64,000 nucleotides of DNA from Blastococcus sp. CCUG 61487 (GTDB taxonomy: Bacteria > Actinomycetota > Actinomycetes > Mycobacteriales > Geodermatophilaceae): the NCBI RefSeq assembly GCF_005222955.1, contig NZ_LWUA01000157.1, forward strand, positions 1 to 64,000, written 5' to 3'. Numbering within the stretch: the first letter of the stretch is position 1; each line of letters begins with the position of its first letter. Shown piece by piece: positions 1 through 64,000 of this stretch. The position numbers were made by a program, and so were the translations under genes. The notes beneath the pieces were generated by a model that was not told where the DNA came from, did no database searches, and was given only the letters and a program-made list of their open reading frames with translations.

Positions 1-17
1 CTCGCTGGGCAGTACAC

Positions 18-233
18 CTAGTTGATGCGGACGTCGCCGAAGCCCTCGATGGCGACGACGTCCCCGGAGCGCAGCTGCCGGCCCCTCCGGTCCTCGGCCT
101 CGCCGTTGACCCGGATGTCGGTGGTGGCCAGGACGTCCTTCACCTGCGCGCCGGTCGGGACGGCGTCGACGAGCTTGAGCAGCTGACCCAGCCGGATGGT
201 GTCCTCGCCGGGCCGCAGGTCGACGGTGCGCAT
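18..233 (-). CDS. S4-domain RNA-binding protein
   Basis: A 71-residue protein that is essentially one S4 domain, the small fold by which ribosomal protein S4, pseudouridine synthases and tyrosyl-tRNA synthetase bind structured RNA. The visible pattern is typical: IRLGQLLKLVDAV, then an RVNG turn (about residue 41) and a C-terminal SGDVVAIEG. It is of the free-standing YaaA/RqcP-like size. The ATG lies only five bases downstream of the stop of the MOSC gene, so the two are probably cotranscribed. A function in ribosome or tRNA binding is family inference; no partner is visible because the window begins just after its stop. Confidence 0.85.
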   Translation of the reverse strand: MRTVDLRPGEDTIRLGQLLKLVDAVPTGAQVKDVLATTDIRVNGEAEDRRGRQLRSGDVVAIEGFGDVRIN

Positions 234-238
234 GCCGC

Positions 239-961
239 TCAGTCTGCCGCCGGCGCCAGGACGTCGCCGACCCGGACCGTGCCCGGCTGCAGCACGGCGG
301 CACGGACGGCGAGCAGGCCGTCCCGCTCCCGGTGGATGGTCTTGAGCACCGAGGTGTCCCGCGCGATGCCGCCGGGCTGCGGCCGCGTGGTCATGACGCA
401 GCGGAAGATCGGCGCGCCGAAGCGGAGCTCGGACTCCCCGAGGACGGCGTTCCGTCCGGCCAGGTCGTCCTCCCCCGCGCCGTCGAGCAGCACGTTGGCG
501 CGGAACCTGCGGCGGTCCCAGGTGCCGAGCGTCCCGGTCGACACCAGCGAGAGCCGGATCCGGGGGCTGTCGTGGAACGGGCCGGTCGCCCCCTCCCACT
601 GCATCCACTCGGTGGGCCCGTCCGGTTCCTCGTCCCCCGGGTCTTCGTAGGTGGGGGCGTCGACGTTCTCGGTGGCGGCCCGCAGCTCCACCCGGCGGCC
701 CAGCCAGTCGGACAGGACGGCCTCGTCGGCGGTGGCCGTGCCGTCGGGCAGCACGATCTCCACCCCGCCGTCGGCGGTCACCCGGCCCGCGCCGAACAGC
801 AGCTCGGGCACCCGCCGGGCGGTGAGCCCCATGCCGGTGGCGCGGTCGAACAGCGCCCAGCCGCGGTCGCGGGGGATGCCGAGCGGGCCGACCCAGGTCT
901 CGGTCAGCCGCTCGCCCTGCAGCGACTTGACCGGATAGCGCCACAGCTCCAGCACGCGCAC
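239..961 (-). CDS. MOSC-domain protein
   Basis: A 240-residue protein with the two parts expected of stand-alone MOSC proteins: an N-terminal beta barrel beginning with LWRYPVKSLQGE, and a C-terminal MOSC (molybdenum cofactor sulfurase C-terminal) domain. The conserved cysteine of MOSC enzymes is visible in FRCVMTTRP near residue 190. Relatives handle sulfur on the molybdenum cofactor or act in N-hydroxylated substrate reduction; which one applies here is unknown. The start is a GTG that sits against the stop of the upstream epimerase gene, suggesting one transcript with 963-1877 and 18-233. Confidence 0.85.
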   Translation of the reverse strand: MRVLELWRYPVKSLQGERLTETWVGPLGIPRDRGWALFDRATGMGLTARRVPELLFGAGRVTADGGVEIVLPDGTATADEAVLSDWLGRRVELRAATENVDAPTYEDPGDEEPDGPTEWMQWEGATGPFHDSPRIRLSLVSTGTLGTWDRRRFRANVLLDGAGEDDLAGRNAVLGESELRFGAPIFRCVMTTRPQPGGIARDTSVLKTIHRERDGLLAVRAAVLQPGTVRVGDVLAPAAD

Positions 962-962
962 G

Positions 963-1877
963 TCAGCTCTCCGGGGTCCAGGTCAGCGTCCACGAGCCGG
1001 ACCAGGTCTCCCCCGGCTCCAGGACGACGACGTCCACGCCGTCGGCCAGCGCGTTCGCCGGGCAGCTCATCGGCTCGAGCGCCAGGCTGCGCCGGCGCTG
1101 ACCTTCCGGGAGCGAGTCGCCGCTGTAGACCAGCAGCCACGGCCAGGCCTCGTCGAGCGCGAGCTCCAGCTGCCCCGCGGCGCCGCGCAGCCGGGTGCGG
1201 GCCCAGCCGTCGTCGTCCCGGGCCAGGTCGGTGAGCGGGGTGTCGAAGGCGCGGTCGCCGATCCGGCCGACGGCGCCGTCGAACGGACGTCGTCCGCCGG
1301 TGGGCAGGCCGCCCTCGACGAGCAGCTCGGTGCGGCCGGGCAGCTGCACCTCGGCGTCGGCGATGCCACCGTCCTCGGTGGCGCCGACCGAGAAGTACGG
1401 GTGGAAGCCGGCGCCGAAGGGAGCGCGGCGGTCGCCGTCGTTGCGCACCCGCAGGGTGACGGTGAGCCCGTCGGGGGTGAGCACGTGGTCGATGGCCGCG
1501 CCCAGCCGGAAGGGGTAGCCCGGCCGGGGCAGGATCGTCGTCCCCACCGTGGCGGTGGTCCCGGTCGACGCCAGCACCGACCACGGCTGCCAGGTGACCA
1601 GGCCGTGCTGGGCGTTCGGCGCCTCGGGCGAGGCCACCTCGAGCTGGAGCTGCTCGCCCTCCCACGCCCACCGGCCGTCCCGGATCCGGTTGGGCCAGGG
1701 CAGCAGCACGCCACCGCGACGGCCGGGGAGCGTGCCGCCGGCCGGATAGCCGTCGAGCACCTCCCAGCCGCCGACGGTGAGCCGGCGCAGCGCCCCGCCG
1801 CGCAGGTCGATGGCGAGCGAGGCGTCCCCCGCGGTCAGCTCCACCTCGCGCGGCTGGTCCGGCCAGAGATCGGGCAT
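963..1877 (-). CDS. Aldose 1-epimerase family protein (mutarotase)
   Basis: A 304-residue protein of the galactose mutarotase superfamily, which interconverts alpha and beta anomers of free sugars. The family histidine lies in GFHPYFSV (about residue 165), an earlier conserved histidine in AQHGLVTWQ, and the catalytic glutamate is probably in LALEPMSCP near the C terminus. The actinobacterial DUF4432/GalM-like type also includes enzymes acting on glucose-6-phosphate derivatives, so the exact sugar is open. It is first in a tight three-gene minus-strand group and diverges from the monooxygenase gene at 2012 with about 135 bases between the two starts. Confidence 0.85.
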   Translation of the reverse strand: MPDLWPDQPREVELTAGDASLAIDLRGGALRRLTVGGWEVLDGYPAGGTLPGRRGGVLLPWPNRIRDGRWAWEGEQLQLEVASPEAPNAQHGLVTWQPWSVLASTGTTATVGTTILPRPGYPFRLGAAIDHVLTPDGLTVTLRVRNDGDRRAPFGAGFHPYFSVGATEDGGIADAEVQLPGRTELLVEGGLPTGGRRPFDGAVGRIGDRAFDTPLTDLARDDDGWARTRLRGAAGQLELALDEAWPWLLVYSGDSLPEGQRRRSLALEPMSCPANALADGVDVVVLEPGETWSGSWTLTWTPES

Positions 1878-2011
1878 GCGGCCACCTCACCACGCCGCGC
1901 GGGATCCGCGCACTGCGCCCGTCGCCCAAACCAGAATCGAGTTCGGTTCGGTTAGTGTGGCGCAGGTCTCTGCGCCGTGACGTCCGACGCGGCCGAGGGA
2001 GGGAGCCCGTC

Positions 2012-3828
<1,817 letters not shown>

Positions 3829-3832
<4 letters not shown>

Positions 3833-5034
3833 GCGATCTGGAGAACCTGGTCCGGGACATCGACGTCGCCGATCCGTACCCGGTCTGGCAGTCGCTGCTC
3901 GACCGCGGTCCGATCGTCGCGCCCGACGGTTCCTTCGCCCTGCTCACCGCGCACGAGCACTGCGACGCCGTGCTGCGCTCCCCGCTGGTGAGCGTCGACC
4001 GCAACCACTCCACGACGTGGCAGGAGATCGCCGCGACGCTGCCGCCCGAGGAGCTCGCCCGGCAGGAGCGGCAACGCAGCTTCCTGTTCCTCGACCCGCC
4101 GGACCACACCCGGCTGCGCCGCCTGGTCAGCAAGGCGTTCACGCCGCGGACCGTCGCCGAGCTGACACCGTTCGTCGAGCAGTTGACCGAGGACCTGCTG
4201 GACGCCGCGGTCGCCCGGGGAGCGCTCGAGGTCGTCGGCGACCTCGCCTACCCGCTACCGGTCACCGTGATCAGCCGGATGCTCGGCGTGCCCGAGGAGG
4301 ACCACGTCAGGTTCTCCGCCTGGTCCGACGTGCTGGCCAAGAGCCTGGACGACGGGCCGGCGACGGAGGACAGCGAGGACGCCCGGGCGCGGCGGCACGC
4401 CAGCGACGAGTTCCGCGCCTACTTCACCGAGCTGTGCGCGCAGCGCCGCGCCGAGCCGCGGGACGACCTGCTCAGCGCGCTGGTGCAGATCGAGCACGAG
4501 GGTGACCGGCTCACCAACGACGAGCTGCTCAACACCGCGCAGCTGCTGCTCGTCGCCGGGCACGAGACGACCGTCAACCTGATCGCGAACGGGACCCTGG
4601 CGCTCCTGCGCGACGACGTCCTCCGCGCCCAGGTGGCCGCCGACGCGACGTGCGCCGCCGGGGTCGTCGAGGAGGTGCTGCGGCTGGATCCGCCGGTGCA
4701 GATGACCGCCCGCGTGGCGCGGGAGGACCTCCCGGTGCCGGGCGGCACCGTCCGCGCCGGGGGCCGGGTGGTGCTGCTCATCGCCGCCGCGGGCCGGGAT
4801 CCGGAGCACCACGCCGATCCGCTCCGCCTCGACCCGACGCGGACCAGCCCGCACCTGGCCTTCGGCATCGGCCACCACTACTGCCTGGGCGCACCGCTGG
4901 CCCGGCTGGAAGGTCGGGTGGCGTTGCAGGCACTGGCGCGGCGGCTGGGCGGCGCCCGGCTGGGCGAGCTGACCTACAAGCCCAACCGCATCCTGCGCGG
5001 GCCGGCCCGGCTCGAGGTGCTCCTCCCCGCCTGA
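3829..5034 (+). CDS. Cytochrome P450
   Basis: A 401-residue soluble bacterial P450. The I-helix oxygen-binding motif AGHETT is near residue 244, the K-helix ExxR is EEVLR near 281, and the heme-cysteine loop FGIGHHYCLG is near 345-352, with the cysteine in place. The GTG start overlaps the TGA of the monooxygenase (GTGA), a strong sign of coupled translation and joint function. No ferredoxin or ferredoxin reductase gene is adjacent, so electrons must come from elsewhere. With the Baeyer-Villiger enzyme before it and an acyl-CoA dehydrogenase after it, oxidation of a cyclic or terpenoid/steroid substrate is likely but unproven. Confidence 0.93.
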
Positions 5035-5042
5035 GCCGCCAC

Positions 5043-5098
5043 GACTTCTGCGATCTCGTGGCCGTCCAGGCCCTGATGGCCACGAGATCGCAGAACTC
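5043..5098. terminator. Long intergenic hairpin after the P450 gene
   Basis: Two arms of 18 bases (5046-5063 and 5078-5095) are perfectly complementary around a 14-base loop; two more pairs form outside after one mismatch. It begins a few bases after the P450 stop and lacks a T-tract, as is common for actinobacterial terminators. The arm contains TGCGATCTCGTGGCC. It may also be a member of a dispersed palindromic repeat family. Confidence 0.7.
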
Positions 5099-5227
5099 GG
5101 CATCGCCGGGAGACCGGGCGACGCCAGCGTGCGCTCGCGACGAGCGAATCGTGAGCGCGGGGATCCTCTCCACCGGTGCCCGGCTCGACCGCAGGTACCG
5201 TCCGGAGCAGCCTGCCGAAGGAGAACC

Positions 5228-6391
5228 GTGCCCGTCGAGCGCGAACTGCCCACCCCCGAGGCCGGAGACCTGCTGGCCCTCACCCGCGAGATCGCCGACG
5301 CGGAGCTCGCGCCCAGGGCCGCGCAGTACGAGCGCGAGGAGCGGTTCCCGCGCGAGGTGTTCCGCCTGCTGGGGGACGCCGGCCTGATGGGGCTGCCGTT
5401 CGGCGAGGACGTCGGCGGCGGGGGCCAGCCGTACGAGGTGTACCTGCAGGTGGTCGAGGAGCTCGCCGCCCGGTGGGCGAGCGTGGCGCTGGGCGTCAGC
5501 GTGCACACGCTGTCCTGCTTCCCGGTGGACAACTTCGGCACCGAGGCGCAGCGCCGCGACCTGCTGCCGGACATGGTGGGCGGGCAGCTGCTCGGCGCGT
5601 ACTGCCTGTCGGAGGCGCACGCCGGCTCCGACCCGGCGGCGATGCGGGCGGGCGCCCGGGCCGGTGCCGACGGCTGGGTGGCCTCCGGCGAGAAGGCCTG
5701 GGTCACCCACGGCGGGCACGCCGACTTCTACTCGACGTTCCTGCGCACGCCCGACGACGGCGAGCGGGCGATCTCCTGCTTCCACCTCACGCCCGACCTG
5801 GCCGGGTTCAGCGCAGCGCCGCCCGAGCAGAAGATGGGGCTCACCGGCTCCACGACCGCCGCCATCCGGCTGGACGACGTCCCGGTGCCGGCCGACCGGC
5901 TCGTGGGCGAGCGGGGCCGCGGCATGGGGATCGCCCTGGCCGCGCTGGACTCCGGGCGGCTGGGCGTCAGCGCCGTCGCCGTGGGGCTGGCGCAGTCGGC
6001 GCTGGACCTGGCGGTCTCCTACGCGGTGGAGCGGGAGGCGTTCGGCCGGCCCATCGCCCAGCACCAGGGGGTGTCGTTCCTGCTCGCCGACATGGCCGCG
6101 GCGGTCGAGTCGGCCCGGGCGATGTACCTGGTGGCGGCGCGGCGCAAGGACGCCGGCAAGCCGTACTCCCGGCAGGCGAGCATCGCCAAGCTGGTGGCGA
6201 CCGACGCGGCGATGAAGGTGACGACCGACGCCGTCCAGGTGCTCGGCGGGGCCGGGTACACCCGCGACCACCCGGCCGAGCGCTACATGCGCGAGGCGAA
6301 GGTCATGCAGATCTTCGAGGGGACCAACCAGATCCAGCGGATGGTCATCGGCCGGCACCTCACCGCCGAGGCGGTACCGCCGGCCGGCTGA
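5228..6391 (+). CDS. Acyl-CoA dehydrogenase
   Basis: A 387-residue FAD enzyme of the short/medium-chain acyl-CoA dehydrogenase family, which introduces a 2,3-double bond into acyl-CoA and passes electrons to ETF. The FAD-binding segment CLSEAHAGSDPAAM is near residue 130, the middle beta domain follows, and the C-terminal helical domain carries GGAGYTRDHPAER and IFEGTNQIQR (the family's usual catalytic glutamate position, near 363). GTG at 5228 is chosen because GAAGGAGAACC precedes it. It follows the monooxygenase/P450 pair after about 190 bases and a hairpin, so it is probably transcribed separately but may serve the same catabolic route. Confidence 0.92.
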   Translation: MPVERELPTPEAGDLLALTREIADAELAPRAAQYEREERFPREVFRLLGDAGLMGLPFGEDVGGGGQPYEVYLQVVEELAARWASVALGVSVHTLSCFPVDNFGTEAQRRDLLPDMVGGQLLGAYCLSEAHAGSDPAAMRAGARAGADGWVASGEKAWVTHGGHADFYSTFLRTPDDGERAISCFHLTPDLAGFSAAPPEQKMGLTGSTTAAIRLDDVPVPADRLVGERGRGMGIALAALDSGRLGVSAVAVGLAQSALDLAVSYAVEREAFGRPIAQHQGVSFLLADMAAAVESARAMYLVAARRKDAGKPYSRQASIAKLVATDAAMKVTTDAVQVLGGAGYTRDHPAERYMREAKVMQIFEGTNQIQRMVIGRHLTAEAVPPAG

Positions 6392-6400
6392 CCCGCCGGC

Positions 6401-6416
6401 GGTTCCACGTGGAACC
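6401..6416. promoter_or_regulatory. parS-like centromere site
   Basis: A perfect 16-base palindrome, GGTTCCACGTGGAACC, nine bases after the acyl-CoA dehydrogenase stop. It shares the core TTCCACGTGGAA with the sites next to parA at 57.4 kb, and resembles the ParB site TGTTTCACGTGAAACA known from many bacteria. Assignment as parS is inference from this similarity and from closeness to oriC. Confidence 0.7.
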
Positions 6417-6485
6417 CACCGATCGGTGGACGCGGCGACGACGGCCCACGGCGAGACTGGAGCGAAGCGGACTCCAGGAGGCACC

Positions 6486-6962
6486 GTGTCCGACCACCGC
6501 TTGCCCGCACCGCACCTGCCCGCACCGCACCTGCGTGCCGCCGACGCCGTCCGCGCGGCGCTGGCCGCCGTGCTGGGTGAGCACATGGCGGCGGGCCGGC
6601 TGACCGTCGCCGAGTACGAGGAGCGCCTGGCCCGCGCCTACGCCGCGACCACCTACGGCGAGCTCGGCGAGCTGACCGCTGACCTCCCGCGCGGCGCGCC
6701 GCCCGAGCAGCCTGCTCGGCGCGCCCACAGCCGGGCCGCCCGTCACGGTTGGGGGTGCCACGGTGCGGACGCCGGAGCCTGGCGGTCGTGGGCGAGCACC
6801 GCCGCGATCGTCCTGACCATCTGGGCGCTCACCTCGCTGGCCAGCGCGCAGCTGCTCTACTTCTGGCCGATGTGGGTCATCGGGCCGTGGGGCGCGCTGC
6901 TGCTCGCGCAGAGCCGGGGCGGCCGCGGACGGAGCCGGCCGCTGGGCCGGTCGGCGATGTGA
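6486..6962 (+). CDS. DUF1707 (SHOCT-like) membrane protein
   Basis: A 158-residue protein. The N-terminal part is the short DUF1707 helical domain, recognisable by LRAADAVRAALAAVLGEHMA, then GRLTVAEYEERLARAYAA and TYGELGELTADLP (about residues 15-70), an actinobacterial module often placed before membrane or DUF1707-SHOCT partner segments. The C-terminal part has two hydrophobic helices, around residues 103-121 and 124-140. GTG at 6486 follows CTCCAGGAGGCACC, a good ribosome-binding site. Function unknown; members are often annotated as membrane-associated or cell-wall stress-linked proteins without direct proof. Confidence 0.8.
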   Translation: MSDHRLPAPHLPAPHLRAADAVRAALAAVLGEHMAAGRLTVAEYEERLARAYAATTYGELGELTADLPRGAPPEQPARRAHSRAARHGWGCHGADAGAWRSWASTAAIVLTIWALTSLASAQLLYFWPMWVIGPWGALLLAQSRGGRGRSRPLGRSAM

Positions 6963-6990
6963 GCCTGCGGCGGGATCTCCGGGAACGACG

Positions 6991-7015
6991 AAGGGCTCCC
7001 CATCGGGGAGCCCTT
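6991..7015. terminator. Rho-independent-type hairpin, bidirectional
   Basis: An 11-bp perfect stem (AAGGGCTCCCC at 6991-7001 and its complement at 7005-7015) with a three-base loop. It lies between the DUF1707 gene (plus) and the 3' end of tRNA-Leu (minus), so it can end both transcripts. Confidence 0.85.
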
Positions 7016-7023
7016 CGCTGCTG

Positions 7024-7106
7024 TGGGCAAGGGGGGAGTTGAACCCCCACGTCCTCTCGGACACACGGACCTGAACCGTGCGCGTCTGCCATTCCGCCAC
7101 TTGCCC
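7024..7106 (-). tRNA. tRNA-Leu(CAG)
   Basis: On the minus strand an 83-base type II tRNA can be folded: acceptor GGGCAAG pairs with CTTGCCC, the D arm has GCGGAATGGCAGAC, the anticodon loop is TTCAGGT (anticodon CAG), a long variable arm TGTCCGAGAGGACGT follows, and the T arm has GGTTCAACTCC. CCA is not encoded. A terminator-like hairpin lies just past its 3' end. Confidence 0.95.
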
Positions 7107-7228
7107 GGCGAGCGACGACAGTAGCAGCCGGGAGCCGTCACCAGAGGAGGGGGTCGGTCGTTCCCCGGGGGACCTGCACAATCGTCCCGGGCGTCGCGCG
7201 TTTGCCGTTCCGCGATGCGACACCCGGC

Positions 7229-7234
7229 TACGAT
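7229..7234 (+). promoter_or_regulatory. Candidate -10 element for the fhaA operon
   Basis: TACGAT lies 45 bases before the fhaA start, in the only gap (7107-7278) from which the fhaA-to-pknA operon could be transcribed. No convincing -35 at standard spacing is seen, so this is tentative. Confidence 0.3.
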
Positions 7235-7278
7235 CATGCGAACACGGCAGGACGTCCGGCGAGCGCGAAGGAGCGACT

Positions 7279-8091
7279 GTGGGTGTGCTGCAGCGCTTCG
7301 AGCGACGGCTGGAGGGCATGGTCGGGCTGGCCTTCGCCCGGCTCTTCAAGGGCAAGGTGCACCCCGCCGAGATCGCCCAGGCCCTGCAGCGCGAGGCCGA
7401 CGAGCAGACCACCGTGGTCGGCGAGGGCCGCCTCCTCGCGCCCAACGTCTACGTCGTCCGCCTCGGTGACACCGACTACGAGCACCTCGGTCAGTGGTCC
7501 GAGCAGCTCGCCGGCGAGCTCGCCGACATGGTCGCCGAGCACATCGAGGACGAGGGCTACCAGATCTTCGACGCCGTCCGCGTCCGCCTCGAGCTCGACT
7601 CCGACCTGCCCACCGGGGTGTTCGAGGTGGCCTCCGAGGTCGCCGACCCGTCCCGGCCGGCCTCCCGAGGTGACCTCGCCGCCGCCGGGGCCCCTCCGGT
7701 CCCGGGCCATCCCCCGCTCCCGCCGCTGCCTCCGCTGCGCGGCCACGTCGGCGACACCGGCAACGTCCCGCCGTCCCCCCGTGGCCCGAGCGCCCGGAGC
7801 ACCGTCACCCACGCCCTGGTCGTCGACGGTCCCGGCACCCGCCACGAGCTCTCCCGCGGGCGCAACGTCATCGGCCGGGGCACCGAGGCCGACATCCGCC
7901 TCCCCGACACCGGGGTCAGCCGCAAGCACGTCGACGTTGTCCTCGAGGGCGACGTCGCCACCGCCGAGGACCTCGGCTCGACCAACGGCACCCTGGTCAA
8001 CGGCCGGCGGATCAGCCGTCAGCCGCTCGCCGACGGCGACGTCATCCGGATCGGGCACTCGGTGCTGGTGTACCGGCGGGACGGCGCGTGA
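7279..8091 (+). CDS. fhaA: FhaA, DUF3662 and FHA domain protein
   Basis: A 270-residue protein with the DUF3662 domain at the N terminus (GVLQRFERRLEGMVGLAFAR, residues 2-21, to about 125), a proline-rich linker, and a C-terminal forkhead-associated domain with the hallmark GRGTEAD ... SRKHVDV ... STNGT (about residues 196-262). FHA domains bind phosphothreonine. In mycobacteria FhaA is recruited by phosphorylated MviN and tunes lipid II export and peptidoglycan synthesis at poles and septum. GTG at 7279 follows GAAGGAGCGAC. It opens a run of six genes (fhaA-fhaB-pstP-rodA-pbpA-pknA) in the order known from actinobacteria. Confidence 0.95.
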   Translation: MGVLQRFERRLEGMVGLAFARLFKGKVHPAEIAQALQREADEQTTVVGEGRLLAPNVYVVRLGDTDYEHLGQWSEQLAGELADMVAEHIEDEGYQIFDAVRVRLELDSDLPTGVFEVASEVADPSRPASRGDLAAAGAPPVPGHPPLPPLPPLRGHVGDTGNVPPSPRGPSARSTVTHALVVDGPGTRHELSRGRNVIGRGTEADIRLPDTGVSRKHVDVVLEGDVATAEDLGSTNGTLVNGRRISRQPLADGDVIRIGHSVLVYRRDGA

Positions 8092-8167
8092 CGAGGTCGC
8101 CGAAGTCACGCATGAGCAGGGCGGTACCGGGCACGCAGTCGCCGATGGCGAGCGAGGTGACCGGCTG

Positions 8168-8629
8168 ATGGCGGAGATCGTGCTGCAGGCGTTCCGCTTC
8201 GGCTTCCTCCTGCTGCTGTGGCTGTTCATCTTCGCCGCGTTCCGCGTGGTCCGGGCGGACCTGTTCGGCGGCCGGGCCGGCCGGGTGGCGTCGGTTCCCC
8301 CGCGTGCGGCCGCGCCGAGCAAGAAGCGCGGCGGCAAGGGTCCGCGCACGCTGGTGGTCACCGCCGGGCCGCTCACCGGCACCAAGATCACGCTGGGCGA
8401 GCAGCCGATCCTCATCGGCCGCGCCGACGACTCCACGCTCGTGCTCACCGACGACTTCGCCAGCTCCCGGCACGCCCGCCTGACCAACCGCGGCGGCCAG
8501 TGGTACGTCGAGGACCTCGGCTCCACCAACGGCACCTACCTCGACCAGCAGCGCGTGCAGGGCCCGCTGCTGGTCAGCCCCGGTCAGCCGATCCGCATCG
8601 GCCAGACGGCGCTGGAGCTCCGCTCATGA
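8168..8629 (+). CDS. fhaB: FhaB/FipA, membrane-anchored FHA protein
   Basis: A 153-residue protein with one N-terminal transmembrane helix (about residues 8-27), a basic linker, and a C-terminal FHA domain (LIGRADDS, SSRHARL, STNGTYLD, about residues 80-150). In mycobacteria the orthologue FipA is phosphorylated by PknA/PknB and bridges FtsZ and FtsQ at the septum under stress. Its stop overlaps the ATG of pstP (ATGA), so the two are translationally coupled. The 76-base gap to fhaA contains no obvious terminator. Confidence 0.93.
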   Translation: MAEIVLQAFRFGFLLLLWLFIFAAFRVVRADLFGGRAGRVASVPPRAAAPSKKRGGKGPRTLVVTAGPLTGTKITLGEQPILIGRADDSTLVLTDDFASSRHARLTNRGGQWYVEDLGSTNGTYLDQQRVQGPLLVSPGQPIRIGQTALELRS

Positions 8630-10071
8630 CCCTCGCCCTGCGCTACGCGGCGCGCTCGGACCGCGGGCTGATCCGCGGCAACAACCAGGACTCGGTCTAC
8701 GCCGGCCCCCGGCTGCTCGCCGTCGCCGACGGCATGGGCGGGCACGCCGCGGGCGACGTCGCCAGCAAGGTCGTCATCGCCGCGCTGCAGCACCTGGACG
8801 ACGACGCCCCCTCCGGCGACATGCTGCAGGCGCTCCGCGAGGCGGTCTTCGAGGGCAGCGAGCACCTGCGCGAGGTCATCCGCGACTCCCCCCAGCTCGA
8901 GGGCATGGGGACGACGCTGACGGCGATCCTGTTCGCCGGCGGCCGGCTGGCGCTCTGCCACGTCGGCGACTCCCGCGCCTACCTGCTCCGCGACGGCGAG
9001 TTCACCCAGATCACGCACGACGACACCTTCGTGCAGACGCTGATCGACGACGGCCGGATCACCCCGGAGGAGGCCAACAGCCACCCCCAGCGCTCGCTGC
9101 TGCTCCGCGCCCTCAACGGCCAGGAGGTCGAGCCCGACCTGTCGATGCGCGAGGCGCGGGCCGGCGACAGGTACCTGCTCTGCTCCGACGGCCTCTCCGG
9201 CGTGGTCAGCGAGGACACCCTCGCCGATGCGCTCACCGACCCCGACCCGCAGACCACCGCCGACCGGCTGGTCGAGCTCGCGCTGCGCGGCGGCGGCCCG
9301 GACAACATCACGGTGATCGTCGCCGACGTGGTCGACGACGACGGCCACGGTGTGCCGATGGAGCCGGTCATCGACGGCGCCGCCGGCGACTACATCGGGC
9401 AACGCCAGGTGGACGGCAACTCCGCCGCCGGACGGGCAGCCCTCGCCGATCCCCCACCGCCCCCCGACCCGCCGACACCGCCGACGGGCGGTGGCCCCTC
9501 CGCCCGCCGCCGCCCGCTGCGACTTCTCCTGGGGGCGGGGCTCGTGCTGGTGCTCGTGCTGGCCGGGGCGATCGGTGGCTACGTGTGGGCGCTGCAGAAC
9601 TGGTTCGTCGGGGTCGACGGCGACGAGGGGAGCGCCGAGGTCGCGGTGTTCCGCGGCCTGGACGTCTCCGTCCTCGGCCTCGACCTGTACCGGATGGACC
9701 GGCACTCCGATCTGCCGCTCGCGGACCTGACGCCGGCGGCCCGCAACCGGGTCGAGGGCGGCATCACCGCCGACGACTCCGCTCACGCCGACCGCATCGT
9801 CGCCGCGCTGCGCGCCCAGCGGCTGCCGGTCTGCCGCGAGGAGGAGCCGGTCGACGACGCCGGGGACGCGGGCACCCCGCCCGAGGAGACCGTCGCCCCC
9901 GAGGAGACCGCGCCGCCGGTCCCGGGCGCACCGCTCCCGCCGCCCGACCCGAGCACGCCGGGGGCCGAAAGCGCGGCGCCGGAGGAGTCCGAGCCGCCGG
10001 TCGAGGAGGACCGGGCCGCCGCGACGACGTCGTCGCCCCGCCCGGGGGTGGACTGCCGGGAGGCCGAGTGA
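8626..10071 (+). CDS. pstP: PstP, PP2C-type serine/threonine phosphatase
   Basis: A 481-residue PPM/PP2C phosphatase with an intracellular catalytic domain (residues 1-240). Metal-binding motifs are visible: RGNNQDS near 20-26, VADGMGGHAAGD near 33-44, GDSRAY near 116, and GGGPDNITVIV near 223-233. A low-complexity linker, one transmembrane helix at about 297-322 and an extracellular tail rich in Pro, Glu and Thr follow. It reverses the phosphorylation made by PknA and PknB. The ATG overlaps the fhaB stop and its own TGA overlaps the rodA ATG, giving tight coupling. Confidence 0.95.
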   Translation: MTLALRYAARSDRGLIRGNNQDSVYAGPRLLAVADGMGGHAAGDVASKVVIAALQHLDDDAPSGDMLQALREAVFEGSEHLREVIRDSPQLEGMGTTLTAILFAGGRLALCHVGDSRAYLLRDGEFTQITHDDTFVQTLIDDGRITPEEANSHPQRSLLLRALNGQEVEPDLSMREARAGDRYLLCSDGLSGVVSEDTLADALTDPDPQTTADRLVELALRGGGPDNITVIVADVVDDDGHGVPMEPVIDGAAGDYIGQRQVDGNSAAGRAALADPPPPPDPPTPPTGGGPSARRRPLRLLLGAGLVLVLVLAGAIGGYVWALQNWFVGVDGDEGSAEVAVFRGLDVSVLGLDLYRMDRHSDLPLADLTPAARNRVEGGITADDSAHADRIVAALRAQRLPVCREEEPVDDAGDAGTPPEETVAPEETAPPVPGAPLPPPDPSTPGAESAAPEESEPPVEEDRAAATTSSPRPGVDCREAE

Positions 10072-11468
10072 TGGCCGGCCCGACCACCGATCCGCGCGCC
10101 GCCGTCACCGGCGCCGCCGTACCGACCCGTCGCGGTACCGAGGCGCTGCTGCTGGTGTTCGCCGTCGTCATCACGCTGGCGGCGCAGTGCATCGTCGACC
10201 TGACCGTCACCGGCTCGCTGCGCCCCGAGCTCGCCACGTTCGGCATCTGGTTCACCGCGCTGTGGACCGTCGCGCACCTCGTCGTCCGGAAGTTCGCCGC
10301 GTACGCCGACCCGCTGCTGCTGCCCTGCGTCGCCGTCCTCACCGGGCTTGGGCTGGTGATGATCCACCGGCTGGACCTGGCCGACTCCGGCGGCGACGGA
10401 GACGCGCCCGTCCAGCTGCTGTGGGCGACGGTGGGGCTGGTCTTCTTCGTCGCGGTGCTGGTCGGGGTCCGCGACCACCGGCTGCTGGCCCGCTACGCCT
10501 ACGTCCTCATGCTGGCCGGCCTGGTGCTGCTCGCGCTCCCCGGCTTCCTCCCCGCCTCGATCTCGGAGGTCTACGGCGCCAAGCTGTGGATCCGGGTGGC
10601 CGGCTTCTCCATCCAGCCCGGCGAGTTCGCCAAGATCTGCCTGATCATCTTCTTCGCCGCCTACCTGGTGGACAAGCGCGACGTCCTGGCACTGGCCAGC
10701 CGCAAGGTGATGGGGCTGGAACTGCCCCGGGGCCGCGACCTCGGGCCGGTGCTCGTGGTGTGGATCGTGTCGATCCTCGTGCTCGTCTTCGAGCGCGATC
10801 TCGGCAGCTCGCTGCTGCTGTTCGGCATCTTCGTGGTGATGCTCTACATCGCCACCGAGCGGGCGAGCTGGCTGGTCATCGGCCTGGCCCTGTTCGCCGG
10901 CGGCGCGTTCATCGCCTACCAGGTGTTCGGCCACGTCCGGGCCCGCGTGGACACCTGGCTGGACCCGTTCGCCTACTACGACGGCTCGGGCTTCCAGGTG
11001 GCGCAGTCGCTGTTCGGCCTGGGCACCGGCGGGTTGTTCGGCGCCGGGCTCGGCGGCGGACGTCCCGACGAGGTGCCCATCGCCAAGAGCGACTTCATCG
11101 CCGCCGCGATCGGCGAGGAGCTGGGGCTGTTCGGCCTGGCCGCGGTGATGCTGATCTACCTGATCCTGGTCGAACGCGGCCTGCGGACCTCGCTCATCGT
11201 CCGCGACCCGTTCGGCAAGCTCTTGGCCGCCGGCCTCTCCTTCGCCGTCGCCTGGCAGCTGTTCGTCGTGCTCGGCGGCGTCACCGGGCTCCTCCCGCTG
11301 ACCGGGCTCACCACGCCGTTCCTCGCCTACGGCGGCTCGTCGCTGGTCGCCAACTTCGGCCTGGTGGCCCTGCTGGCCCGCATCAGCGACGCCGCGCGCC
11401 GCCCGGCCGCGCCCGCCGTCGTCCAGCCGCGGCTCACCGACGCCCCGACCGAGGTGGTGCAGCAGTGA
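10071..11468 (+). CDS. rodA: RodA/FtsW family SEDS glycosyltransferase
   Basis: A 465-residue polytopic membrane protein of the SEDS family, which polymerises lipid II glycan strands during elongation. Several hydrophobic helices are visible, together with the family stretch AKLWIRVAGFSIQPGEFAKI, the conserved ERDLGSSLLLFG, and the late GLLPLTGLTTPFLAYGGSS signature near residue 410. The ATG overlaps the pstP stop and its own stop overlaps the GTG of pbpA. Pairing with the class B PBP immediately downstream is the standard SEDS-bPBP partnership. Confidence 0.95.
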   Translation: MAGPTTDPRAAVTGAAVPTRRGTEALLLVFAVVITLAAQCIVDLTVTGSLRPELATFGIWFTALWTVAHLVVRKFAAYADPLLLPCVAVLTGLGLVMIHRLDLADSGGDGDAPVQLLWATVGLVFFVAVLVGVRDHRLLARYAYVLMLAGLVLLALPGFLPASISEVYGAKLWIRVAGFSIQPGEFAKICLIIFFAAYLVDKRDVLALASRKVMGLELPRGRDLGPVLVVWIVSILVLVFERDLGSSLLLFGIFVVMLYIATERASWLVIGLALFAGGAFIAYQVFGHVRARVDTWLDPFAYYDGSGFQVAQSLFGLGTGGLFGAGLGGGRPDEVPIAKSDFIAAAIGEELGLFGLAAVMLIYLILVERGLRTSLIVRDPFGKLLAAGLSFAVAWQLFVVLGGVTGLLPLTGLTTPFLAYGGSSLVANFGLVALLARISDAARRPAAPAVVQPRLTDAPTEVVQQ

Positions 11469-12907
11469 ACGCCCCGCTGCGCCGCGTCGCGATCAGCGTG
11501 CTGGTGCTCTTCACCCTGCTGATCGTCAACGTCAACTACATCCAGGTGGTGCGCTCCGACTCGCTGCGCGAGGACCCCCGCAACAAGCGGGTGCTGGCCG
11601 AGGAGTACTCGCGGGAGCGCGGCTCGATCATCGTGGGCGGCGAGCCGATCGCGCTGTCGGAGCCCACCGACGGGCGGCTGCAGTACCTGCGCCAGTACCC
11701 GCAGGGCGAGCTGTACGCGCCGGTGACCGGCTACTACTCGGTGGTCTACGGCGCGACCGGCATCGAGCGGGCGGAGAACTCGATCCTCGCCGGCACCGAC
11801 GACAGGCTGATCGTCCGGCGGATCTCCGATCTGTTCACCGGCCGCGACCCGTCCGGCGGCGACGTCGTCCTCACCCTGGACCCCGCGGTCCAGCAGGCGG
11901 CGATGAGCGGGCTGGCCGGCCAGGTGGGCGCCGTCGTCGCCCTCGACCCCTCGACCGGCGCGGTCCTGGGGCTGGCGAGCACGCCGACCTACGACCCGAA
12001 CAGCATGGCCAGCCATGACCAGGCCGCGGTCCGGGAGACCGCCGAGCTCTTCAGCCTCGCCACCCCCGATCCGCGGACCAACCAGGCGATCAGCCAGCGC
12101 TACTCGCCGGGCTCGGTGTTCAAGGTGATCGTGTCCGCGGCGGCGCTCGAGGACGGGTACACCCCGGAGACCGTCGTCCCCGCTCCGCAGACGCTCACCC
12201 TGCCGGGCACCAACACGCAGCTGCGCAACTACGGCGACTCCGCCTGCAGCCCGTCCGGTGAGCAACGCCTCATCGACGCGCTCACCATCTCCTGCAACAC
12301 CGCCTTCGCCCAGCTGGGCATCGACCTGGGCGAGGACGCCGTCCGCGACATGGCGGAGGCCTTCGGCATGGACGGCGACCGCTTCGAGATGCCGTTGACG
12401 GTGGAACGGAGCACCGTCGGGGACATCGAGAACGACGCGCAGCTGGGGATCGCCTCCATCGGTCAGCAGAACGTGCAGATGACGCCGATGCAGGCCGCGA
12501 TGGTGGCCGCCGCCGTGGCCAACGGCGGCACGCTGATGAGGCCGTACCTGGTGGAGCAGTTGCTCGCGCCCGACCTGACGGTCATCGACGAGACCGATCC
12601 GGAGGAGTTCTCCCAGCCCATCTCCTCGTCCGTGGCCGCCCAGCTCACCGAGATGATGACCAGCGTCGTGGCCAACGGTTCGGGCCGGGGCGCGCGGATC
12701 GCCGGCCTGCAGGTGGCCGGCAAGACCGGCACGGCCGAGAACGACGGCCCCGACCACAACTGGTTCATCGGCTTCGCACCGGGCGACGACCCGTCGATCG
12801 CCGTCGCCGTGTTCATCCGCAACGGCGGGGGAACCGGTGGGGACATGTCCGCGCCGATCGCTCGCCAGGTCATCCAGGCCTACGTCGACGGGCAGGGCGG
12901 CGGATGA
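11465..12907 (+). CDS. pbpA: PbpA, class B penicillin-binding protein (transpeptidase)
   Basis: A 480-residue class B PBP with a short cytoplasmic start, one membrane anchor (about residues 7-25), an N-terminal pedestal region and a C-terminal transpeptidase domain. The active-site serine lies in SPGSVFKV (SxxK, about residue 216), the second motif is SCN (about 275) and the third is KTGTAEN (about 419); all three are intact. It cross-links peptides of glycan strands made by its SEDS partner RodA. The GTG start overlaps the rodA stop, and its TGA overlaps the pknA ATG. Confidence 0.96.
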   Translation: MNAPLRRVAISVLVLFTLLIVNVNYIQVVRSDSLREDPRNKRVLAEEYSRERGSIIVGGEPIALSEPTDGRLQYLRQYPQGELYAPVTGYYSVVYGATGIERAENSILAGTDDRLIVRRISDLFTGRDPSGGDVVLTLDPAVQQAAMSGLAGQVGAVVALDPSTGAVLGLASTPTYDPNSMASHDQAAVRETAELFSLATPDPRTNQAISQRYSPGSVFKVIVSAAALEDGYTPETVVPAPQTLTLPGTNTQLRNYGDSACSPSGEQRLIDALTISCNTAFAQLGIDLGEDAVRDMAEAFGMDGDRFEMPLTVERSTVGDIENDAQLGIASIGQQNVQMTPMQAAMVAAAVANGGTLMRPYLVEQLLAPDLTVIDETDPEEFSQPISSSVAAQLTEMMTSVVANGSGRGARIAGLQVAGKTGTAENDGPDHNWFIGFAPGDDPSIAVAVFIRNGGGTGGDMSAPIARQVIQAYVDGQGGG

Positions 12908-14607
12908 CCCTCGCCACCGGCAGTCTGCTGGCCGGCCGCTACGAGATCACCGCGCCGATCGCCGTGGGGGGCATGGGCGAGGTGTGGCAGGCCCGGGACC
13001 AGGTGCTGGACCGCCTCGTCGCGGCCAAGGTGCTCAAGAGCGAGTACACCGACGACCCGAGCTTCCTGGCCCGGTTCCGCAACGAGGCCCGGCACACCGC
13101 GGCGCTGTCGCACCCCAACATCGCCTCGGTCTACGACTACGGCGAGATCGTCGACGACTCGGGCAAGAAGCTGGCGTTCCTGGTCATGGAGTTCGTCGAG
13201 GGCCAGCCGCTGGTGACGATCCTGAACGACGAGGGCCGGCTGCCGGTCGACTGGACGCTGCACGTGCTGGAGCAGGCGGGCGAGGGGCTCTCGGCGGCGC
13301 ACCGGGCCGGTGTCGTCCACCGCGACATCAAGCCCGGCAACCTCATGGTCCGCCCGGACGGCGTCGTGAAGCTGACCGACTTCGGCATCGCCCAGGCCCG
13401 CGACGCCACCCCGCTCACCCGCACCGGCATGGTCGTGGGCACCGCGCAGTACCTCTCCCCCGAGCAGGCGCAGGGGATGGAGGTGAACGCGGCGTCGGAC
13501 GTGTACTCCCTCGGCGTCGTCGGCTACGAGTGCCTCACCGGTGCCCGCCCGTTCGACGGCGCCTCCCAGGTGGCGATCGCGCTCGCGCACATCAACCGCC
13601 CACCTCCGCCGTTGCCGGGCGAGGTCCCGCCGGCGGTCCGGCTGCTGATCGAACGCGCGCTGGCCAAGGACCCGGGCGACAGGTTCGCCGACGGCGGCGC
13701 CTTCGCCGAGGCCGTCCGCCGGGTGGCGTCCGGCGGCACGCCGGTCCCGCTCCCGGTGGACCCGCCGACGGCGCCGACCCGGGTCGTGGGCGGTGGCACG
13801 CTCGCCGAGGGGGCGACGACGGTCCTCCCCGCCTCCGGCCCGCTCACCGGCACCCGGACCCGGGGGCCGGGCACCGGCCCGGGCGCGCCCATGCCGCCGC
13901 TGCACGGGCCGGCGGACGACGACGAATGGCTCCCCGACGAGGAGCCCCCCGTCCGCGACCGGCGCCGCTGGGCCTGGCTGGTCGCCGGCCTGCTCGTCCT
14001 GCTGCTCGTCGGCGGTGGGCTCGGGCTGCTCGTCGCCTCGCGCAGCGGGGACGACGACGGCGCGTCGGCCGATCCCACCGCGACCTCGACCTCCGCGAGC
14101 GCACCGGCGGGCGAGGTCACCCTGCGCGGTGCCAGCGCCTACGTGGGCCGCGACGCCGACGAGGTGGAGGCCGAGCTGGAGGGGCTCGGCCTCGTCGTCG
14201 AGCGGGAGTCCGCCGACGACGACCTGCTCGAGCGTCTCGGCCTGGACCTGCGCCGGAACGCCGTGGCGACGATCCTGCCGGTCGGCGTCACCGTGCCGGA
14301 GGGCGCGACGGTCACCCTCACCGTGGCCGAGGACGGCTGGACCGTCGTCGAGGCGCCGGCGCCCACCCAGGAGCCGGAGCCCACGGCCGACGAGCCGGAG
14401 CCCGCACCCACCACCACGGCGCCGACGACGACCACCTCCAAGCCGCCTTCCCCCACGACCTCGTCGTCGAGCAGCTCCACGGCCACCCAGTCCGGGACGC
14501 CCGGCCCACCGAACCCGCCGGATCCGGACCCGGACCCCGATCCGGACCCGCCTGGTGATCCGGCCGACCCGCCGGCTGGGGCGGCTGCTCCGGGTGGGAC
14601 CGGGTGA
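12904..14607 (+). CDS. pknA: PknA-like serine/threonine protein kinase
   Basis: A 567-residue Hanks-type kinase. Catalytic domain at residues 1-270: glycine loop VGGMGEVW, lysine in VAAKVLK, catalytic loop VVHRDIKPGN, DFG in LTDFGIA, and an activation loop with several threonines ending in GTAQYLSPEQ. A juxtamembrane linker, one transmembrane helix (about 353-375), and an extracellular part follow. That part has one PASTA-like segment (about residues 400-480) and a low-complexity tail of Asp-Pro repeats. Mycobacterial PknA lacks a PASTA domain, so this ectodomain is a difference. Last gene of the fhaA operon; phosphorylates division and cell-wall proteins. Confidence 0.93.
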   Translation: MTLATGSLLAGRYEITAPIAVGGMGEVWQARDQVLDRLVAAKVLKSEYTDDPSFLARFRNEARHTAALSHPNIASVYDYGEIVDDSGKKLAFLVMEFVEGQPLVTILNDEGRLPVDWTLHVLEQAGEGLSAAHRAGVVHRDIKPGNLMVRPDGVVKLTDFGIAQARDATPLTRTGMVVGTAQYLSPEQAQGMEVNAASDVYSLGVVGYECLTGARPFDGASQVAIALAHINRPPPPLPGEVPPAVRLLIERALAKDPGDRFADGGAFAEAVRRVASGGTPVPLPVDPPTAPTRVVGGGTLAEGATTVLPASGPLTGTRTRGPGTGPGAPMPPLHGPADDDEWLPDEEPPVRDRRRWAWLVAGLLVLLLVGGGLGLLVASRSGDDDGASADPTATSTSASAPAGEVTLRGASAYVGRDADEVEAELEGLGLVVERESADDDLLERLGLDLRRNAVATILPVGVTVPEGATVTLTVAEDGWTVVEAPAPTQEPEPTADEPEPAPTTTAPTTTTSKPPSPTTSSSSSSTATQSGTPGPPNPPDPDPDPDPDPPGDPADPPAGAAAPGGTG

Positions 14608-14755
14608 GCCGGTCGACTGCCGCAAGATCCCCGGAAACGGGCTGCGCCGCGGCTAGGCTCGCCGTCGGCGTCCTGCCCGCAGCGTCGCACGGTGACCGCC
14701 CGCGTCCCGCGGCCCGGCCCCGGACGCGGTACGCAACTGTTCGAGAGGACCTCCG

Positions 14756-16696
14756 ATGACCACGCCGCAGGTGCTCGGCGAGCGGTACGAGATCGGCGGG
14801 GTGCTCGGCCGCGGGGGGATGGCCGAGGTCCACCACGGCCGGGATCTGCGACTGGGCCGCGAGGTGGCGGTCAAGGTGCTGCGCAGCGACCTGGCCCGGG
14901 ATCCGTCCTTCCAGGTGCGCTTCCGCCGCGAGGCGCAGGCCGCGGCGTCGCTGAACCACCCGGCGATCGTGGCGGTGTACGACACCGGCGAGGACCGCAC
15001 CGTGCTGGGCGCGACGCCCTACATCGTCATGGAGTACGTCGAGGGCGAGACCCTGCGCGACGTGCTGCGCCGGGAGGGCAGGCTCTCCCCGGAGCGGGCG
15101 ATGACCCTGGCCGCCGACATCTGCGGCGCCCTGGACTTCAGCCACCGCAACGGCATCGTGCACCGCGACGTGAAGCCCGGGAACGTGATGATCACGCCCC
15201 AGGGCACCGTGAAGGTCATGGACTTCGGCATCGCCCGGGCGGTGTCGGACTCGGCGGCCACGATGACCTCGACCGCAGCCGTCATAGGCACCGCCCAGTA
15301 CCTCTCCCCCGAGCAGGCCCGCGGCGAGAGCGTCGACGCCCGCTCCGACGTGTACTCCCTCGGCTGCCTGCTCTACGAGTTGGTCACCGGCGCACCGCCG
15401 TTCACCGGCGACTCCCCCGTCGCCGTCGCCTACCAGCACGTCCGCGAGGACCCCCGCCTGCCTTCCTCGATCGATCCGGAGATCCCGGCCGAGCTCGACG
15501 CCATCCTGATGAAGGCGATGAGCAAGAACCCGGCCAACCGGTACCAGTCGGCCGCGGAGATGCGCAACGACCTCCTCCGGGCGCTGGCCGGTCAGCGGGT
15601 GGAGGCGACCCCCGTCATGGGCGACGCAGAGAAGACCGCGATCATCGGCGCCGCACCGGCCGGCTACGGCTACGACGACTGGGACGACGAGGACGAGCAG
15701 GCCCGTCGTCGCAAGCGCCGGACCATCATCGCCGTCGTCTCCGTGGTGGCCGTGCTCCTGCTCGGTGGGGCCATCGCGCTGGCGCTCGCCCTGGGTAGCG
15801 ACGACGAGGAGCCGGTCGCCACCCAGGTGCAGGTGCCCCCGCTGCTGGGCCTGCCCGAGGCCGAGGCGCGCGCCGCGCTGGACGAGGCGGGCCTGGTGGT
15901 CGACGAGGTGACCCCGCGGGAGACCACGGAGCCCGACGAGGTCGGCACGGTGCTGGACAGCAACCCGGCCAGCGGTGCGCAGGTGGACGAGGGCAGCGAG
16001 GTCGACCTCGTCGTCGGCGTCGAACCGGACACCCTGCTCGTGCCCAACGTGGTCGGGCTGGACGAGGACCGGGCGCGGTCCACGCTCGAGCAGGCCGGCT
16101 TCCGCGGGACGATCAACACCCGCCAGGAGGACTCCCTGGAGGAAGAGGGCACGGTCGCCTCGGTGAGCCCCGAGGAAGGCCAGTCCATCTCGCCCGACGG
16201 CACCATCACCCTGGGCATCTCCACGGGCACCGTCGACCTGCCCAACGTGGTGGGCCGCAGCGAGGCCGACGCCCGTGCCGCGCTGACCGCGGCCGGGTTC
16301 AGCGAGGGGCAGATCAGCACCGAGGAGGTCGACTCGCCCCAGCCGCCCGGCAGCGTCGTCGCCGCGACGCCGGGTGCGGGCAGCGCGGCGTCCTCGGACA
16401 CCCGGATCGTCCTGCAGATCTCCGGTGGCCCCGCCGAGCCCACCACGATCCGCGTCCCGTCCGTGACGACCGGCGCGCCCGCCAGGAACGCCTACAACCA
16501 GCTGGTGACCGCCGGCTTCCAGAACATCGCCATCCAGACCGCGGATGGTGCGGAGGTCTCGCCCGACAACGCGACCGCCGTCCGGACCGACCCCCCTGCC
16601 GGGACCGAGCTGGAGCCCGACGACCGGCTGGTGCTCATCGTGCAGCCGCCCGCAGGAAGCGGCGGTGGCGGCGGCGGTGGTGGTGGCGGCGGCTGA
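14756..16696 (+). CDS. pknB: PknB-like PASTA-domain serine/threonine kinase
   Basis: A 646-residue kinase. The catalytic domain (residues 1-275) shows GRGGMAEV, VAVKVLR, IVHRDVKPGN, MDFGIAR and GTAQYLSPEQ. One transmembrane helix lies at about 322-344. Four extracellular PASTA repeats follow (about 357-425, 426-492, 493-560, 561-635), each opening with a V-P-x-L/V-x-G-like motif such as LVPNVVGLDEDRA. PASTA domains bind muropeptides or lipid II and activate the kinase. The protein ends in an unusual run of about a dozen glycines. A 148-base gap after pknA and a TAGGCT at 14654-14659 suggest it can have its own promoter. Confidence 0.95.
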   Translation: MTTPQVLGERYEIGGVLGRGGMAEVHHGRDLRLGREVAVKVLRSDLARDPSFQVRFRREAQAAASLNHPAIVAVYDTGEDRTVLGATPYIVMEYVEGETLRDVLRREGRLSPERAMTLAADICGALDFSHRNGIVHRDVKPGNVMITPQGTVKVMDFGIARAVSDSAATMTSTAAVIGTAQYLSPEQARGESVDARSDVYSLGCLLYELVTGAPPFTGDSPVAVAYQHVREDPRLPSSIDPEIPAELDAILMKAMSKNPANRYQSAAEMRNDLLRALAGQRVEATPVMGDAEKTAIIGAAPAGYGYDDWDDEDEQARRRKRRTIIAVVSVVAVLLLGGAIALALALGSDDEEPVATQVQVPPLLGLPEAEARAALDEAGLVVDEVTPRETTEPDEVGTVLDSNPASGAQVDEGSEVDLVVGVEPDTLLVPNVVGLDEDRARSTLEQAGFRGTINTRQEDSLEEEGTVASVSPEEGQSISPDGTITLGISTGTVDLPNVVGRSEADARAALTAAGFSEGQISTEEVDSPQPPGSVVAATPGAGSAASSDTRIVLQISGGPAEPTTIRVPSVTTGAPARNAYNQLVTAGFQNIAIQTADGAEVSPDNATAVRTDPPAGTELEPDDRLVLIVQPPAGSGGGGGGGGGGG

Positions 16697-16713
16697 CCGC
16701 TGCGCCCGGTCAT

Positions 16714-16793
16714 GATCAGGTGACCTGATCGTCCGGCGTCCTCCCTCGCGGTCGACCGTGAGGGAGGACGCTCGATGATCAGGTCACCTGATC
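16714..16793. repeat. Composite palindromic element between convergent genes
   Basis: Three nested palindromes: GATCAGGTGACCTGATC at 16714-16730; a long stem with 12-base arms GCGTCCTCCCTC at 16736-16747 and its complement at 16760-16771 whose interior CGGTCGACCG is itself self-complementary; and GATCAGGTCACCTGATC at 16777-16793. It sits between pknB (plus) and trpG (minus), where it could end both transcripts. A second copy of the same parts is at 62220-62297. Confidence 0.85.
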
Positions 16794-16806
16794 GTCGCCG
16801 AGAAGG

Positions 16807-17490
16807 TCAGGCGGTGGCGGTGTTCAGCCGTTCCGCCGCCACGACGGCGGCCTCCAGGGCGGCCGGGTCGGGTGCCAGGCCGCAGGTCTCCAGCCAGGTG
16901 GCCAGCATCCGGTGACCGCCCTCGGTGAGCACCGACTCCGGGTGGAACTGCACGCCCTCGATCGGCAGCTCTCGGTGCCGCAGCGCCATGACGATGCCCG
17001 ACGGCGTGGTACCGGTGACCTCCAGCTCCTCGGGCACGGTGGCGACGTCGACGGCCAGCGAGTGGTACCGGGTCGCGGTGAAGGGCGAGGGCAGACCGGC
17101 GAGCACCCCCTGGCCCTCGTGGACGACCTGGCTGGTCTTGCCGTGCAGCAGCTCGGGGGCCCGGACCACCTCACCGCCGAACGCCTCCGCGATCGCCTGG
17201 TGGCCGAGGCACACACCCAGCACCGGGACGCCCTGCTCGGCCGCCGCGTGCACCATCGGCACCGAGACGCCCGCATCGGCCGGGGTGCCCGGCCCGGGGG
17301 AGAGCAGCACCCCGGCGACGTCGAGCTCGGCCAGCTCGTCCACCGTCACCGCGTCGTTGCGCCGCACGATGCAGCGGACCCCGAGCTGGCCGAGGTACTG
17401 GACGAGGTTGTAGACGAAGCTGTCGAAGTTGTCGACGACGAGCACCGGCCGCTCGGTGGCGGTGCCGGCGGGGCGGCTCTCGGCGGGCAC
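16807..17490 (-). CDS. trpG: Anthranilate/aminodeoxychorismate synthase glutamine amidotransferase (TrpG/PabA)
   Basis: A 227-residue class I glutamine amidotransferase that supplies ammonia to anthranilate synthase or aminodeoxychorismate synthase. The N-terminal VLVVDNFDSFVYNLVQYL is diagnostic of this subfamily. The catalytic cysteine is in GVCLGHQAIAEA (about residue 93), with the His-Glu pair in FHPESV (about 183). GTG at 17490 follows GGGAGAACC. Its place next to pknB matches mycobacteria, where the gene is called trpG; whether it serves tryptophan, folate or both cannot be decided from sequence alone, because no synthase large subunit is nearby. Confidence 0.92.
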   Translation of the reverse strand: MPAESRPAGTATERPVLVVDNFDSFVYNLVQYLGQLGVRCIVRRNDAVTVDELAELDVAGVLLSPGPGTPADAGVSVPMVHAAAEQGVPVLGVCLGHQAIAEAFGGEVVRAPELLHGKTSQVVHEGQGVLAGLPSPFTATRYHSLAVDVATVPEELEVTGTTPSGIVMALRHRELPIEGVQFHPESVLTEGGHRMLATWLETCGLAPDPAALEAAVVAAERLNTATA

Positions 17491-17522
17491 GGTTCTCCCG
17501 GGGGTTCGGACGGGGCGGCAGC

Positions 17523-18305
17523 TCAGCCGGCGGTGGCGTACTGCAGCGCGAGGGGGCCATCGTAGGCGGGCAGCTCGACCGACGAGCGCTCGCGCACCTC
17601 GTAGGTCAGCCCGTAGGCTTCCACGACCTGCTTGAAGACGGCGATCTGCGGGGAGGCGGCGAGCTGCTCGCGGACCTCCGCGGCGTCGACGACGGCGGTC
17701 ACGACGAACGGTGGCGAGTAGGTGCGGCCCTGCAGCAGCAGCGTGTTGCCGACGCAGCGGACGGCGCTGGTGGAGATCAGCCGCTGGTCCATGACCGCGA
17801 CGCCTTCGGCGCCCGCGGCCCACATGGCGTTCACGACCGCCTGGACGTCCGACTGGTGGATGACCAGGTCGTCGGGCCGGGCGTCGACGGGGAGGCCACC
17901 GTCGGGCCGCTGGGGGGCGTCGTCCAGGGTGACGACGACGCCGGCGCCACTCACCTCGGACAGCCCCGCGGCGGGGGCCCCCCGCTCGCCCGCCTGGCGG
18001 GCATCGGCGACGGCGTCGTCCCGCGAGGCCGCCTGCGCGGTGAGCTGCTCCGAGGTGCGCTGCAGCTCGGCGAGCCGGCGTTCCTGGGCCGCGATCGCGC
18101 TGTCGCGCTCGCGGATCAGCGCCGACAGCTCGGTCACCTCGCCGGCCCGGAGATCGGTGCCCTGCGCCGTGGCGCCCGAGGTGGCGAACAGCAGCCCCGC
18201 GGCCAACGCCACGACGGGTACCAGGGCGCCCCAGGCCGACAGCTGGGGACGGCGCAGCGGCGAGCGGGCCACGGCACCTCCAGCGCTCGGGACGGGCTCC
18301 GCCAC
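17523..18305 (-). CDS. DUF881 membrane-anchored extracytoplasmic protein
   Basis: A 260-residue protein with a single N-terminal transmembrane segment (about residues 24-44), a coiled-coil-like stretch rich in Glu, Arg and Gln (about 55-95), and a C-terminal DUF881 domain containing GAGVVVTLDD, VIHQSDVQAVVNAMWAAGAE and ISTSAVRCVGNTLLLQG. The orthologous position in mycobacteria holds the DUF881 gene Rv0012. GTG at 18305 was chosen because it leaves room for the divergent crgA promoter. DUF881 proteins tend to sit in division-gene clusters, but their role is not established. Confidence 0.88.
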   Translation of the reverse strand: MAEPVPSAGGAVARSPLRRPQLSAWGALVPVVALAAGLLFATSGATAQGTDLRAGEVTELSALIRERDSAIAAQERRLAELQRTSEQLTAQAASRDDAVADARQAGERGAPAAGLSEVSGAGVVVTLDDAPQRPDGGLPVDARPDDLVIHQSDVQAVVNAMWAAGAEGVAVMDQRLISTSAVRCVGNTLLLQGRTYSPPFVVTAVVDAAEVREQLAASPQIAVFKQVVEAYGLTYEVRERSSVELPAYDGPLALQYATAG

Positions 18306-18333
18306 CGTGGCGCCGCCGTCCCTGTCGCTCCAC

Positions 18334-18343
18334 AGCTTAGGCT
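18334..18343. promoter_or_regulatory. Overlapping divergent -10-like elements for crgA and DUF881
   Basis: Within AGCTTAGGCT, TAGGCT reads on the plus strand (55 bases before the crgA GTG) and TAAGCT reads on the minus strand (29 bases before the DUF881 GTG). Both fit the actinobacterial TANNNT -10 pattern in a 92-base divergent gap. No experimental support; -35 elements are unclear. Confidence 0.35.
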
Positions 18344-18397
18344 TGGTCGACGACCGGCCGGTGAAGACGCACGGCCACCCGGAGGGAGACAGGCACG

Positions 18398-18673
18398 GTG
18401 CCCAAGTCGAAGGTGCGCAAGAAGTCGGTCTACACGCCTCCCGAGGGGGTGTTGCAGGCCCGCTCGGCACAGGCCGCCCGCGCCGCGCAGCCCAGCCCGC
18501 GCTGGTACGTGGCGCTGATGGTCGGGTTGATGGTGGTCGGCCTGCTCTGGATCGTCGTCTACTACGTCGCCGGCGACCAGATCGGCTTCATGCGCGACCT
18601 CTCCGCGTGGAACTTCGCCATCGGGTTCGGCGCCATGGTCACCGGCCTGATCATGTCCATGAACTGGCGCTAG
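18398..18673 (+). CDS. crgA: CrgA, cell division protein
   Basis: A 91-residue protein with the CrgA signature: a basic start MPKSKVRKKSVYTPP, then PSPRWYVALMVGLMV opening the first transmembrane helix (about residues 36-57) and a second helix (about 69-88) ending in MSMNWR. CrgA interacts with FtsZ, FtsQ, FtsI and PknA in mycobacteria and inhibits or times Z-ring constriction in Streptomyces. GTG start at 18398 after GGAGGGAGACAGGC. It diverges from the DUF881 gene and is followed by a strong terminator, so it is monocistronic. Confidence 0.96.
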   Translation: MPKSKVRKKSVYTPPEGVLQARSAQAARAAQPSPRWYVALMVGLMVVGLLWIVVYYVAGDQIGFMRDLSAWNFAIGFGAMVTGLIMSMNWR

Positions 18674-18690
18674 CCACCACTGCCCGCGCG

Positions 18691-18720
18691 AGGCCCCCGT
18701 CCCTCCTGGGACGGGGGCCT
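18691..18720 (+). terminator. Strong terminator hairpin after crgA
   Basis: A 13-bp perfect stem, AGGCCCCCGTCCC at 18691-18703 and its complement at 18708-18720, with loop TCCT, 17 bases after the crgA stop. No T-tract follows. Confidence 0.85.
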
Positions 18721-19080
18721 CGGCCGTTCCGGGCACCGGGCGAGGGAACCGGACGGCGGGGATGTGCACAGCCGTGAGCTGCATCCACAGGTCGACAAGG
18801 CGCCCGCCCCCAGAGTTGTCCACCGAGTGTGGAGAGACGGACCGGGCCCGTTCGCCGCTGACCTGCGGTTTCTCGGGGCATGGGGCGGATGTGACGTGCG
18901 CTGCACGCGCGTAACTACACCTGTGTGAGTCTGTCCCCAGCTGTGTACCCACCTGTGGACGAGTCGACAAGTCCGTCGTCCCGGAGCAATGGCTGCGCGC
19001 AGGCATACCCGGCGCGACCTGCGCCTACACCCCGGACGCCGCGGGTCGCCTCGCGGGCCGCGAGGGTGCCGATGAACGCG
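18721..19080. other. Gene-free stretch with DnaA-box-like sites
   Basis: No convincing gene is seen. It contains near-matches to the actinobacterial DnaA box TTGTCCACA: TTGTCCACC at 18816-18824, TCGTCCACA on the minus strand at 18954-18962, and the weaker GCATCCACA at 18781-18789. GTCGACAAG occurs twice (18791-18799 and 18963-18971), each beside one of these sites. The stretch is about 32 kb from oriC; a DnaA-titration or regulatory role is only a suggestion. Confidence 0.4.
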
Positions 19081-19115
19081 ACAGCCCCCGACACCGGCGC
19101 GGTGTCGGGGGCTGT
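19081..19115 (-). terminator. Terminator hairpin downstream of the thiolase gene
   Basis: A 15-bp perfect stem: ACAGCCCCCGACACC at 19081-19095 and its complement at 19101-19115, with a five-base loop. It begins 14 bases beyond the thiolase stop on the minus strand. Confidence 0.88.
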
Positions 19116-19129
19116 CGGTCAGCTGTGGA

Positions 19130-20293
19130 TCAGGCGTCCAGCAGCTCCAGGATGGTGGCGTTGGCCATGCCGCCGCCCTCGCACATCGTCTGCAGGCCGT
19201 ACCTGGTGCCGGTGTTGCGCATCCGGTGGATCAGCGTGGTCATCAGACGGGCGCCGGAGCCACCCAGCGGGTGGCCCAGCGCGATGGCGCCGCCGTGCGG
19301 GTTCAGCCGGTCGGCGTCGGCACCGATGTCGGCCAGCCAGGCCATCGGGACGGGCGCGAAGGCCTCGTTGACCTCGTAGACGCCGATGTCGTCGATCTTC
19401 AGGCCCGACCGGTCCAGCAGCTTCTTGGTCGCCGGGATGGGGGCGGTGAGCATGATGATCGGGTCGTCGCCGGCCATGACCGTGGTGTGGATGCGGACGA
19501 GCGGGGTGAGCCCCAGCTCCTTGGCCTTCTCGCTGGTCGTGACCAGGACGGCGGCGGAGCCGTCGGAGATCTGGCTCGCGTTACCGGCGCTGATGACCCC
19601 GTCCTCCTTGAACGGCGTCTTCAGCGTGCCGAGCTTCTCCACGGTGCTGCCGGCGCGGATGCCCTCGTCGGCGCTGATGACGGTGCCGTCCGGCAGGGTC
19701 ACCGGGGCGATCTCCTCCTCGAAGGCGCCGTCGGCCTGCGCCTTCGCGGCCTTCTCGTGGGAGGCGACGGAGAACTCGTCGAGCTGGGTGCGCGAGAAGC
19801 CCCAGCGCTCGGCGATCATCTCCGCGCCCAGGCCCTGGTTGATCGGCTGACCCGCGTAGCGCTCCATGAAGCGGGGGCCCATCGGGCGGCCGGCGCCGAT
19901 CTCGGGCTTGCTGGCCGAGCCCATGGGGACGCGGCTCATCATCTCCACGCCACCGGCGACGACGACGTCGGCCTGGCCGCTGACCACGGTCGCGGCGGCG
20001 AACGCCACCGACTGCTGCGAGGAGCCGCACTGGCGGTCCACGGTGGTGCCGGGGACCGACTCGGGCCAGCCGGCCGCGAGAGCGGCGCTGCGGGCGATGT
20101 TGAAGGTCTGCTCACCGACCTGGCTGACGCAGCCCCAGATGACGTCCTCGATCACGGCGGGGTCGATCCCCGCCCGCTCGACCAGGGATTCGAGCACGTG
20201 GGCGGAGAGGTCGACGGCGTGGACGCCCGAGAGGCCGCCACCCCGCTTCCCCACAGGCGTGCGCACGGCTGCACAGATGACGGCGTCCCGCAT
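19130..20293 (-). CDS. Acetyl-CoA C-acyltransferase (thiolase)
   Basis: A 387-residue thiolase with all catalytic parts: nucleophilic cysteine in DRQCGSSQQS (about residue 89), histidine in ALGHPLGGSG (about 341), and the second cysteine in MCEGGGMAN (about 371). It cleaves 3-ketoacyl-CoA with CoA or condenses two acetyl-CoA. The opening MRDAVICAAVRTPVGKRGG is typical of the FadA/steroid-beta-oxidation type. The ATG at 20293 is preceded by GAGGAG; the upstream extension lacks a site. Substrate chain length is not predictable here. It is bounded by its own terminator and is probably monocistronic. Confidence 0.92.
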   Translation of the reverse strand: MRDAVICAAVRTPVGKRGGGLSGVHAVDLSAHVLESLVERAGIDPAVIEDVIWGCVSQVGEQTFNIARSAALAAGWPESVPGTTVDRQCGSSQQSVAFAAATVVSGQADVVVAGGVEMMSRVPMGSASKPEIGAGRPMGPRFMERYAGQPINQGLGAEMIAERWGFSRTQLDEFSVASHEKAAKAQADGAFEEEIAPVTLPDGTVISADEGIRAGSTVEKLGTLKTPFKEDGVISAGNASQISDGSAAVLVTTSEKAKELGLTPLVRIHTTVMAGDDPIIMLTAPIPATKKLLDRSGLKIDDIGVYEVNEAFAPVPMAWLADIGADADRLNPHGGAIALGHPLGGSGARLMTTLIHRMRNTGTRYGLQTMCEGGGMANATILELLDA

Positions 20294-20407
20294 GGGCTTA
20301 CTCCTCGACGACGATCGCGGGCCCGGCCAGGCGGCCGGCCCTCCCGGCATCGTAGGACGAGCGGTCAGGCAGGTGTCCGACGGTCGTGATCTGGGCCACC
20401 CGGACGG

Positions 20408-20436
20408 CTGACCGGTGCTCCTCCGGGACCGGTCAG
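20408..20436 (-). terminator. Hairpin at the rhomboid gene stop
   Basis: A 9-bp stem, CTGACCGGT at 20408-20416 and its complement at 20428-20436, overlaps the last bases of the rhomboid gene on the minus strand. Weaker than the other terminators in the window. Confidence 0.45.
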
Positions 20437-21329
20437 AGCACCACGACCGTCGGCACGGTCAGGGCCACGACGAGCAGGACGACGCCGAGACCGACCAGCC
20501 CGGGCAGGTGCCACGCGGGGCGACGGCGGGTCAGCACGAGGTACCCGGCCGCCAGCGCGCCGGCGGCCAGTCCGCCGAGGTGCCCGAGCAGCGAGACGCC
20601 GGGCAGGAAGCTGATGGCGACGTTGATCGCCAGCAGGGTGAGCAGCCCGCGGACGTCCTGCCGGCTCGCCAGCATGAGCACACCGAGGGCGCCGAGCAGG
20701 CCGTAGATCGCCGCCGAGGCGCCGGCGACAGGAACCCGCGGGTCGCCGAGCAGCTGGATGGCCACGGCGCCGCCCAGCGCCGAGACGAGGTAGACGGCGA
20801 GATACCGCGCCCGGCCGAGCTGCCGCTCGAGCTCGGAGCCGAAGATCAGCAGGGCGAGCATGTTCATCGCCAGGTGCACCGGGCCGATGTGCAGGAAGGC
20901 CGCGGTGAGCACGCGCCACCACTCGTCGAGGTGGATCACGCCGTTGGGCCACTGCGAGAGCCGGTCGAAGACGGGTGAGTCGTAGTTCTCGAGCAGCGGG
21001 GCGCCGTCCAGGGCCGCCGACGCCGCGGTGACGACGAACATCGCCAGGTTGAGGGCGATGAGCGCCAGGGTGACCACACCCCACCGGCGTCCCGCCGTCC
21101 GGAGGCCACCGCCGCTGCGGACCTGGCGGATCGACGCCTGTCCGGCTGCCACGCACTCGGGGCACTGGAAGCCCACCGAGGCGGGGATCATGCACTCCGG
21201 GCAGATCGGCCGGCCGCACCGGGTGCAGCGGATCCCCGTGGGCCGGTCGGGGTGCCGGTAGCAGTTCGCGGGCAGGGGCGCCGGCCGGTCCTGCGGGCCG
21301 GCGCCCCCGTCTGCCGGGTCCTGGGTCAG
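20433..21329 (-). CDS. Rhomboid intramembrane serine protease with zinc-ribbon N terminus
   Basis: A 298-residue protein when begun at CTG 21329. The N terminus is a cysteine-rich zinc ribbon: CYRHPDRPTGIRCTRCG, then ICPEC and CPEC (about residues 22-62). Six or so hydrophobic helices follow, with the rhomboid catalytic parts HLAMNMLAL, the serine in GASAAIYGLLG (usually GASG; here the last glycine is alanine), and the histidine in GHLGGLAAG. The first ATG (21191) would cut the ribbon in half. No ATG, GTG or TTG lies between the preceding in-frame stop and that ATG, so a CTG that overlaps the cyclophilin TGA (CTGA) is the best start. Confidence 0.85.
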   Translation of the reverse strand: MTQDPADGGAGPQDRPAPLPANCYRHPDRPTGIRCTRCGRPICPECMIPASVGFQCPECVAAGQASIRQVRSGGGLRTAGRRWGVVTLALIALNLAMFVVTAASAALDGAPLLENYDSPVFDRLSQWPNGVIHLDEWWRVLTAAFLHIGPVHLAMNMLALLIFGSELERQLGRARYLAVYLVSALGGAVAIQLLGDPRVPVAGASAAIYGLLGALGVLMLASRQDVRGLLTLLAINVAISFLPGVSLLGHLGGLAAGALAAGYLVLTRRRPAWHLPGLVGLGVVLLVVALTVPTVVVL

Positions 21330-21859
21330 CTGCGCTGCACCTCGACGGACTCGATGACGACGTCGTCCACCGGACGGTCACCCCGTGCGGTCGGGACGGC
21401 GGCGATGCGGTCGACGACGTCGCGGCCGGCCTGGTCGGCCACCTCGCCGAAGATCGTGTGCTTGCCGGTCAGCCAGGTGGTGGGGGCCACGGTGATGAAG
21501 AACTGCGAGCCGTTGGTGCCCGGGCCGGCGTTGGCCATGGCGAGCAGGTAGGGCTTGGTGAAGGCGAGCTCCGGGTGGATCTCGTCGCCGAACTGATAGC
21601 CGGGTCCGCCGATGCCCTGACCGAGCGGGTCGCCGCCCTGGATCATGAAGCCGGAGATGATCCGGTGGAAGATCGTGCCGTCGTAGAGCTTGGCCGTGGT
21701 CTTCTCGCGGGTCTGCGGGTGCGTCCACTCGCGACGGCCCTCGGCGAGGTCGGCGAAGTTGGCGACGGTCTTGGGTGCGTGGTCGGGGAACAGGTCCACG
21801 GTGATGTCGCCGTGGTTGGTGTGGAGGACCGCGCGGCGGGCGGGAGTCGATTCAGTCAC
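21326..21859 (-). CDS. ppiA: Peptidyl-prolyl cis-trans isomerase, cyclophilin type
   Basis: A 177-residue cytoplasmic cyclophilin that accelerates prolyl isomerisation in folding proteins. Active-site residues are visible: Arg and Phe in FHRIISGFMIQGGDP (about residues 65-79), Phe in NGSQFFITV (about 115-123), and His in TGKHTIFGEV. No signal peptide. It starts at GTG after GGAGG. Gene order with crgA and the tRNA-Ile/Ala cluster matches mycobacterial ppiA (Rv0009). Its stop overlaps the rhomboid CTG start. Confidence 0.94.
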   Translation of the reverse strand: MTESTPARRAVLHTNHGDITVDLFPDHAPKTVANFADLAEGRREWTHPQTREKTTAKLYDGTIFHRIISGFMIQGGDPLGQGIGGPGYQFGDEIHPELAFTKPYLLAMANAGPGTNGSQFFITVAPTTWLTGKHTIFGEVADQAGRDVVDRIAAVPTARGDRPVDDVVIESVEVQRS

Positions 21860-21940
21860 CCCTCCACTCTCCCACCGACGCCGGGGCGACGACGCCGCGG
21901 TCCCGGCCGCGCCTGCGCAGCACCCGCGCGGAGCGGCAGC

Positions 21941-23122
21941 TCAGTTCCCCGTGCAGACGGCGGCGAGGTCGCCGTGGAAGGCGAGGACCAGCGGCGCGCC
22001 GGTGCAGACGGTGCTGCGGCCGGGCCGGACGGCGGCCACGCCGTCCGCCGGGGTCTGCGCCGCGAGCAGCAGGTCGAGCAGGCCGGGCCCGCGGACGCGG
22101 TCGACCCGGGTGTCGTCCGGGTCGATGTCGTTGAGCTCGGCGGCGAACCGGTAGGCCTCCTCCCGGCCGAGGACCCGGTCGACCAGGCCGCGCTCGATAG
22201 CCGTCTGCCCGTCGAAGACGAAGGCGCCTAGCTCGTCGACGATGGTCTGCGCCGGGATGCCCCGGGTCTCGGAGACCCAATCGACGAACTCCGCGTACTC
22301 GCGCTCGAGGCCGGCGCCCAGGACCGCGCGCTCCTCGTCGGTCATGTCGCGGTACGGGTTCCCGAGGTCCTTGCCGCGGCCGCGGGAGAGGTACTCCTCG
22401 GTGATGCCTCCCTCGGTGGTGACGCCGGGCTCCAGGAGGGTCCCCGGGATCGCGGTGACGTCCCGGTACCGCTCGAACGGGCCCATGATCACGCCGATGC
22501 TGCCCACCAGGCTGCCGTGGTCGGCGACGATCTCGTCCGCCCCGGCCATGGCGTACACGCCACCCGAGGCCGACATGCCCTGCACGTGCGCCATGACGCG
22601 GTGACCGGTTCGTTCCCGGTAGCGCTCGACGGCGTCGGCGATGGCGCGCGAGCCGTAGATCGTCCCGCCCGGGGTGTTGAGCTCCAGGATGAGTCCGTCG
22701 GCGTCGTCCTCGTCGAGGGCGTCGATCGTGTCGGCCACCTCGTAGCCGTAGGTGGTGCCGCCGAACGTGGCGCCGTCGCTCTCCCCGCCCAGGATCACGC
22801 CGGTGACGGGGATGGCGAGCAGCCGCCCCTCGGCGCCCGGCTCCCCCCAGACCGTCTCCGTGATCGGCTGGGCCTGCCCGCTGGAGCCGCTGCCGGACAC
22901 CAGCCCGACCAGGGAGACCACGAGGAGCACGACCATGACGACGCCGACGGCCGCCAGCCCGAGTCCGGCGCCGAGGCTCGCCCCGAAGCCCAGGCCGAAG
23001 CCGCGGCGGAACTGGCTCGGCTCCCGCGGCGGTGGCGGCATGGGGCCCGGCCGCCAGCCGGGCGGCGGAACGGGTCCGGACGGCGGCCTCGCCTGGGGTG
23101 CCGGCGGCGGCTCGGTGCTCAC
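21941..23122 (-). CDS. sppA: S49-family signal peptide peptidase (SppA-like)
   Basis: A 393-residue protein with a proline-rich cytoplasmic N terminus (about residues 1-50), one transmembrane helix (about 63-90) and an extracytoplasmic S49 domain. The catalytic serine is in GMSASGGVYAMAG, the GSLVGSIGVIMG stretch follows, and the general-base lysine is probably in RGRGKDLGNP. Such proteases digest cleaved signal peptides and membrane-embedded fragments. GTG at 23122 follows GGAGGGTCCGAC; longer upstream frames lack a ribosome-binding site. Single short S49 domain, as in Bacillus SppA, rather than the double-length E. coli form. Confidence 0.88.
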   Translation of the reverse strand: MSTEPPPAPQARPPSGPVPPPGWRPGPMPPPPREPSQFRRGFGLGFGASLGAGLGLAAVGVVMVVLLVVSLVGLVSGSGSSGQAQPITETVWGEPGAEGRLLAIPVTGVILGGESDGATFGGTTYGYEVADTIDALDEDDADGLILELNTPGGTIYGSRAIADAVERYRERTGHRVMAHVQGMSASGGVYAMAGADEIVADHGSLVGSIGVIMGPFERYRDVTAIPGTLLEPGVTTEGGITEEYLSRGRGKDLGNPYRDMTDEERAVLGAGLEREYAEFVDWVSETRGIPAQTIVDELGAFVFDGQTAIERGLVDRVLGREEAYRFAAELNDIDPDDTRVDRVRGPGLLDLLLAAQTPADGVAAVRPGRSTVCTGAPLVLAFHGDLAAVCTGN

Positions 23123-23261
23123 GTCGGACCCTCCGGGGTGGTGGGACAGCGGAAAGACCGACGCTACTGAGGAGGCCGGCCGCTCCTCCGCCGACGCGCC
23201 GCGTGGTCCCGAGGTCGTGGCCGGGTGACGCTCGGTACCGGGCACGCGCCTCGGGTGGTTC

Positions 23262-23277
23262 GGATCCACGTGAAACC
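23262..23277. promoter_or_regulatory. Degenerate parS-like site
   Basis: GGATCCACGTGAAACC has the canonical right half GTGAAAC of parS and an imperfect left half. It lies upstream of the 23342 gene and about 28 kb from oriC. Weaker than the perfect sites at 6401 and 57437. Confidence 0.45.
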
Positions 23278-23341
23278 GTGATCAGGGCATGTCAGCCGCG
23301 CAGCGGGCCGTTGTCAGGCCGGGCACTGCTCCCTAGCGTCC

Positions 23342-23929
23342 GTGCGCATGTTCCTGACGTCGCCACCCGGGTCGCCCGAGGCCGAGGCCCTGTACGAGGA
23401 GGACCGCCGGGCGATGGGTTTCGTCATGAACGGTTCCCGGTTGTGGGCGCACGACCCGCTGCTGCACGACGAGCTCTTCGCCCTCCTGGCCCGGGCGTCC
23501 GGTGACGCCGGACTGAGCCTCCGGGAGCGCGGTGTCCTGGTGACGGCGTCCGCCTCGACGCTGGGCGACTCCTACTGCTCCCTGGCGTGGGGCACGAAGC
23601 TGGCGCGGGAGGCGGGCGGGGACGTCGCCGCGGGCGTGCTCGAGGGCACCGACCGCGGGTTGACGCGGAAGGAGCAGGCGCTGGCCCGTTGGGCGCGGCT
23701 CGTGGTGGGGGATCCCAACGGCACGCAGCCCGACGACGTCCAGGAGCTTCGCGACGCCGGCTTCACCGAGGCGCAGATCCTCGCGATCACCGCGTTCGTC
23801 GCGCTGCGGTCGGCGTTCTCCACGGTGAACGACGCCCTGGGCGTGCGCCCCGAGCCCGAGCTGGTCGCCGGAGCCCCGGAGCCGGTGCGCGAGGTGGTCG
23901 AGTGGGGCCGCAGCGCGGCGCTGGCCTGA
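23342..23929 (+). CDS. Carboxymuconolactone decarboxylase / AhpD-like protein
   Basis: A 195-residue all-helical protein of the CMD/AhpD family. The core is LSLRERGVLVTASASTLGDS, then YCSLAWGTKLAREAG and the repeat-like second half LTRKEQALARWARLVVGDP with FTEAQILAITAFVALRSAF. The peroxidatic CxxC of AhpD is reduced to a single cysteine (YCSLAWG, about residue 81), so peroxidase activity by a disulfide pair is unlikely. GTG 23342 and ATG 23348 are both possible starts; neither has a strong ribosome-binding site. It lies just outside the integrated element. Confidence 0.8.
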   Translation: MRMFLTSPPGSPEAEALYEEDRRAMGFVMNGSRLWAHDPLLHDELFALLARASGDAGLSLRERGVLVTASASTLGDSYCSLAWGTKLAREAGGDVAAGVLEGTDRGLTRKEQALARWARLVVGDPNGTQPDDVQELRDAGFTEAQILAITAFVALRSAFSTVNDALGVRPEPELVAGAPEPVREVVEWGRSAALA

Positions 23930-23957
23930 CGCCGCTGGCCTGACCGCGCTGGCCTGA
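23919..23957 (+). repeat. Three 14-bp tandem copies containing stop codons
   Basis: CGCTGGCCTGA recurs at 23919, 23933 and 23947, a strict 14-base period. The first copy holds the true stop of the preceding gene; the others repeat it in the 3' flank. Probably slippage or local duplication. Confidence 0.75.
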
Positions 23958-23995
23958 TGGGCCGAGCAGCCGTGGTCACGAGCCGGTGCGAGTGG

Positions 23996-24038
23996 GTGGA
24001 GACGAGGGGAATCGAACCCCTAACCCCCGCCTTGCAAA
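23996..24038. repeat. attL, displaced 3' half of tRNA-Ala
   Basis: 43 bases identical to 36728-36770, covering the tRNA-Ala 3' end, T arm, variable loop and anticodon region. Identity ends exactly after the anticodon-loop GCAAA; the rest of the tRNA is absent, so this copy is not a functional tRNA. Confidence 0.93.
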
Positions 24039-24146
24039 ATCGTCCGAGGGGCGGTTTGGCACAGTGGGCTGTGACTGAAAACCCGTCTTGAGCAGGCCTT
24101 TAACCGTTGGCAGTTGTCGGGCGCCGTCGGCCGATTTCGGCCGTTT

Positions 24147-24175
24147 TGCGGACCATCTGCGGACTGTGTGCGGAC
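24147..24175 (+). promoter_or_regulatory. Left arm-type integrase sites (three direct repeats)
   Basis: TGCGGAC occurs at 24147, 24158 and 24169, an exact 11-base period, 109 bases inside attL. The same word with the same spacing and orientation lies inside attR. This is the expected look of arm-type sites for a tyrosine integrase. The rest of the gene-free stretch 24039-24419 shows no convincing gene. Confidence 0.7.
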
Positions 24176-24419
24176 TGCGGGGACCGGCCGCCGCTGCGTC
24201 GGACGCCGCTCCGGGAGGCGGCACCCGCCCCATCCCCGCGGGATTGTCTCCGACCGCGCCGGCCGCCGGAAGGGCGCTTGCGCGTCCCTCCGGGATGGGC
24301 CTCCGGCCCACCCTTCCCCCGGCCGGTGCAGTCGGAGCAGGGCGGGTTATGGGAAGCGGGGTGGACCCTCGGCTGACCACCCACGTCCACGTCCTAGATC
24401 GGCGAGGTGAGGCCCGGCG

Positions 24420-24989
24420 TCACCGATCAGTGGTTGGCGGTGGCGGGTCCTCCGACCACGATCGGTAGAGCTGGTGGATGCCCTCCGACTCGGCCAGCAC
24501 GGTGCGCCACTGGGGGTTCTGCGGCTCTGCTCCCATCTCGATGCACCACTGCACCGCCGACTCGAGGGTCTGTCGCGGCGTGACGAAGTGCCCTTCGGAG
24601 CGGACGGTGTACAGGTGGAGGTGCGGGAAGGTGGCGTGGCTCTTGCCGGCCGGGTGCCAGTGCATCGCCCACAGCTTTGCGTTGTCCGGCGTCCGGAACT
24701 CATACAGGTAGGCCGACGTCGTCACCCGCCAGCGCCCCTGCTCGACGTCGTACTTCTCGGGATCGGTCGGGATGATCCGGTAGTGCATGGACGCTAGGAA
24801 CCGGCAGCCGGCCGAATCACCACGTAGGACAAGGCCGTCTCCGCCATTGAGTCTCCAGAGGTGCGTCTTGTCCGTCGCCGCACGCCCGCCAGGCGAGACG
24901 ACGATCTTGCCGGTGCCGAGGCAGGCCATCGCTCGTTCGAGAGGGGCCAGAAACGCCTCGACCGCTTGATACGGCGAAGCTCCCGGCAC
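24420..24989 (-). CDS. Hypothetical protein, possible toxin-like partner
   Basis: A 189-residue protein that I do not recognise with confidence. It shows a mixed alpha/beta pattern with a histidine-rich centre: WAMHWHPAGKSHATFPHLHLY (about residues 108-127), preceded by YLYEFRTPDN. That layout recalls TumE-like (DUF6516) toxins, but this is a loose resemblance. It starts at GTG six bases after the stop of the small 24996-25208 gene, without its own ribosome-binding site, so it is translated by coupling to that gene. The pairing of a small acidic protein with a downstream larger one is the layout of toxin-antitoxin modules. Confidence 0.6.
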   Translation of the reverse strand: MPGASPYQAVEAFLAPLERAMACLGTGKIVVSPGGRAATDKTHLWRLNGGDGLVLRGDSAGCRFLASMHYRIIPTDPEKYDVEQGRWRVTTSAYLYEFRTPDNAKLWAMHWHPAGKSHATFPHLHLYTVRSEGHFVTPRQTLESAVQWCIEMGAEPQNPQWRTVLAESEGIHQLYRSWSEDPPPPTTDR

Positions 24990-24995
24990 GAGTCG

Positions 24996-25208
24996 TCAGC
25001 GTACGAGGGGCAGAGCCATGAGCACGTCGAGCAGCCCTGGGTGGTCATCGGGATCGACGTCGTCGAACTTGCCCTCATCGAGGGCGGCGAGGAACTCCTC
25101 GCCGCTCACGTCCATCGCGGCGTGGGCGATTCGGTCGAAGGCCGCGCGGGCCTCCTCGGGGGTGAGCTCACTGACCTCGACAGACGCGCTGCTCTCTGCG
25201 ATCGACAT
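24996..25208 (-). CDS. Small acidic protein, possible antitoxin-like
   Basis: A 70-residue acidic protein beginning MSIAESSASVEVSELTPEEA, then RAAFDRIAHAAMDVSGEEFL and GKFDDVDPDDHPGLLDVLMA, ending LPLVR. Proteins of this pattern occur widely in actinobacteria without an assigned function. ATG at 25208 has a very strong site, AAGGAGGGGTGACC; a GTG two codons upstream is the alternative. It is first in a two-gene unit with 24420-24989. No DNA-binding fold is evident. Confidence 0.65.
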   Translation of the reverse strand: MSIAESSASVEVSELTPEEARAAFDRIAHAAMDVSGEEFLAALDEGKFDDVDPDDHPGLLDVLMALPLVR

Positions 25209-25221
25209 GGTCACCCCTCCT

Positions 25222-25253
25222 TTATCCACACAGCTGTCCACAAGACGTCCACA
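25222..25253. promoter_or_regulatory. Three phased TCCACA boxes upstream of the small pair
   Basis: TTATCCACA (25222-25230), CTGTCCACA (25234-25242) and ACGTCCACA (25245-25253) are direct repeats at 12- and 11-base steps, just upstream of the 25208 start. The first is a perfect DnaA box and the second a one-mismatch box. Either a DnaA-responsive control region or an operator for the downstream pair. Confidence 0.5.
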
Positions 25254-25405
25254 CCCATCTGTCTACAGGGTGCCACCGACGGAAACCCCGCGGCGAGCCG
25301 GGGCGCATGCGCCGTCACACGATCGGGGCGGAGGGTCGTCAACTGACGTCAAGCGCGCCACCCCTGCCGCTCGGCGCCATGCCTCGTCTCCTTGTCACTC
25401 TTCAG

Positions 25406-26446
25406 CTACGCGGAAGCCTCCTCCCGGCGTAGCCGCGCTTCGCGGTGGAAGTTCACTGGGCTGTTGTCGAGCACGCGGTTGACGATCGTAGGGAAGAAGA
25501 CCTCTGGGGAGAGGTTCGGCGGTACGGCGTCGCGACGTAGTCCGACATGCGGGAGGTCCCGGAGCCGTTGATCCAGCTCGTCTTCGGGCAGCGGGAGCGG
25601 CAGCGGCTCCTCCTCGGCGGAGGGGTCGGCCTGTACGCCGGCTGAGACAAGAGGGTCTTCGTCGTCCTCGTCGCCGCCCGGCGGGGGCGGCAATTCGTCC
25701 GACCAGTCAGGGATGACGAGGCAGACTGCGTCGTAGGCGTCGTCCTCGCGGCCGAGCTTGCCGAGAAGGTCGATGATCCAGGCGGCAATGTCGGCGAACT
25801 GCGGCGTCAGCGCGGTCGAGCGCAGGCTGTAGAGAAAACCAAGTGCCGCTTGCGGGTGCCGACTGCGCAGGTTCTTGGCGTCGCCGTAGCTCTCTTCGAC
25901 ACGGTTGGCGGCGTTCTTGCCGAACGACGAGTCCATCCGCTTGGTCGAGATCATGATCTCGGGACCTGTGTTCCAGGCGGACATGACAACGTCGACCTGC
26001 TTGACGTAGTTCTTGCCGAGGATGTTCGCGTTCGCGCCGGTCTCGTTGCTGTACGTCTTACCGGACTGCAGCATGGCATCGAGCACGCGCAGCTGTTCAC
26101 GAGTTGCTTCCCGCCGTAGCGCCACCAGCGTCGACGGCAGGATGCGTGGTGGATTTGCCCGGGGCCACACCAGATCGGGCTCGAAGCCGGCTCGGCGCAG
26201 CTCGTAGGCAGTCCAGACGTCGAGGGCTAACGCCGGCACACCGGACTGCGAGGCCGCTTGCAGCAGTAGCGGCACGCCCAGCAGCTGTTGGAGGACGTCG
26301 TAGTCGGGGTTGTAGCGGAGGGGCCCGTCTTCGGACTCGCGGTTCCACGGGTTGCTGTAGTCCTGCAGCTCCCCGCCGGTCTCTCGCTCAACGATCCGGT
26401 CGAACAGGGTCCATGCCTCGGACTTGAGACTGCGTTCAACAGCCAT
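25406..26446 (-). CDS. Putative type II restriction endonuclease
   Basis: A 346-residue protein encoded directly after, and overlapping by four bases (ATGA), an adenine methyltransferase gene. The central part has a nuclease-like pattern: VKQVDVVMSA (Asp about 152), GPEIMISTKRM (Glu about 163, Lys about 169), and SSFGKNAANRVEESYGDA. The D...E...SxK layout resembles a PD-(D/E)xK core with a variant last motif. The C-terminal third is acidic and proline-rich, then ends in basic residues. The endonuclease role rests on genomic context and this motif; specificity is unknown. Confidence 0.65.
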   Translation of the reverse strand: MAVERSLKSEAWTLFDRIVERETGGELQDYSNPWNRESEDGPLRYNPDYDVLQQLLGVPLLLQAASQSGVPALALDVWTAYELRRAGFEPDLVWPRANPPRILPSTLVALRREATREQLRVLDAMLQSGKTYSNETGANANILGKNYVKQVDVVMSAWNTGPEIMISTKRMDSSFGKNAANRVEESYGDAKNLRSRHPQAALGFLYSLRSTALTPQFADIAAWIIDLLGKLGREDDAYDAVCLVIPDWSDELPPPPGGDEDDEDPLVSAGVQADPSAEEEPLPLPLPEDELDQRLRDLPHVGLRRDAVPPNLSPEVFFPTIVNRVLDNSPVNFHREARLRREEASA

Positions 26447-28212
26447 CAGGGACGCCGCAGCTTGTTGCTGTTGGCTCTCCGGCTGGCTGTGCCGCCGCCA
26501 CCGTGATGAACATGCGGCGAGCCACCTCTTGCGACGCGTCGGGCCGTCAGCTCCTCGTGTCCTTGGCGCAGCGCCTTCACCTCAGCGTCTGGTAGCCCGA
26601 GTTCACCAATGAGAAGCACCTCATCGACCGCGCGGGCCGCCGACACGACTTGACCGCTTGCCAGGAAGCGGACCAACTGCGGCCGAAGTTTCCGTAGGGC
26701 TGTCTCGGCGGCTTTGGTCAGGGCGGGCGACGGCACGGGCAAGAGGTCGGCTTCCTTGGGTTCCAGCTTGAGCATCCCGCCTCCGTAGGCGCGACCAACC
26801 ATCTCTGCGCCGAGCAGCGTCATGGAGTTCAAGGACGCCATCGGCAGGAGATCGCTACCGAGCGCCCGGTGCTCCGGCTTCAGATAGACGCCGTGCACCG
26901 AGTTGAGATGGTGCGCCCGGGCCTTGTTGGCGGACAGCCGCGGTGTATCGGCGTTCATGTAGGTCAGCAGGAGATCGGCCGGCTTCACCAGCGGCGTCCG
27001 CCACCACGGCTTTCGTACCCGGCACTTGTAGGCCTGATCGACCTCTTGCTCCTGGCCCTCGTAGATGTACGCCCACGCAGCCGCAGACGGCTCGCCAGCC
27101 GGTCGGAACAACCAGACCGCTGCGCCGGCGTCTCCCAACTCAGTGAGCGCCGCGGTGGTGAGGCTGAGGCCCCGCAGGTGCCGCGACCCAGGAGGCGACA
27201 ACCGCAGCAGGTCTGACCTGGACAGGCCTAGCTGAGCGGCGCGCGCTGGGCTCAAGGTGAAGTACTTGTTGTTGCCCGTGACCATGCCGAGCGTGGTGTC
27301 GCCCCACGTCTCCAGCAGCGTGAAGGACTCAGTCGCCAGAAGCTCGGAATAGGCACCGAGGGTCTCGCTGGTCAGCAGGCTGGCAGTCCACTTGCCGGCG
27401 GGCGGGATCGGCCGCCACAGCCGTGGCGTCGTCGTGTTCGCCAGGTCGTCGGCGTTCTTCGCCTGGTACAGCCGGAAGTGGTCGGTGGGGCCGTTGGCGT
27501 AACCATCGGCCAAAACCAGGACGACCTCTTCCAGTACCCCGGGAAAGACGCGCTCGTCGAAGGCGACGAGATCGACCCGCTCGAAATTCTGCAGCAGGAA
27601 GGTGCGCACCCCGGCCGCGTAGTTGACCGTCAAGAGCTCGGCCGGCAGCACCAAGCCGAGACGACCACCGGGCTTCAAGAACTGTGCCGCATGCACCGTG
27701 AAGGCGGCCCATGACGACGCCAGGCCAGTCAGGGAGACACCGCCGCGGAGCGCCGCAGCGCGTGACCGGGCCCTACTTTCGCCGGAAAAGTCCTGGTACC
27801 GGACGTAAGGCGGGTTTCCGATTACCGCGTCGTACTGCCGGCTCGGCTTGACCCCGAAGAAGTCGCCGACGGTGACGGTTGCCTCCACGCCAGCGGCTGC
27901 CAGCAGGTCCCTTGCTGCTTGAGCTGAGTCCTCGTGGAGTTCAACGCCGTCGAGGTGGGGGAGAAACGTCTGTCCGGTGTTGGTGGCCTCCAGGGCGGCC
28001 AGGCGATCGACCGCGGCTAGGAGGAACGCAGCCTCGCCGCACGAGGGCTCGAGGACCCGGTCTTCGACGGAACGAACCGCCCAGTCAGTGATGTAGCGCG
28101 CGAGCGGTTCCGGGGTGAAGAAGGCGCCCCGGGCCTTCCGGAGGGCCGCCGTATCAAGATCTGCAGAGGCCGACCGGAGTACCACGCGTGCAGTCTTACC
28201 TATGGGGGTCAC
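26446..28212 (-). CDS. N6-adenine DNA methyltransferase (type II R-M)
   Basis: A 588-residue methyltransferase. Before motif I is GAFFTPEPLARYITDW, SAM-binding motif I is EPSCGEAAFLLA (about residues 55-66), and the catalytic motif IV is IGNPPYVRYQ (NPPY at 133-136), giving a gamma-class adenine enzyme like M.TaqI or the Eco57I methylase. The long C-terminal half is a probable target-recognition domain. The start is GTG at 28212, with a weak ribosome-binding site, so a slightly downstream start is possible. It forms an operon with the overlapping endonuclease candidate, and its base composition is less GC-rich than the core genes around the element. Confidence 0.85.
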   Translation of the reverse strand: MTPIGKTARVVLRSASADLDTAALRKARGAFFTPEPLARYITDWAVRSVEDRVLEPSCGEAAFLLAAVDRLAALEATNTGQTFLPHLDGVELHEDSAQAARDLLAAAGVEATVTVGDFFGVKPSRQYDAVIGNPPYVRYQDFSGESRARSRAAALRGGVSLTGLASSWAAFTVHAAQFLKPGGRLGLVLPAELLTVNYAAGVRTFLLQNFERVDLVAFDERVFPGVLEEVVLVLADGYANGPTDHFRLYQAKNADDLANTTTPRLWRPIPPAGKWTASLLTSETLGAYSELLATESFTLLETWGDTTLGMVTGNNKYFTLSPARAAQLGLSRSDLLRLSPPGSRHLRGLSLTTAALTELGDAGAAVWLFRPAGEPSAAAWAYIYEGQEQEVDQAYKCRVRKPWWRTPLVKPADLLLTYMNADTPRLSANKARAHHLNSVHGVYLKPEHRALGSDLLPMASLNSMTLLGAEMVGRAYGGGMLKLEPKEADLLPVPSPALTKAAETALRKLRPQLVRFLASGQVVSAARAVDEVLLIGELGLPDAEVKALRQGHEELTARRVARGGSPHVHHGGGGTASRRANSNKLRRP

Positions 28213-28552
28213 ACAATCGGCGAGCGGGCAAGAATGTCCAGGTCACCGGGGTGGCGGGACAACCTCACCGACAACACGTGCGGCGAGAAGGTCTCACCTG
28301 AGCGGGACGGGTCATCGGTAGTCCCGGGCGTTCCGTAGGGAGGACCCTCCCCAGCTCTTGTCCCCGGCATGCCGTGACGGACTGCCTGGCGCCAAGGCGC
28401 GGCTTAGCCAACTGCGCTGCGACACGCGGCGGCCTGGACCCGCATCCGAGGGGCGAAAGATCCCAAGATGACCTGGGAGGGAGGCCACCGCAAGGGACCT
28501 GCTGCGCGCGCCCGGTGGGCGTGCTCGGATCGCACGGAAGCGCCACGGTGCC
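28213..28552. other. Gene-free stretch between divergent island genes
   Basis: About 340 bases between the methyltransferase (minus) and the 28553 gene (plus). It must hold both promoters. No recognisable gene, repeat or terminator was seen. Confidence 0.5.
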
Positions 28553-29416
28553 ATGACTGTCGGTACCCCGTGTCAGCCTGTTGAGATGATGCTGAAACTC
28601 TTGGGCCAGCTCCGCGAGGTGGATTCAACGGAGGGCGAGGGCAAGACGTCACGGCACTCGGGCCGGCTCCTGCGTCAGGTCGAAATCAGCTTCCGCGTCG
28701 GCGACGCAGTGACCGAGCAGGTCACAGACGAGCTGAACGCCGCTCGTGAAGAGAGCGCCGCGTTAGAGGGCGACGACGGCACCCGATGGGTAGTCGGCTT
28801 GCACAGTCACTCCAACGTCAACGGCGGGACCTGGCGGATCACGGCTGCGCTGCGCGAGGTCGAGGAGGTGCGCGCGGAGCGCCTGGAGTTCCTCGGACTC
28901 GTGCTGTCGCCGTCGCACTACGACGAGCGCGAGGCATCCGGCAACGACGTACTAATGATCGTCGCAGAGGTCGCGCCGAGCCTCGAGGACAGCGAGGCGC
29001 TCGAGCGCCACATCACTGAGCAGAGGCTGCGGAACGACGGCGAGACCGCCCACTACTTCGGTCTCCGGCGGGTCGGGGTACAGGACGAGCCACTCCAGGT
29101 GCGATTCGGCCGATGCCTGTGGCAGAAGAGCGAGGGCGGAGCGCGTCGGCACCTGCTCGTCTTCGTCGCCGCCGATGGTGACGACGACGTGCAGGCCCGC
29201 CGCAAATTCGTCGGCTTCGACGAGCCCCGCAGCAGCAACGCAGCGCGCTTAGCGCTGCAGGGCCGTGAGGTCACCGAGGCCATCATCGAGGAGATCGCGC
29301 TCGCAGAGCTTCTGACGCCAGAAGCACTGGACCGCATCCGGCGGCGAGGCGAGACGGCATGGGATAGGCGCTTCCGCGACCTCAACGAGACAAGCGATCT
29401 CTCCCTGTTCTACTAA
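28553..29416 (+). CDS. Hypothetical protein, island cargo
   Basis: A 287-residue soluble protein with no family I can name. Visible features: GLHSHSNVNGGTW near residues 84-96, a charged middle region with EVEEVRAERLEFLGLVLSPS, the stretch VRFGRCLWQKSEGGARRHLL near 183-202, and a C-terminal helical region ending DLNETSDLSLFY. No signal peptide or membrane segment. ATG 28553 is used; ATGs at 28586 and 28589 are alternatives. It converges on the HIT-membrane gene with 25 bases between the stops, so it is a separate transcript. Its position between a restriction-modification pair and a TIR pair makes a defence or anti-defence role plausible but unproven. Confidence 0.55.
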   Translation: MTVGTPCQPVEMMLKLLGQLREVDSTEGEGKTSRHSGRLLRQVEISFRVGDAVTEQVTDELNAAREESAALEGDDGTRWVVGLHSHSNVNGGTWRITAALREVEEVRAERLEFLGLVLSPSHYDEREASGNDVLMIVAEVAPSLEDSEALERHITEQRLRNDGETAHYFGLRRVGVQDEPLQVRFGRCLWQKSEGGARRHLLVFVAADGDDDVQARRKFVGFDEPRSSNAARLALQGREVTEAIIEEIALAELLTPEALDRIRRRGETAWDRRFRDLNETSDLSLFY

Positions 29417-29441
29417 TCGCGACGAACTTCTCTGCCGAGCG

Positions 29442-30383
29442 CTACGGCTGCTGGCTGGGCATGTTTCCGGGCGCTTCCGAACCCGCAGGCTTTTCCGCCG
29501 GGCCCGTCAATAGTGCGATGACCAAGAGCGCGCCTCCGACGACCGCGAGCGGACCATAGAACAGCCAGACAGACCAATTGCGGAAGTGATTCGGCCACCA
29601 CCAGCGAGGGGGGCGAGCCTGAGTCGCTAAGCCCTTCATCGACAACGGAACAACCGAGTTGTCGTCGGCAACCGAGTCGTAGACATCTCTGGCCCGACGC
29701 TCGGCGTTGAGATACCGGGCATCAAGGGCTCCGAATGCTATAAGTGTCAGAATGCCGAGCGCGATGAATGGCCAACTTTCGCGCACTAGGGCTACTCCGA
29801 ATGCTGCGCCGGCGAGCGTAACCGACCAACCCTTCGCCGCGGCCGACGACCCCGCCATCCGCCCAATGGCTCCCGAGATCAGGTCAAGATGCTTTCGTCG
29901 ATCTTCTCGATCCTGCTCGCTGGCCATGTCATATCCGGCAAGCTTGGACGTCGCCACAGCGGCTTCAAGGCTGGACCGCATCGCATCCAAGTCTGCTGTT
30001 GACCACGTGGGGTTCGGCGACGGCCAAAAGTCCTCCACGGCGTCGCTCGCCCATCGAGGCACGACGTGGACGTGCAGGTGGTTGACCGTCTGAGTGGCAG
30101 CCCGGCCGTTCGACTGGATCACGTTGAGACCCTCGGGCCGCATGGCGTCGCGCGCCGCGGCAGCAACGCGCAACACCTCCGAGGCGAGATTTCGGGCTGT
30201 TCCCTGCGATAGAGCCCATATGTCGACCGTGTGATCGTCTGGCACCACCAAGACGTGCCCCCGCGTTGCCGGTTCGTCCGGCAGGAACACAGTGACACCG
30301 AGTCGCCGGGAGACGATGCGAGCCGGCGCGTCCCCCGCGATGATGTCGCAGAAGGCGCAGTCCGGGTCGCGTATGGGATTCAT
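29442..30383 (-). CDS. HIT-domain protein fused to a three-helix membrane domain
   Basis: A 313-residue fusion. Residues 1-125 form a HIT-family nucleotide hydrolase/transferase domain with zinc cysteines C9 and C12 (CAFCDIIAGDAPA) and an intact catalytic triad in NHLHVHVVP (H102, H104, H106). Residues 160-235 form a helical unit (DRRKHLDLISGAIGRM, then GWSVTLAGAAFGVALV) with two membrane helices at about 185-203 and 204-222; a third is at about 270-293. As I recall, this membrane unit recurs beside ThsB-like TIR proteins. The ATG overlaps the TIR stop (ATGA), so the two are coupled. It may sense or hydrolyse a TIR-made nucleotide and act at the membrane. Confidence 0.75.
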   Translation of the reverse strand: MNPIRDPDCAFCDIIAGDAPARIVSRRLGVTVFLPDEPATRGHVLVVPDDHTVDIWALSQGTARNLASEVLRVAAAARDAMRPEGLNVIQSNGRAATQTVNHLHVHVVPRWASDAVEDFWPSPNPTWSTADLDAMRSSLEAAVATSKLAGYDMASEQDREDRRKHLDLISGAIGRMAGSSAAAKGWSVTLAGAAFGVALVRESWPFIALGILTLIAFGALDARYLNAERRARDVYDSVADDNSVVPLSMKGLATQARPPRWWWPNHFRNWSVWLFYGPLAVVGGALLVIALLTGPAEKPAGSEAPGNMPSQQP

Positions 30384-30871
30384 CAGGCGCGCTTGACGGC
30401 GCCGTTCACCCAAGACTCGAAACTGTCCCGGATGGTGGCGTACACAGCCTTACTGTCGGTGCCGCTGGGATTGTGGAGGGTGACGTGGCGGCTGAGCGCC
30501 ATGCCATCAGCGTCGAAAACCTTATCGAAAGGGTTCTCGCCGTAGGAACCCTTGTTGCCGTTCAGGTCAAGCATTCCGTGGACACGGATGCCAACGAGAC
30601 GCCTCCTGTCCTGCCACGCCTTCTCGATCTCATACCTGACCCACTTGCGGGAGGCCGTCTCGCCGCCGACCAGCACGACGACGGCGTCCTTGCCGGCCAT
30701 CTCATTCGCGATCCAGTTCTTGACCGCCTGATCGCCGCCCGCCTTGATCGTTTCCCAACGCTGGGCGCTGACCTCCTCGCGATCCTCCTCGATGGCGCCG
30801 ATGTTTCGGATGCGCTGACACCGGGTCACGTCACCGTCGTAGTGGAAGCTCAGAAAGACCTTCTTGGCCAT
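30383..30871 (-). CDS. TIR-domain protein of the ThsB (DUF1863) type
   Basis: A 162-residue single-domain protein. The opening KVFLSFHYDGD is the first TIR strand, DAVVVLVGGETASRKWVRYE covers strand D and the active-site helix, and E81 in RYEIEKAW is the likely catalytic glutamate of the NAD-consuming TIR fold. The family (MTH538/ThsB_TIR) includes Thoeris enzymes that make cyclic or conjugated ADP-ribose signals upon phage infection. The ATG at 30871 follows GGCAGGAGCGTGCTAC. No ThsA gene (SIR2-SLOG) is nearby; the partner is the overlapping HIT-membrane gene. Family assignment is fairly sure; enzymatic activity is inference. Confidence 0.8.
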   Translation of the reverse strand: MAKKVFLSFHYDGDVTRCQRIRNIGAIEEDREEVSAQRWETIKAGGDQAVKNWIANEMAGKDAVVVLVGGETASRKWVRYEIEKAWQDRRRLVGIRVHGMLDLNGNKGSYGENPFDKVFDADGMALSRHVTLHNPSGTDSKAVYATIRDSFESWVNGAVKRA

Positions 30872-31054
30872 GTAGCACGCTCCTGCCCGTTGACTCCCTG
30901 CCGCCTTCTCCCGGATGCTCCCATGGACCGCCGACAGTCTGGGCGGAGTGCCCCGACCGCTCATCGGCATCAAGGCGTCCGGTAGGCCGATCTTCCAGCG
31001 GATCAGTCCGCGGCCTGCGGCTAGTGCCGTGCGACCGCGTCGGAATCTGGGCGG

Positions 31055-31687
31055 TCAAATCAGAGGCTGCCCCTTGGAGTTCTTAGAGCGCCGCTCACCG
31101 GTCGCAGGGTGGTACCCCCACAGCCAGATCATCACCGGCTCCGGGAGCTTGAACAGGACCTTGTTGAGGATGTGCTCCGCCTTCGGCGGCAGCTGGCGTG
31201 CGAGCCACTGGACCGGGCGACTATGCACCGGGATCCATGACGAGTCGAAGAGTTCGTCAGTGGTCGCCCGCCACTGGTAGGTCCGGCCCCGCACGTCGGT
31301 GATCTGCAGCGTGACCGGCAGGTCCACGGTGCCACCGTTCGCCTCCATCAGGTCGAGCGAGACGGGGTCGACGTGCTCACGACCCGGACCCAGGTACGGC
31401 CAGTGGGGATGTCCAATCCACTCCGGCTCCAGCACGTGGACGTTCCTCACCGGCCAGTCGCTGCTGTTCTTGACGGTGAGGTAGCCGCCGGTTAGCGCCC
31501 TGGTGTTTCCCAAGCCACCACGTGACTCCCAGATCGGCGTGATGCTTGCGGTCACGAGCCGGGCCTGACGCTGCTGCTCTCGGCGCTCGATGATGCGCGC
31601 GACCCATAGGCCGCTGATCACACCGGCGAGCAGACCGCTGACGATCCCCACGACGAGGTTGGGCAGCTGGTCCTGCAAGAATTCCAC
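31055..31687 (-). CDS. Hypothetical single-span membrane protein
   Basis: A 210-residue protein with one N-terminal membrane helix (NLVVGIVSGLLAGVISGLW, about residues 10-28), a basic IIERREQQRQ stop-transfer segment, and a soluble beta-rich domain with YLTVKNSSDWPVRNV and LQITDVRGRTYQWRATTDEL. The latter resembles immunoglobulin-like domains seen in actinobacterial surface or signalling proteins. The start is uncertain: GTG 31687 gives a compact membrane protein, but no ribosome-binding site is evident and GTG 31756 is possible. It lies 183 bases upstream of the TIR gene on the same strand and could belong to the same unit. Function unknown. Confidence 0.5.
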   Translation of the reverse strand: MEFLQDQLPNLVVGIVSGLLAGVISGLWVARIIERREQQRQARLVTASITPIWESRGGLGNTRALTGGYLTVKNSSDWPVRNVHVLEPEWIGHPHWPYLGPGREHVDPVSLDLMEANGGTVDLPVTLQITDVRGRTYQWRATTDELFDSSWIPVHSRPVQWLARQLPPKAEHILNKVLFKLPEPVMIWLWGYHPATGERRSKNSKGQPLI

Positions 31688-32223
31688 GGGATTGAGAATG
31701 CCTGTAGGTGCCGGTGACTTCTGACCGACAAGCCGGTTTGCAGACGCGCTGGTCACTGAAGTGCAAGCCGAACCCCAGTCGGGAACGCCGCAGGACAGAG
31801 CGAGCGCCCCTCGGCCGCCGTCCCGTACGACCCGCCCGGCGAGCCTTCCCGCACGGGCAGGACAACCGGGACACCCTGTCGGCCGCCCACAGTCCCGTCC
31901 GGTGGGGGCGCTCAGCGCCCACGACAGCGCGTCACAGGAGGTTGATGACGCGAGCCTGCGCAGCGCGGAAGTTATCGGGGTCGACACCGCTCGCTGAGAC
32001 GAACGACGCACAGGGCTTCGCAACCGACAATTGCCGCAAATAATCAACGAATGTGACCACCGCGTAGACTTTTCGCCCGCCATTATGGTCTTCTGCGGGC
32101 TAGCCAGGTCCTCGCCAAGAAACGGCACGCATGCTACCAATAGAGGTAGGTCGGGCCCTGCTTCGCGGGGCCCATCGCCGTTTCTAGGGGTGACCTGTTG
32201 GTCATTGTTGGGTGGCGCTGGAA
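31688..32223. other. Gene-free stretch upstream of the relaxase
   Basis: About 535 bases with no convincing gene. Near the relaxase start there is a GGGCCC...GGGGCCC hairpin (about 32153-32173) and an imperfect inverted repeat TGACCTGTTGGTCA at 32191-32204. Origins of transfer of MobF elements usually lie upstream of the relaxase gene, so an oriT may be here. This is a position-based suggestion. Confidence 0.35.
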
Positions 32224-35025
32224 ATGCACGGTGGAATGAAGGTATACGCCGGATCGGCGGCGGCCGCCCGGGCGTACCTGGAGGCCGACCGCGGCCGGGC
32301 CGATGACTACTACCTGACCGAGGGGACCGGGCTGGCCCGCCGCTTCGTGGCCCGGGACGGACGGGTGGCCGAGCAGGCGCCGCTCACGGGGGACGCCTAC
32401 GAAGCCTGGGTGGCCGGCCGCGACCCGGACACCGGCGACCCGCGGGGGCGGCTGCGCACCGACGCCCACGCGGTGCGCTTCGTCGAGGTGGTGGTCAACG
32501 GCCCGAAGTCCTGGTCGCTGGCCGCCGCGATGCATGAGGACGTCGCGGTCGCCTACGACGCCGCGCAGGACCGCGCCGCCGCCCAGATCATCAGCTGGCT
32601 CGCCGCCCACGCGACCACCCGGGTCGGCCCGCGCGGCGGCCAGGTCCAGGTGCCGGTGGAGATCCTGGAGGCGGTGACGGTGCGGCACTACACCTCCCGC
32701 GCCGGAGACCCGCACCGGCATCTGCACCTGCAGATCGGTGCCCGGGTGTTCGCCGCCGAACGATGGCGCGGGCTGCACACCGTCGGCGTGCGCGACTTCC
32801 TCGCCGCCATCAACGGAATCGGGCATGCCGCGGTCGCCTGCGATCCGCAGTTCCGGGCAACACTCGCCGCGCACGGCTACACCCTGGATGGGACTGGAGA
32901 AATACTGGAGCTTGGCGCCTACGTCGGTCCGTTCAGCGCAAGGGCGGCGCAGATCGGTCGCAACCTAGACCGCTACGAACGCGACTGGATGGCGGCGCAC
33001 CCCGGAGAACAGCCCGGTCCGGCGCTGCGGCGGGCCTGGGACGCCCGCGCCTGGGCCGAAGGGCGCCCGGACAAGGTCATCCCCCGCTCCGGGGCCGACC
33101 TCGTGGCGCGGTGGCGAGCCGAGCTGGGGTCACTGGGCTATCGCGATCCGGCCCACCCCGTCTCGCTGGCGTCGACTCCGGTAGGCGCGCTCGACCGCGA
33201 GGTTGCCGTCGACACCGTGCTGACCCGGCTGGCCGCCGGCCGTTCGGCCTGGAACGCGGCCGACGTGCGCGGCGAGGTTGAGCGGCTGGTCGCCGCGGTG
33301 GGCATCATCGCCGACACGGCGGTGCGCCTGGAGTTGGCCGAGGACCTCGCCGCCCGTGCTCTGGACCGGTGCGTTCCCCTGGTGGATCGGGAGGGAGTGC
33401 CGGAACACGTCCGGTCCTGGACCTCGCGGCCGGTGCTCGACGTGGAGGCCGACCTGCGTACCCGGTTCGCCGCCCGCGCCGGTCGGCCACCGCTGGGTGC
33501 ACCGCGGCCGGCGCCGCTGCCGGCCGGCGTTGTCCGGGGCCTGGACGCCGGTCAGGCCGCCGTGGTCGCCGTCCTGACCGGCGACCGGCGGTTGATGGTC
33601 GTGGAGGGCGCGGCCGGGGCGGGCAAGACCACCACGCTGGCCGCTGCCCGTGAGCTGCTGCAGCGGCAGGGGCGGCGACTGGTGGTTGTCACCCCGACGC
33701 TGAAGGCCGCCAAAGTCGCGCGTACCGACGTCGGCGTGCCCGCCAAATCGGCCGCGTCTCTCGTCTTCGCGCACGGCTGGCGCTGGACGGAGCACGGCGA
33801 GTGGACCCGACTCGTCGTCGGCGAGGTCGACCCGGTCACCGGCCGCATCCACACCGGGCCGGCGGAGGGGAGCCGGCTGCGGCCCGACGATCTGCTGATT
33901 GTCGACGAGGCCGGCATGCTCGACCAGGACACCGCCCGCGCTCTGCTCACCGTGGCCGACGAGGCCGGGGCGCGGCTCGCGCTGCTGGGCGACCGCCACC
34001 AGCTCGCGGCGGTCGGCCGCGGTGGCGTCCTGGACCTGGCCGCCGCTCAGGTCGATCCGGCCGCCTGCCTGACATTGGAGTCGGTGCACCGCTTCACCCG
34101 CACCGACAGCACCGGCCGGTCGGTTCCGGACGGTGAGTACGCCGAGCTGACGTTGGCGATGCGCCGGGGTGACACCCCCGGTGTGGTGTTCGACGCCCTC
34201 TTCGCCCGCGGCCGGATCCGCCTGCACTCCGACCACGCAGCGTTGCAGGACGCCCTGGCCGCGGCCGCCGCCCACGACGCCCAGGCGGCCGACGTCGCAG
34301 TGGTGGCGGACACCCGCGAGCAGGTCGACGAGCTCAACGCCGCCATCCGCAATCGGCTGGTCGCCGACGGCCGCGTCGACGACGTCCGGGTTGTGACCAC
34401 GCGGGCGGGCCAGCGGATCGGCGCCGGCGACAGGATCGCCACCCGGCGCAACGACCGTGACCTGGAGGTCGCCAACCGGGACACGTGGACCGTCACCGCG
34501 GTGGGCCGGCGCGGTGGACTGCTGGTCACCGCCGGCACGGCCACCGGGGACGTCTCCCGGGGCGATGTCACCCCGGCCGGCACACGGGTCCGGGTGCTGC
34601 CCGCCGACTACGTCACCCAGCACGTGGAGCTGGCCTACGCCAGCACCGCGTACGGCGTGCAGGGTGACACCGTTCCCGCGGCGCACGTGGTGATCGGTGA
34701 CCAGACCGGCGCGGCCTCGGCCTACGTCGGCATGACCCGCGGACGGTTGTCCAACACCGCGCACCTCGTCGCGGCCGACGTGGCTGAGGCCCGGGCCCAG
34801 TGGATCGCCGTCTTCGGCCGCGACCGGGCCGACCTCGGCCCCGGGCACGCCGCCGGGCTGGCCGCTCGAGAGGCCGCCCGCGACCGCCAGGACCGGTCGC
34901 GCTACCGGACGGCAGCCGCTCGGCCGCGGCCGGTCGCGCCGGTACCGAGCGTCCCCCGGCCCGAGGCAGAGCGGCGGGCACCATCCCTCGCCCGTGGAGG
35001 CGCAGCGCCGGGCATTGGTCGATGA
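32224..35025 (+). CDS. MobF-family relaxase/helicase (TrwC/TraA-like)
   Basis: A 933-residue conjugative relaxase. The N-terminal TrwC domain (residues 1-300) begins MHGGMKVYAGSAAAARAYLE, with the metal-binding histidines in DPHRHLHLQI (about 162-170) and candidate nicking tyrosines near the start (DDYYL, about 27-31). The C-terminal RecD-like helicase shows Walker A GAAGAGKTTT (about 464-473), Walker B LIVDEAGML (about 557-565) and the late TPAGTRVRVLPADYVTQHVE and YGVQGDT segments. It nicks oriT and unwinds the transferred strand. ATG 32224 is preferred over GTG 32212, as family members begin MHGG. No coupling protein is present in the element. Confidence 0.92.
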   Translation: MHGGMKVYAGSAAAARAYLEADRGRADDYYLTEGTGLARRFVARDGRVAEQAPLTGDAYEAWVAGRDPDTGDPRGRLRTDAHAVRFVEVVVNGPKSWSLAAAMHEDVAVAYDAAQDRAAAQIISWLAAHATTRVGPRGGQVQVPVEILEAVTVRHYTSRAGDPHRHLHLQIGARVFAAERWRGLHTVGVRDFLAAINGIGHAAVACDPQFRATLAAHGYTLDGTGEILELGAYVGPFSARAAQIGRNLDRYERDWMAAHPGEQPGPALRRAWDARAWAEGRPDKVIPRSGADLVARWRAELGSLGYRDPAHPVSLASTPVGALDREVAVDTVLTRLAAGRSAWNAADVRGEVERLVAAVGIIADTAVRLELAEDLAARALDRCVPLVDREGVPEHVRSWTSRPVLDVEADLRTRFAARAGRPPLGAPRPAPLPAGVVRGLDAGQAAVVAVLTGDRRLMVVEGAAGAGKTTTLAAARELLQRQGRRLVVVTPTLKAAKVARTDVGVPAKSAASLVFAHGWRWTEHGEWTRLVVGEVDPVTGRIHTGPAEGSRLRPDDLLIVDEAGMLDQDTARALLTVADEAGARLALLGDRHQLAAVGRGGVLDLAAAQVDPAACLTLESVHRFTRTDSTGRSVPDGEYAELTLAMRRGDTPGVVFDALFARGRIRLHSDHAALQDALAAAAAHDAQAADVAVVADTREQVDELNAAIRNRLVADGRVDDVRVVTTRAGQRIGAGDRIATRRNDRDLEVANRDTWTVTAVGRRGGLLVTAGTATGDVSRGDVTPAGTRVRVLPADYVTQHVELAYASTAYGVQGDTVPAAHVVIGDQTGAASAYVGMTRGRLSNTAHLVAADVAEARAQWIAVFGRDRADLGPGHAAGLAAREAARDRQDRSRYRTAAARPRPVAPVPSVPRPEAERRAPSLARGGAAPGIGR

Positions 35026-35188
35026 GCAGGGCCGCTTCCACCGGGCCGGCCGCGGGCCCGGACACCAGCAACAGGAGGAGAACTGGAGAATTTCGGGAGC
35101 CATCGGTGGTCGGCTGTCACCAATCGCGCCCGAATGGCGCCTTCTCCCGTGACGGAGCACAGCCCACCCGAGCCGATCGGAGCCAGCC

Positions 35189-35413
35189 ATGTCCGACGAT
35201 CCCGCCCGCCGCGAGCCCGAACTGCTCACCATCACCGAGGCCGCCGAGCTGCTCCGCGCTCCGGTGGCCACGCTCCGGTACTGGCGCCACCTGGGCACCG
35301 GTCCGCGCAGCTTCCGCCTCGGCCGCCGCGTCCTCTACCGCTCCGATGACCTGCACAGCTGGATAGAGACCCGGCATGGCGAGGCCGTCCCCGGCCCGGG
35401 AAACCGGCCATGA
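35189..35413 (+). CDS. Excisionase-like helix-turn-helix protein
   Basis: A 74-residue MerR/AlpA-type winged helix protein: LLTITEAAELLRAPVATLRY, then WRHLGTGPRSFRLGRRVLY and RSDDLHSWIE. This is the usual form of actinobacterial integrative-element excisionases, which bend DNA at the att arms and steer integrase toward excision. ATG at 35189 follows CGGAGCCAGCC. It precedes the integrase by about 160 bases, with a possible small gene between. No other regulator of excision is seen. Confidence 0.85.
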   Translation: MSDDPARREPELLTITEAAELLRAPVATLRYWRHLGTGPRSFRLGRRVLYRSDDLHSWIETRHGEAVPGPGNRP

Positions 35414-35601
35414 GCTGCCCGACCGCCGGCGCGGACGGCAGTCCACAGAATGCGGTCAACCCACCCGCGAAGCAGGCGGCTGACGGCAAAGTGGCTCCCG
35501 TGATCAGCGCGCCGGTGATGAAGCGCCGCCTCCGCAGGCCGCGGCCGGGGATCGAGGAGATGGAGGTGGTCGGTGATGGCGTCGATCGCGAGGAGACCTG
35601 A
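35410..35601 (+). CDS. Possible small protein between xis and int
   Basis: A 63-residue frame whose ATG overlaps the excisionase TGA (ATGA) and whose end overlaps the integrase start by 26 bases. The arrangement suggests coupled translation, but the composition (Pro, Arg, Asp) is unremarkable and no family is recognised. It could be a spurious frame. Confidence 0.35.
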   Translation: MSCPTAGADGSPQNAVNPPAKQAADGKVAPVISAPVMKRRLRRPRPGIEEMEVVGDGVDREET

Positions 35602-36790
35602 CGGCACGTACCGGCCGCGGTACCGCGACGAACACGGCAAGGAGCACGCCCGCCACTTCAAGCGCAAGGTCGACGCTCAGCGATGGCTCGACGAGGTCAC
35701 CGCGGCCGTGCAGACGGGCACCTACGTCGACCCCAAGCGGGCCAGGACGACCGTGGGAGAGCTGGCGCCCGTCTGGCTCGCCGGGAAGATCAACCTCAAG
35801 CCCACCAGTCGGGCCCGCTACGCCGACGTCCTCAAGACCCACGTCCTGCCGCGCTGGGGGAACGTCGCGCTGATCCGGGTGACCCACGGCGACGTGCAGG
35901 CCTGGCTGTCCGAGCTCTCCGACCGGGGGCTGGCCGGGGCCTCGGTCCGCAAGGCGCAGGGCGTCCTGTCCGGCATCCTCGGCCTCGCGGTGCGCGACCG
36001 GCGCCTGGCCGTCAACCCCGCGCTCGGCGTCGCCCTGCCCCCGCTGCAGGAAAAGCGCCGCCGGTACCTGACCGCCGAGCAGCTCGAGGCACTCGCCGAC
36101 GCCGCCGGGCCCGGCCGGGTCGCCGTGCTGGTGCTCGGCTACTGCGGGCTGCGCTGGTCGGAGCTGGCGGCGCTGCGGGTGCGGCACTTCGACCTGCTGC
36201 GCCGGCGTGTACTCGTTGAGGAGGCGGTCACCGAGGTCGACGGCTCCCGCCTGGTGTGGGGAACCCCCAAGAGCCACGGCCGCCGCTCGGTGCCGCTACC
36301 GCGTTTCCTCGTCGACGAACTCGCCAGGACGGTGGTGACCCGCCCCGCCGGCGAGCTGGCCTTCCCCTCGCCGCAGGGGGCGGTGCTGCGCAACCGCAAC
36401 GCCCGGTCCGCCTGGTTCGACAATGCGGCTCGGGCCATCGGAGAGCCCGGGCTCACGCCGCACGAACTCCGGCACACCGCGGCCTCGCTGGCGATCAAGG
36501 CGGGCGCCAACGTCAAGGCGGTGCAGCGGATGCTCGGGCACGCCTCGGCGGCCATGACCCTGGACCGCTACGCCGACCTGTTCGACGACGACCTGGACGA
36601 CGTGGCCGACCGGCTGGACGCCCTGCGGGCCGCATCCCGCGGACGAGTTGCGGACTTTTTGCGGACTGAGACCCCGTCGGAGGGCTTCCCGGAACCCCCG
36701 ACGGAGGGGAATCCGCAGGTCACAGGAGTGGAGACGAGGGGAATCGAACCCCTAACCCCCGCCTTGCAAAGGCGGTGCTCTGCCAATTGA
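35576..36790 (+). CDS. int: Tyrosine recombinase (phage-type integrase)
   Basis: A 404-residue integrase. An N-terminal arm-binding domain (SIARRPDGTYRPRYRDEHGK, residues 4-23), a SAM-like core-binding domain (about 60-150) and the catalytic domain follow. Catalytic residues are visible: Arg in GYCGLRWSEL (about 192), His and Arg in HELRHTAASL (about 295-298), His in LGHASAAMTLDRY and its Tyr (about 331). ATG 35576 follows GGAGGTGGTCG; a GTG one codon earlier is possible. The reading frame runs through attR into the antisense strand of tRNA-Ala, so the C-terminal tail (GIEPLTPALQRRCSAN) is encoded by the att site itself. Confidence 0.95.
   Translation: MASIARRPDGTYRPRYRDEHGKEHARHFKRKVDAQRWLDEVTAAVQTGTYVDPKRARTTVGELAPVWLAGKINLKPTSRARYADVLKTHVLPRWGNVALIRVTHGDVQAWLSELSDRGLAGASVRKAQGVLSGILGLAVRDRRLAVNPALGVALPPLQEKRRRYLTAEQLEALADAAGPGRVAVLVLGYCGLRWSELAALRVRHFDLLRRRVLVEEAVTEVDGSRLVWGTPKSHGRRSVPLPRFLVDELARTVVTRPAGELAFPSPQGAVLRNRNARSAWFDNAARAIGEPGLTPHELRHTAASLAIKAGANVKAVQRMLGHASAAMTLDRYADLFDDDLDDVADRLDALRAASRGRVADFLRTETPSEGFPEPPTEGNPQVTGVETRGIEPLTPALQRRCSAN
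36638..36666 (+). promoter_or_regulatory. Right arm-type integrase sites
   Basis: CGCGGAC at 36638, TGCGGAC at 36649 and TGCGGAC at 36660, again with exact 11-base steps and the same orientation as the left set at 24147-24175. They lie inside the 3' end of int, 62 bases before attR. Confidence 0.65.
36728..36770. repeat. attR within the restored tRNA-Ala gene
   Basis: 43 bases identical to attL. The copy brought by the element rebuilds the 3' half of tRNA-Ala, so insertion leaves a whole tRNA. The crossover must fall within this identity block, probably near the anticodon stem-loop as for related integrases. Confidence 0.93.
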
Positions 36791-36801
36791 GCTACGTCCC
36801 C
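36729..36801 (-). tRNA. tRNA-Ala(UGC)
   Basis: A 73-base tRNA on the minus strand: acceptor GGGGACG with CGTCTCC plus discriminator A, D arm GTAGCTCAATTGGCAGAGC, anticodon arm CCGCC-TTTGCAA-GGCGG (anticodon TGC), T arm with GGTTCGATTCC. No encoded CCA. Its 3' half serves as the element's integration site. Together with tRNA-Ile it forms the gyrA-linked Ile-Ala pair typical of actinobacteria. Confidence 0.97.
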
Positions 36802-36826
36802 GGCGAGGCCGGAGCCCCGGGGTGGA

Positions 36827-36973
36827 TCAGCGTGCGGTGGGAGTGCTGACGGCGTCGGGACCGCTGGTCGCCTCGCGCCACAGGTCGGCGCCCTCCGCCT
36901 TGCCGGCCGAGCGCTTGCGGACCGCCACGAAGGCACCGGCTGCCAACGCCACCAGCGCGACCTTCTTCAGCAA
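36827..36973 (-). CDS. DLW-39 family small protein
   Basis: A 48-residue protein with the DLW-39 pattern: a short hydrophobic helix LKKVALVALAAGAFVAVRKR, a small linker and the eponymous ADLWREAT. Members are found near gyrA in many actinobacteria and have no known function. The start is TTG at 36973, placed eight bases after a textbook AGGAGG; no ATG or GTG fits. Too short for most gene-finders. It lies between tRNA-Ala and tRNA-Ile on the same strand. Confidence 0.82.
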   Translation of the reverse strand: MLKKVALVALAAGAFVAVRKRSAGKAEGADLWREATSGPDAVSTPTAR

Positions 36974-37045
36974 GCCGATGACCTCCTCGGACGCTCGGTG
37001 CAACCCCTCCGCACGGGATACCGCGCCGAGATCCGGGCACACGGG

Positions 37046-37119
37046 TGGGCCTGGGAGGACTTGAACCTCCGGCCTCATCCTTATCAGGGATGCGCTCTAA
37101 CCGCCTGAGCTACAGGCCC
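37046..37119 (-). tRNA. tRNA-Ile(GAU)
   Basis: A 74-base tRNA on the minus strand: acceptor GGGCCTG with CAGGCCC and discriminator A, D arm GTAGCTCAGGCGGTTAGAGC, anticodon arm CATCC-CTGATAA-GGATG (anticodon GAT), T arm GGTTCAAGTCC. No encoded CCA. Confidence 0.97.
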
Positions 37120-37149
37120 GTGAACCGGGGGCAACTCTACCTGCCCGGT

Positions 37150-37197
37150 TTCGACCCTCTGCAGGGCCCCGCCACGGGCCTGCGAGCGGGTCCTCCG
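37150..37197 (-). repeat. 3'-end repeat, copy D (partial)
   Basis: Contains TGCAGGGCCCCGCCACGGGC, then CTGCGAGCGGGTCCT, ending three bases before the DUF3566 stop. Shares the core CAGGGnCCC, a TGCGAG-like motif and the terminal GGTCCT with three other copies in the window, but is shorter. Confidence 0.6.
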
Positions 37198-37866
37198 TCA
37201 GTCGCGCTCGGAGAGGATGACCTCCAGGCCACCGACCAGGTCCGAGCACATGTTGTAGATGAACGTGCCCACGGTGCACAGCGCGGTGAGCAGCACGATG
37301 TTGATCGCCCCGATGACCGCGGCGCCGCCGAACACCACACCCGGCGTCAGCACGTCGCTGCCGCCGCCGTCCTCGCCGTCGGTGCCGAGCTGGCCGAAGA
37401 GCTCGTTCAGGGTGTCGAAGACGCCGAGCGCGTTGAGCACGCCGTAGAGCACGCCGACGGCGACCATCCAGATGAAGAACAGCGCGATCGACAGGACCAG
37501 CGAGATCTTCAGCGCCGACCAGGTGTCGATGTGCCGCAGCTGCAGGCGGGCCCGCCGCGGGCCGCGCCCGGCGGTGCGACCCCGGCCCTTCGTGGACCCG
37601 GCCGGAGGTGCGGCCGTGGGGGAGCCGGCGGCGGGAGTGCCGGCGGCTGCGGGGGTGCCAGGCGCTGCACCGGTCGCGGCACCGCCGTCCGCGGCCTGAC
37701 CGGCGGCCCGCTGGGCGCCGGTGGCCGGGATCGTCTGGGTCCCGGTCGACGGAGCCTGCTGCGGCTTCCCGGAGCCGGCGGGCTTCCCGGAGCCGGCGGG
37801 CTTTCCCGTGGGAGCGTCTCCGCTCGGGGACCCGGTGCGCACCGAACCCTGCGGCCGGTCGCTCAT
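37198..37866 (-). CDS. DUF3566 membrane protein
   Basis: A 222-residue protein. The first 100 residues are low-complexity (Gly, Pro, Ala, Thr; three SGKPAG-like repeats) and probably disordered. The DUF3566 domain follows: ARLQLRHIDTWSALKISLVL opening the first membrane helix (about residues 120-145), a small extracytoplasmic loop with DGEDGGG, and a second helix (about 180-207). This gene lies downstream of gyrA in most actinobacteria, as mycobacterial Rv0007. Function unknown; proximity to gyrase and division genes is the main clue. Follows gyrA after about 100 bases. Confidence 0.9.
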   Translation of the reverse strand: MSDRPQGSVRTGSPSGDAPTGKPAGSGKPAGSGKPQQAPSTGTQTIPATGAQRAAGQAADGGAATGAAPGTPAAAGTPAAGSPTAAPPAGSTKGRGRTAGRGPRRARLQLRHIDTWSALKISLVLSIALFFIWMVAVGVLYGVLNALGVFDTLNELFGQLGTDGEDGGGSDVLTPGVVFGGAAVIGAINIVLLTALCTVGTFIYNMCSDLVGGLEVILSERD

Positions 37867-37969
37867 GCCAGTCTCCCGTTCGCCTGCGGCACGGACCGCT
37901 CCTTCGGGACCGGAGCCCGGGTCGCGCTGGTGCGCGCCCGGGCCCGATCGGTGGTGATCAGCTGCCAGC

Positions 37970-40438
37970 CTAGGCCGACGGCTCGTCGTTGTCCGTCGTA
38001 CGCGCGATCGCCACGATCGACACGTCCTCGGGCAAGTTCATGAGCTTGACGCCCATCGTCGCGCGATCCTTGTTGTGCCGCACCCCGTTGACCGGCGTCC
38101 GGATGACGCCGCCCCCGGAGGTGATGGCGTACAGCTCGTCCCCGAGCGTGACGGCGAGTGCTCCCACCAGGGCGCCCTTGCGCGCCTTCGGGTCAGCGGT
38201 GAGCACACCCTTGCCGCCCCGGCCCTGGTTCGGGTAGTTCTCGATCCCGGTGCGCTTGGCGTAGCCGCGCTCGGTCGCCACGAGGACGTCGACGCCGTCC
38301 TGGACGACGATCATCGACAGCAGCCGGTCGTCCTCGCCCAGCGAGATGCCCCGGACGCCCTCGGTGGCACGGCCCATCGGCCGCAGCGCGGTGTCGTCGG
38401 CCGTGAACCTGATGGACATCGCCTTGCGGGTGACCAGCAGCAGGTCGGACTGGTCGTCGATCAGCGCGGCACCGACGAGCTCGTCACCCTCGCGCAGGTT
38501 GATCGCGATGACGCCGCCCTGGCGGGGGGAGTCGAAGTCGGTCAGCCGAGTCTTCTTCACCTGCCCGCGGGCGGTGGCGAGGACCAGGTACGGAGCGACC
38601 GTGTAGTCCTTGATCTGCATGACCTGGGCGATCTTCTCGTCCGGCTGGAACGCGAGGATGTTCGCCACGTGCTGGCCGCGGGCCGTCCGATTGGCCTCCG
38701 GCAGCTCGTAGGCCTTCGACCGGTAGACCCGGCCCTTGTTCGTGAAGAAGAGGATCCAGTCGTGGGTGGAGCCCACGAAGAAGTGGTCGACGATGTCGTC
38801 CTGCTTGAGCTGAGCCCCCATCACGCCCTTGCCGCCGCGGCGCTGCGACCGGTAGAGGTCGCTCTTCGTCCGCTTGGCGTACCCGGTGCGGGTGATGGTG
38901 ACGACGACCTCCTCCTCCGCGATGAGGTCCTCCATCGACACGTCGCCCTCGTTCGCCACGAACTGGGTGCGCCGGTCGTCGCCGTACTTGTCCACGATCT
39001 CGGCCAGCTCGTCGCGGACGATCTGCCGCTGCCGCTCGGGCGAGTCGAGGATCGCCTGCAGGTCGGCGATCCGGGCCTCGATCTCGGCCAGCTCGTCGAG
39101 GATCCGCTGCCGCTCGAGGGCGGCCAGCCGGCGCAGCTGCAGGTCGAGGATCGCGACGGCCTGGATCTCGTCGATGTCGAGGAGCTCCATGAGGCCCGAG
39201 CGGGCCTCCTCCGCCGACGGGCTGCGGCGGATGAGCGCGATGACCTCGTCGAGGTGGTCGAGGGCCTTGGCGTAGCCGCGCAGGATGTGCGCGCGCTCTT
39301 CGGCCTTGCGCAGCCGGAACCGGGTCCGGCGCTGGATGACCTCGATCTGGTGGTCGACCCAGTTCCGCACCAGCTCGTCCAGCCGCAGCGTGCGGGGCAC
39401 GCCGTCGACGATCGAGAGCATGTTGCAGCCGAAGGAGGTCTGCAGCTGGGTGTGCTTGTAGAGGTTGTTCAGCACCACCTTGGCGACGGCGTCGCGGCGC
39501 AGGGTGATGACCAGCCGGCGCCCGACGCGGTCGCTGGACTCGTCGTCGATGCCGGTGATGCCCTGCAGCCGGCCGTCCTTGACCAGCTCGGCGATGTTCT
39601 CGGCCAGGTTGTCCGGGTTGACCTGGTAGGGCAGCTCGGTGACGACCAGCTGGACGCGCCCCTTGGCGTCCTCCTCCACGGTGACGACGGCGCGCATGCG
39701 GACCGAGCCGCGGCCGGTGCGATAGGCGTCCTCGATGCCCTCCCGGCCGACGATGAGGCCGTGGGTGGGGAAGTCCGGGCCCTTGATCCGCTCCATGCAC
39801 GCGGTGAGGGCCTCCTCGGCCTCCGCGTCCGGGTGGTCGAGGATCCAGTAGGCCGCCTCGGCGACCTCGCGCAGGTTGTGCGGCGGCATGTTGGTGGCCA
39901 TGCCGACCGCGATGCCGGAGGAGCCGTTGATCAGCAGGTTCGGGATGCGCGCCGGCAGGACGACGGGCTCCTGGGTGCGGCCGTCGTAGTTGCCCTGGAA
40001 GTCGACGGTCTCCTCGTCGATGCCGGCCAGCATCTCCATGGCCAGCGGGGTGAGCCGGCACTCGGTGTACCGCATGGCGGCGGCCGGGTCGTTGCCCGGT
40101 GACCCGAAGTTGCCCTGCCCGTCGATGAGCGGATAGCGCATGGACCAGGGCTGGGCGAGCCGCACGAGGGCGTCGTAGATCGCCGAGTCGCCGTGCGGGT
40201 GGTAGTTGCCCATGACCTCGGCGACCGGGCGGGCGCACTTCACGTACCCGCGGTCGGGACGGAAGCCCTGGTCGTACATGGCGAACAGGACCCGCCGGTG
40301 CACCGGCTTGAGGCCGTCGCGCACCTCGGGCAGCGCGCGCCCGACGATCACGCTCATCGCGTAGTCGATGTAGCTGCGCTGCATCTCCTGCTGGAGGTCG
40401 ACCGGTTCGATCCGGTCGCGCGCGGGTGTCTCGGTCAC
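37970..40438 (-). CDS. gyrA: DNA gyrase subunit A
   Basis: An 822-residue gyrase A subunit, which cuts and rejoins DNA to introduce negative supercoils. The start is [20 protein letters not shown], the quinolone-resistance region is [18 protein letters not shown] (Ser and Asp at the usual 83/87-equivalent positions, i.e. the susceptible type), and the catalytic tyrosine lies in [10 protein letters not shown] (about residue 122). The C-terminal beta-pinwheel with the gyrase box (QRRGGKGV, about 533) is complete. GTG start at 40438. It follows gyrB after about 100 bases, in the usual order. Confidence 0.98.
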
Positions 40439-40484
40439 GGTGTCAGATCCTCATAACTCGAGCGGAAGTGCGAAGTCTTGGCGG

Positions 40485-40540
40485 CGGCCCCGCCCAGGGC
40501 CCCGCCCTGAGCGTGCGAAGGGCGGGGAGGACGGGGTCCT
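40485..40540 (-). repeat. 3'-end repeat, copy C
   Basis: CAGGGCCCCGCCCTGAGCG, then TGCGAAGGGCGGGG and finally GGGGTCCT directly abutting the gyrB stop. CCCCGCCCT and AGGGCGGGG form a 9-bp hairpin around GAGCGTGCGA, so it can end transcription between gyrB and gyrA or act as an attenuator. Confidence 0.7.
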
Positions 40541-42838
<2,298 letters not shown>

Positions 42839-44284
42839 CTACCGGGCGCGTGAGCGGCCCTCCGGCCGGGGGCCGCGCGGGCGCTCGCCGCTGAGCGCGT
42901 CCGGGTCGCGGGGCGGCCGGTCGGCCGCACCCCGTCGGTGCAGCAGCACCGTGACCGCCCACAGCACGACGCCGATGACGAGCAGGATCCCGGCGATCCG
43001 GTACTCCTCTGCCGGCCGACCGGCCCGGGGCGTGGCGAGGAATCCGCACGCGAGCGCGCCGATCACCGGGAGCGCCGTCGGGGTGCGGAAGTGGTCGCCG
43101 TCGCCCGGGTCGCGGCGCAGCACGAGGACGGCGACGTTCACCACGGTGAACACCAGGAGCAACAGCAGCGCCGTCGTCCCGCCGAGCGCCGGCACCGCGC
43201 CGACGAAGGTGATCAGGCCGAAGGCGAGCGCGGTGGTGAACAGGATGGCGGTGGTGGGGGTGCGGCGGGACCGGTGGACCCGGCCGAGCAGCGGGGGCAG
43301 CACGCCTTCCCGGCCGAGCCCGTAGACCAGCCGGCTGGCCATCAGCATGTTGATCAGCGCGGTGTTGGCGACGGCGAACATGGTGATGGCACCGAACAGG
43401 CCGAGCGGGAAGCCCGGCGCACCGGCCTCGACCACCTGCAGCAGCGGCGTCTCGCCCTCGCTGAGCCGGTCGGCCGGGACGAGGGCGATCGCCGAGATGG
43501 ACACCAGGACGTAGATGACCCCGGTGAGCCCCAGCCCGAGCAGCAGGATCTTCGGGAACGTGCGCCGCGGGTCCTTGGTCTCCTCGGCCATGTTGACCGA
43601 GTCCTCGAAGCCGACCATCGCGAAGAACGCCAGCCCGGTCGCGGCGATCACACCGCTGAGGGCCGAGCGCTCTCCGGTGTCGAACTCGACCACCCGGGAG
43701 AAGTCGCCCTCGCCGATCCCGAGCGCCCAGGCGCCGATCGCGATGATGATCAGCAGCCCGCTGAGCTCGACGCAGGTCAGCACGACGTTGGCCTTGACGC
43801 TCTCCCCGACGCCGCGGTGGTTGATCAGGCCGACCAGCGCCATGAACCCCAGGCCGATCAGCGTGATGCCGATGCCGTCGCCGAGGTCGAGGTCGAAGAC
43901 CTCCGCGGCGTTGGCGCTGAAGGCCCGGGCGGCGGTGGAGGCCGAGGTGATGCCGGAGCTCATGACCGCGAACGCGACGAGGAACGTCAGGAAGTGCACG
44001 CCGAAGGCCTTGTGCGCGTAGAGCGCCGCGCCCGCCGCCTGCGGGTACTTCGTCACCAGCTCCAGGTAGCTGAGCGCCGTCACCATCGCGACCAGGAAGG
44101 CGACCAGGAACGGCAGCCAGACGACGCCGCCCACCTCGGCGGCCACCGTCCCGGTGAGCGCGTAGATGCCGGTGCCCAGGACGTCGCCGACGATGAACAA
44201 CAGCAGCAGACCCGGACCCATGACCCGCCTCAGCGTGGGCCGGCCGTCCGGCGACTGCTCCTCGGTGGCGGCGGTGTCGGCCAT
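42839..44284 (-). CDS. APC-family amino acid permease
   Basis: A 481-residue transporter with about 12 hydrophobic helices. Family features are the broken first helix LLLFIVGDVLGTGIYALTG (about residues 28-46), then SYLELVTKYPQAAGAALYA in helix 2-3, and FFAMVGFEDSVNMAEETKDP in helix 6. These place it in the APC superfamily of amino acid/proton symporters, with cationic amino acid transporter-like features. Substrate not predictable. It lies between gyrB and the recF group, a place where many actinobacteria have no permease, so it is a lineage-specific insertion. Confidence 0.9.
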   Translation of the reverse strand: MADTAATEEQSPDGRPTLRRVMGPGLLLLFIVGDVLGTGIYALTGTVAAEVGGVVWLPFLVAFLVAMVTALSYLELVTKYPQAAGAALYAHKAFGVHFLTFLVAFAVMSSGITSASTAARAFSANAAEVFDLDLGDGIGITLIGLGFMALVGLINHRGVGESVKANVVLTCVELSGLLIIIAIGAWALGIGEGDFSRVVEFDTGERSALSGVIAATGLAFFAMVGFEDSVNMAEETKDPRRTFPKILLLGLGLTGVIYVLVSISAIALVPADRLSEGETPLLQVVEAGAPGFPLGLFGAITMFAVANTALINMLMASRLVYGLGREGVLPPLLGRVHRSRRTPTTAILFTTALAFGLITFVGAVPALGGTTALLLLLVFTVVNVAVLVLRRDPGDGDHFRTPTALPVIGALACGFLATPRAGRPAEEYRIAGILLVIGVVLWAVTVLLHRRGAADRPPRDPDALSGERPRGPRPEGRSRAR

Positions 44285-44400
44285 CGGTTCTCCTCGTCGG
44301 GCTGGTGCGTGGCGACCATCGCGGCGGGACCTGATCGTCCTGTGCCGCCTGCCTCGCAGCGAGTCGAGCGCGCGGCGCCGATCCCGCCGACACTCGGGAC

Positions 44401-45885
44401 ATGGCGTCCGAGGGATCGAAGCTCTGCCTGGTCACCGGTGCGACCGGCTACATCGGTGGGCGACTGGTCCCCGAGCTGCTCGCCGCCGGCCACAAGGTCC
44501 GGGTCATGACCCGCTCGCCCGAGCGGATCCGCGACCACCCGTGGGCGGGGGACGTCGAGGTGGCCCGGGCCGACGCCGCCGATGCCGAGCAGGTCGCCGC
44601 GGCCTGCGCCGGGGTCGACGTCGTCTACTACCTCATCCACGCCCTCGGGACCGGCCCGGAGTTCGAGGAGACCGATCGGCGGACCGCACGGGTCATGGCC
44701 CGGGCCGCCCGGGAGGCCGGCGTCGGCCGGCTGGTCTACCTCGGCGCGCTGGAACCGCAGGGCGAGGAGCTCTCGCCGCACCTGCGCTCGCGCACCGAGG
44801 TCGGGGAGATCCTGCTCGCCTCGGGCGTGCCCACTGCCGTGCTGCGCGCCGCCGTCGTCCTCGGCTCGGGGTCGGCGTCGTTCGAGATGCTGCGCCACCT
44901 GACCGAGCGGCTGCCGGTCATGGTCACGCCCCGCTGGGTGCACAGCCGGATCCAGCCGATCGCCGTCCGCGACGTGCTCCGCTACCTCGTGGGGTGCGCG
45001 GAGCTCCCGGCGTCGGTGCACCGGTCCTTCGACATCGGCGGCCCCGACGTCATGAACTACGCGGAGATGATGCAGCGGTACGCCGCGGTCGCCGACCTGC
45101 CCCGGCGGCGCATCCTGCCGGTTCCGCTGTTCACGCCGTCGCTGTCCAGCCACTGGGTCGGCCTGATCACCCCGGTCCCCGCCGGGATCGCCCGGCCGCT
45201 GGTCGAGTCGCTGCGGAACACGGTGGTCTGCGGCGAGCACGACATCGCCGAGTTCATCCCGGACCCGCCGGACGGCCTGATCGGCTTCGACGAGGCGGTC
45301 CGCCTGGCGGTCGCGCGGGTCCGCGACTCCACGGTGGCCACGCGCTGGGCCAGTGCCTCGACCCCCGGGGCGCCGTCGGACCCGTTGCCCACGGATCCCG
45401 ACTGGGCCGGCGGCAGCCTCTACGTCGACGAGCGCACGCGGGCCACGTCGGCGGCTCCCGAGGAGGTGTGGCGCGTCGTCGAGGGGATCGGCGGTGACGC
45501 CGGCTGGTACTCCTTCCCGCTGGCCTGGCGGGTGCGCGGCTGGCTGGACCGGGCGGTCGGTGGCGTGGGGCTGCGCCGGGGGCGGCGGGACCCGCAGCGG
45601 CTGTACGTCGGGGACGCGCTGGACTTCTGGCGGGTCGAGGAGCTGGAGAAGGGCCGCCTCCTGCGGCTGCGCGCGGAGATGCGGCTGCCCGGGCTGGCCT
45701 GGCTCGAGTTCCACGTGGAACACGACGCGGCCGAGGGCGCCGGGACCGTGCTGCGGCAGCGGGCGACCTTCGCACCCCACGGGCTGGCCGGCCACCTCTA
45801 CTGGTGGGCGGTGGCGGCGTTCCACGGCTTCGTGTTCGGCGGCATGGTCAAGGGCATCGCGCGGGCCGCGGAGCAGCGCGGCTGA
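44401..45885 (+). CDS. NAD(P)-binding epimerase-like protein with DUF2867
   Basis: A 494-residue two-domain protein. The N-terminal atypical SDR/NmrA-like domain has VTGATGYIGGRLVPELLAAG (about residues 11-30), DVVYYLIHALG in place of the usual active-site region, and VYLGALEPQG. The C-terminal DUF2867 domain (about 345-490) looks like a START/SRPBCC fold with APEEVWRVVEGIGGDAGWY and a late RATFAPHGLAGHLYWWAVAA. The same fusion is widespread in actinobacteria; its reaction is not known. ATG at 44401, divergent from the permease. A parS-like palindrome lies inside the gene (45708-45721), encoding FHVEHD. Confidence 0.88.
   Translation: MASEGSKLCLVTGATGYIGGRLVPELLAAGHKVRVMTRSPERIRDHPWAGDVEVARADAADAEQVAAACAGVDVVYYLIHALGTGPEFEETDRRTARVMARAAREAGVGRLVYLGALEPQGEELSPHLRSRTEVGEILLASGVPTAVLRAAVVLGSGSASFEMLRHLTERLPVMVTPRWVHSRIQPIAVRDVLRYLVGCAELPASVHRSFDIGGPDVMNYAEMMQRYAAVADLPRRRILPVPLFTPSLSSHWVGLITPVPAGIARPLVESLRNTVVCGEHDIAEFIPDPPDGLIGFDEAVRLAVARVRDSTVATRWASASTPGAPSDPLPTDPDWAGGSLYVDERTRATSAAPEEVWRVVEGIGGDAGWYSFPLAWRVRGWLDRAVGGVGLRRGRRDPQRLYVGDALDFWRVEELEKGRLLRLRAEMRLPGLAWLEFHVEHDAAEGAGTVLRQRATFAPHGLAGHLYWWAVAAFHGFVFGGMVKGIARAAEQRG
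45708..45721. promoter_or_regulatory. parS-like site inside a coding region
   Basis: GTTCCACGTGGAAC, a perfect 14-base palindrome with the same core as the sites at 6401 and 57437. Located about 6-8 kb from oriC on the dnaN side. Confidence 0.7.
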
Positions 45886-45902
45886 CGTGCCGCGGATGTG
45901 AC

Positions 45903-45964
45903 CCGGCCCTCCTGCAGGGACCCGCCGCGAGCTTGCGAGTGGTGGGGGGCAGGAGGGTCCTTGC
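45903..45964. repeat. 3'-end repeat, copy B
   Basis: GGCCCTCCTGCAGGGACCCG, then CGAGCTTGCGAGTGG and GCAGGAGGGTCCT, ending three bases before the stop of the 45965 gene. CCCTCCTGC pairs with GCAGGAGGG. It separates convergent genes (44401 plus and 45965 minus) and can serve as a two-way terminator. Confidence 0.75.
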
Positions 45965-46900
45965 TCAGAAGCCGGTGGCGAGGGCGGCGACGAGCGCGGT
46001 GAGCAACCGGGTGTGGTGCTCGATCAGCTCGGGCCGGTGCCCGTCCGGTCGGATCGCGGCCAGGTAGCCGCCGGCGGTCCAGAACTCGTCGCCGTCGTCG
46101 GTACCCAGCAGCAGGCGGTGCAGGTCGGTGTCGGCGGCGAGCCGGCGCACCTGCGGGCCGTCCTCGGCCGCGAGCAGCGTCCAGCGCCGCTCGAAGTCGG
46201 CGTCGTCGGAGGGGATCTGCACCATGCCCCCGACGCCGTGCTTCCACAGCCGGGCCGGGGAGAGGCGCAGCGCCGGCGGGGTGCCCAGCAGCGGTGCGGC
46301 GGTGATCGCGTACTCCGGGACGAGGTACCGCCCGGACGCGTAGACGGCGTCGAAGGCGATCAGGTCCAGCGAGCCCCCGCGTCCGCGCAGCACGCTCGCC
46401 GGCCGGTGGTCCTTGGTCAGCCGCACCGGAGCGGACTCGATCAGCGGCTGCAGGGCGGCGTCCTCGGGCGAGCTCCCGTCCGACAGCGTCCACCCCCGCT
46501 GGAGCGCCCAGCTCTGCGCCCCGACCAGGTCCCCCTGGTAGGTGAACGCCCGTTCCATCTCGGGGTCCTTCTGCCGCCGCCCGCCGAACAGGCCACGCCG
46601 CTCCGGCCGCGGCGCCGGCTGGGGGGGTGCGCCCGGGGGCGCCCAGGCCGGGTCGACGCCGGTGCCCTGGTCGCCGCCCCGGTCCTGGGCGGGGCGGTCG
46701 GGTTCGGCCGGCGGCAGGTCCCAGCCGGCCGGCCGCCAGGTGTCCGGGTCGCTGGAGTGGTCGCCGTCGCGCGGCCGTTGCCGGCGGTCGGCGATGTTCG
46801 GCGGCTCCTCGGCCGGCTCGTCCCCGCCGAGGTGGGCCGGCTCCTGCCAGGAGCGGCCGGCGTCGTCGTCGAACCCGTCGCGGTCCCGGGGGGTGCTCAT
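45965..46900 (-). CDS. Conserved hypothetical protein, origin-linked
   Basis: A 311-residue protein. The first 110 residues are low-complexity and acidic/proline-rich (WDLPPAEPDRPAQDRGGDQ). The folded part begins ERAFTYQGDLVGAQSWALQR and continues with GSLDLIAFDAVYASGRYLVP, then ITAAPLLGTPPALRLSPARL and a long C-terminal helix. I do not recognise the family with confidence. No membrane segment or signal peptide. It directly follows the DUF721 gene on the same strand after a 26-base gap, so it may be part of the recF group transcript. Confidence 0.7.
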   Translation of the reverse strand: MSTPRDRDGFDDDAGRSWQEPAHLGGDEPAEEPPNIADRRQRPRDGDHSSDPDTWRPAGWDLPPAEPDRPAQDRGGDQGTGVDPAWAPPGAPPQPAPRPERRGLFGGRRQKDPEMERAFTYQGDLVGAQSWALQRGWTLSDGSSPEDAALQPLIESAPVRLTKDHRPASVLRGRGGSLDLIAFDAVYASGRYLVPEYAITAAPLLGTPPALRLSPARLWKHGVGGMVQIPSDDADFERRWTLLAAEDGPQVRRLAADTDLHRLLLGTDDGDEFWTAGGYLAAIRPDGHRPELIEHHTRLLTALVAALATGF

Positions 46901-46926
46901 CTCTGGCCTTCCGTCGTGGTGTGCTG

Positions 46927-47427
46927 CTAACCGTAGGTGTCCCGCGGCCCGCGCCCGCGCACCGAGCGCGGACCCTTCTTCCAGCTCGGGGCCGTCGGTC
47001 CGACAACGCGCAAGCGGGTCACGACGTCCCCGCCGACACCGGCGCGCAGCTTGGCCAGGATGCTCGGCGCCAGCAGCCGCAGCTGGGTCGCCCAGGCCGT
47101 GGACTCGGCGACGACGAGCAGTTCGCCCTCGGTCAGGGTCTGCGGCGTGCAGTGGGCGGCGATCTCCGGGCCCACCAGCGCGTCCCAGCGGCCGAACACC
47201 GACCCCACCCGCGTGCGCTCGGACCAGTCCTGCGCGTCGACCAGGGAGTCGACCAGGCGGCCCAGCGGTTGGGGATCGTCGGCGCCGGGCCGGGGCCCGG
47301 TCCAGGTGCGCCGCGGTCCGGCGATCCGGCGGCGGGTCGGCCGCGGGCGGGCGGCGGACGCCGCGCGGGCCGCCTCGAGGGCGGCACGGGCGACGTCGCT
47401 GGGGCGGGCCGGCCGGTCCTCGCTCAT
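46927..47427 (-). CDS. DUF721 (DciA-like) protein
   Basis: A 166-residue protein with a disordered basic N terminus and a C-terminal DUF721 domain: WSERTRVGSVFGRWDALVGP, then EIAAHCTPQTLTEGELLVVA and AWATQLRLLAPSILAKL. This is the actinobacterial Rv0004-type gene beside recF. DUF721 proteins are DciA-like loaders of the replicative helicase DnaB in bacteria lacking DnaC, which suits the position at oriC. The ATG overlaps the end of recF, so translation is coupled. Confidence 0.92.
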   Translation of the reverse strand: MSEDRPARPSDVARAALEAARAASAARPRPTRRRIAGPRRTWTGPRPGADDPQPLGRLVDSLVDAQDWSERTRVGSVFGRWDALVGPEIAAHCTPQTLTEGELLVVAESTAWATQLRLLAPSILAKLRAGVGGDVVTRLRVVGPTAPSWKKGPRSVRGRGPRDTYG

Positions 47428-48602
47428 GCCACTCCTCCCTCGACGAAGCCGGCGCCGTCCTTCACCACGATCGCCGATCCGTCGCCGACCTCGACGCGGA
47501 CGGCGCGGAGCTCCTCGGGGACGTCGTCGACCACGGCGGCGGTGATCAGCGTCTGCTCGGCGGAGCGGGCCACCGCGGCGAGGGCGGCCCGGCGCTGGGC
47601 GTCCAGGGTCGCGAAGACGTCGTCCAGGATCAGGATGGGGTCCTCGCCCTCGGCCCTCAAGAGGGCGAACGTGCCGAGCTTGAGGCCCAGGGCGAGCGAC
47701 CAGGACTCCCCGTGGCTGGCGAACCCCTTGGCCGGCGCGGGCCCGAGGTGGATGACGAGGTCGTCGCGGTGCGGCCCGACCAGGGTCATGCCGCGGTCCA
47801 GCTCGTCGTCCCGGCGCTCGGCGACGCGCTCCCGCATCGCGGCGATCAGCTCGTCCGCGGCCGGGAGCGGAGCGCCCTGCACCAGCCTCGACCCGTCGCC
47901 GGCCAGGGGCACCGTCGAGGAGTACCCCAGCCCGGCGGTCACCGCGTCGTCGCCGGACACCGTCGCGTAGGCCTCCGCCAGCTGCGGCGCCAGGTCGGCG
48001 ATGAGCCCCAGCCGGGCCGACAGCAGCTGGCCGCCGAGCTCGGTCAGGTGCCCGTCCCAGACGTCGAGGGTCTCGATGGCGCGGCCGCGGGCCATCCGCG
48101 CGGTCTTGAGCAGCGCGTTGCGCTGCTTGAGCACCCGGTCGTAGTCCGCTCGGACGCCGGCCAGCCGCGGAGTGCGGCTGACGAGCAGCTCGTCGACGAA
48201 GCGCCGCCGCTCGGTCGGGTCCCCGCGCACCAGGGAGAGGTCCTCCGGGGCGAAGAGCACGGTGCGCACCATGCCGAGCAGGTCGCGCGGCCGCTGCAGG
48301 GGCGCCCGGTTCACCCGCACCCGGTTCGCCCGCCCCGGGTTGATCTCGATCTCGACGAGCAGTTCCCGGTCCCCCCGGCGCAGCGCCGCCCGGACGACGG
48401 CCTGCGCGTCCCCGTGCCGGACGAGGGGCGCGTCGCCGGAGACCCGGTGGCTGCTCATCGTGGCCAGGTAGCCGACCGCCTCGACGAGGTTGGTCTTGCC
48501 CTCGCCGTTCCGCCCGACCAGCACCGTCGGACCGGGGCCGAGCGCCAGGTCCACCCGTTCCCAGCTCCGGAACGAGCCGACCTGCAGATGACGGACGTAC
48601 AT
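47424..48602 (-). CDS. recF: RecF, recombination mediator ATPase
   Basis: A 392-residue SMC-like ATPase that helps load RecA at gaps in damaged DNA. Visible: MYVRHLQVGSFRSWERVDL at the start, Walker A GRNGEGKTNLVEAV (about residues 31-44), the D/N-loop and arm domain, the ABC signature GESWSLALGLKLG (about 300) and Walker B DPILILDDVFATLD (about 325-338). ATG at 48602 lies nine bases after the gnd stop. Standard member of the dnaN-gnd-recF-DUF721 group. Confidence 0.97.
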   Translation of the reverse strand: MYVRHLQVGSFRSWERVDLALGPGPTVLVGRNGEGKTNLVEAVGYLATMSSHRVSGDAPLVRHGDAQAVVRAALRRGDRELLVEIEINPGRANRVRVNRAPLQRPRDLLGMVRTVLFAPEDLSLVRGDPTERRRFVDELLVSRTPRLAGVRADYDRVLKQRNALLKTARMARGRAIETLDVWDGHLTELGGQLLSARLGLIADLAPQLAEAYATVSGDDAVTAGLGYSSTVPLAGDGSRLVQGAPLPAADELIAAMRERVAERRDDELDRGMTLVGPHRDDLVIHLGPAPAKGFASHGESWSLALGLKLGTFALLRAEGEDPILILDDVFATLDAQRRAALAAVARSAEQTLITAAVVDDVPEELRAVRVEVGDGSAIVVKDGAGFVEGGVA

Positions 48603-48610
48603 GCCTCAGC

Positions 48611-49543
<933 letters not shown>

Positions 49544-49583
49544 GCCTGCTCCCTCGGTGACACGGCTTCCTGGTCTTGGTTGG

Positions 49584-49646
49584 AAGGCCCTGTCGCAGGG
49601 TCCCATGCCGAGCGGAGCGAGGCATGGGGGGCGGCAGGGTCCTCTC
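49584..49646 (-). repeat. 3'-end repeat, copy A
   Basis: AGGCCCTGTCGCAGGGTCCC, then GCCGAGCGGAGCGAGGC and GGCAGGGTCCT, ending three bases before the dnaN stop. CCCTG-TCG-CAGGG and CCCATGCC/GGCATGGG form hairpins. It separates dnaN from gnd. Confidence 0.75.
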
Positions 49647-50798
49647 TCAGCCCGGGAGGCGCACCGGCATGATCAGGTACCGGTAGCTGCCCGGGCGGGG
49701 AGCCGGGGCGTCGCCGTCCTCGGAGGGCTCGTCCACCCCGGACAGGACTGCCGGCTTGAGCGGGCTGGTGAAGTCCATCCGCGCGCGCTCGGTGTGCACC
49801 GCGGCCAGCCCGTCGAGCAGGAACGTCGGGTTGAAGCCGATCGTGAGCGGCTCGCCGTCGAACTCGACGTCGCAGCGTTCCTCGGCCTGGCCCTCGTCGT
49901 CGGTGCCGCCGGCTCGCAGCGTGACCTGGCCGGGGGTGAACTCGCAGCGCAGCGGGGTGCCGCGCTCGGCGACGAGGGCGACGCGCTTGGCCGCGTCGGT
50001 GAACAGCCCGACCGGGAGCGTGGCGCTGGCGGCGGACTCGCTGGGCATGATCGCGCGGTACTTCACGAACTCCGCGTCGAGCAGGCGGGTGGTGGTCTGC
50101 CGGTCCTTGCTCGACAGACCGAGGATGCCCTCGCCCGAGCTGCCGGAGGAGAGCGAGAGCGTGATCTCCGGTCCGCTGGTGAGCGTCTTGGCGGCGTCGG
50201 CCAGCGTGCGGGCAGGGACGAGCACGGCCGCGGACACCCCGGAGGTGTCGGGACGCCAGGCGAACTCGCGCACGGCCAGCCGGTAGCGGTCGGTGGCGGC
50301 CAGGGTGATCTGGTCACCCTCGATCTCCAGCCGGACGCCGGTCAGCATCGGCAGCGTGTCGTCCCGGCCGGCGGCGACGGCGACCTGGCCGACGGCCTCG
50401 GCGAAGACGTCGCTGTCGACGACGCCGGCCGACGAGGGCATCGACGGCAGCGAGGGGTAGTCCTCGACGGGCAGGGTGGGCAGGCTGAACCGGGCGTTGC
50501 CACAGGTGAGGGCCAGCCGGGGGCCGTCGGCGACGACGTCGACGGGGTGCGGCGGGAGCGCGCGGGTGATCTCGGCGAGCAGCCGGCCGGGAACCAGGAC
50601 GCGGCCGCTCTCCCCGCCCTGCACGTCGGCCTCGGCGCGGGCGGACACCTCGTAGTCGAAGCCGGAGACGGAGAGCTGGCTGCCGTCGACCTCGAGCAGG
50701 ATGCCGGCGAGGACGGGGACCGACGGCCGCGCCGGAAGGCTGCGTGCCGTCCACGCGACCGTGTCGGCGAGCACCTCACGTGCCACCCGGAACTTCAT
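49647..50798 (-). CDS. dnaN: DNA polymerase III beta subunit (sliding clamp)
   Basis: A 383-residue clamp with three beta-clamp domains. It opens MKFRVAREVLADTVAWTARS, typical of actinobacterial DnaN, and ends YRYLIMPVRLPG, the conserved C-terminal strand that forms part of the partner-binding pocket. The ATG at 50798 is preferred over an upstream in-frame GTG because family members begin MKFR. It forms a ring that tethers polymerase to DNA. The upstream gap to dnaA is the probable oriC core. Confidence 0.97.
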   Translation of the reverse strand: MKFRVAREVLADTVAWTARSLPARPSVPVLAGILLEVDGSQLSVSGFDYEVSARAEADVQGGESGRVLVPGRLLAEITRALPPHPVDVVADGPRLALTCGNARFSLPTLPVEDYPSLPSMPSSAGVVDSDVFAEAVGQVAVAAGRDDTLPMLTGVRLEIEGDQITLAATDRYRLAVREFAWRPDTSGVSAAVLVPARTLADAAKTLTSGPEITLSLSSGSSGEGILGLSSKDRQTTTRLLDAEFVKYRAIMPSESAASATLPVGLFTDAAKRVALVAERGTPLRCEFTPGQVTLRAGGTDDEGQAEERCDVEFDGEPLTIGFNPTFLLDGLAAVHTERARMDFTSPLKPAVLSGVDEPSEDGDAPAPRPGSYRYLIMPVRLPG

Positions 50799-51632
50799 CT
50801 GTCGACCCACCCGATCTCTTCTGCGTCCACGGTGCGACCGGGCGAGGGAAGGCCTCGCGCAGCGGTGCGGTGCTCATGGTGCCTGGTGGGATGCCCTCGG
50901 GGGAAACCCCGTCCCTGAATGAGTGCTCCACCGTCCCAGCCGCCTCTGCGGCCTGCGGAGCGATCGGTGGGTCGGGCCGGCCAAGCGGAGCGTCCCCACC
51001 CTGAATGTGGTTCGAGAAATTCTGGGTTGAAATACCTCATCCTCGTCATCACTGGTGTGGAAGCTGGGGATCGAGGCTCTTCCCGCAGGTCAGCGCCTCG
51101 ACAGGGATGTTGGTGCGCTGTGGGTGGTCAGCGTCGTCCTGTTGTCGACACGTGGACAACTCGACCGCCGTGCACAGCGTCGCCCGTGCGTCCACGGTCT
51201 GTCCCCCGCGGCTCCCCTGCCCGTCCCCACCCCCTGTGCAGCGACGGCGCGCGGCTCGAGCACACGATCCGGCCGGAACGGCGGCGTACGGGGTGTAACC
51301 GCTGGTCAACGGGGTGTTCGTGCGGTGGAGAAGGGTCCCGCCGCCGGTCGGGGAGCCCACGGGTCGTCCGGCGCGGACCGTCCGGTGACCTCTGTCCGGG
51401 GAGAGATCTCCCCAACCTGTGCACATCCCTGGGGACAACTTCTCGACTCGTCGACGGCGTCGACCGGCTCATCCCCCGTCGTGACGCCTCTCGTCGGCCC
51501 ATCGGCTGTCCCCCGGGTTGCCCACAACTGTGGACAGCGACATGTCGACCCGGGCGACGAGGGGGCCCGGAGGGTCTCCCGATGAGGGCTCGGTGCAGGT
51601 CGGGAACGGCTCCCGGAGGCGGTGCGGCCCTT
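50799..51632. other. Probable oriC, dnaN-dnaA intergenic region
   Basis: About 834 bases with no gene, between dnaN and dnaA where actinobacterial origins lie. Degenerate DnaA boxes (consensus TTGTCCACA) include TTGTCCACG (minus, 51151-51159), TTGTCCCCA (minus, 51430-51438), TTGCCCACA (plus, 51518-51526) and CTGTCCACA (minus, 51529-51537). A relatively AT-rich patch lies at about 51005-51060 (AAATTCTGGGTTGAAATACC), a candidate unwinding region. Exact limits cannot be set from sequence alone. Confidence 0.75.
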
Positions 51633-53399
51633 CTACTGCCGGGCGCGGCTCTTGATGCGAGCGGTGAGCTCGGTGACCTGGGTGTAGGTGGCCCGGCGCT
51701 CGCTCATCAGGTTGGTGATCTTCTTGACCGCGTGCATGACCGTGGTGTGGTCCTTGCCGCCGAACGAGGCACCGATGCGCGGCAGGGACAGCTCGGTCAG
51801 CTCGCGGCACAGGTACATCGCGATCTGCCGGGCGTTGACCAGCGTGCGGCTGCGGTTGGAGCCCTGCAGCTCCTCCATCGTCACCGAGAAGTACTCGGCG
51901 GTGGCGGCCATGATGATCGCCGCGGTGATCTGCGGGCCCTGCTCGTCGCTGATCAGGTCCTTGAGCACCAGTTCGGCGAGCGGGAGGTCCACCTGCTGCT
52001 TGTTGAGCGACGCGAAGGCCGTGACCCGGATCAGCGCGCCCTCGAGCTCGCGGATGTTGGTCTGCACCTTGCTGGCGATGAACTCGAGCACCGCGTCGGG
52101 CACCTGCAGCCGCTCGCCCCACGCCTTCTTGCGCAGGATCGCGATGCGCGTCTCGAGGTCGGGCGCCTGGACGTCGGTGATCAGGCCCCACTCGAAGCGG
52201 GTGCGCAGCCGGTCCTCCAGCGTCGTCAGCTTCTTCGGCGCGCGGTCGGAGGTGATGACGATCTGCTTGCTGGCGTTGTGCAGCGTGTTGAACGTGTGGA
52301 AGAACTCCTCCTGCGTCCGCTCGGCGCGCTCCAGGAACTGGATGTCGTCGATGAGCAGGAAGTCGATGTCCCGGTAGCGCCGGCGGAAGTCCTCGGCGCG
52401 GCCGGAGTGCACCAGGTTGATGAACTCGTTGGTGAACTCCTCGGTGCTGACGTAGCGCACCTTGACGTTCGGGAACATCCGCGCGGCGTAGTGGCCGATC
52501 GCGTGCAGCAGGTGGGTCTTGCCCAGGCCGGACTCGCCGTAGATGAACAGCGGGTTGTAGGCGCGGGCCGGTGCCTCGGCGACGGCGACGGCGGCCGCGT
52601 GGGCGAACCTGTTGCTGTTGCCGATGACGAAGCTGTCGAAGACGTACTTCGGGTTCATGCCCGGGTCCAGGCCGGCCGGGCGGGTGGCCTCGGGGCGGCG
52701 CCCCCGTCCCATGCCCCTGGCGCGCTGCTCGTCGTCGGACGAGCCGACGTCGAAGGGCAGGACGTCGGCCGACGGCCCGTCCTCGGCGCCGCCCCAGTCG
52801 CGCGCGTCGGCGCCGTCGGACCGTCCGGTCGTGTCGGAGCCCCATGCGGCGGCGGTGCTCCAGTCCTCGGGGGCGCCGCGATCGGCCGGGGGGCGGGGGC
52901 CGTCGAAGGGCCGCAGCTCGCGGACCTCCTGGGCGCGCTCGGTGGTCGCGTCCGCGGTGTCACGGTCCCAGGGCGCGGTGCCGACGACCTCGGTCCGCAC
53001 CCCGAAAGCGCTGCGACCGTCGTCGGCGCGGTCGCGGGTCGCCTGGTCCTCCTCGGCCCGGCGGGCCTCGAGGGTGGCCTCCGCCGACGACCACGGCCGG
53101 CGGATCGGCTCCGGTTCGTCCGGCTCGTCGGCCGGGGGCGGGGCGTCCTCCAGCTGGACGGCGACGCGGATGTCGCGGCCGAACTGCTCCGAGAGCGCCT
53201 CGGACAGCACCCGCCGCATGCGGGATTCGAGCACGGTCTGGGTGAACTCGTTGGGCGCGGCCAGCACCGCGGTGTCCTCGACCAGGCCCAGCGGGCGGGT
53301 GAGGTTCAGCATGGCGTTCTGCTGCGGGGAGAGGCTGCTGGCCAGTCGCTCCCGGATCTGGTCCCAGACCGTCGCCAGGTCGAGCGTGGCGTCCGCCAT
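51633..53399 (-). CDS. dnaA: Chromosomal replication initiator DnaA
   Basis: A 588-residue initiator. Domain I is at residues 1-85 ([20 protein letters not shown]), followed by a long acidic, low-complexity domain II (about 90-250) and the AAA+ domain III with Walker [16 protein letters not shown] (about 290) and Walker [11 protein letters not shown] (about 355). Domain IV carries the box-binding helix-turn-helix [15 protein letters not shown] near the C terminus. ATG at 53399 gives the typical [12 protein letters not shown] start; the longer frame extends into the promoter region. Length is above the E. coli 467 because of domain II, as is common in actinobacteria. Confidence 0.98.
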
Positions 53400-54048
53400 G
53401 CCGTCGTCCTCCCCGAGCTGTCGTTCCCTGCGGTCGATCCCCTGGACGACCTGACCCCGTCTGCGCGAACGGTGTCGGAGCACCGGAGGGTGCTCCGACC
53501 TGCTCGTGCGAACGCAGTTGTTCCACACGAGTGTCCACAGGCTGTGCACGACCGGCGGGACGTTCGCCGACGTCGGCGTCTGCCCGGGGCCCGACCGGCA
53601 TTCCTGCTGGTCGACGCCCCGCAGTCGGGTGTCACGGGTGTTTCGGGGAATCGGGTGACCAAGGGGTCGGCCCGCGCGCCGTGACCCTGACGTCCAGTGC
53701 GGGGCGACGGCGACGCTAACAGCCTCATCCACAGCCCGGCAACGACGCTGGTGCCGGTCGCGTGCGGGCGCGTCGGCGTGCCGCACGGGGATCCCGGCGC
53801 ATGGGCGGGATCATGATCGGTCCGCTCGCGCCCGCACGCCGGCCACGGGCGTACCTCGGCTATGCTGTCCGGAGCCCGTGGACGGATCCTGTCGTCATGC
53901 CCGCGCTGAGTGCGGCGCGGCGGTGGCAGGGACGCCCGTGGAATCCAGCTTCCGGGGTTCGGGGAACGGCTCGCGTCGTCTCCGCCGGCCCCTCGCGCGT
54001 CCGCCCACCGGCGGCGCGCACCGCCGAACGTGATAGTGGGAGTACCTC
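53400..54048. other. dnaA-rpmH intergenic region with DnaA-box-like sites
   Basis: About 650 bases with no clear gene, containing the divergent dnaA and rpmH promoters. GTGTCCACA at 53531-53539 and TCATCCACA at 53725-53733 are one-mismatch DnaA boxes, preceded by TGTTCCACA at about 53519-53527. They may serve dnaA autoregulation or form a second half of the origin. Confidence 0.6.
53861..53866 (+). promoter_or_regulatory. Candidate -10 element for rpmH
   Basis: TATGCT preceded by CTCGGC, a good actinobacterial -10 form, 183 bases before the rpmH start. A long leader is usual for rpmH. The -35 is not clear. Confidence 0.4.
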
Positions 54049-54186
54049 GTGAGCAAGCGCACGTTCCAGCCGAACACCCGTCGCCGGTCCAAGACCCACG
54101 GCTTCCGGCTGCGCATGCGCACCCGTGCGGGCCGCGCGATCCTCGCCGGCCGCCGGCGCAAGGGCCGCGAGAAGCTCTCCGCCTGA
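54049..54186 (+). CDS. rpmH: 50S ribosomal protein L34
   Basis: A 45-residue basic protein: [20 protein letters not shown], then [18 protein letters not shown] and EKLSA. This is the whole of L34, one of the smallest ribosomal proteins. GTG at 54049 follows GGGAGTACCTC. Its stop is only one base before the rnpA start, the conserved rpmH-rnpA coupling. Confidence 0.97.
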
Positions 54187-54187
54187 G

Positions 54188-54586
54188 GTGTTGCCCGCGC
54201 AGGCACGCCTGCGCCGGCGCCCGGACTTCACCGCGGCCGTCCGGTCCGGCCGACGCGCCGGGCGGCCGACCATGGTGCTGCATCTCCTCCCCGACCGGCC
54301 CGCGCCGGACGGCGGTACACCGGCGCGCGGCGACGATCCGCGGCCGCAGCCGCCGTGCGCCCGGGCCGGTTTCGTCGTCGGCAAGACCGTCGGCAACTCG
54401 GTGGTCCGTCACCGGGTGACCCGGCGGCTGCGCGCCGCCGTCCGGGCCGAGTACGACAGGCTGCCCCCCACCGCGGACCTCGTGGTGCGGGCGCGGCCCG
54501 AGGCGGCCGACGCCGACTCGGCGGCGCTGCGGCGCGATCTCGCCGCCGGGCTCGACCGGCTGCTGGCGCCCGGGGGACGGCGATGA
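54188..54586 (+). CDS. rnpA: Ribonuclease P protein component
   Basis: A 132-residue basic protein that helps the RNase P RNA bind and cut precursor tRNA. It opens [20 protein letters not shown] and carries the RNR-type motif in [18 protein letters not shown] (about residues 63-80). A stretch with [10 protein letters not shown] is longer than usual. GTG 54188 begins one base after the rpmH stop. Its TGA overlaps the yidD ATG. Confidence 0.95.
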
Positions 54587-54969
54587 GCGGCCGCGCCCCG
54601 GTGCGGCGGGCCCTGCTCACCGTCGTGTCGTTCTACTCGCGCGCCATCAGCCCCGCGCTCCCTCCGCGGTGCCGCTTCTACCCGACCTGCAGCGCGTACG
54701 CCGCCGAGGCCATCGAGCGGCACGGTGCGGCCCGCGGCAGCTGGCTGGCGCTGCGCCGCATCCTGAAGTGCGCGCCGTGGCACCCCGGCGGGGTCGACCT
54801 CGTGCCCGCCCCCCGCGGCCGGGGAACCGACGGGCACGATGGCTCGTCGGACTGGGCGACCCCGCGGGCGGCCGGACGCCCCGAGCCGGCGCCGTCCGCC
54901 CCTGCCCGCACCGACCGAGCCACCCCGCCGGATGTCCCGCGGGCGAACGAGGAGACCTTCGTTGCTTGA
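54583..54969 (+). CDS. yidD: Membrane protein insertion efficiency factor YidD
   Basis: A 128-residue protein. The YidD core is complete: [20 protein letters not shown], then [20 protein letters not shown] and [17 protein letters not shown] (residues 14-77), with the conserved cysteines in place. A disordered tail of about 50 residues follows. The ATG overlaps the rnpA stop; the end overlaps the yidC start by eight bases. Acts at the inner face of the membrane with YidC. Confidence 0.95.
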
Positions 54970-56065
54970 CTGGCTGTACACCGGCATCTCCTGGGTGATG
55001 GCCCGGTGGCACGACGTGCTCTCCACCTTCCTCGACCCGGCGGGTGGCCTCACCTGGGCGCTGTCGATCATGCTGCTGGTGGTCACCGTCCGGTTGCTGC
55101 TCTTCCCGCTGTTCGTCAAGCAGGTGAAGTCGCAACGGGCGATGCAGGAGCTCCAGCCCGAGATCGCCAAGCTGCGCAAGCAGTACGGCAGTGACCGCCA
55201 GGGCATGAGCCAGGCGATCATGGCGCTGCAGAAGGAGCGCGGGGTCAACCCGCTGGCCGGCTGCCTGCCGATCCTCCCGCAGATCCCGATCTTCCTGTCG
55301 CTCTTCCACGTCCTCCGCCGGTTGGCCCCGGGCAAGGAAGGCCTCTACAGCTGGTCGGACGAGACCACCGACCAGGCGGCGCGCGCCGATCTGTTCGGGG
55401 CGCCGATCTCCTCGTCGTTCAACATGGACGGCCAGAAGGCCGAGGACCTCCTCGCCCTGCCGGGGGTCACCCAGGGCAGCATCCGCACCGTCGCGGTGAT
55501 CCTCATCGTGATCATGTGCGTGACGACGTACTTCACGCAGAAGCAGATCATGAAGCGCTCGGGCCCGGTCGAGGGCCAGGCCGCGATGATCCAGAAGGTG
55601 CTGCTCTACGGCATGCCGCTGAGCCTCTTCGTCACCGGGTTCTTCTTCCCGATCGGCGTGCTCCTCTACTGGGTCACGAACAACGCCTGGACGTTCGGCC
55701 AGCAGTTCTTCATCCTCCGCAAGATGCCGCCTCCCGGCTCGGCCGCCGCGCTGGCCAAGGCCGCCGCGGAGAAGCCCGCGATCGACCCGAAGACCCTGGC
55801 GCCGAAGCCGGGTGCCAAGCCGGTCCGGCCCAAGCCCGGACGTCCCGCTGCGGCGGCCTCGGGGAGCACCCCGGCCACCGGGAACCCGGCGGCCGGCGAC
55901 TCCGCGACCGACGGCTCGCCGACCGGCTCGCCCAACGGCGCGTCCGACCGCGCGTCCGACCGCGCGTCCGGGACACCGGCCGGCGGCGCCAAGAACCGTC
56001 CGCGCAGCGGCGGCAGCCGCGCGGGCCAGGGCCCGGCCAACAGGGGCAAGCGCAAACGCCGTTGA
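54962..56065 (+). CDS. yidC: Membrane protein insertase YidC
   Basis: A 367-residue Oxa1/YidC family insertase. Membrane helices lie at about 31-53, 101-121 (hairpin with [15 protein letters not shown]), 183-203 and 219-240. The conserved [19 protein letters not shown] cytoplasmic hairpin follows the first helix. The C-terminal 110 residues are proline/alanine-rich with [12 protein letters not shown] repeats and a basic GKRKRR end. The start is TTG at 54962, seven bases after GAGGAG; the alternative upstream ATG lies inside yidD and lacks a site. Confidence 0.93.
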
Positions 56066-56140
56066 GGCGCCTCCGGACGACGTCCGGACCAGACGACCCG
56101 GGCTCGACCCGGATGCCAGACCGACAGTGGAGGAATCTCC

Positions 56141-56737
56141 GTGAGTGCCCCGCAGCAGCCCAGCACCGAGTCCGCGCCGGCGGCTCCCGATGCCGGTGAC
56201 GACGTCCTCGTCGAGGACGCCGAGCCGGCCCGCACCGCGACGGGGGTGGCAGGTGGGTCGGGCGTGGCTCGTGGGGAGGAGCTCCTCGTCCAGGAGGGCG
56301 ACGTCGCCGGTGACTACCTCGAGCGGCTCCTCGACATTCTGGACGTGGACGGAGACATCGACCTCGACGTCGAGGGCGACCGCGCCTCCGTCGCCATCGT
56401 CGGTGGCCGCCTCGGCGATCTGATCGGGCCCGACGGCGCCACGCTGGAGGCGCTCCAGGAGCTCACCCGGCTGGCCGTCGCCCAGTCGACCGGCGTCCGC
56501 AGCCGGCTCATGCTCGACATCGGTGGCTTCCGGGCCAAGCGGAAGGCCGACCTCTCCGCCCTCGCCGGCGAGACGGCGCGCCGGGTGGTCGAGAGCGGGC
56601 AGCCGGAGCGGCTGAGCCCGATGAACCCCTTCGAGCGCAAGGTCGTGCACGACGTCGTCGCCGGGATCGCCGGCGTGCACAGCGAGTCGGAGGGCGAGGA
56701 GCCGAGCCGCCGAGTCGTGGTCCTGCCGGACACGTGA
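56141..56737 (+). CDS. jag: Jag/KhpB-like R3H and KH RNA-binding protein
   Basis: A 198-residue protein. An acidic N terminus is followed by GDYLERLLDILDVDGDIDLD (Jag N-like linker), a KH domain with GRLGDLIGPDGATLEALQEL (about residues 88-107), and an R3H domain with ARRVVESGQPERLSPMNPFE and RKVVHDVV (about 146-172). The family binds single-stranded nucleic acids and is linked with small-RNA regulation and cell-division control in Gram-positives. GTG start after TGGAGGAATCTCC. Its stop overlaps the rsmG GTG. Confidence 0.92.
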   Translation: MSAPQQPSTESAPAAPDAGDDVLVEDAEPARTATGVAGGSGVARGEELLVQEGDVAGDYLERLLDILDVDGDIDLDVEGDRASVAIVGGRLGDLIGPDGATLEALQELTRLAVAQSTGVRSRLMLDIGGFRAKRKADLSALAGETARRVVESGQPERLSPMNPFERKVVHDVVAGIAGVHSESEGEEPSRRVVVLPDT

Positions 56738-57408
56738 CCGAGCCGGCCCACGCGGCACCCGACGTCCCGGCGCCTCCCCCGGTCGCCCGCGAGGTCTTCG
56801 GGAGCGCTCTGGCCGCGGCCGAGGCGTTCGTCGCCAGGCTCGCGACGGACGGGGTGGCCCGCGGCCTGATCGGCCCGCGCGAGGTGCCCCGGCTCTGGGA
56901 ACGGCACGTGCTGAACAGCGCCGCGGTGGCGGAGGCGGTGCCCGAGGACGCCAGGGTGGTGGACGTCGGCAGCGGCGCCGGCCTGCCGGGGATCCCGCTC
57001 GGCCTGGCCCGGCCCGACGTCGCGCTGACGCTCGTCGAGCCCATGGCCCGGCGCGTGGAGTTCCTGCAGGAGGCGGTGGCCGAACTGTCCGGCGCGGCGC
57101 GGGTTCCCTGGCGGGTGGTCCGCGGACGGGCCGAGGAACGCTCCGTCGCGGCGGCGGTCGGCGCCGTGGACGTGGTCACCGCGCGGGCCGTGGCGCCGCT
57201 GCCGCGGCTGGTGGGCTGGTGCCGCGGGTTGCTGCGGCCGGGCACCCAATTGGTGGCCCTGGTCGGGGCCCGGGCGCTCCAGGAGCTCCCCTCGCTGGTG
57301 CCGGAACTGGAGGCGGCCGGCATGCGCGACATCCACTCGCGGGCAGTCGGTGCATCCCTAGGCGACGCTGCCACTACCGTGGTGGTCATGACGCGTGGAG
57401 GACGGTGA
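56734..57408 (+). CDS. rsmG: 16S rRNA (guanine-527-N7)-methyltransferase
   Basis: A 224-residue class I methyltransferase (RsmG/GidB). Motif I is VDVGSGAGLPGIPL (about residues 71-84), the adjacent LGLARPDVALTLVEPMARRV follows, and TARAVAPLPRLVGW is a family signature. It methylates G527 in the 530 loop of 16S rRNA; loss gives low-level streptomycin resistance. The GTG overlaps the jag stop. The gene is followed by two parS sites and parA, the standard gidB-parA-parB layout. Confidence 0.95.
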   Translation: MTEPAHAAPDVPAPPPVAREVFGSALAAAEAFVARLATDGVARGLIGPREVPRLWERHVLNSAAVAEAVPEDARVVDVGSGAGLPGIPLGLARPDVALTLVEPMARRVEFLQEAVAELSGAARVPWRVVRGRAEERSVAAAVGAVDVVTARAVAPLPRLVGWCRGLLRPGTQLVALVGARALQELPSLVPELEAAGMRDIHSRAVGASLGDAATTVVVMTRGGR

Positions 57409-57436
57409 GGCAGGGCTCCGGCCCCGCCACCGGTCC

Positions 57437-57462
57437 GCACCTGTTCCACGTGGAACAGGTGC
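57437..57462. promoter_or_regulatory. parS site, 26-bp perfect palindrome
   Basis: GCACCTGTTCCACGTGGAAC plus AGGTGC at the end. All 13 base pairs of the symmetry are perfect. The core TGTTCCACGTGGAACA differs from the classic parS by C for T and G for A at two symmetric positions. Between rsmG and parA. Confidence 0.85.
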
Positions 57463-57475
57463 AGCGACCCAGCCA

Positions 57476-57489
57476 GTTCCACGTGAAAC
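57476..57489. promoter_or_regulatory. Second parS site upstream of parA
   Basis: GTTCCACGTGAAAC, 21 bases before the parA ATG and 13 bases after the first palindrome. One half is the TTCCAC form, the other the classic GTGAAAC. May also act as a ParB operator for the parAB promoter. Confidence 0.75.
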
Positions 57490-57510
57490 GCCACCACGGA
57501 AGGACCCGCG

Positions 57511-58557
57511 ATGACCGACCCGGGCGAGCGGCTGCGGAGCAGTCTCGCCGCTGACCAGTCGTCCTCGTCCGCCGGAGGGCTGGCCGATTTCGACAGCCCG
57601 ATCGCGATGGAGGCGCTGCGCGCGACCCGCGTCCTGCACGCCGCCGACCAGGAGCCGTTCCCGGCGCCCTCCCGGATCCGGGTGGTGACTGTCGCCAACC
57701 AGAAGGGTGGCGTCGGGAAGACCACGTCGACCGTCAACCTCGGCGTCGCGCTGGCCCTGTACGGCCTGCGCACCCTGGTCATCGACCTCGACCCGCAGGG
57801 CAACGCCAGCACCGCGCTCGGTGTCGACCACACGGTCGGTACGCCGTCGGTGTACGACGCCCTCGTCGGGGACAGCACGCTCACCGAGGTCGTGCACCCG
57901 ACGACCGCGAGCCCGAACCTGCACTGCGTCCCGGCGACGATCGACCTCGCCGGCGCGGAGATCGAACTGGTCTCGGTGGTCGCGCGCGAGTACCGGCTCC
58001 GGCGGGCGATCGAGGGGTACATCGCCGCGCTGCCGGAGGACCAGCGCCCGCACTACGTGCTCATCGACTGCCCGCCGTCGCTCGGGCTCCTCACGCTGAA
58101 CGCGCTCGTGGCCGGGGACGAGGTGCTCATCCCGATCCAGTGCGAGTACTACGCGCTCGAGGGCCTCGGGCAGCTGCTCAACAACATCGACCTGGTGCGC
58201 CAGCACCTCAACCCGGGCATCGCCGTCAGCACGATCCTCCTGACCATGTACGACGGCCGGACCAAGCTCGCCGACCAGGTCGCCGACGAGGTGCGCAACC
58301 ACTTCGGCGACATCGTCCTCGACGCCGTGATCCCGAGGAACGTCCGAGTGTCCGAGGCCCCCGGCTACGGCCAGTCCGTGCTGACCTACGACCCGGGCTC
58401 GCGGGGGTCGACCAGCTACGTGGAAGCGGCCCGGGAACTGGCGCGCCGCGGCGTCGATCTGCCGCCGATCGACCGCACCGTGACACCGGGGGCGGCGACC
58501 GCGTTCGCCGTCGCCGAGCAGGCGGCACCCGGCACTCAGGACGGCCAGCAGGCGTGA
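57511..58557 (+). CDS. parA: Chromosome partitioning ATPase ParA/Soj
   Basis: A 348-residue deviant-Walker ATPase that forms a dynamic nucleoid-bound gradient and moves ParB-parS complexes. An N-terminal extension (about 1-60) precedes [20 protein letters not shown] (deviant Walker A, about 62-81) and [35 protein letters not shown] is the Walker B region (about 180). ATG at 57511 follows AAGGACCCGCG. Operon with parB 20 bases downstream. Confidence 0.96.
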
Positions 58558-58577
58558 ACGCCGAACGAGGAGCAGCG

Positions 58578-59681
58578 ATGAGCAAGCGCGGTGGACTGGG
58601 TCGTGGGCTGGCGGCTCTCATCCCGACGGGGCCGCCTCCCGCCGCGGCCGCACCGGCCGTGACCGCTCCCCCAACCTCCGGGACCGGACCGAGCGCCCCG
58701 CCCTCGCCGGTGAGCCTGGTGCCGCCGCCGGCCGAGCAGACGTCGGACGACCAGGCACCCGCCGACCGGGCGCCCGCCGAGCGCGCTGCCGAGTCGTCGG
58801 CCGAGTCGTCGGCCGAGCAGGAGCGGCCCGCCGAGACGGGAGACGCCCTCGGCGTGCCGGGCGCACAGCTGCGCGAGGTGGCGGTCGAGGACGTCGTCCC
58901 CAACCCCAAGCAGCCCCGCCAGGTGTTCGACGACGAGGCCCTCGACGAACTCACCCACAGCGTGCGCGAGTTCGGGCTGCTCCAGCCGATCGTCGTCCGG
59001 GAGACCCGGGACGGCGACTCCGGCGTCCGCTACGAGCTCATCATGGGCGAGCGCCGGCTGCGCGCCGCCAAGGCGGCCGGCCTGGACGCCGTCCCGGCGA
59101 TCGTCCGGGACACGACCGACGACGCCATGCTGCGGGACGCGCTCCTGGAGAACATCCACCGGGTTCAGCTCAACCCGCTGGAGGAGGCGGCGGCCTACCA
59201 GCAACTGCTGGAGGAGTTCGGCGCCACCCACGAGGAGCTGGCCAGCCGCATCGGCCGCAGCCGCTCGCAGGTCACCAACACCATCCGGCTGATGAAGCTG
59301 CCGGTGAAGGTGCAGACCCGGGTGGCCGCCGGCGTCCTCTCCGCCGGCCACGCGCGGGCGTTGCTCGGGCTCCACGATGCCGACGCCCAGGACGCGCTGG
59401 CGACCCGGATCGTCGCCGAGGGCATGTCGGTGCGGGCGACGGAGGAGGCGGTGGCCATGGCGGCCGCCGATCAGCCGACCCCGCGCCGGCGAACTCGGAA
59501 CATCAGCGCCCCGGGGGTCGAGGAGCTGGGGTCCCGGCTCTCAGACATGTTCGAGACCAAAGTAAAGATCCAGATCGGCCGGTCCAAGGGCAAGATCGTC
59601 GTCGAGTTCGGCTCGGTGGACGACCTGCAGCGGATCATCGGCGTCATGGCGCCGGAGATCACCGGCCGTCGCGACACCTGA
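58578..59681 (+). CDS. parB: Chromosome partitioning protein ParB
   Basis: A 367-residue CTPase/DNA-binding protein that loads on parS and slides along DNA. The start [15 protein letters not shown] is the conserved ParA-interacting peptide. A disordered Pro/Ala/Glu linker (about 20-95) is followed by the ParB/Srx CTP-binding domain with [12 protein letters not shown] (about 156-167) and [14 protein letters not shown], a helix-turn-helix with [14 protein letters not shown], and a C-terminal dimerisation region. ATG at 58578 follows GAGGAGCAGCG. A terminator hairpin follows the stop. Confidence 0.96.
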
Positions 59682-59684
59682 TAC

Positions 59685-59716
59685 GGCCCGGTTTCGTCGC
59701 GTGACGAAAGCGGGCC
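59685..59716. terminator. Bidirectional terminator between parB and ddl
   Basis: GGCCCGGTTTCGTC at 59685-59698 pairs with GACGAAAGCGGGCC at 59703-59716 with one mismatch and loop GCGT. It starts four bases after the parB stop and touches the ddl stop, so it can serve both convergent genes. Confidence 0.85.
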
Positions 59717-60714
59717 TAGGCCGTGGCACTCCCGGCGCGACGCGCCAGGAGTCGGGCGAGCACCTCGCCGAGCTCGTGTCCGGCTGCCTCGACGGCCATC
59801 GGGAACATCGAGGTCTCGGTCAGCCCCGGCGAGACGTTCACCTCGAGGAAGTGCACCTCGCCGTCCGGGCTGATGATCGCGTCGGTGCGCGACAGGTCGC
59901 GCAGCCCGAGCACCTCGTGGACCTCGATCGCGAGACCGGCGGCCCGGGCGGCGACGTCCTCGCTCAGCCGCGCCGGCACGTGGTACTCGGTCAGGCCGGG
60001 GGTGTAGCGAGACGCGTAGTCGAAGACGCCGGACTCCGGGACGATCTCGACGGCCGGCAGCGCCTCCGGTCCGGCGCCGAGGTCGACGACCGACAGCGCG
60101 ACCTCGACCCCCTCGACGTACCGCTCGACCATCACGGTGTCGCCGTACGCGAAGCAGCTCACCATCGCCGCCGGCAGGTCCTCGACCCGGCTCACCTTCT
60201 GCACGCCCAGCGCGGACCCACCGGAAGCCGGCTTGACCATGAGCGGGAGGCCCAGCCGGGCCACCATGAGGTCCAGCACGGCGCCGGCTCCGAGCTCGCG
60301 GAACGTGCTGTGCGGCAGCGCGACCCAGTCCGGGGTGGTGAGGCCGGCGGAGCGGACCACGGACTTGGCGGCCGGCTTGTCCCACGCCAGCCGGCAGGCG
60401 GACGACGGCGACCCGACGTAGGGGACGCCCGCGAGGTCCAGGACCGCCCGCAGGGCGCCGTCCTCCCCCGTGGCGCCGTGCAGCGCGATGAAGACGGCGT
60501 CGGAGGGCGCCGCGGCCAGGCCGGGCAGCAGCTCGGCATCCGCGTCGCGCAACTCGGCGTCCAGCCCGACCCGGGTGAGCTCCTCCACCACCTGCGTGCC
60601 CGAGGAGAGGCTGACCTCGCGCTCGAAGTTCAGCCCCCCGGCCAGCACGACGGCGTGCAGGGGGTGCGGCGGCGTCGCCGCCAGCTCCCCGGTGGTGGAC
60701 GCGGTCTCGCTCAT
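59716..60714 (-). CDS. ddl: D-alanine--D-alanine ligase-like ATP-grasp protein
   Basis: A 332-residue ATP-grasp ligase of the Ddl family. The N-terminal part has VVLAGGLNFEREVSLSSG (about residues 23-40) and FIALHGATGEDGALRAVLDL (about 75-94), the middle MVKPASGGSALGVQKV (about 156-171) and the metal-binding FLEVNVSPGLTETSMFP near the C terminus. These match D-Ala-D-Ala ligases, which form the peptidoglycan dipeptide. A second Ddl elsewhere, or a role in other peptide ligation, cannot be excluded. The ATG overlaps the aminotransferase stop, so both form an operon. Confidence 0.88.
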   Translation of the reverse strand: MSETASTTGELAATPPHPLHAVVLAGGLNFEREVSLSSGTQVVEELTRVGLDAELRDADAELLPGLAAAPSDAVFIALHGATGEDGALRAVLDLAGVPYVGSPSSACRLAWDKPAAKSVVRSAGLTTPDWVALPHSTFRELGAGAVLDLMVARLGLPLMVKPASGGSALGVQKVSRVEDLPAAMVSCFAYGDTVMVERYVEGVEVALSVVDLGAGPEALPAVEIVPESGVFDYASRYTPGLTEYHVPARLSEDVAARAAGLAIEVHEVLGLRDLSRTDAIISPDGEVHFLEVNVSPGLTETSMFPMAVEAAGHELGEVLARLLARRAGSATA

Positions 60715-62135
60715 CGGCCGTCCTCGTAGGCGTTGCTGTTGGCCGGGCCCACGATCGACTCGGCGTCGTGGCCGGAGCCCGGGGTGATGGCGCGGAAGGA
60801 ACCGGTGTCGACCTGGTCGAAGGTCGAGTGCAGATCCAGTTCCGCCTCGATGACGCGGGCCAGCCGGCGCACGCCTTCACGGATCTGGTCGGGCTCGGGG
60901 TAGCAGTAGGACAGCCGCATGAACTCGCTGCCGTTGCCGTCGGCGAAGAAGCCGATGCCCGGCACGTACGCGACGTGCGCGTTGACCGCCCGCGGCTGCA
61001 TGAGCTTGGCGTCCAGGCCGTGCGGCAGCTTCAGCCACACGTAGAACCCGCCCCGCGGCTGGGTCCACGCGGTGCCGGCGGGCATGAGGGCGGACAGGGA
61101 CTCCAGGGTGGCGTCCCGGCGCTCGCGGTACAGCTCGGCGAAGATCTTGATCTGCTCGCGCCACGGCTGGGTGTCCAGGTACCGCGCGACCGCGTACTGC
61201 GTCAGCGACGGCGGGCAGAGCACCTGCGCCTCGGTGGCCAGGACCAGCTTCTCCCGGACGGCCAGCGGTGCCAGCACCCAGCCCACCCGCAGGCCCGGGG
61301 AGAACGTCTTGGAGAACGAGCCGAGGTAGATGACCCGCTGGTTGTTGCGGGCGCGGAGCGCGCGCAGCGGCTCCTGCTCGAAGCCGAGCAGGCCGTAGGG
61401 GTTGTCCTCGATGATCAGCAGGTCGTGCTTCTCGGCGATCGCCATGAGCCGCTCGCGGCGCTCCTCGGAGAGCGTCACGCCCGCGGGGTTGTGGAAGTTC
61501 GGCACCGTGTAGAGGAACTTGACGCGGTCGCCGCGGGCGCGGCAGTCGGCCAGCGCCTCCTCCAGCGCCTCCGGGATCAGCCCGTCGTCGTCCATGGCCA
61601 CGTGCTGCACCCGCGCCTGGGCGGCCTGGAAGACGCCCAGGGCACCGACGTAGGACGGGCCCTCGGCCAGGATGACGTCCCCGGGGTCGCAGAAGACGCG
61701 GGTGACGAGGTCGAGGCCCTGCTGCGAGCCGACGGTGACCACGACCTCGCTGGGCGAGGCGTCGGTGATGCCCTCGAGCGCCATGACGTCGCAGATCCGC
61801 TCGCGCAGACGCGGGTCACCCTGGCCGGAGCCGTACTGCAGGGTCTGCGCGCCCATCCCGGTGACGAGCTCGCCGATCATCGAGCCGACGGCGTCGAGCG
61901 GCAGCGCGGTGACCGCGGGCATGCCGCCGGCCAGCGAGACGACCTCGGGCCGGCTGACGACGGAGAACAGTGCCCGGATCTCCGAGCTCTTCATGCCGTG
62001 GGTGCGTGCTGCGTACCGGTCGGCGAGCGGGTCCAGCCGCGGATGCCGCGGGACGACGTGCGGGTGCGCGCCTGTGGTCAGGTGCGTCCCCGGCTGACCG
62101 GGACCGGCGGGCGAGCCGGACGGAGGAGTGGCCAC
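60711..62135 (-). CDS. PLP-dependent aminotransferase, MocR/2-aminoadipate type
   Basis: A 474-residue class I/II aminotransferase. PLP-binding features: NFHNPAGVTLSEERRE and EDNPYGLLGFEQ (about residues 215-255), the Schiff-base lysine in YLGSFSKTFSPGLRVGWVLA (about 280-299), and Arg near the C terminus in EFMRLSYCYP. It resembles the LysN/2-aminoadipate and related broad-specificity enzymes rather than a MocR regulator, since no DNA-binding domain precedes it. The start is uncertain: GTG 62135 is used, with a weak ribosome-binding site. Coupled to ddl downstream by a four-base overlap, hinting at amino-acid supply for the wall. Confidence 0.88.
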   Translation of the reverse strand: MATPPSGSPAGPGQPGTHLTTGAHPHVVPRHPRLDPLADRYAARTHGMKSSEIRALFSVVSRPEVVSLAGGMPAVTALPLDAVGSMIGELVTGMGAQTLQYGSGQGDPRLRERICDVMALEGITDASPSEVVVTVGSQQGLDLVTRVFCDPGDVILAEGPSYVGALGVFQAAQARVQHVAMDDDGLIPEALEEALADCRARGDRVKFLYTVPNFHNPAGVTLSEERRERLMAIAEKHDLLIIEDNPYGLLGFEQEPLRALRARNNQRVIYLGSFSKTFSPGLRVGWVLAPLAVREKLVLATEAQVLCPPSLTQYAVARYLDTQPWREQIKIFAELYRERRDATLESLSALMPAGTAWTQPRGGFYVWLKLPHGLDAKLMQPRAVNAHVAYVPGIGFFADGNGSEFMRLSYCYPEPDQIREGVRRLARVIEAELDLHSTFDQVDTGSFRAITPGSGHDAESIVGPANSNAYEDGR

Positions 62136-62219
62136 CCGAGGGAGTCTAAGCCTGCGCCCTCCTGAGATCCGCGACACCGAGCGGACCGCTTCGTCACACC
62201 GGGCGCGCGGCGTCGAGCG

Positions 62220-62297
62220 GCGTCCTCCCTCACCGGCGAGCGTCCTCCCCGGCCGTGCACGCTGAGGGAGGACGCGCGGGGATCAGGTCACCTGATC
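62220..62297. repeat. Second copy of the composite palindromic element
   Basis: GCGTCCTCCCTC at 62220-62231 pairs with GAGGGAGGACGC at 62264-62275, then GATCAGGTCACCTGATC at 62281-62297. A partial extra arm GCGTCCTCCCC lies at 62240-62250. Same parts as 16714-16793, but with a longer, different loop and only one GATCAGG palindrome. It lies in the gap between the amidase stop and the aminotransferase start. Confidence 0.8.
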
Positions 62298-62315
62298 ATG
62301 GCCCGCCCCGCCGGG

Positions 62316-63500
62316 TCAGAGGGAGGACAGCGTGAAGGTCCCCGTCGGCGGGTCGGCCTCGGCGGGCAGGAACAGCCGCTGCACGGCCGCCAGCACCGCC
62401 TGGGCGATCGCACCGCGCAGCCGGGCGTCGAGCAGCAGCAGCCTGTCGACGGGGTGGCTCAGGTACCCGCAGTCCATGCGCACGGCGGGCATCCGCGTCA
62501 TCCGCAGCAGATCCCACGTCTTCGGGTGCGACCCCAGGTCGAGCATCCCGGTGCGGGCGACCACCTCGCGGCGGGCGAGGTCGGCGAACTCCTCGCCGGC
62601 GGTGGAGGAGGCACCCGAGCCCGTGCCGTAGTAGAAGCACGCCACGCCGCGGGCGTGCTCCGAGTGGTGGGTGTCCAGGTGCAGCGAGAGGAACAGGTCG
62701 GCCCGGGCGTCGTTGGCGAACGCCGTCCGCTCGGCCGCCGTCGGGTTCTGGTCGCGCCCCCGGGTCAGGTAGACCGTGGCGCCGGCCGCGGCCAGCCGGC
62801 CCTCGATGCGGGAGGCGAGGTCGAACACCAGGTCGGCCTCGGTCGTCTCGCCGGAGGTGATGCCGGGATCGCTGCCACCGTGGCCGGGGTCGATGACGAT
62901 CCGCCGGCTGAGCAGGTGCGGCCCGCTCTCCACGAACGACGCGCTCTGCCGCAGCAGCTGCGGGCGGCCCCCGGTGACCTTGCGGCCCAGTTGGCGCAGG
63001 GCGCGTAGCGTCGCCGGGCCGCAGGTGCCGTCGGAGGTCAGCCCGTAGTCGCGCTGGAAGGCCCGCAGCCCGTTCTCGGTGCCGGGGCCGAAGACGCCGT
63101 CGACCGGGCCGGCGTCGTAGCCGAGCTCGTGCAGGCGCTCCTGGAGGTTGACGACGTCGTCGCCGCGGACGGGGCGTTCCGGGTCGTAGCGGAGCAGCCG
63201 GTCCCCCAGCGACCAGCGGGCCTCGTTGAGCGCCCGGTAGGTCTCCTCCCCCACCCGCCCGTCGACCGACAGCCCGCGGTTCTGCTGGAAGTGCCGCACG
63301 GCCAGCTCGGTCGCCTCGTCGTAGAGGGCGATCTCCAGCGCGCCGTCGGGCAGCGTGGACATGGCGTGCGGTGGCTTCTGGGCCGCGGTGCCGCCGTCGT
63401 CGGGGAGCAGGCCGAGGCTCCGCAGAGCTGTCTGGACGTCGGCCACAGCAGCGCCGCGGTCTCCGAGACGCAGGATCTGCATGTGGCTGTCGGCTCCCAT
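62316..63500 (-). CDS. cwlM: N-acetylmuramoyl-L-alanine amidase, CwlM-like
   Basis: A 394-residue protein with two peptidoglycan-binding-1 domains (about residues 7-80 and 95-160) and a C-terminal amidase_3 domain. The amidase zinc site is visible: His in IDPGHGGSDPGI (about 200), Glu in TTEADLVFDLA (about 216) and His in LSLHLDTHH (about 265). In mycobacteria CwlM sits beside parB/trxA and regulates MurA in its phosphorylated form, with little hydrolase activity. No signal peptide is seen, which fits the cytoplasmic regulator. ATG 63500 or 63482 are both possible. Confidence 0.9.
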   Translation of the reverse strand: MGADSHMQILRLGDRGAAVADVQTALRSLGLLPDDGGTAAQKPPHAMSTLPDGALEIALYDEATELAVRHFQQNRGLSVDGRVGEETYRALNEARWSLGDRLLRYDPERPVRGDDVVNLQERLHELGYDAGPVDGVFGPGTENGLRAFQRDYGLTSDGTCGPATLRALRQLGRKVTGGRPQLLRQSASFVESGPHLLSRRIVIDPGHGGSDPGITSGETTEADLVFDLASRIEGRLAAAGATVYLTRGRDQNPTAAERTAFANDARADLFLSLHLDTHHSEHARGVACFYYGTGSGASSTAGEEFADLARREVVARTGMLDLGSHPKTWDLLRMTRMPAVRMDCGYLSHPVDRLLLLDARLRGAIAQAVLAAVQRLFLPAEADPPTGTFTLSSL

Positions 63501-63561
63501 CGTGTCGCTGATTGTCGCCCCCTCGCAGTGCCCGCTCCCAGCCGGGTCAACCCGAACGAGA

Positions 63562-63597
63562 ACGGGCCCACCCGACCGGCTGGTCGGATGGGCCCGT
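63562..63597 (-). terminator. Terminator hairpin after trxA
   Basis: ACGGGCCCACCCGACC at 63562-63577 pairs with GGTCGGATGGGCCCGT at 63582-63597, nine pairs, one mismatch, then six pairs, with loop GGCT. It lies 14 bases past the thioredoxin stop. Confidence 0.85.
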
Positions 63598-63611
63598 CGT
63601 GACGCTCTGTT

Positions 63612-63938
63612 CTAGATGAAGTCGGCGAGGTCGCTCAGGATGGCGCCCTTGGGCTTGGCGCCGATGATGCTCTTCACCGGCTTGCCGCCCTGGAACACCG
63701 TCATCGTCGGGATCGACATGACCTGGTAGTCGCGGGCGATCTGCGGGTTCTCGTCGATGTTGAGCTTGGCGATCGTCAGCTTGTCGCCGTGCTCGGCGGC
63801 GATCTCCTCGAGCACGGGCGCGACCATCTTGCAGGGGCCGCACCACTCCGCCCAGAAGTCCACGAGCACGGGCTTGTCGCTGCCCAGCACGTCGTTCGCG
63901 AAGCTGGTGTCGGTGACCGTCACGGTGTTGCCTGCCAT
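63612..63938 (-). CDS. trxA: Thioredoxin
   Basis: A 108-residue thioredoxin. The redox site is FWAEWCGPCKMVAPVL (Cys 33 and Cys 36), followed by LNIDENPQIARDYQVMSIPT with the cis-proline loop (MSIPTMTVF). It reduces protein disulfides with NADPH through thioredoxin reductase. Conserved neighbour of cwlM and parAB in actinobacteria; the trxB gene probably lies just beyond the window. ATG at 63938 follows GAGAGGGAGAACGACC. Confidence 0.97.
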   Translation of the reverse strand: MAGNTVTVTDTSFANDVLGSDKPVLVDFWAEWCGPCKMVAPVLEEIAAEHGDKLTIAKLNIDENPQIARDYQVMSIPTMTVFQGGKPVKSIIGAKPKGAILSDLADFI

Positions 63939-64000
63939 CGGTCGTTCTCCCTCTCGTCCACTCTGCTCGAAGTCCTGCCCGCTGCAACGGGCGGGACCAC

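Follow-up and report, generated by a model that had tools for sequence, protein, structure and literature searches.

The window, a 64,000-nucleotide stretch of the Blastococcus sp. CCUG 61487 genome (contig NZ_LWUA01000157.1), carries a two-gene locus that encodes a ThsB-like TIR protein and a protein in which a HIT domain is fused to a membrane domain. In many Actinomycetes these components are likewise neighbours, which points to a form of TIR signalling immunity that has not been described before and that would contain its own signal processor. We favour, at a little short of an even chance, a three-part module in which the TIR protein would make an ADP-ribose-type signal, the membrane protein would act as the effector and the HIT domain would destroy the signal.

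The two-gene locus and its mobile element

Both genes lie on the minus strand within an integrated mobile element. The features of the locus and of the element are as follows (evidence in brackets).

23996-36770, no strand: integrated mobile element carrying the pair, 12.8 kb (perfect 43-bp direct repeat of the tRNA-Ala end)
26446-28212, minus: Eco57I-type DNA methyltransferase (PF07669, 1.8e-14; PADLOC MTase_II, 4.5e-208)
29413-30992, minus: unit of transfer (sole stretch common to the window and a related contig piece, 96.2% identity)
29442-30383, minus: HIT-membrane fusion gene, 313 aa (ORF, Pfam, PADLOC, AlphaFold model)
29445-29504, minus: weakly conserved C-terminal tail, residues 294-313 (dN/dS)
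29505-29918, minus: PDC-M50A-type membrane domain, residues 156-293, three long helices (PADLOC, model, hydropathy)
29919-30008, minus: linker, residues 126-155 (AlphaFold model, dN/dS)
30009-30383, minus: HIT domain, residues 1-125, with C9, C12, H51 and H102-H104-H106 (PF01230, invariant residues, 3o0m fold)
30383-30871, minus: ThsB-like TIR gene, 162 aa, conserved Glu81 (PF08937, PADLOC ThsB and PDC-M50B)
30880-30884, minus: Shine-Dalgarno-like AGGAG, 8 nt 5' of the TIR ATG (sequence)
32212-35025, plus: MobF/TrwC relaxase (TrwC, 7.8e-52; MobF NF041492 above cut-off)
35189-35413, plus: excisionase-like HTH protein (HTH_17, 5.3e-12)
35573-36790, plus: tyrosine integrase of the element (PF00589, 1.6e-21)
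36728-36801: tRNA-Ala at the element end

The stop codon of the TIR gene and the start codon of the fusion gene have a single base in common (TGATG), not the ATGA overlap described in the earlier, sequence-only reading of this DNA. A scan of the locus for promoters and terminators yielded nothing beyond chance expectation. The GC content of the module is 63.5%, compared with 68.9% for the element and 72.2% for the window. The module is flanked by open reading frames at 28553-29416 (plus) and 31055-31834 (minus) that have no match in Pfam, NCBIfam or PADLOC at E values up to 0.1, and a 346-aa ORF (25406-26446) that abuts the methylase gene belongs to no confidently assigned family.

A blastn comparison of the window with a 19.9-kb piece from another genus of Geodermatophilaceae (G029) found only positions 29413-30992 in common, so that the TIR and HIT-membrane genes travel as a unit. 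Nocardioides caldifontis has positions 29483-30968 in common with the window at 82.7% identity. Purifying selection acts on all three domains, with dN/dS estimates of 0.12-0.13 for the TIR, 0.11-0.18 for HIT and 0.12-0.13 for the membrane domain; the C-terminal tail of the fusion protein yields 0.37-0.65, as opposed to 0.11-0.23 for the rest of that protein.

Domain composition of the two proteins

The TIR protein matches the Pfam family ThsB_TIR (PF08937, E = 5.5e-24, above the cut-off) and two PADLOC models, ThsB (PDLC00433, 1.4e-57) and PDC-M50B (PDLC04688, 9.7e-50). Glu81, which had been picked out as the likely catalytic residue, is invariant in two overlapping sets of 12 and 16 TIR proteins. 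The assignment to the ThsB-like TIRs stands. Among solved proteins, a profile of the 12 TIRs best matches 8wcf, a 160-aa protein named 'Molecular chaperone Tir' (3.5e-53), followed by 9b7d (ThsB1, 2.2e-36) and 6lhy (about 2e-36).

The N-terminal part of the fusion protein matches the HIT family (PF01230, residues 18-110, E = 2.4e-18, above the cut-off) and displays the features of the superfamily, the H-x-H-x-H triad and a zinc-type set of Cys and His residues. The closest solved fold is the zinc-bound HIT protein of M. smegmatis (3o0m), the closest solved protein by sequence is 3l7x of Streptococcus mutans, and the fold also matches the Ap4A phosphorylases 3ano and 6af2. HIT enzymes have a broad substrate range. 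Residues C9, C12, H51, H102, H104 and H106 are invariant in all 38 HIT proteins linked to the membrane gene, confirming that the domain is intact; the same residues are present in 149-151 of 151 other (housekeeping) HIT proteins, and therefore the catalytic residues are no pointer to a module-specific substrate. The membrane-linked HIT proteins do possess markers of their own: P121 is found in all 36 actinobacterial members compared with 38 of the 151 others, and P35 in all 36 compared with 74 of 151; two haloarchaeal members keep P121 and have T at position 35. We did not file the HIT domain as ThsC. The PADLOC ThsC model (PDLC00441) matches the fusion protein at 1.8e-21 and matches a HIT protein from a locus without TIR (L056) at 4.1e-22; since HIT proteins of TIR-less loci score about equally well, this model, in effect a general HIT model, cannot settle kinship.

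The C-terminal part matches the PADLOC model PDC-M50A (PDLC04686, residues 161-282, E = 3.3e-19), which we read as a membrane protein, the PADLOC library giving no description. In the AlphaFold model of the fusion protein (mean pLDDT 84.4, pTM 0.58), the HIT fold is followed by three long helices (residues 156-201, 204-239 and 270-293); the membrane domain modelled alone reaches a pLDDT of 84.8. Hydropathy over 19 residues is clear for the second and third helices (1.79 and 2.32) and weaker for the first (1.38 at 182-200), so two or three helices are predicted to cross the membrane. Pfam includes SLATT models, and the membrane domain of the window matches no Pfam family at E values up to 10, which gives no sequence support to a SLATT assignment. 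At E values up to 0.1, the 313-aa protein has no macro domain among its Pfam matches. Known folds were rejected for the membrane domain: the best Foldseek E value is only 3.0, and the top hits of a second structural aligner, with Z scores of at most 8.9, consist of designed proteins and pairs of long helices, in a range that its notes call common.

Linkage of the TIR, HIT and membrane genes

Linkage was surveyed with three separate queries, one for HIT only, one for TIR only and one for the membrane protein only. Members of such loci served to train the HIT model, which itself contains no TIR or membrane sequence. Applied to named genomes, it separated the best 80 of 561 relatives among the matches listed into 17 loci with E values of 4e-51 or better and 63 loci at 2e-41 or worse. 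Within these best 80 of 561, all 17 loci of the first type, from 17 genera, have the membrane gene adjacent or fused (six fused) and a TIR gene within 5 kb (15 ThsB-like, two other), whereas neither the membrane gene nor a ThsB-like TIR occurs in any of the other 63, 10 of which have flanks cut short, to under 7 kb in all. The membrane-gene result (17/17 versus 0/63, again for the best 80 of 561) was repeated with a cleaner model, and phmmer searches with three other TIR domains found no match in the 63 other loci.

The TIR-only query of 298 genomes of the order gave 10 matches, seven of them at E values below 1e-60 (window included). All seven strong matches are accompanied by HIT and the membrane gene, fused in two cases (the window and G029); the three weaker matches have no HIT. 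One of the latter (L259, 3e-24) is an apparently whole TIR with neither HIT nor membrane gene, another is a partial TIR near a contig end with a membrane gene, and the third is probably no TIR gene at all. With the PDC-M50A model, nine of 396 genomes of the phylum match: three with HIT in the 1.5-kb flanks (the window, G228 and G235), three with TIR and no HIT (one of these weak and on a short contig piece) and three with neither. Our own membrane profile matches six of 394 genomes of the class, five of them strongly (window and G228 included), and all five strong matches have HIT; in one strong locus with membrane gene and HIT (G776), no TIR was recognised within 19 kb. Direct fusion is seen in 15 of the 38 membrane-linked HIT rows, some of which are near-copies. 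The neighbour counts of the three surveys (for the HIT-only query, within the best 80 of 561) lead us to reject a chance fusion of HIT and membrane domains, and they contradict the outcome that the sequence-only reading had named as a refutation, a chance fusion with no conserved neighbour TIR.

The TIR partner seems to be swapped in some places next to the same HIT and membrane genes. In Promicromonospora (L047:3227-4876), one of the two loci with a non-ThsB TIR, an AAA-TIR_2 fusion protein adjoins HIT; in Glycomyces (L051:428-1168), a TIR-like ORF spotted by eye lies about 4 kb upstream and is matched by a Streptomyces TIR domain at 1.1e-16; and a further locus (L038:2401-3933) has a TIR_2 protein with a long C-terminal part.

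Copies on plasmids and viral contigs

The fused arrangement next to a TIR gene is also found on plasmids of Rhodococcus ruber, where it adjoins DISARM, and of Gordonia terrae, Mycolicibacterium vanbaalenii and Mycobacteroides chelonae. A match was present in 150 plasmid records, and 11 of these, for the most part the highest-scoring ones, were retrieved; an annotated TIR protein adjoins HIT in 10, Halorussus being the exception. The gene order varies: TIR, HIT and membrane protein are three separate genes in a row in Dietzia kunjamensis; in Rhodococcus p52, Arthrobacter YA7-1 and Dietzia DQ12-45-1b, TIR and HIT are together and the membrane gene is on the opposite strand; and in Streptomyces NBC_00724, HIT and the membrane gene adjoin another type of TIR. 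On two haloarchaeal plasmids, of Haladaptatus and Natrinema, TIR and the membrane gene are accompanied by a more distantly related HIT. Defence genes near the module or on its carriers include DISARM, HsdR and an Eco57I-type methylase with GIY-YIG.

Outside Actinomycetes, TIR and the membrane gene mostly occur without HIT. The TIR profile picked out 35 TIR loci on viral contigs; the membrane gene is present in 20 of these (a weak match in one case) and HIT in a single one, so that 19 of the 20 loci with TIR and membrane gene are HIT-less; from the side of HIT, the whole three-part set is present in three of 79 viral-contig HIT loci (L138, L140 and L141, the last two near-copies). Eight plasmid TIR loci of other groups, picked by hand, comprise two with the membrane gene and no HIT (Desulforapulum and Ligilactobacillus), one with all three parts (Natrinema), two adjoining a SIR2 protein and three with no HIT, membrane gene or SIR2. 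The related TIRs that adjoin SIR2, in Cereibacter (47.5% identity) and Phocaeicola (36.4%), are arranged as in Thoeris. Because the pair is mostly HIT-less elsewhere, the wider unit seems to be TIR plus membrane protein, with HIT as a regular addition in the Actinomycetes loci found. The sequence-only reading had named, as part of the grounds for giving up the idea, homologues of the membrane protein that usually lack HIT; this describes 19 of the 20 viral-contig loci but not the strong Actinomycetes loci, which do have HIT.

HIT genes also occur alone in viral collections. One on IMG/VR contig 3300044960_000579 (L142:3992-4417) scores 3e-54, falls within the TIR-linked group in the tree and has neither a recognised TIR nor a recognised membrane gene in the 4 kb around it; it is possibly a counter-signal enzyme. 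Another lone HIT (L139) is similar but weaker (1e-46). Furthermore, 146 phage records, many of them actinophages, match the HIT-membrane protein; the 30 rows listed match mainly in the HIT part and are mostly annotated as histidine triad proteins, for which an anti-TIR role is conceivable.

History of the fusion

Two HIT trees were built, the first with 90 of 191 rows (the 38 membrane-linked HIT proteins, the lone L139 and L142, 43 others and seven viral ones) and the second with 41 rows. The fused state needs five changes on the first tree and, for the 36 actinobacterial rows, four on the second (4-5 among bootstrap trees, with a single change in 0 of 200). Well-supported branches, however, force only three changes on the first tree and one on the second, and an AU test does not reject a single fused clade (p = 0.101); we therefore do not claim several origins of the fusion. 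The two haloarchaeal plasmid HIT proteins fall in another clade of the first tree, but a single clade is again compatible with the AU test (p = 0.158), and separate recruitment of HIT in haloarchaea is likewise not claimed.

Relationship to known defence systems

Of the features of type I Thoeris, the window possesses a ThsB TIR with the conserved Glu, and a SIR2-SLOG ThsA is absent from the locus. The earlier statement that no ThsA is nearby holds for a SIR2-type ThsA: no SIR2 match was found in the ten scanned ORFs of the element, and a scan of the whole genome found SIR2_2 only once, on another contig (C265, L262). The ORF that follows it there was read by eye as HerA-like, and the two likely make up a SIR2-HerA pair. 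A classical Thoeris system with its ThsA far from the locus was rejected, given that neither the element ORFs nor the genome scan contain a SIR2-type ThsA.

A close listed relative is the PADLOC candidate PDC-M50, composed of M50A and the M50B TIR: both proteins of the window match its models and the genes are adjacent, and the difference is the added HIT enzyme, which is either fused or encoded by a third gene. In PADLOC-DB 2023 the PDC-M50 models carry two part names, and the open-licence literature searched yielded no paper that uses the name PDC-M50. Thoeris with ThsC (type II of PADLOC 2021, consisting of ThsA, ThsB and the HIT protein ThsC) likewise combines a ThsB-like TIR with a HIT protein; here, by contrast, the SIR2-type ThsA is absent and HIT is tied to a membrane protein. 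For loci with ThsA, the ThsC HIT has been proposed to form or degrade the TIR signal, perhaps as an off-switch (PMC8565338). The type II Thoeris of later papers, with a TM-macro ThsA and His-ADPR, resembles the proposed module in that a TIR signal acts on a membrane effector whose soluble domain handles nucleotides (PMC11204291, PMC12948488), but the soluble part here is a HIT hydrolase rather than a macro domain and precedes the membrane part. In the pairs of TIR and 2TM SLATT proteins of Firmicute phages, a TIR gene also adjoins a small membrane effector (PMC9503650); the membrane domain of the window differs in its lack of any Pfam match at E values up to 10, and the available portion of that paper mentions no HIT domain. 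The ring nucleases of type III CRISPR systems, a comparison made in PMC8565338, similarly couple signal degradation to signal-driven effectors, and ring nuclease activity built into effectors is mentioned in PMC13148439; with a different fold and a different signal, this is an analogy only.

Two halves of the module are already known, one as the database candidate PDC-M50 and the other as ThsC, an addition to Thoeris. Neither the three-part set without ThsA nor a HIT-membrane fusion was found in the open-licence literature searched, and we regard the module as a so far undescribed form of TIR signalling immunity with a putative defence function. The sequence-only reading, which proposed a candidate undescribed system distinct from classical Thoeris, is upheld in part, for the co-inherited set without a SIR2-type ThsA; its novelty is narrowed by the PADLOC listing of the TIR-membrane pair and by the signal-processing role already suggested for HIT in ThsA loci (PMC8565338).

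Proposed mechanism and alternatives

The architecture, the three-way linkage, the intact catalytic residues, the purifying selection and the transfer as a unit are supported directly. Described TIR signals include 3'cADPR, which acts on SIR2 effectors, His-ADPR, which acts on TM-macro effectors, and N7-cADPR, which acts on caspase-like effectors (PMC12847820, PMC12948488). Judging from its family and the conserved Glu, the ThsB-like TIR would sense phage infection and turn NAD+ into an ADP-ribose-type signal. The PDC-M50A domain, by analogy an effector, would assemble in response to the signal and make the membrane leaky or disrupt it, so that the infected cell would stop before phages are made. 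The HIT domain would be an active nucleotide hydrolase of the zinc type. By cutting the signal, probably at its phosphate bridge, it would set a threshold or end the response; the fusion would place this off-switch on the effector itself. Since the pair of TIR and membrane protein occurs without HIT elsewhere, HIT is most simply explained as a regulator that removes the signal. Speaking against the three-part module are the locus with membrane gene and HIT in which no TIR was recognised within 19 kb, the three weaker TIR matches without HIT, and a membrane domain that has neither a Pfam family nor a convincing solved fold. Moreover, the near-universal presence of HIT in the Actinomycetes loci found would also be explained by a sensor or a signal converter.

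The first of these roles, a receptor in which HIT binds the TIR product, perhaps as a nucleotidyl-histidine intermediate, and gates the fused membrane domain, is in our estimate unlikely. It would account well for the direct fusions (the 15 of 38 membrane-linked rows, near-copies among them) and for HIT being found in all strong Actinomycetes loci of the three surveys (for the HIT-only query, within the best 80 of 561). However, the same membrane family adjoins TIR without HIT in 19 of 20 viral-contig loci, which shows that HIT is not an obligatory receptor for the family and favours a regulator; in addition, HIT is often a separate gene, sometimes on the opposite strand. Somewhat more doubtful still is a converter role, in which the TIR would make a precursor and HIT would transfer or cut a nucleotidyl group to yield the true activator. 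The Ap4A phosphorylases among the fold matches and the many loci with co-directional TIR and HIT genes that overlap or abut are consistent with a joint synthesis, but pairs of TIR and membrane protein that lack HIT are common elsewhere, and HIT runs opposite to TIR and the membrane gene in some loci (L131/L135 and L138).

We consider it very improbable that HIT protects the host from side products of the TIR or the phage, such as adenylylated compounds or Ap4A, and leaves the signal untouched: the housekeeping-like catalytic residues and the broad substrate range of HIT enzymes fit such a role, but linkage in 17/17 versus 0/63 loci (best 80 of 561) and frequent fusion would not be expected of general housekeeping. 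Equally improbable is a stress or element-maintenance system, for example a membrane toxin with a HIT antidote, for which carriage on plasmids and an integrative element would speak and against which stand the listing of TIR with this membrane partner as a defence candidate in PADLOC and the restriction and DISARM genes among the neighbours.

The favoured reading, with HIT as the enzyme that removes the signal, can be extended to a bolder one, which we put forward tentatively, as possible and short of probable: Actinomycetes would possess a separate TIR immune system that belongs to none of the described Thoeris types. Its TIR product would open a membrane-killing effector and be cut by the HIT attached to it, making a self-ending, thresholded death switch, and some phages would carry a lone HIT of this kind as a counter-measure.

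Implications

If the module works as proposed, it would provide, as far as we know, the first example from TIR immunity in which the enzyme that processes the signal is coupled to the effector, a coupling supported by the occurrence of the genes together across at least 17 genera, in many of them as one protein. The suggestion made in 2021 that HIT proteins switch off TIR signals would become directly testable in a two-gene system, and the fused and separate versions of the module provide a ready comparison set for tests of a HIT off-switch.
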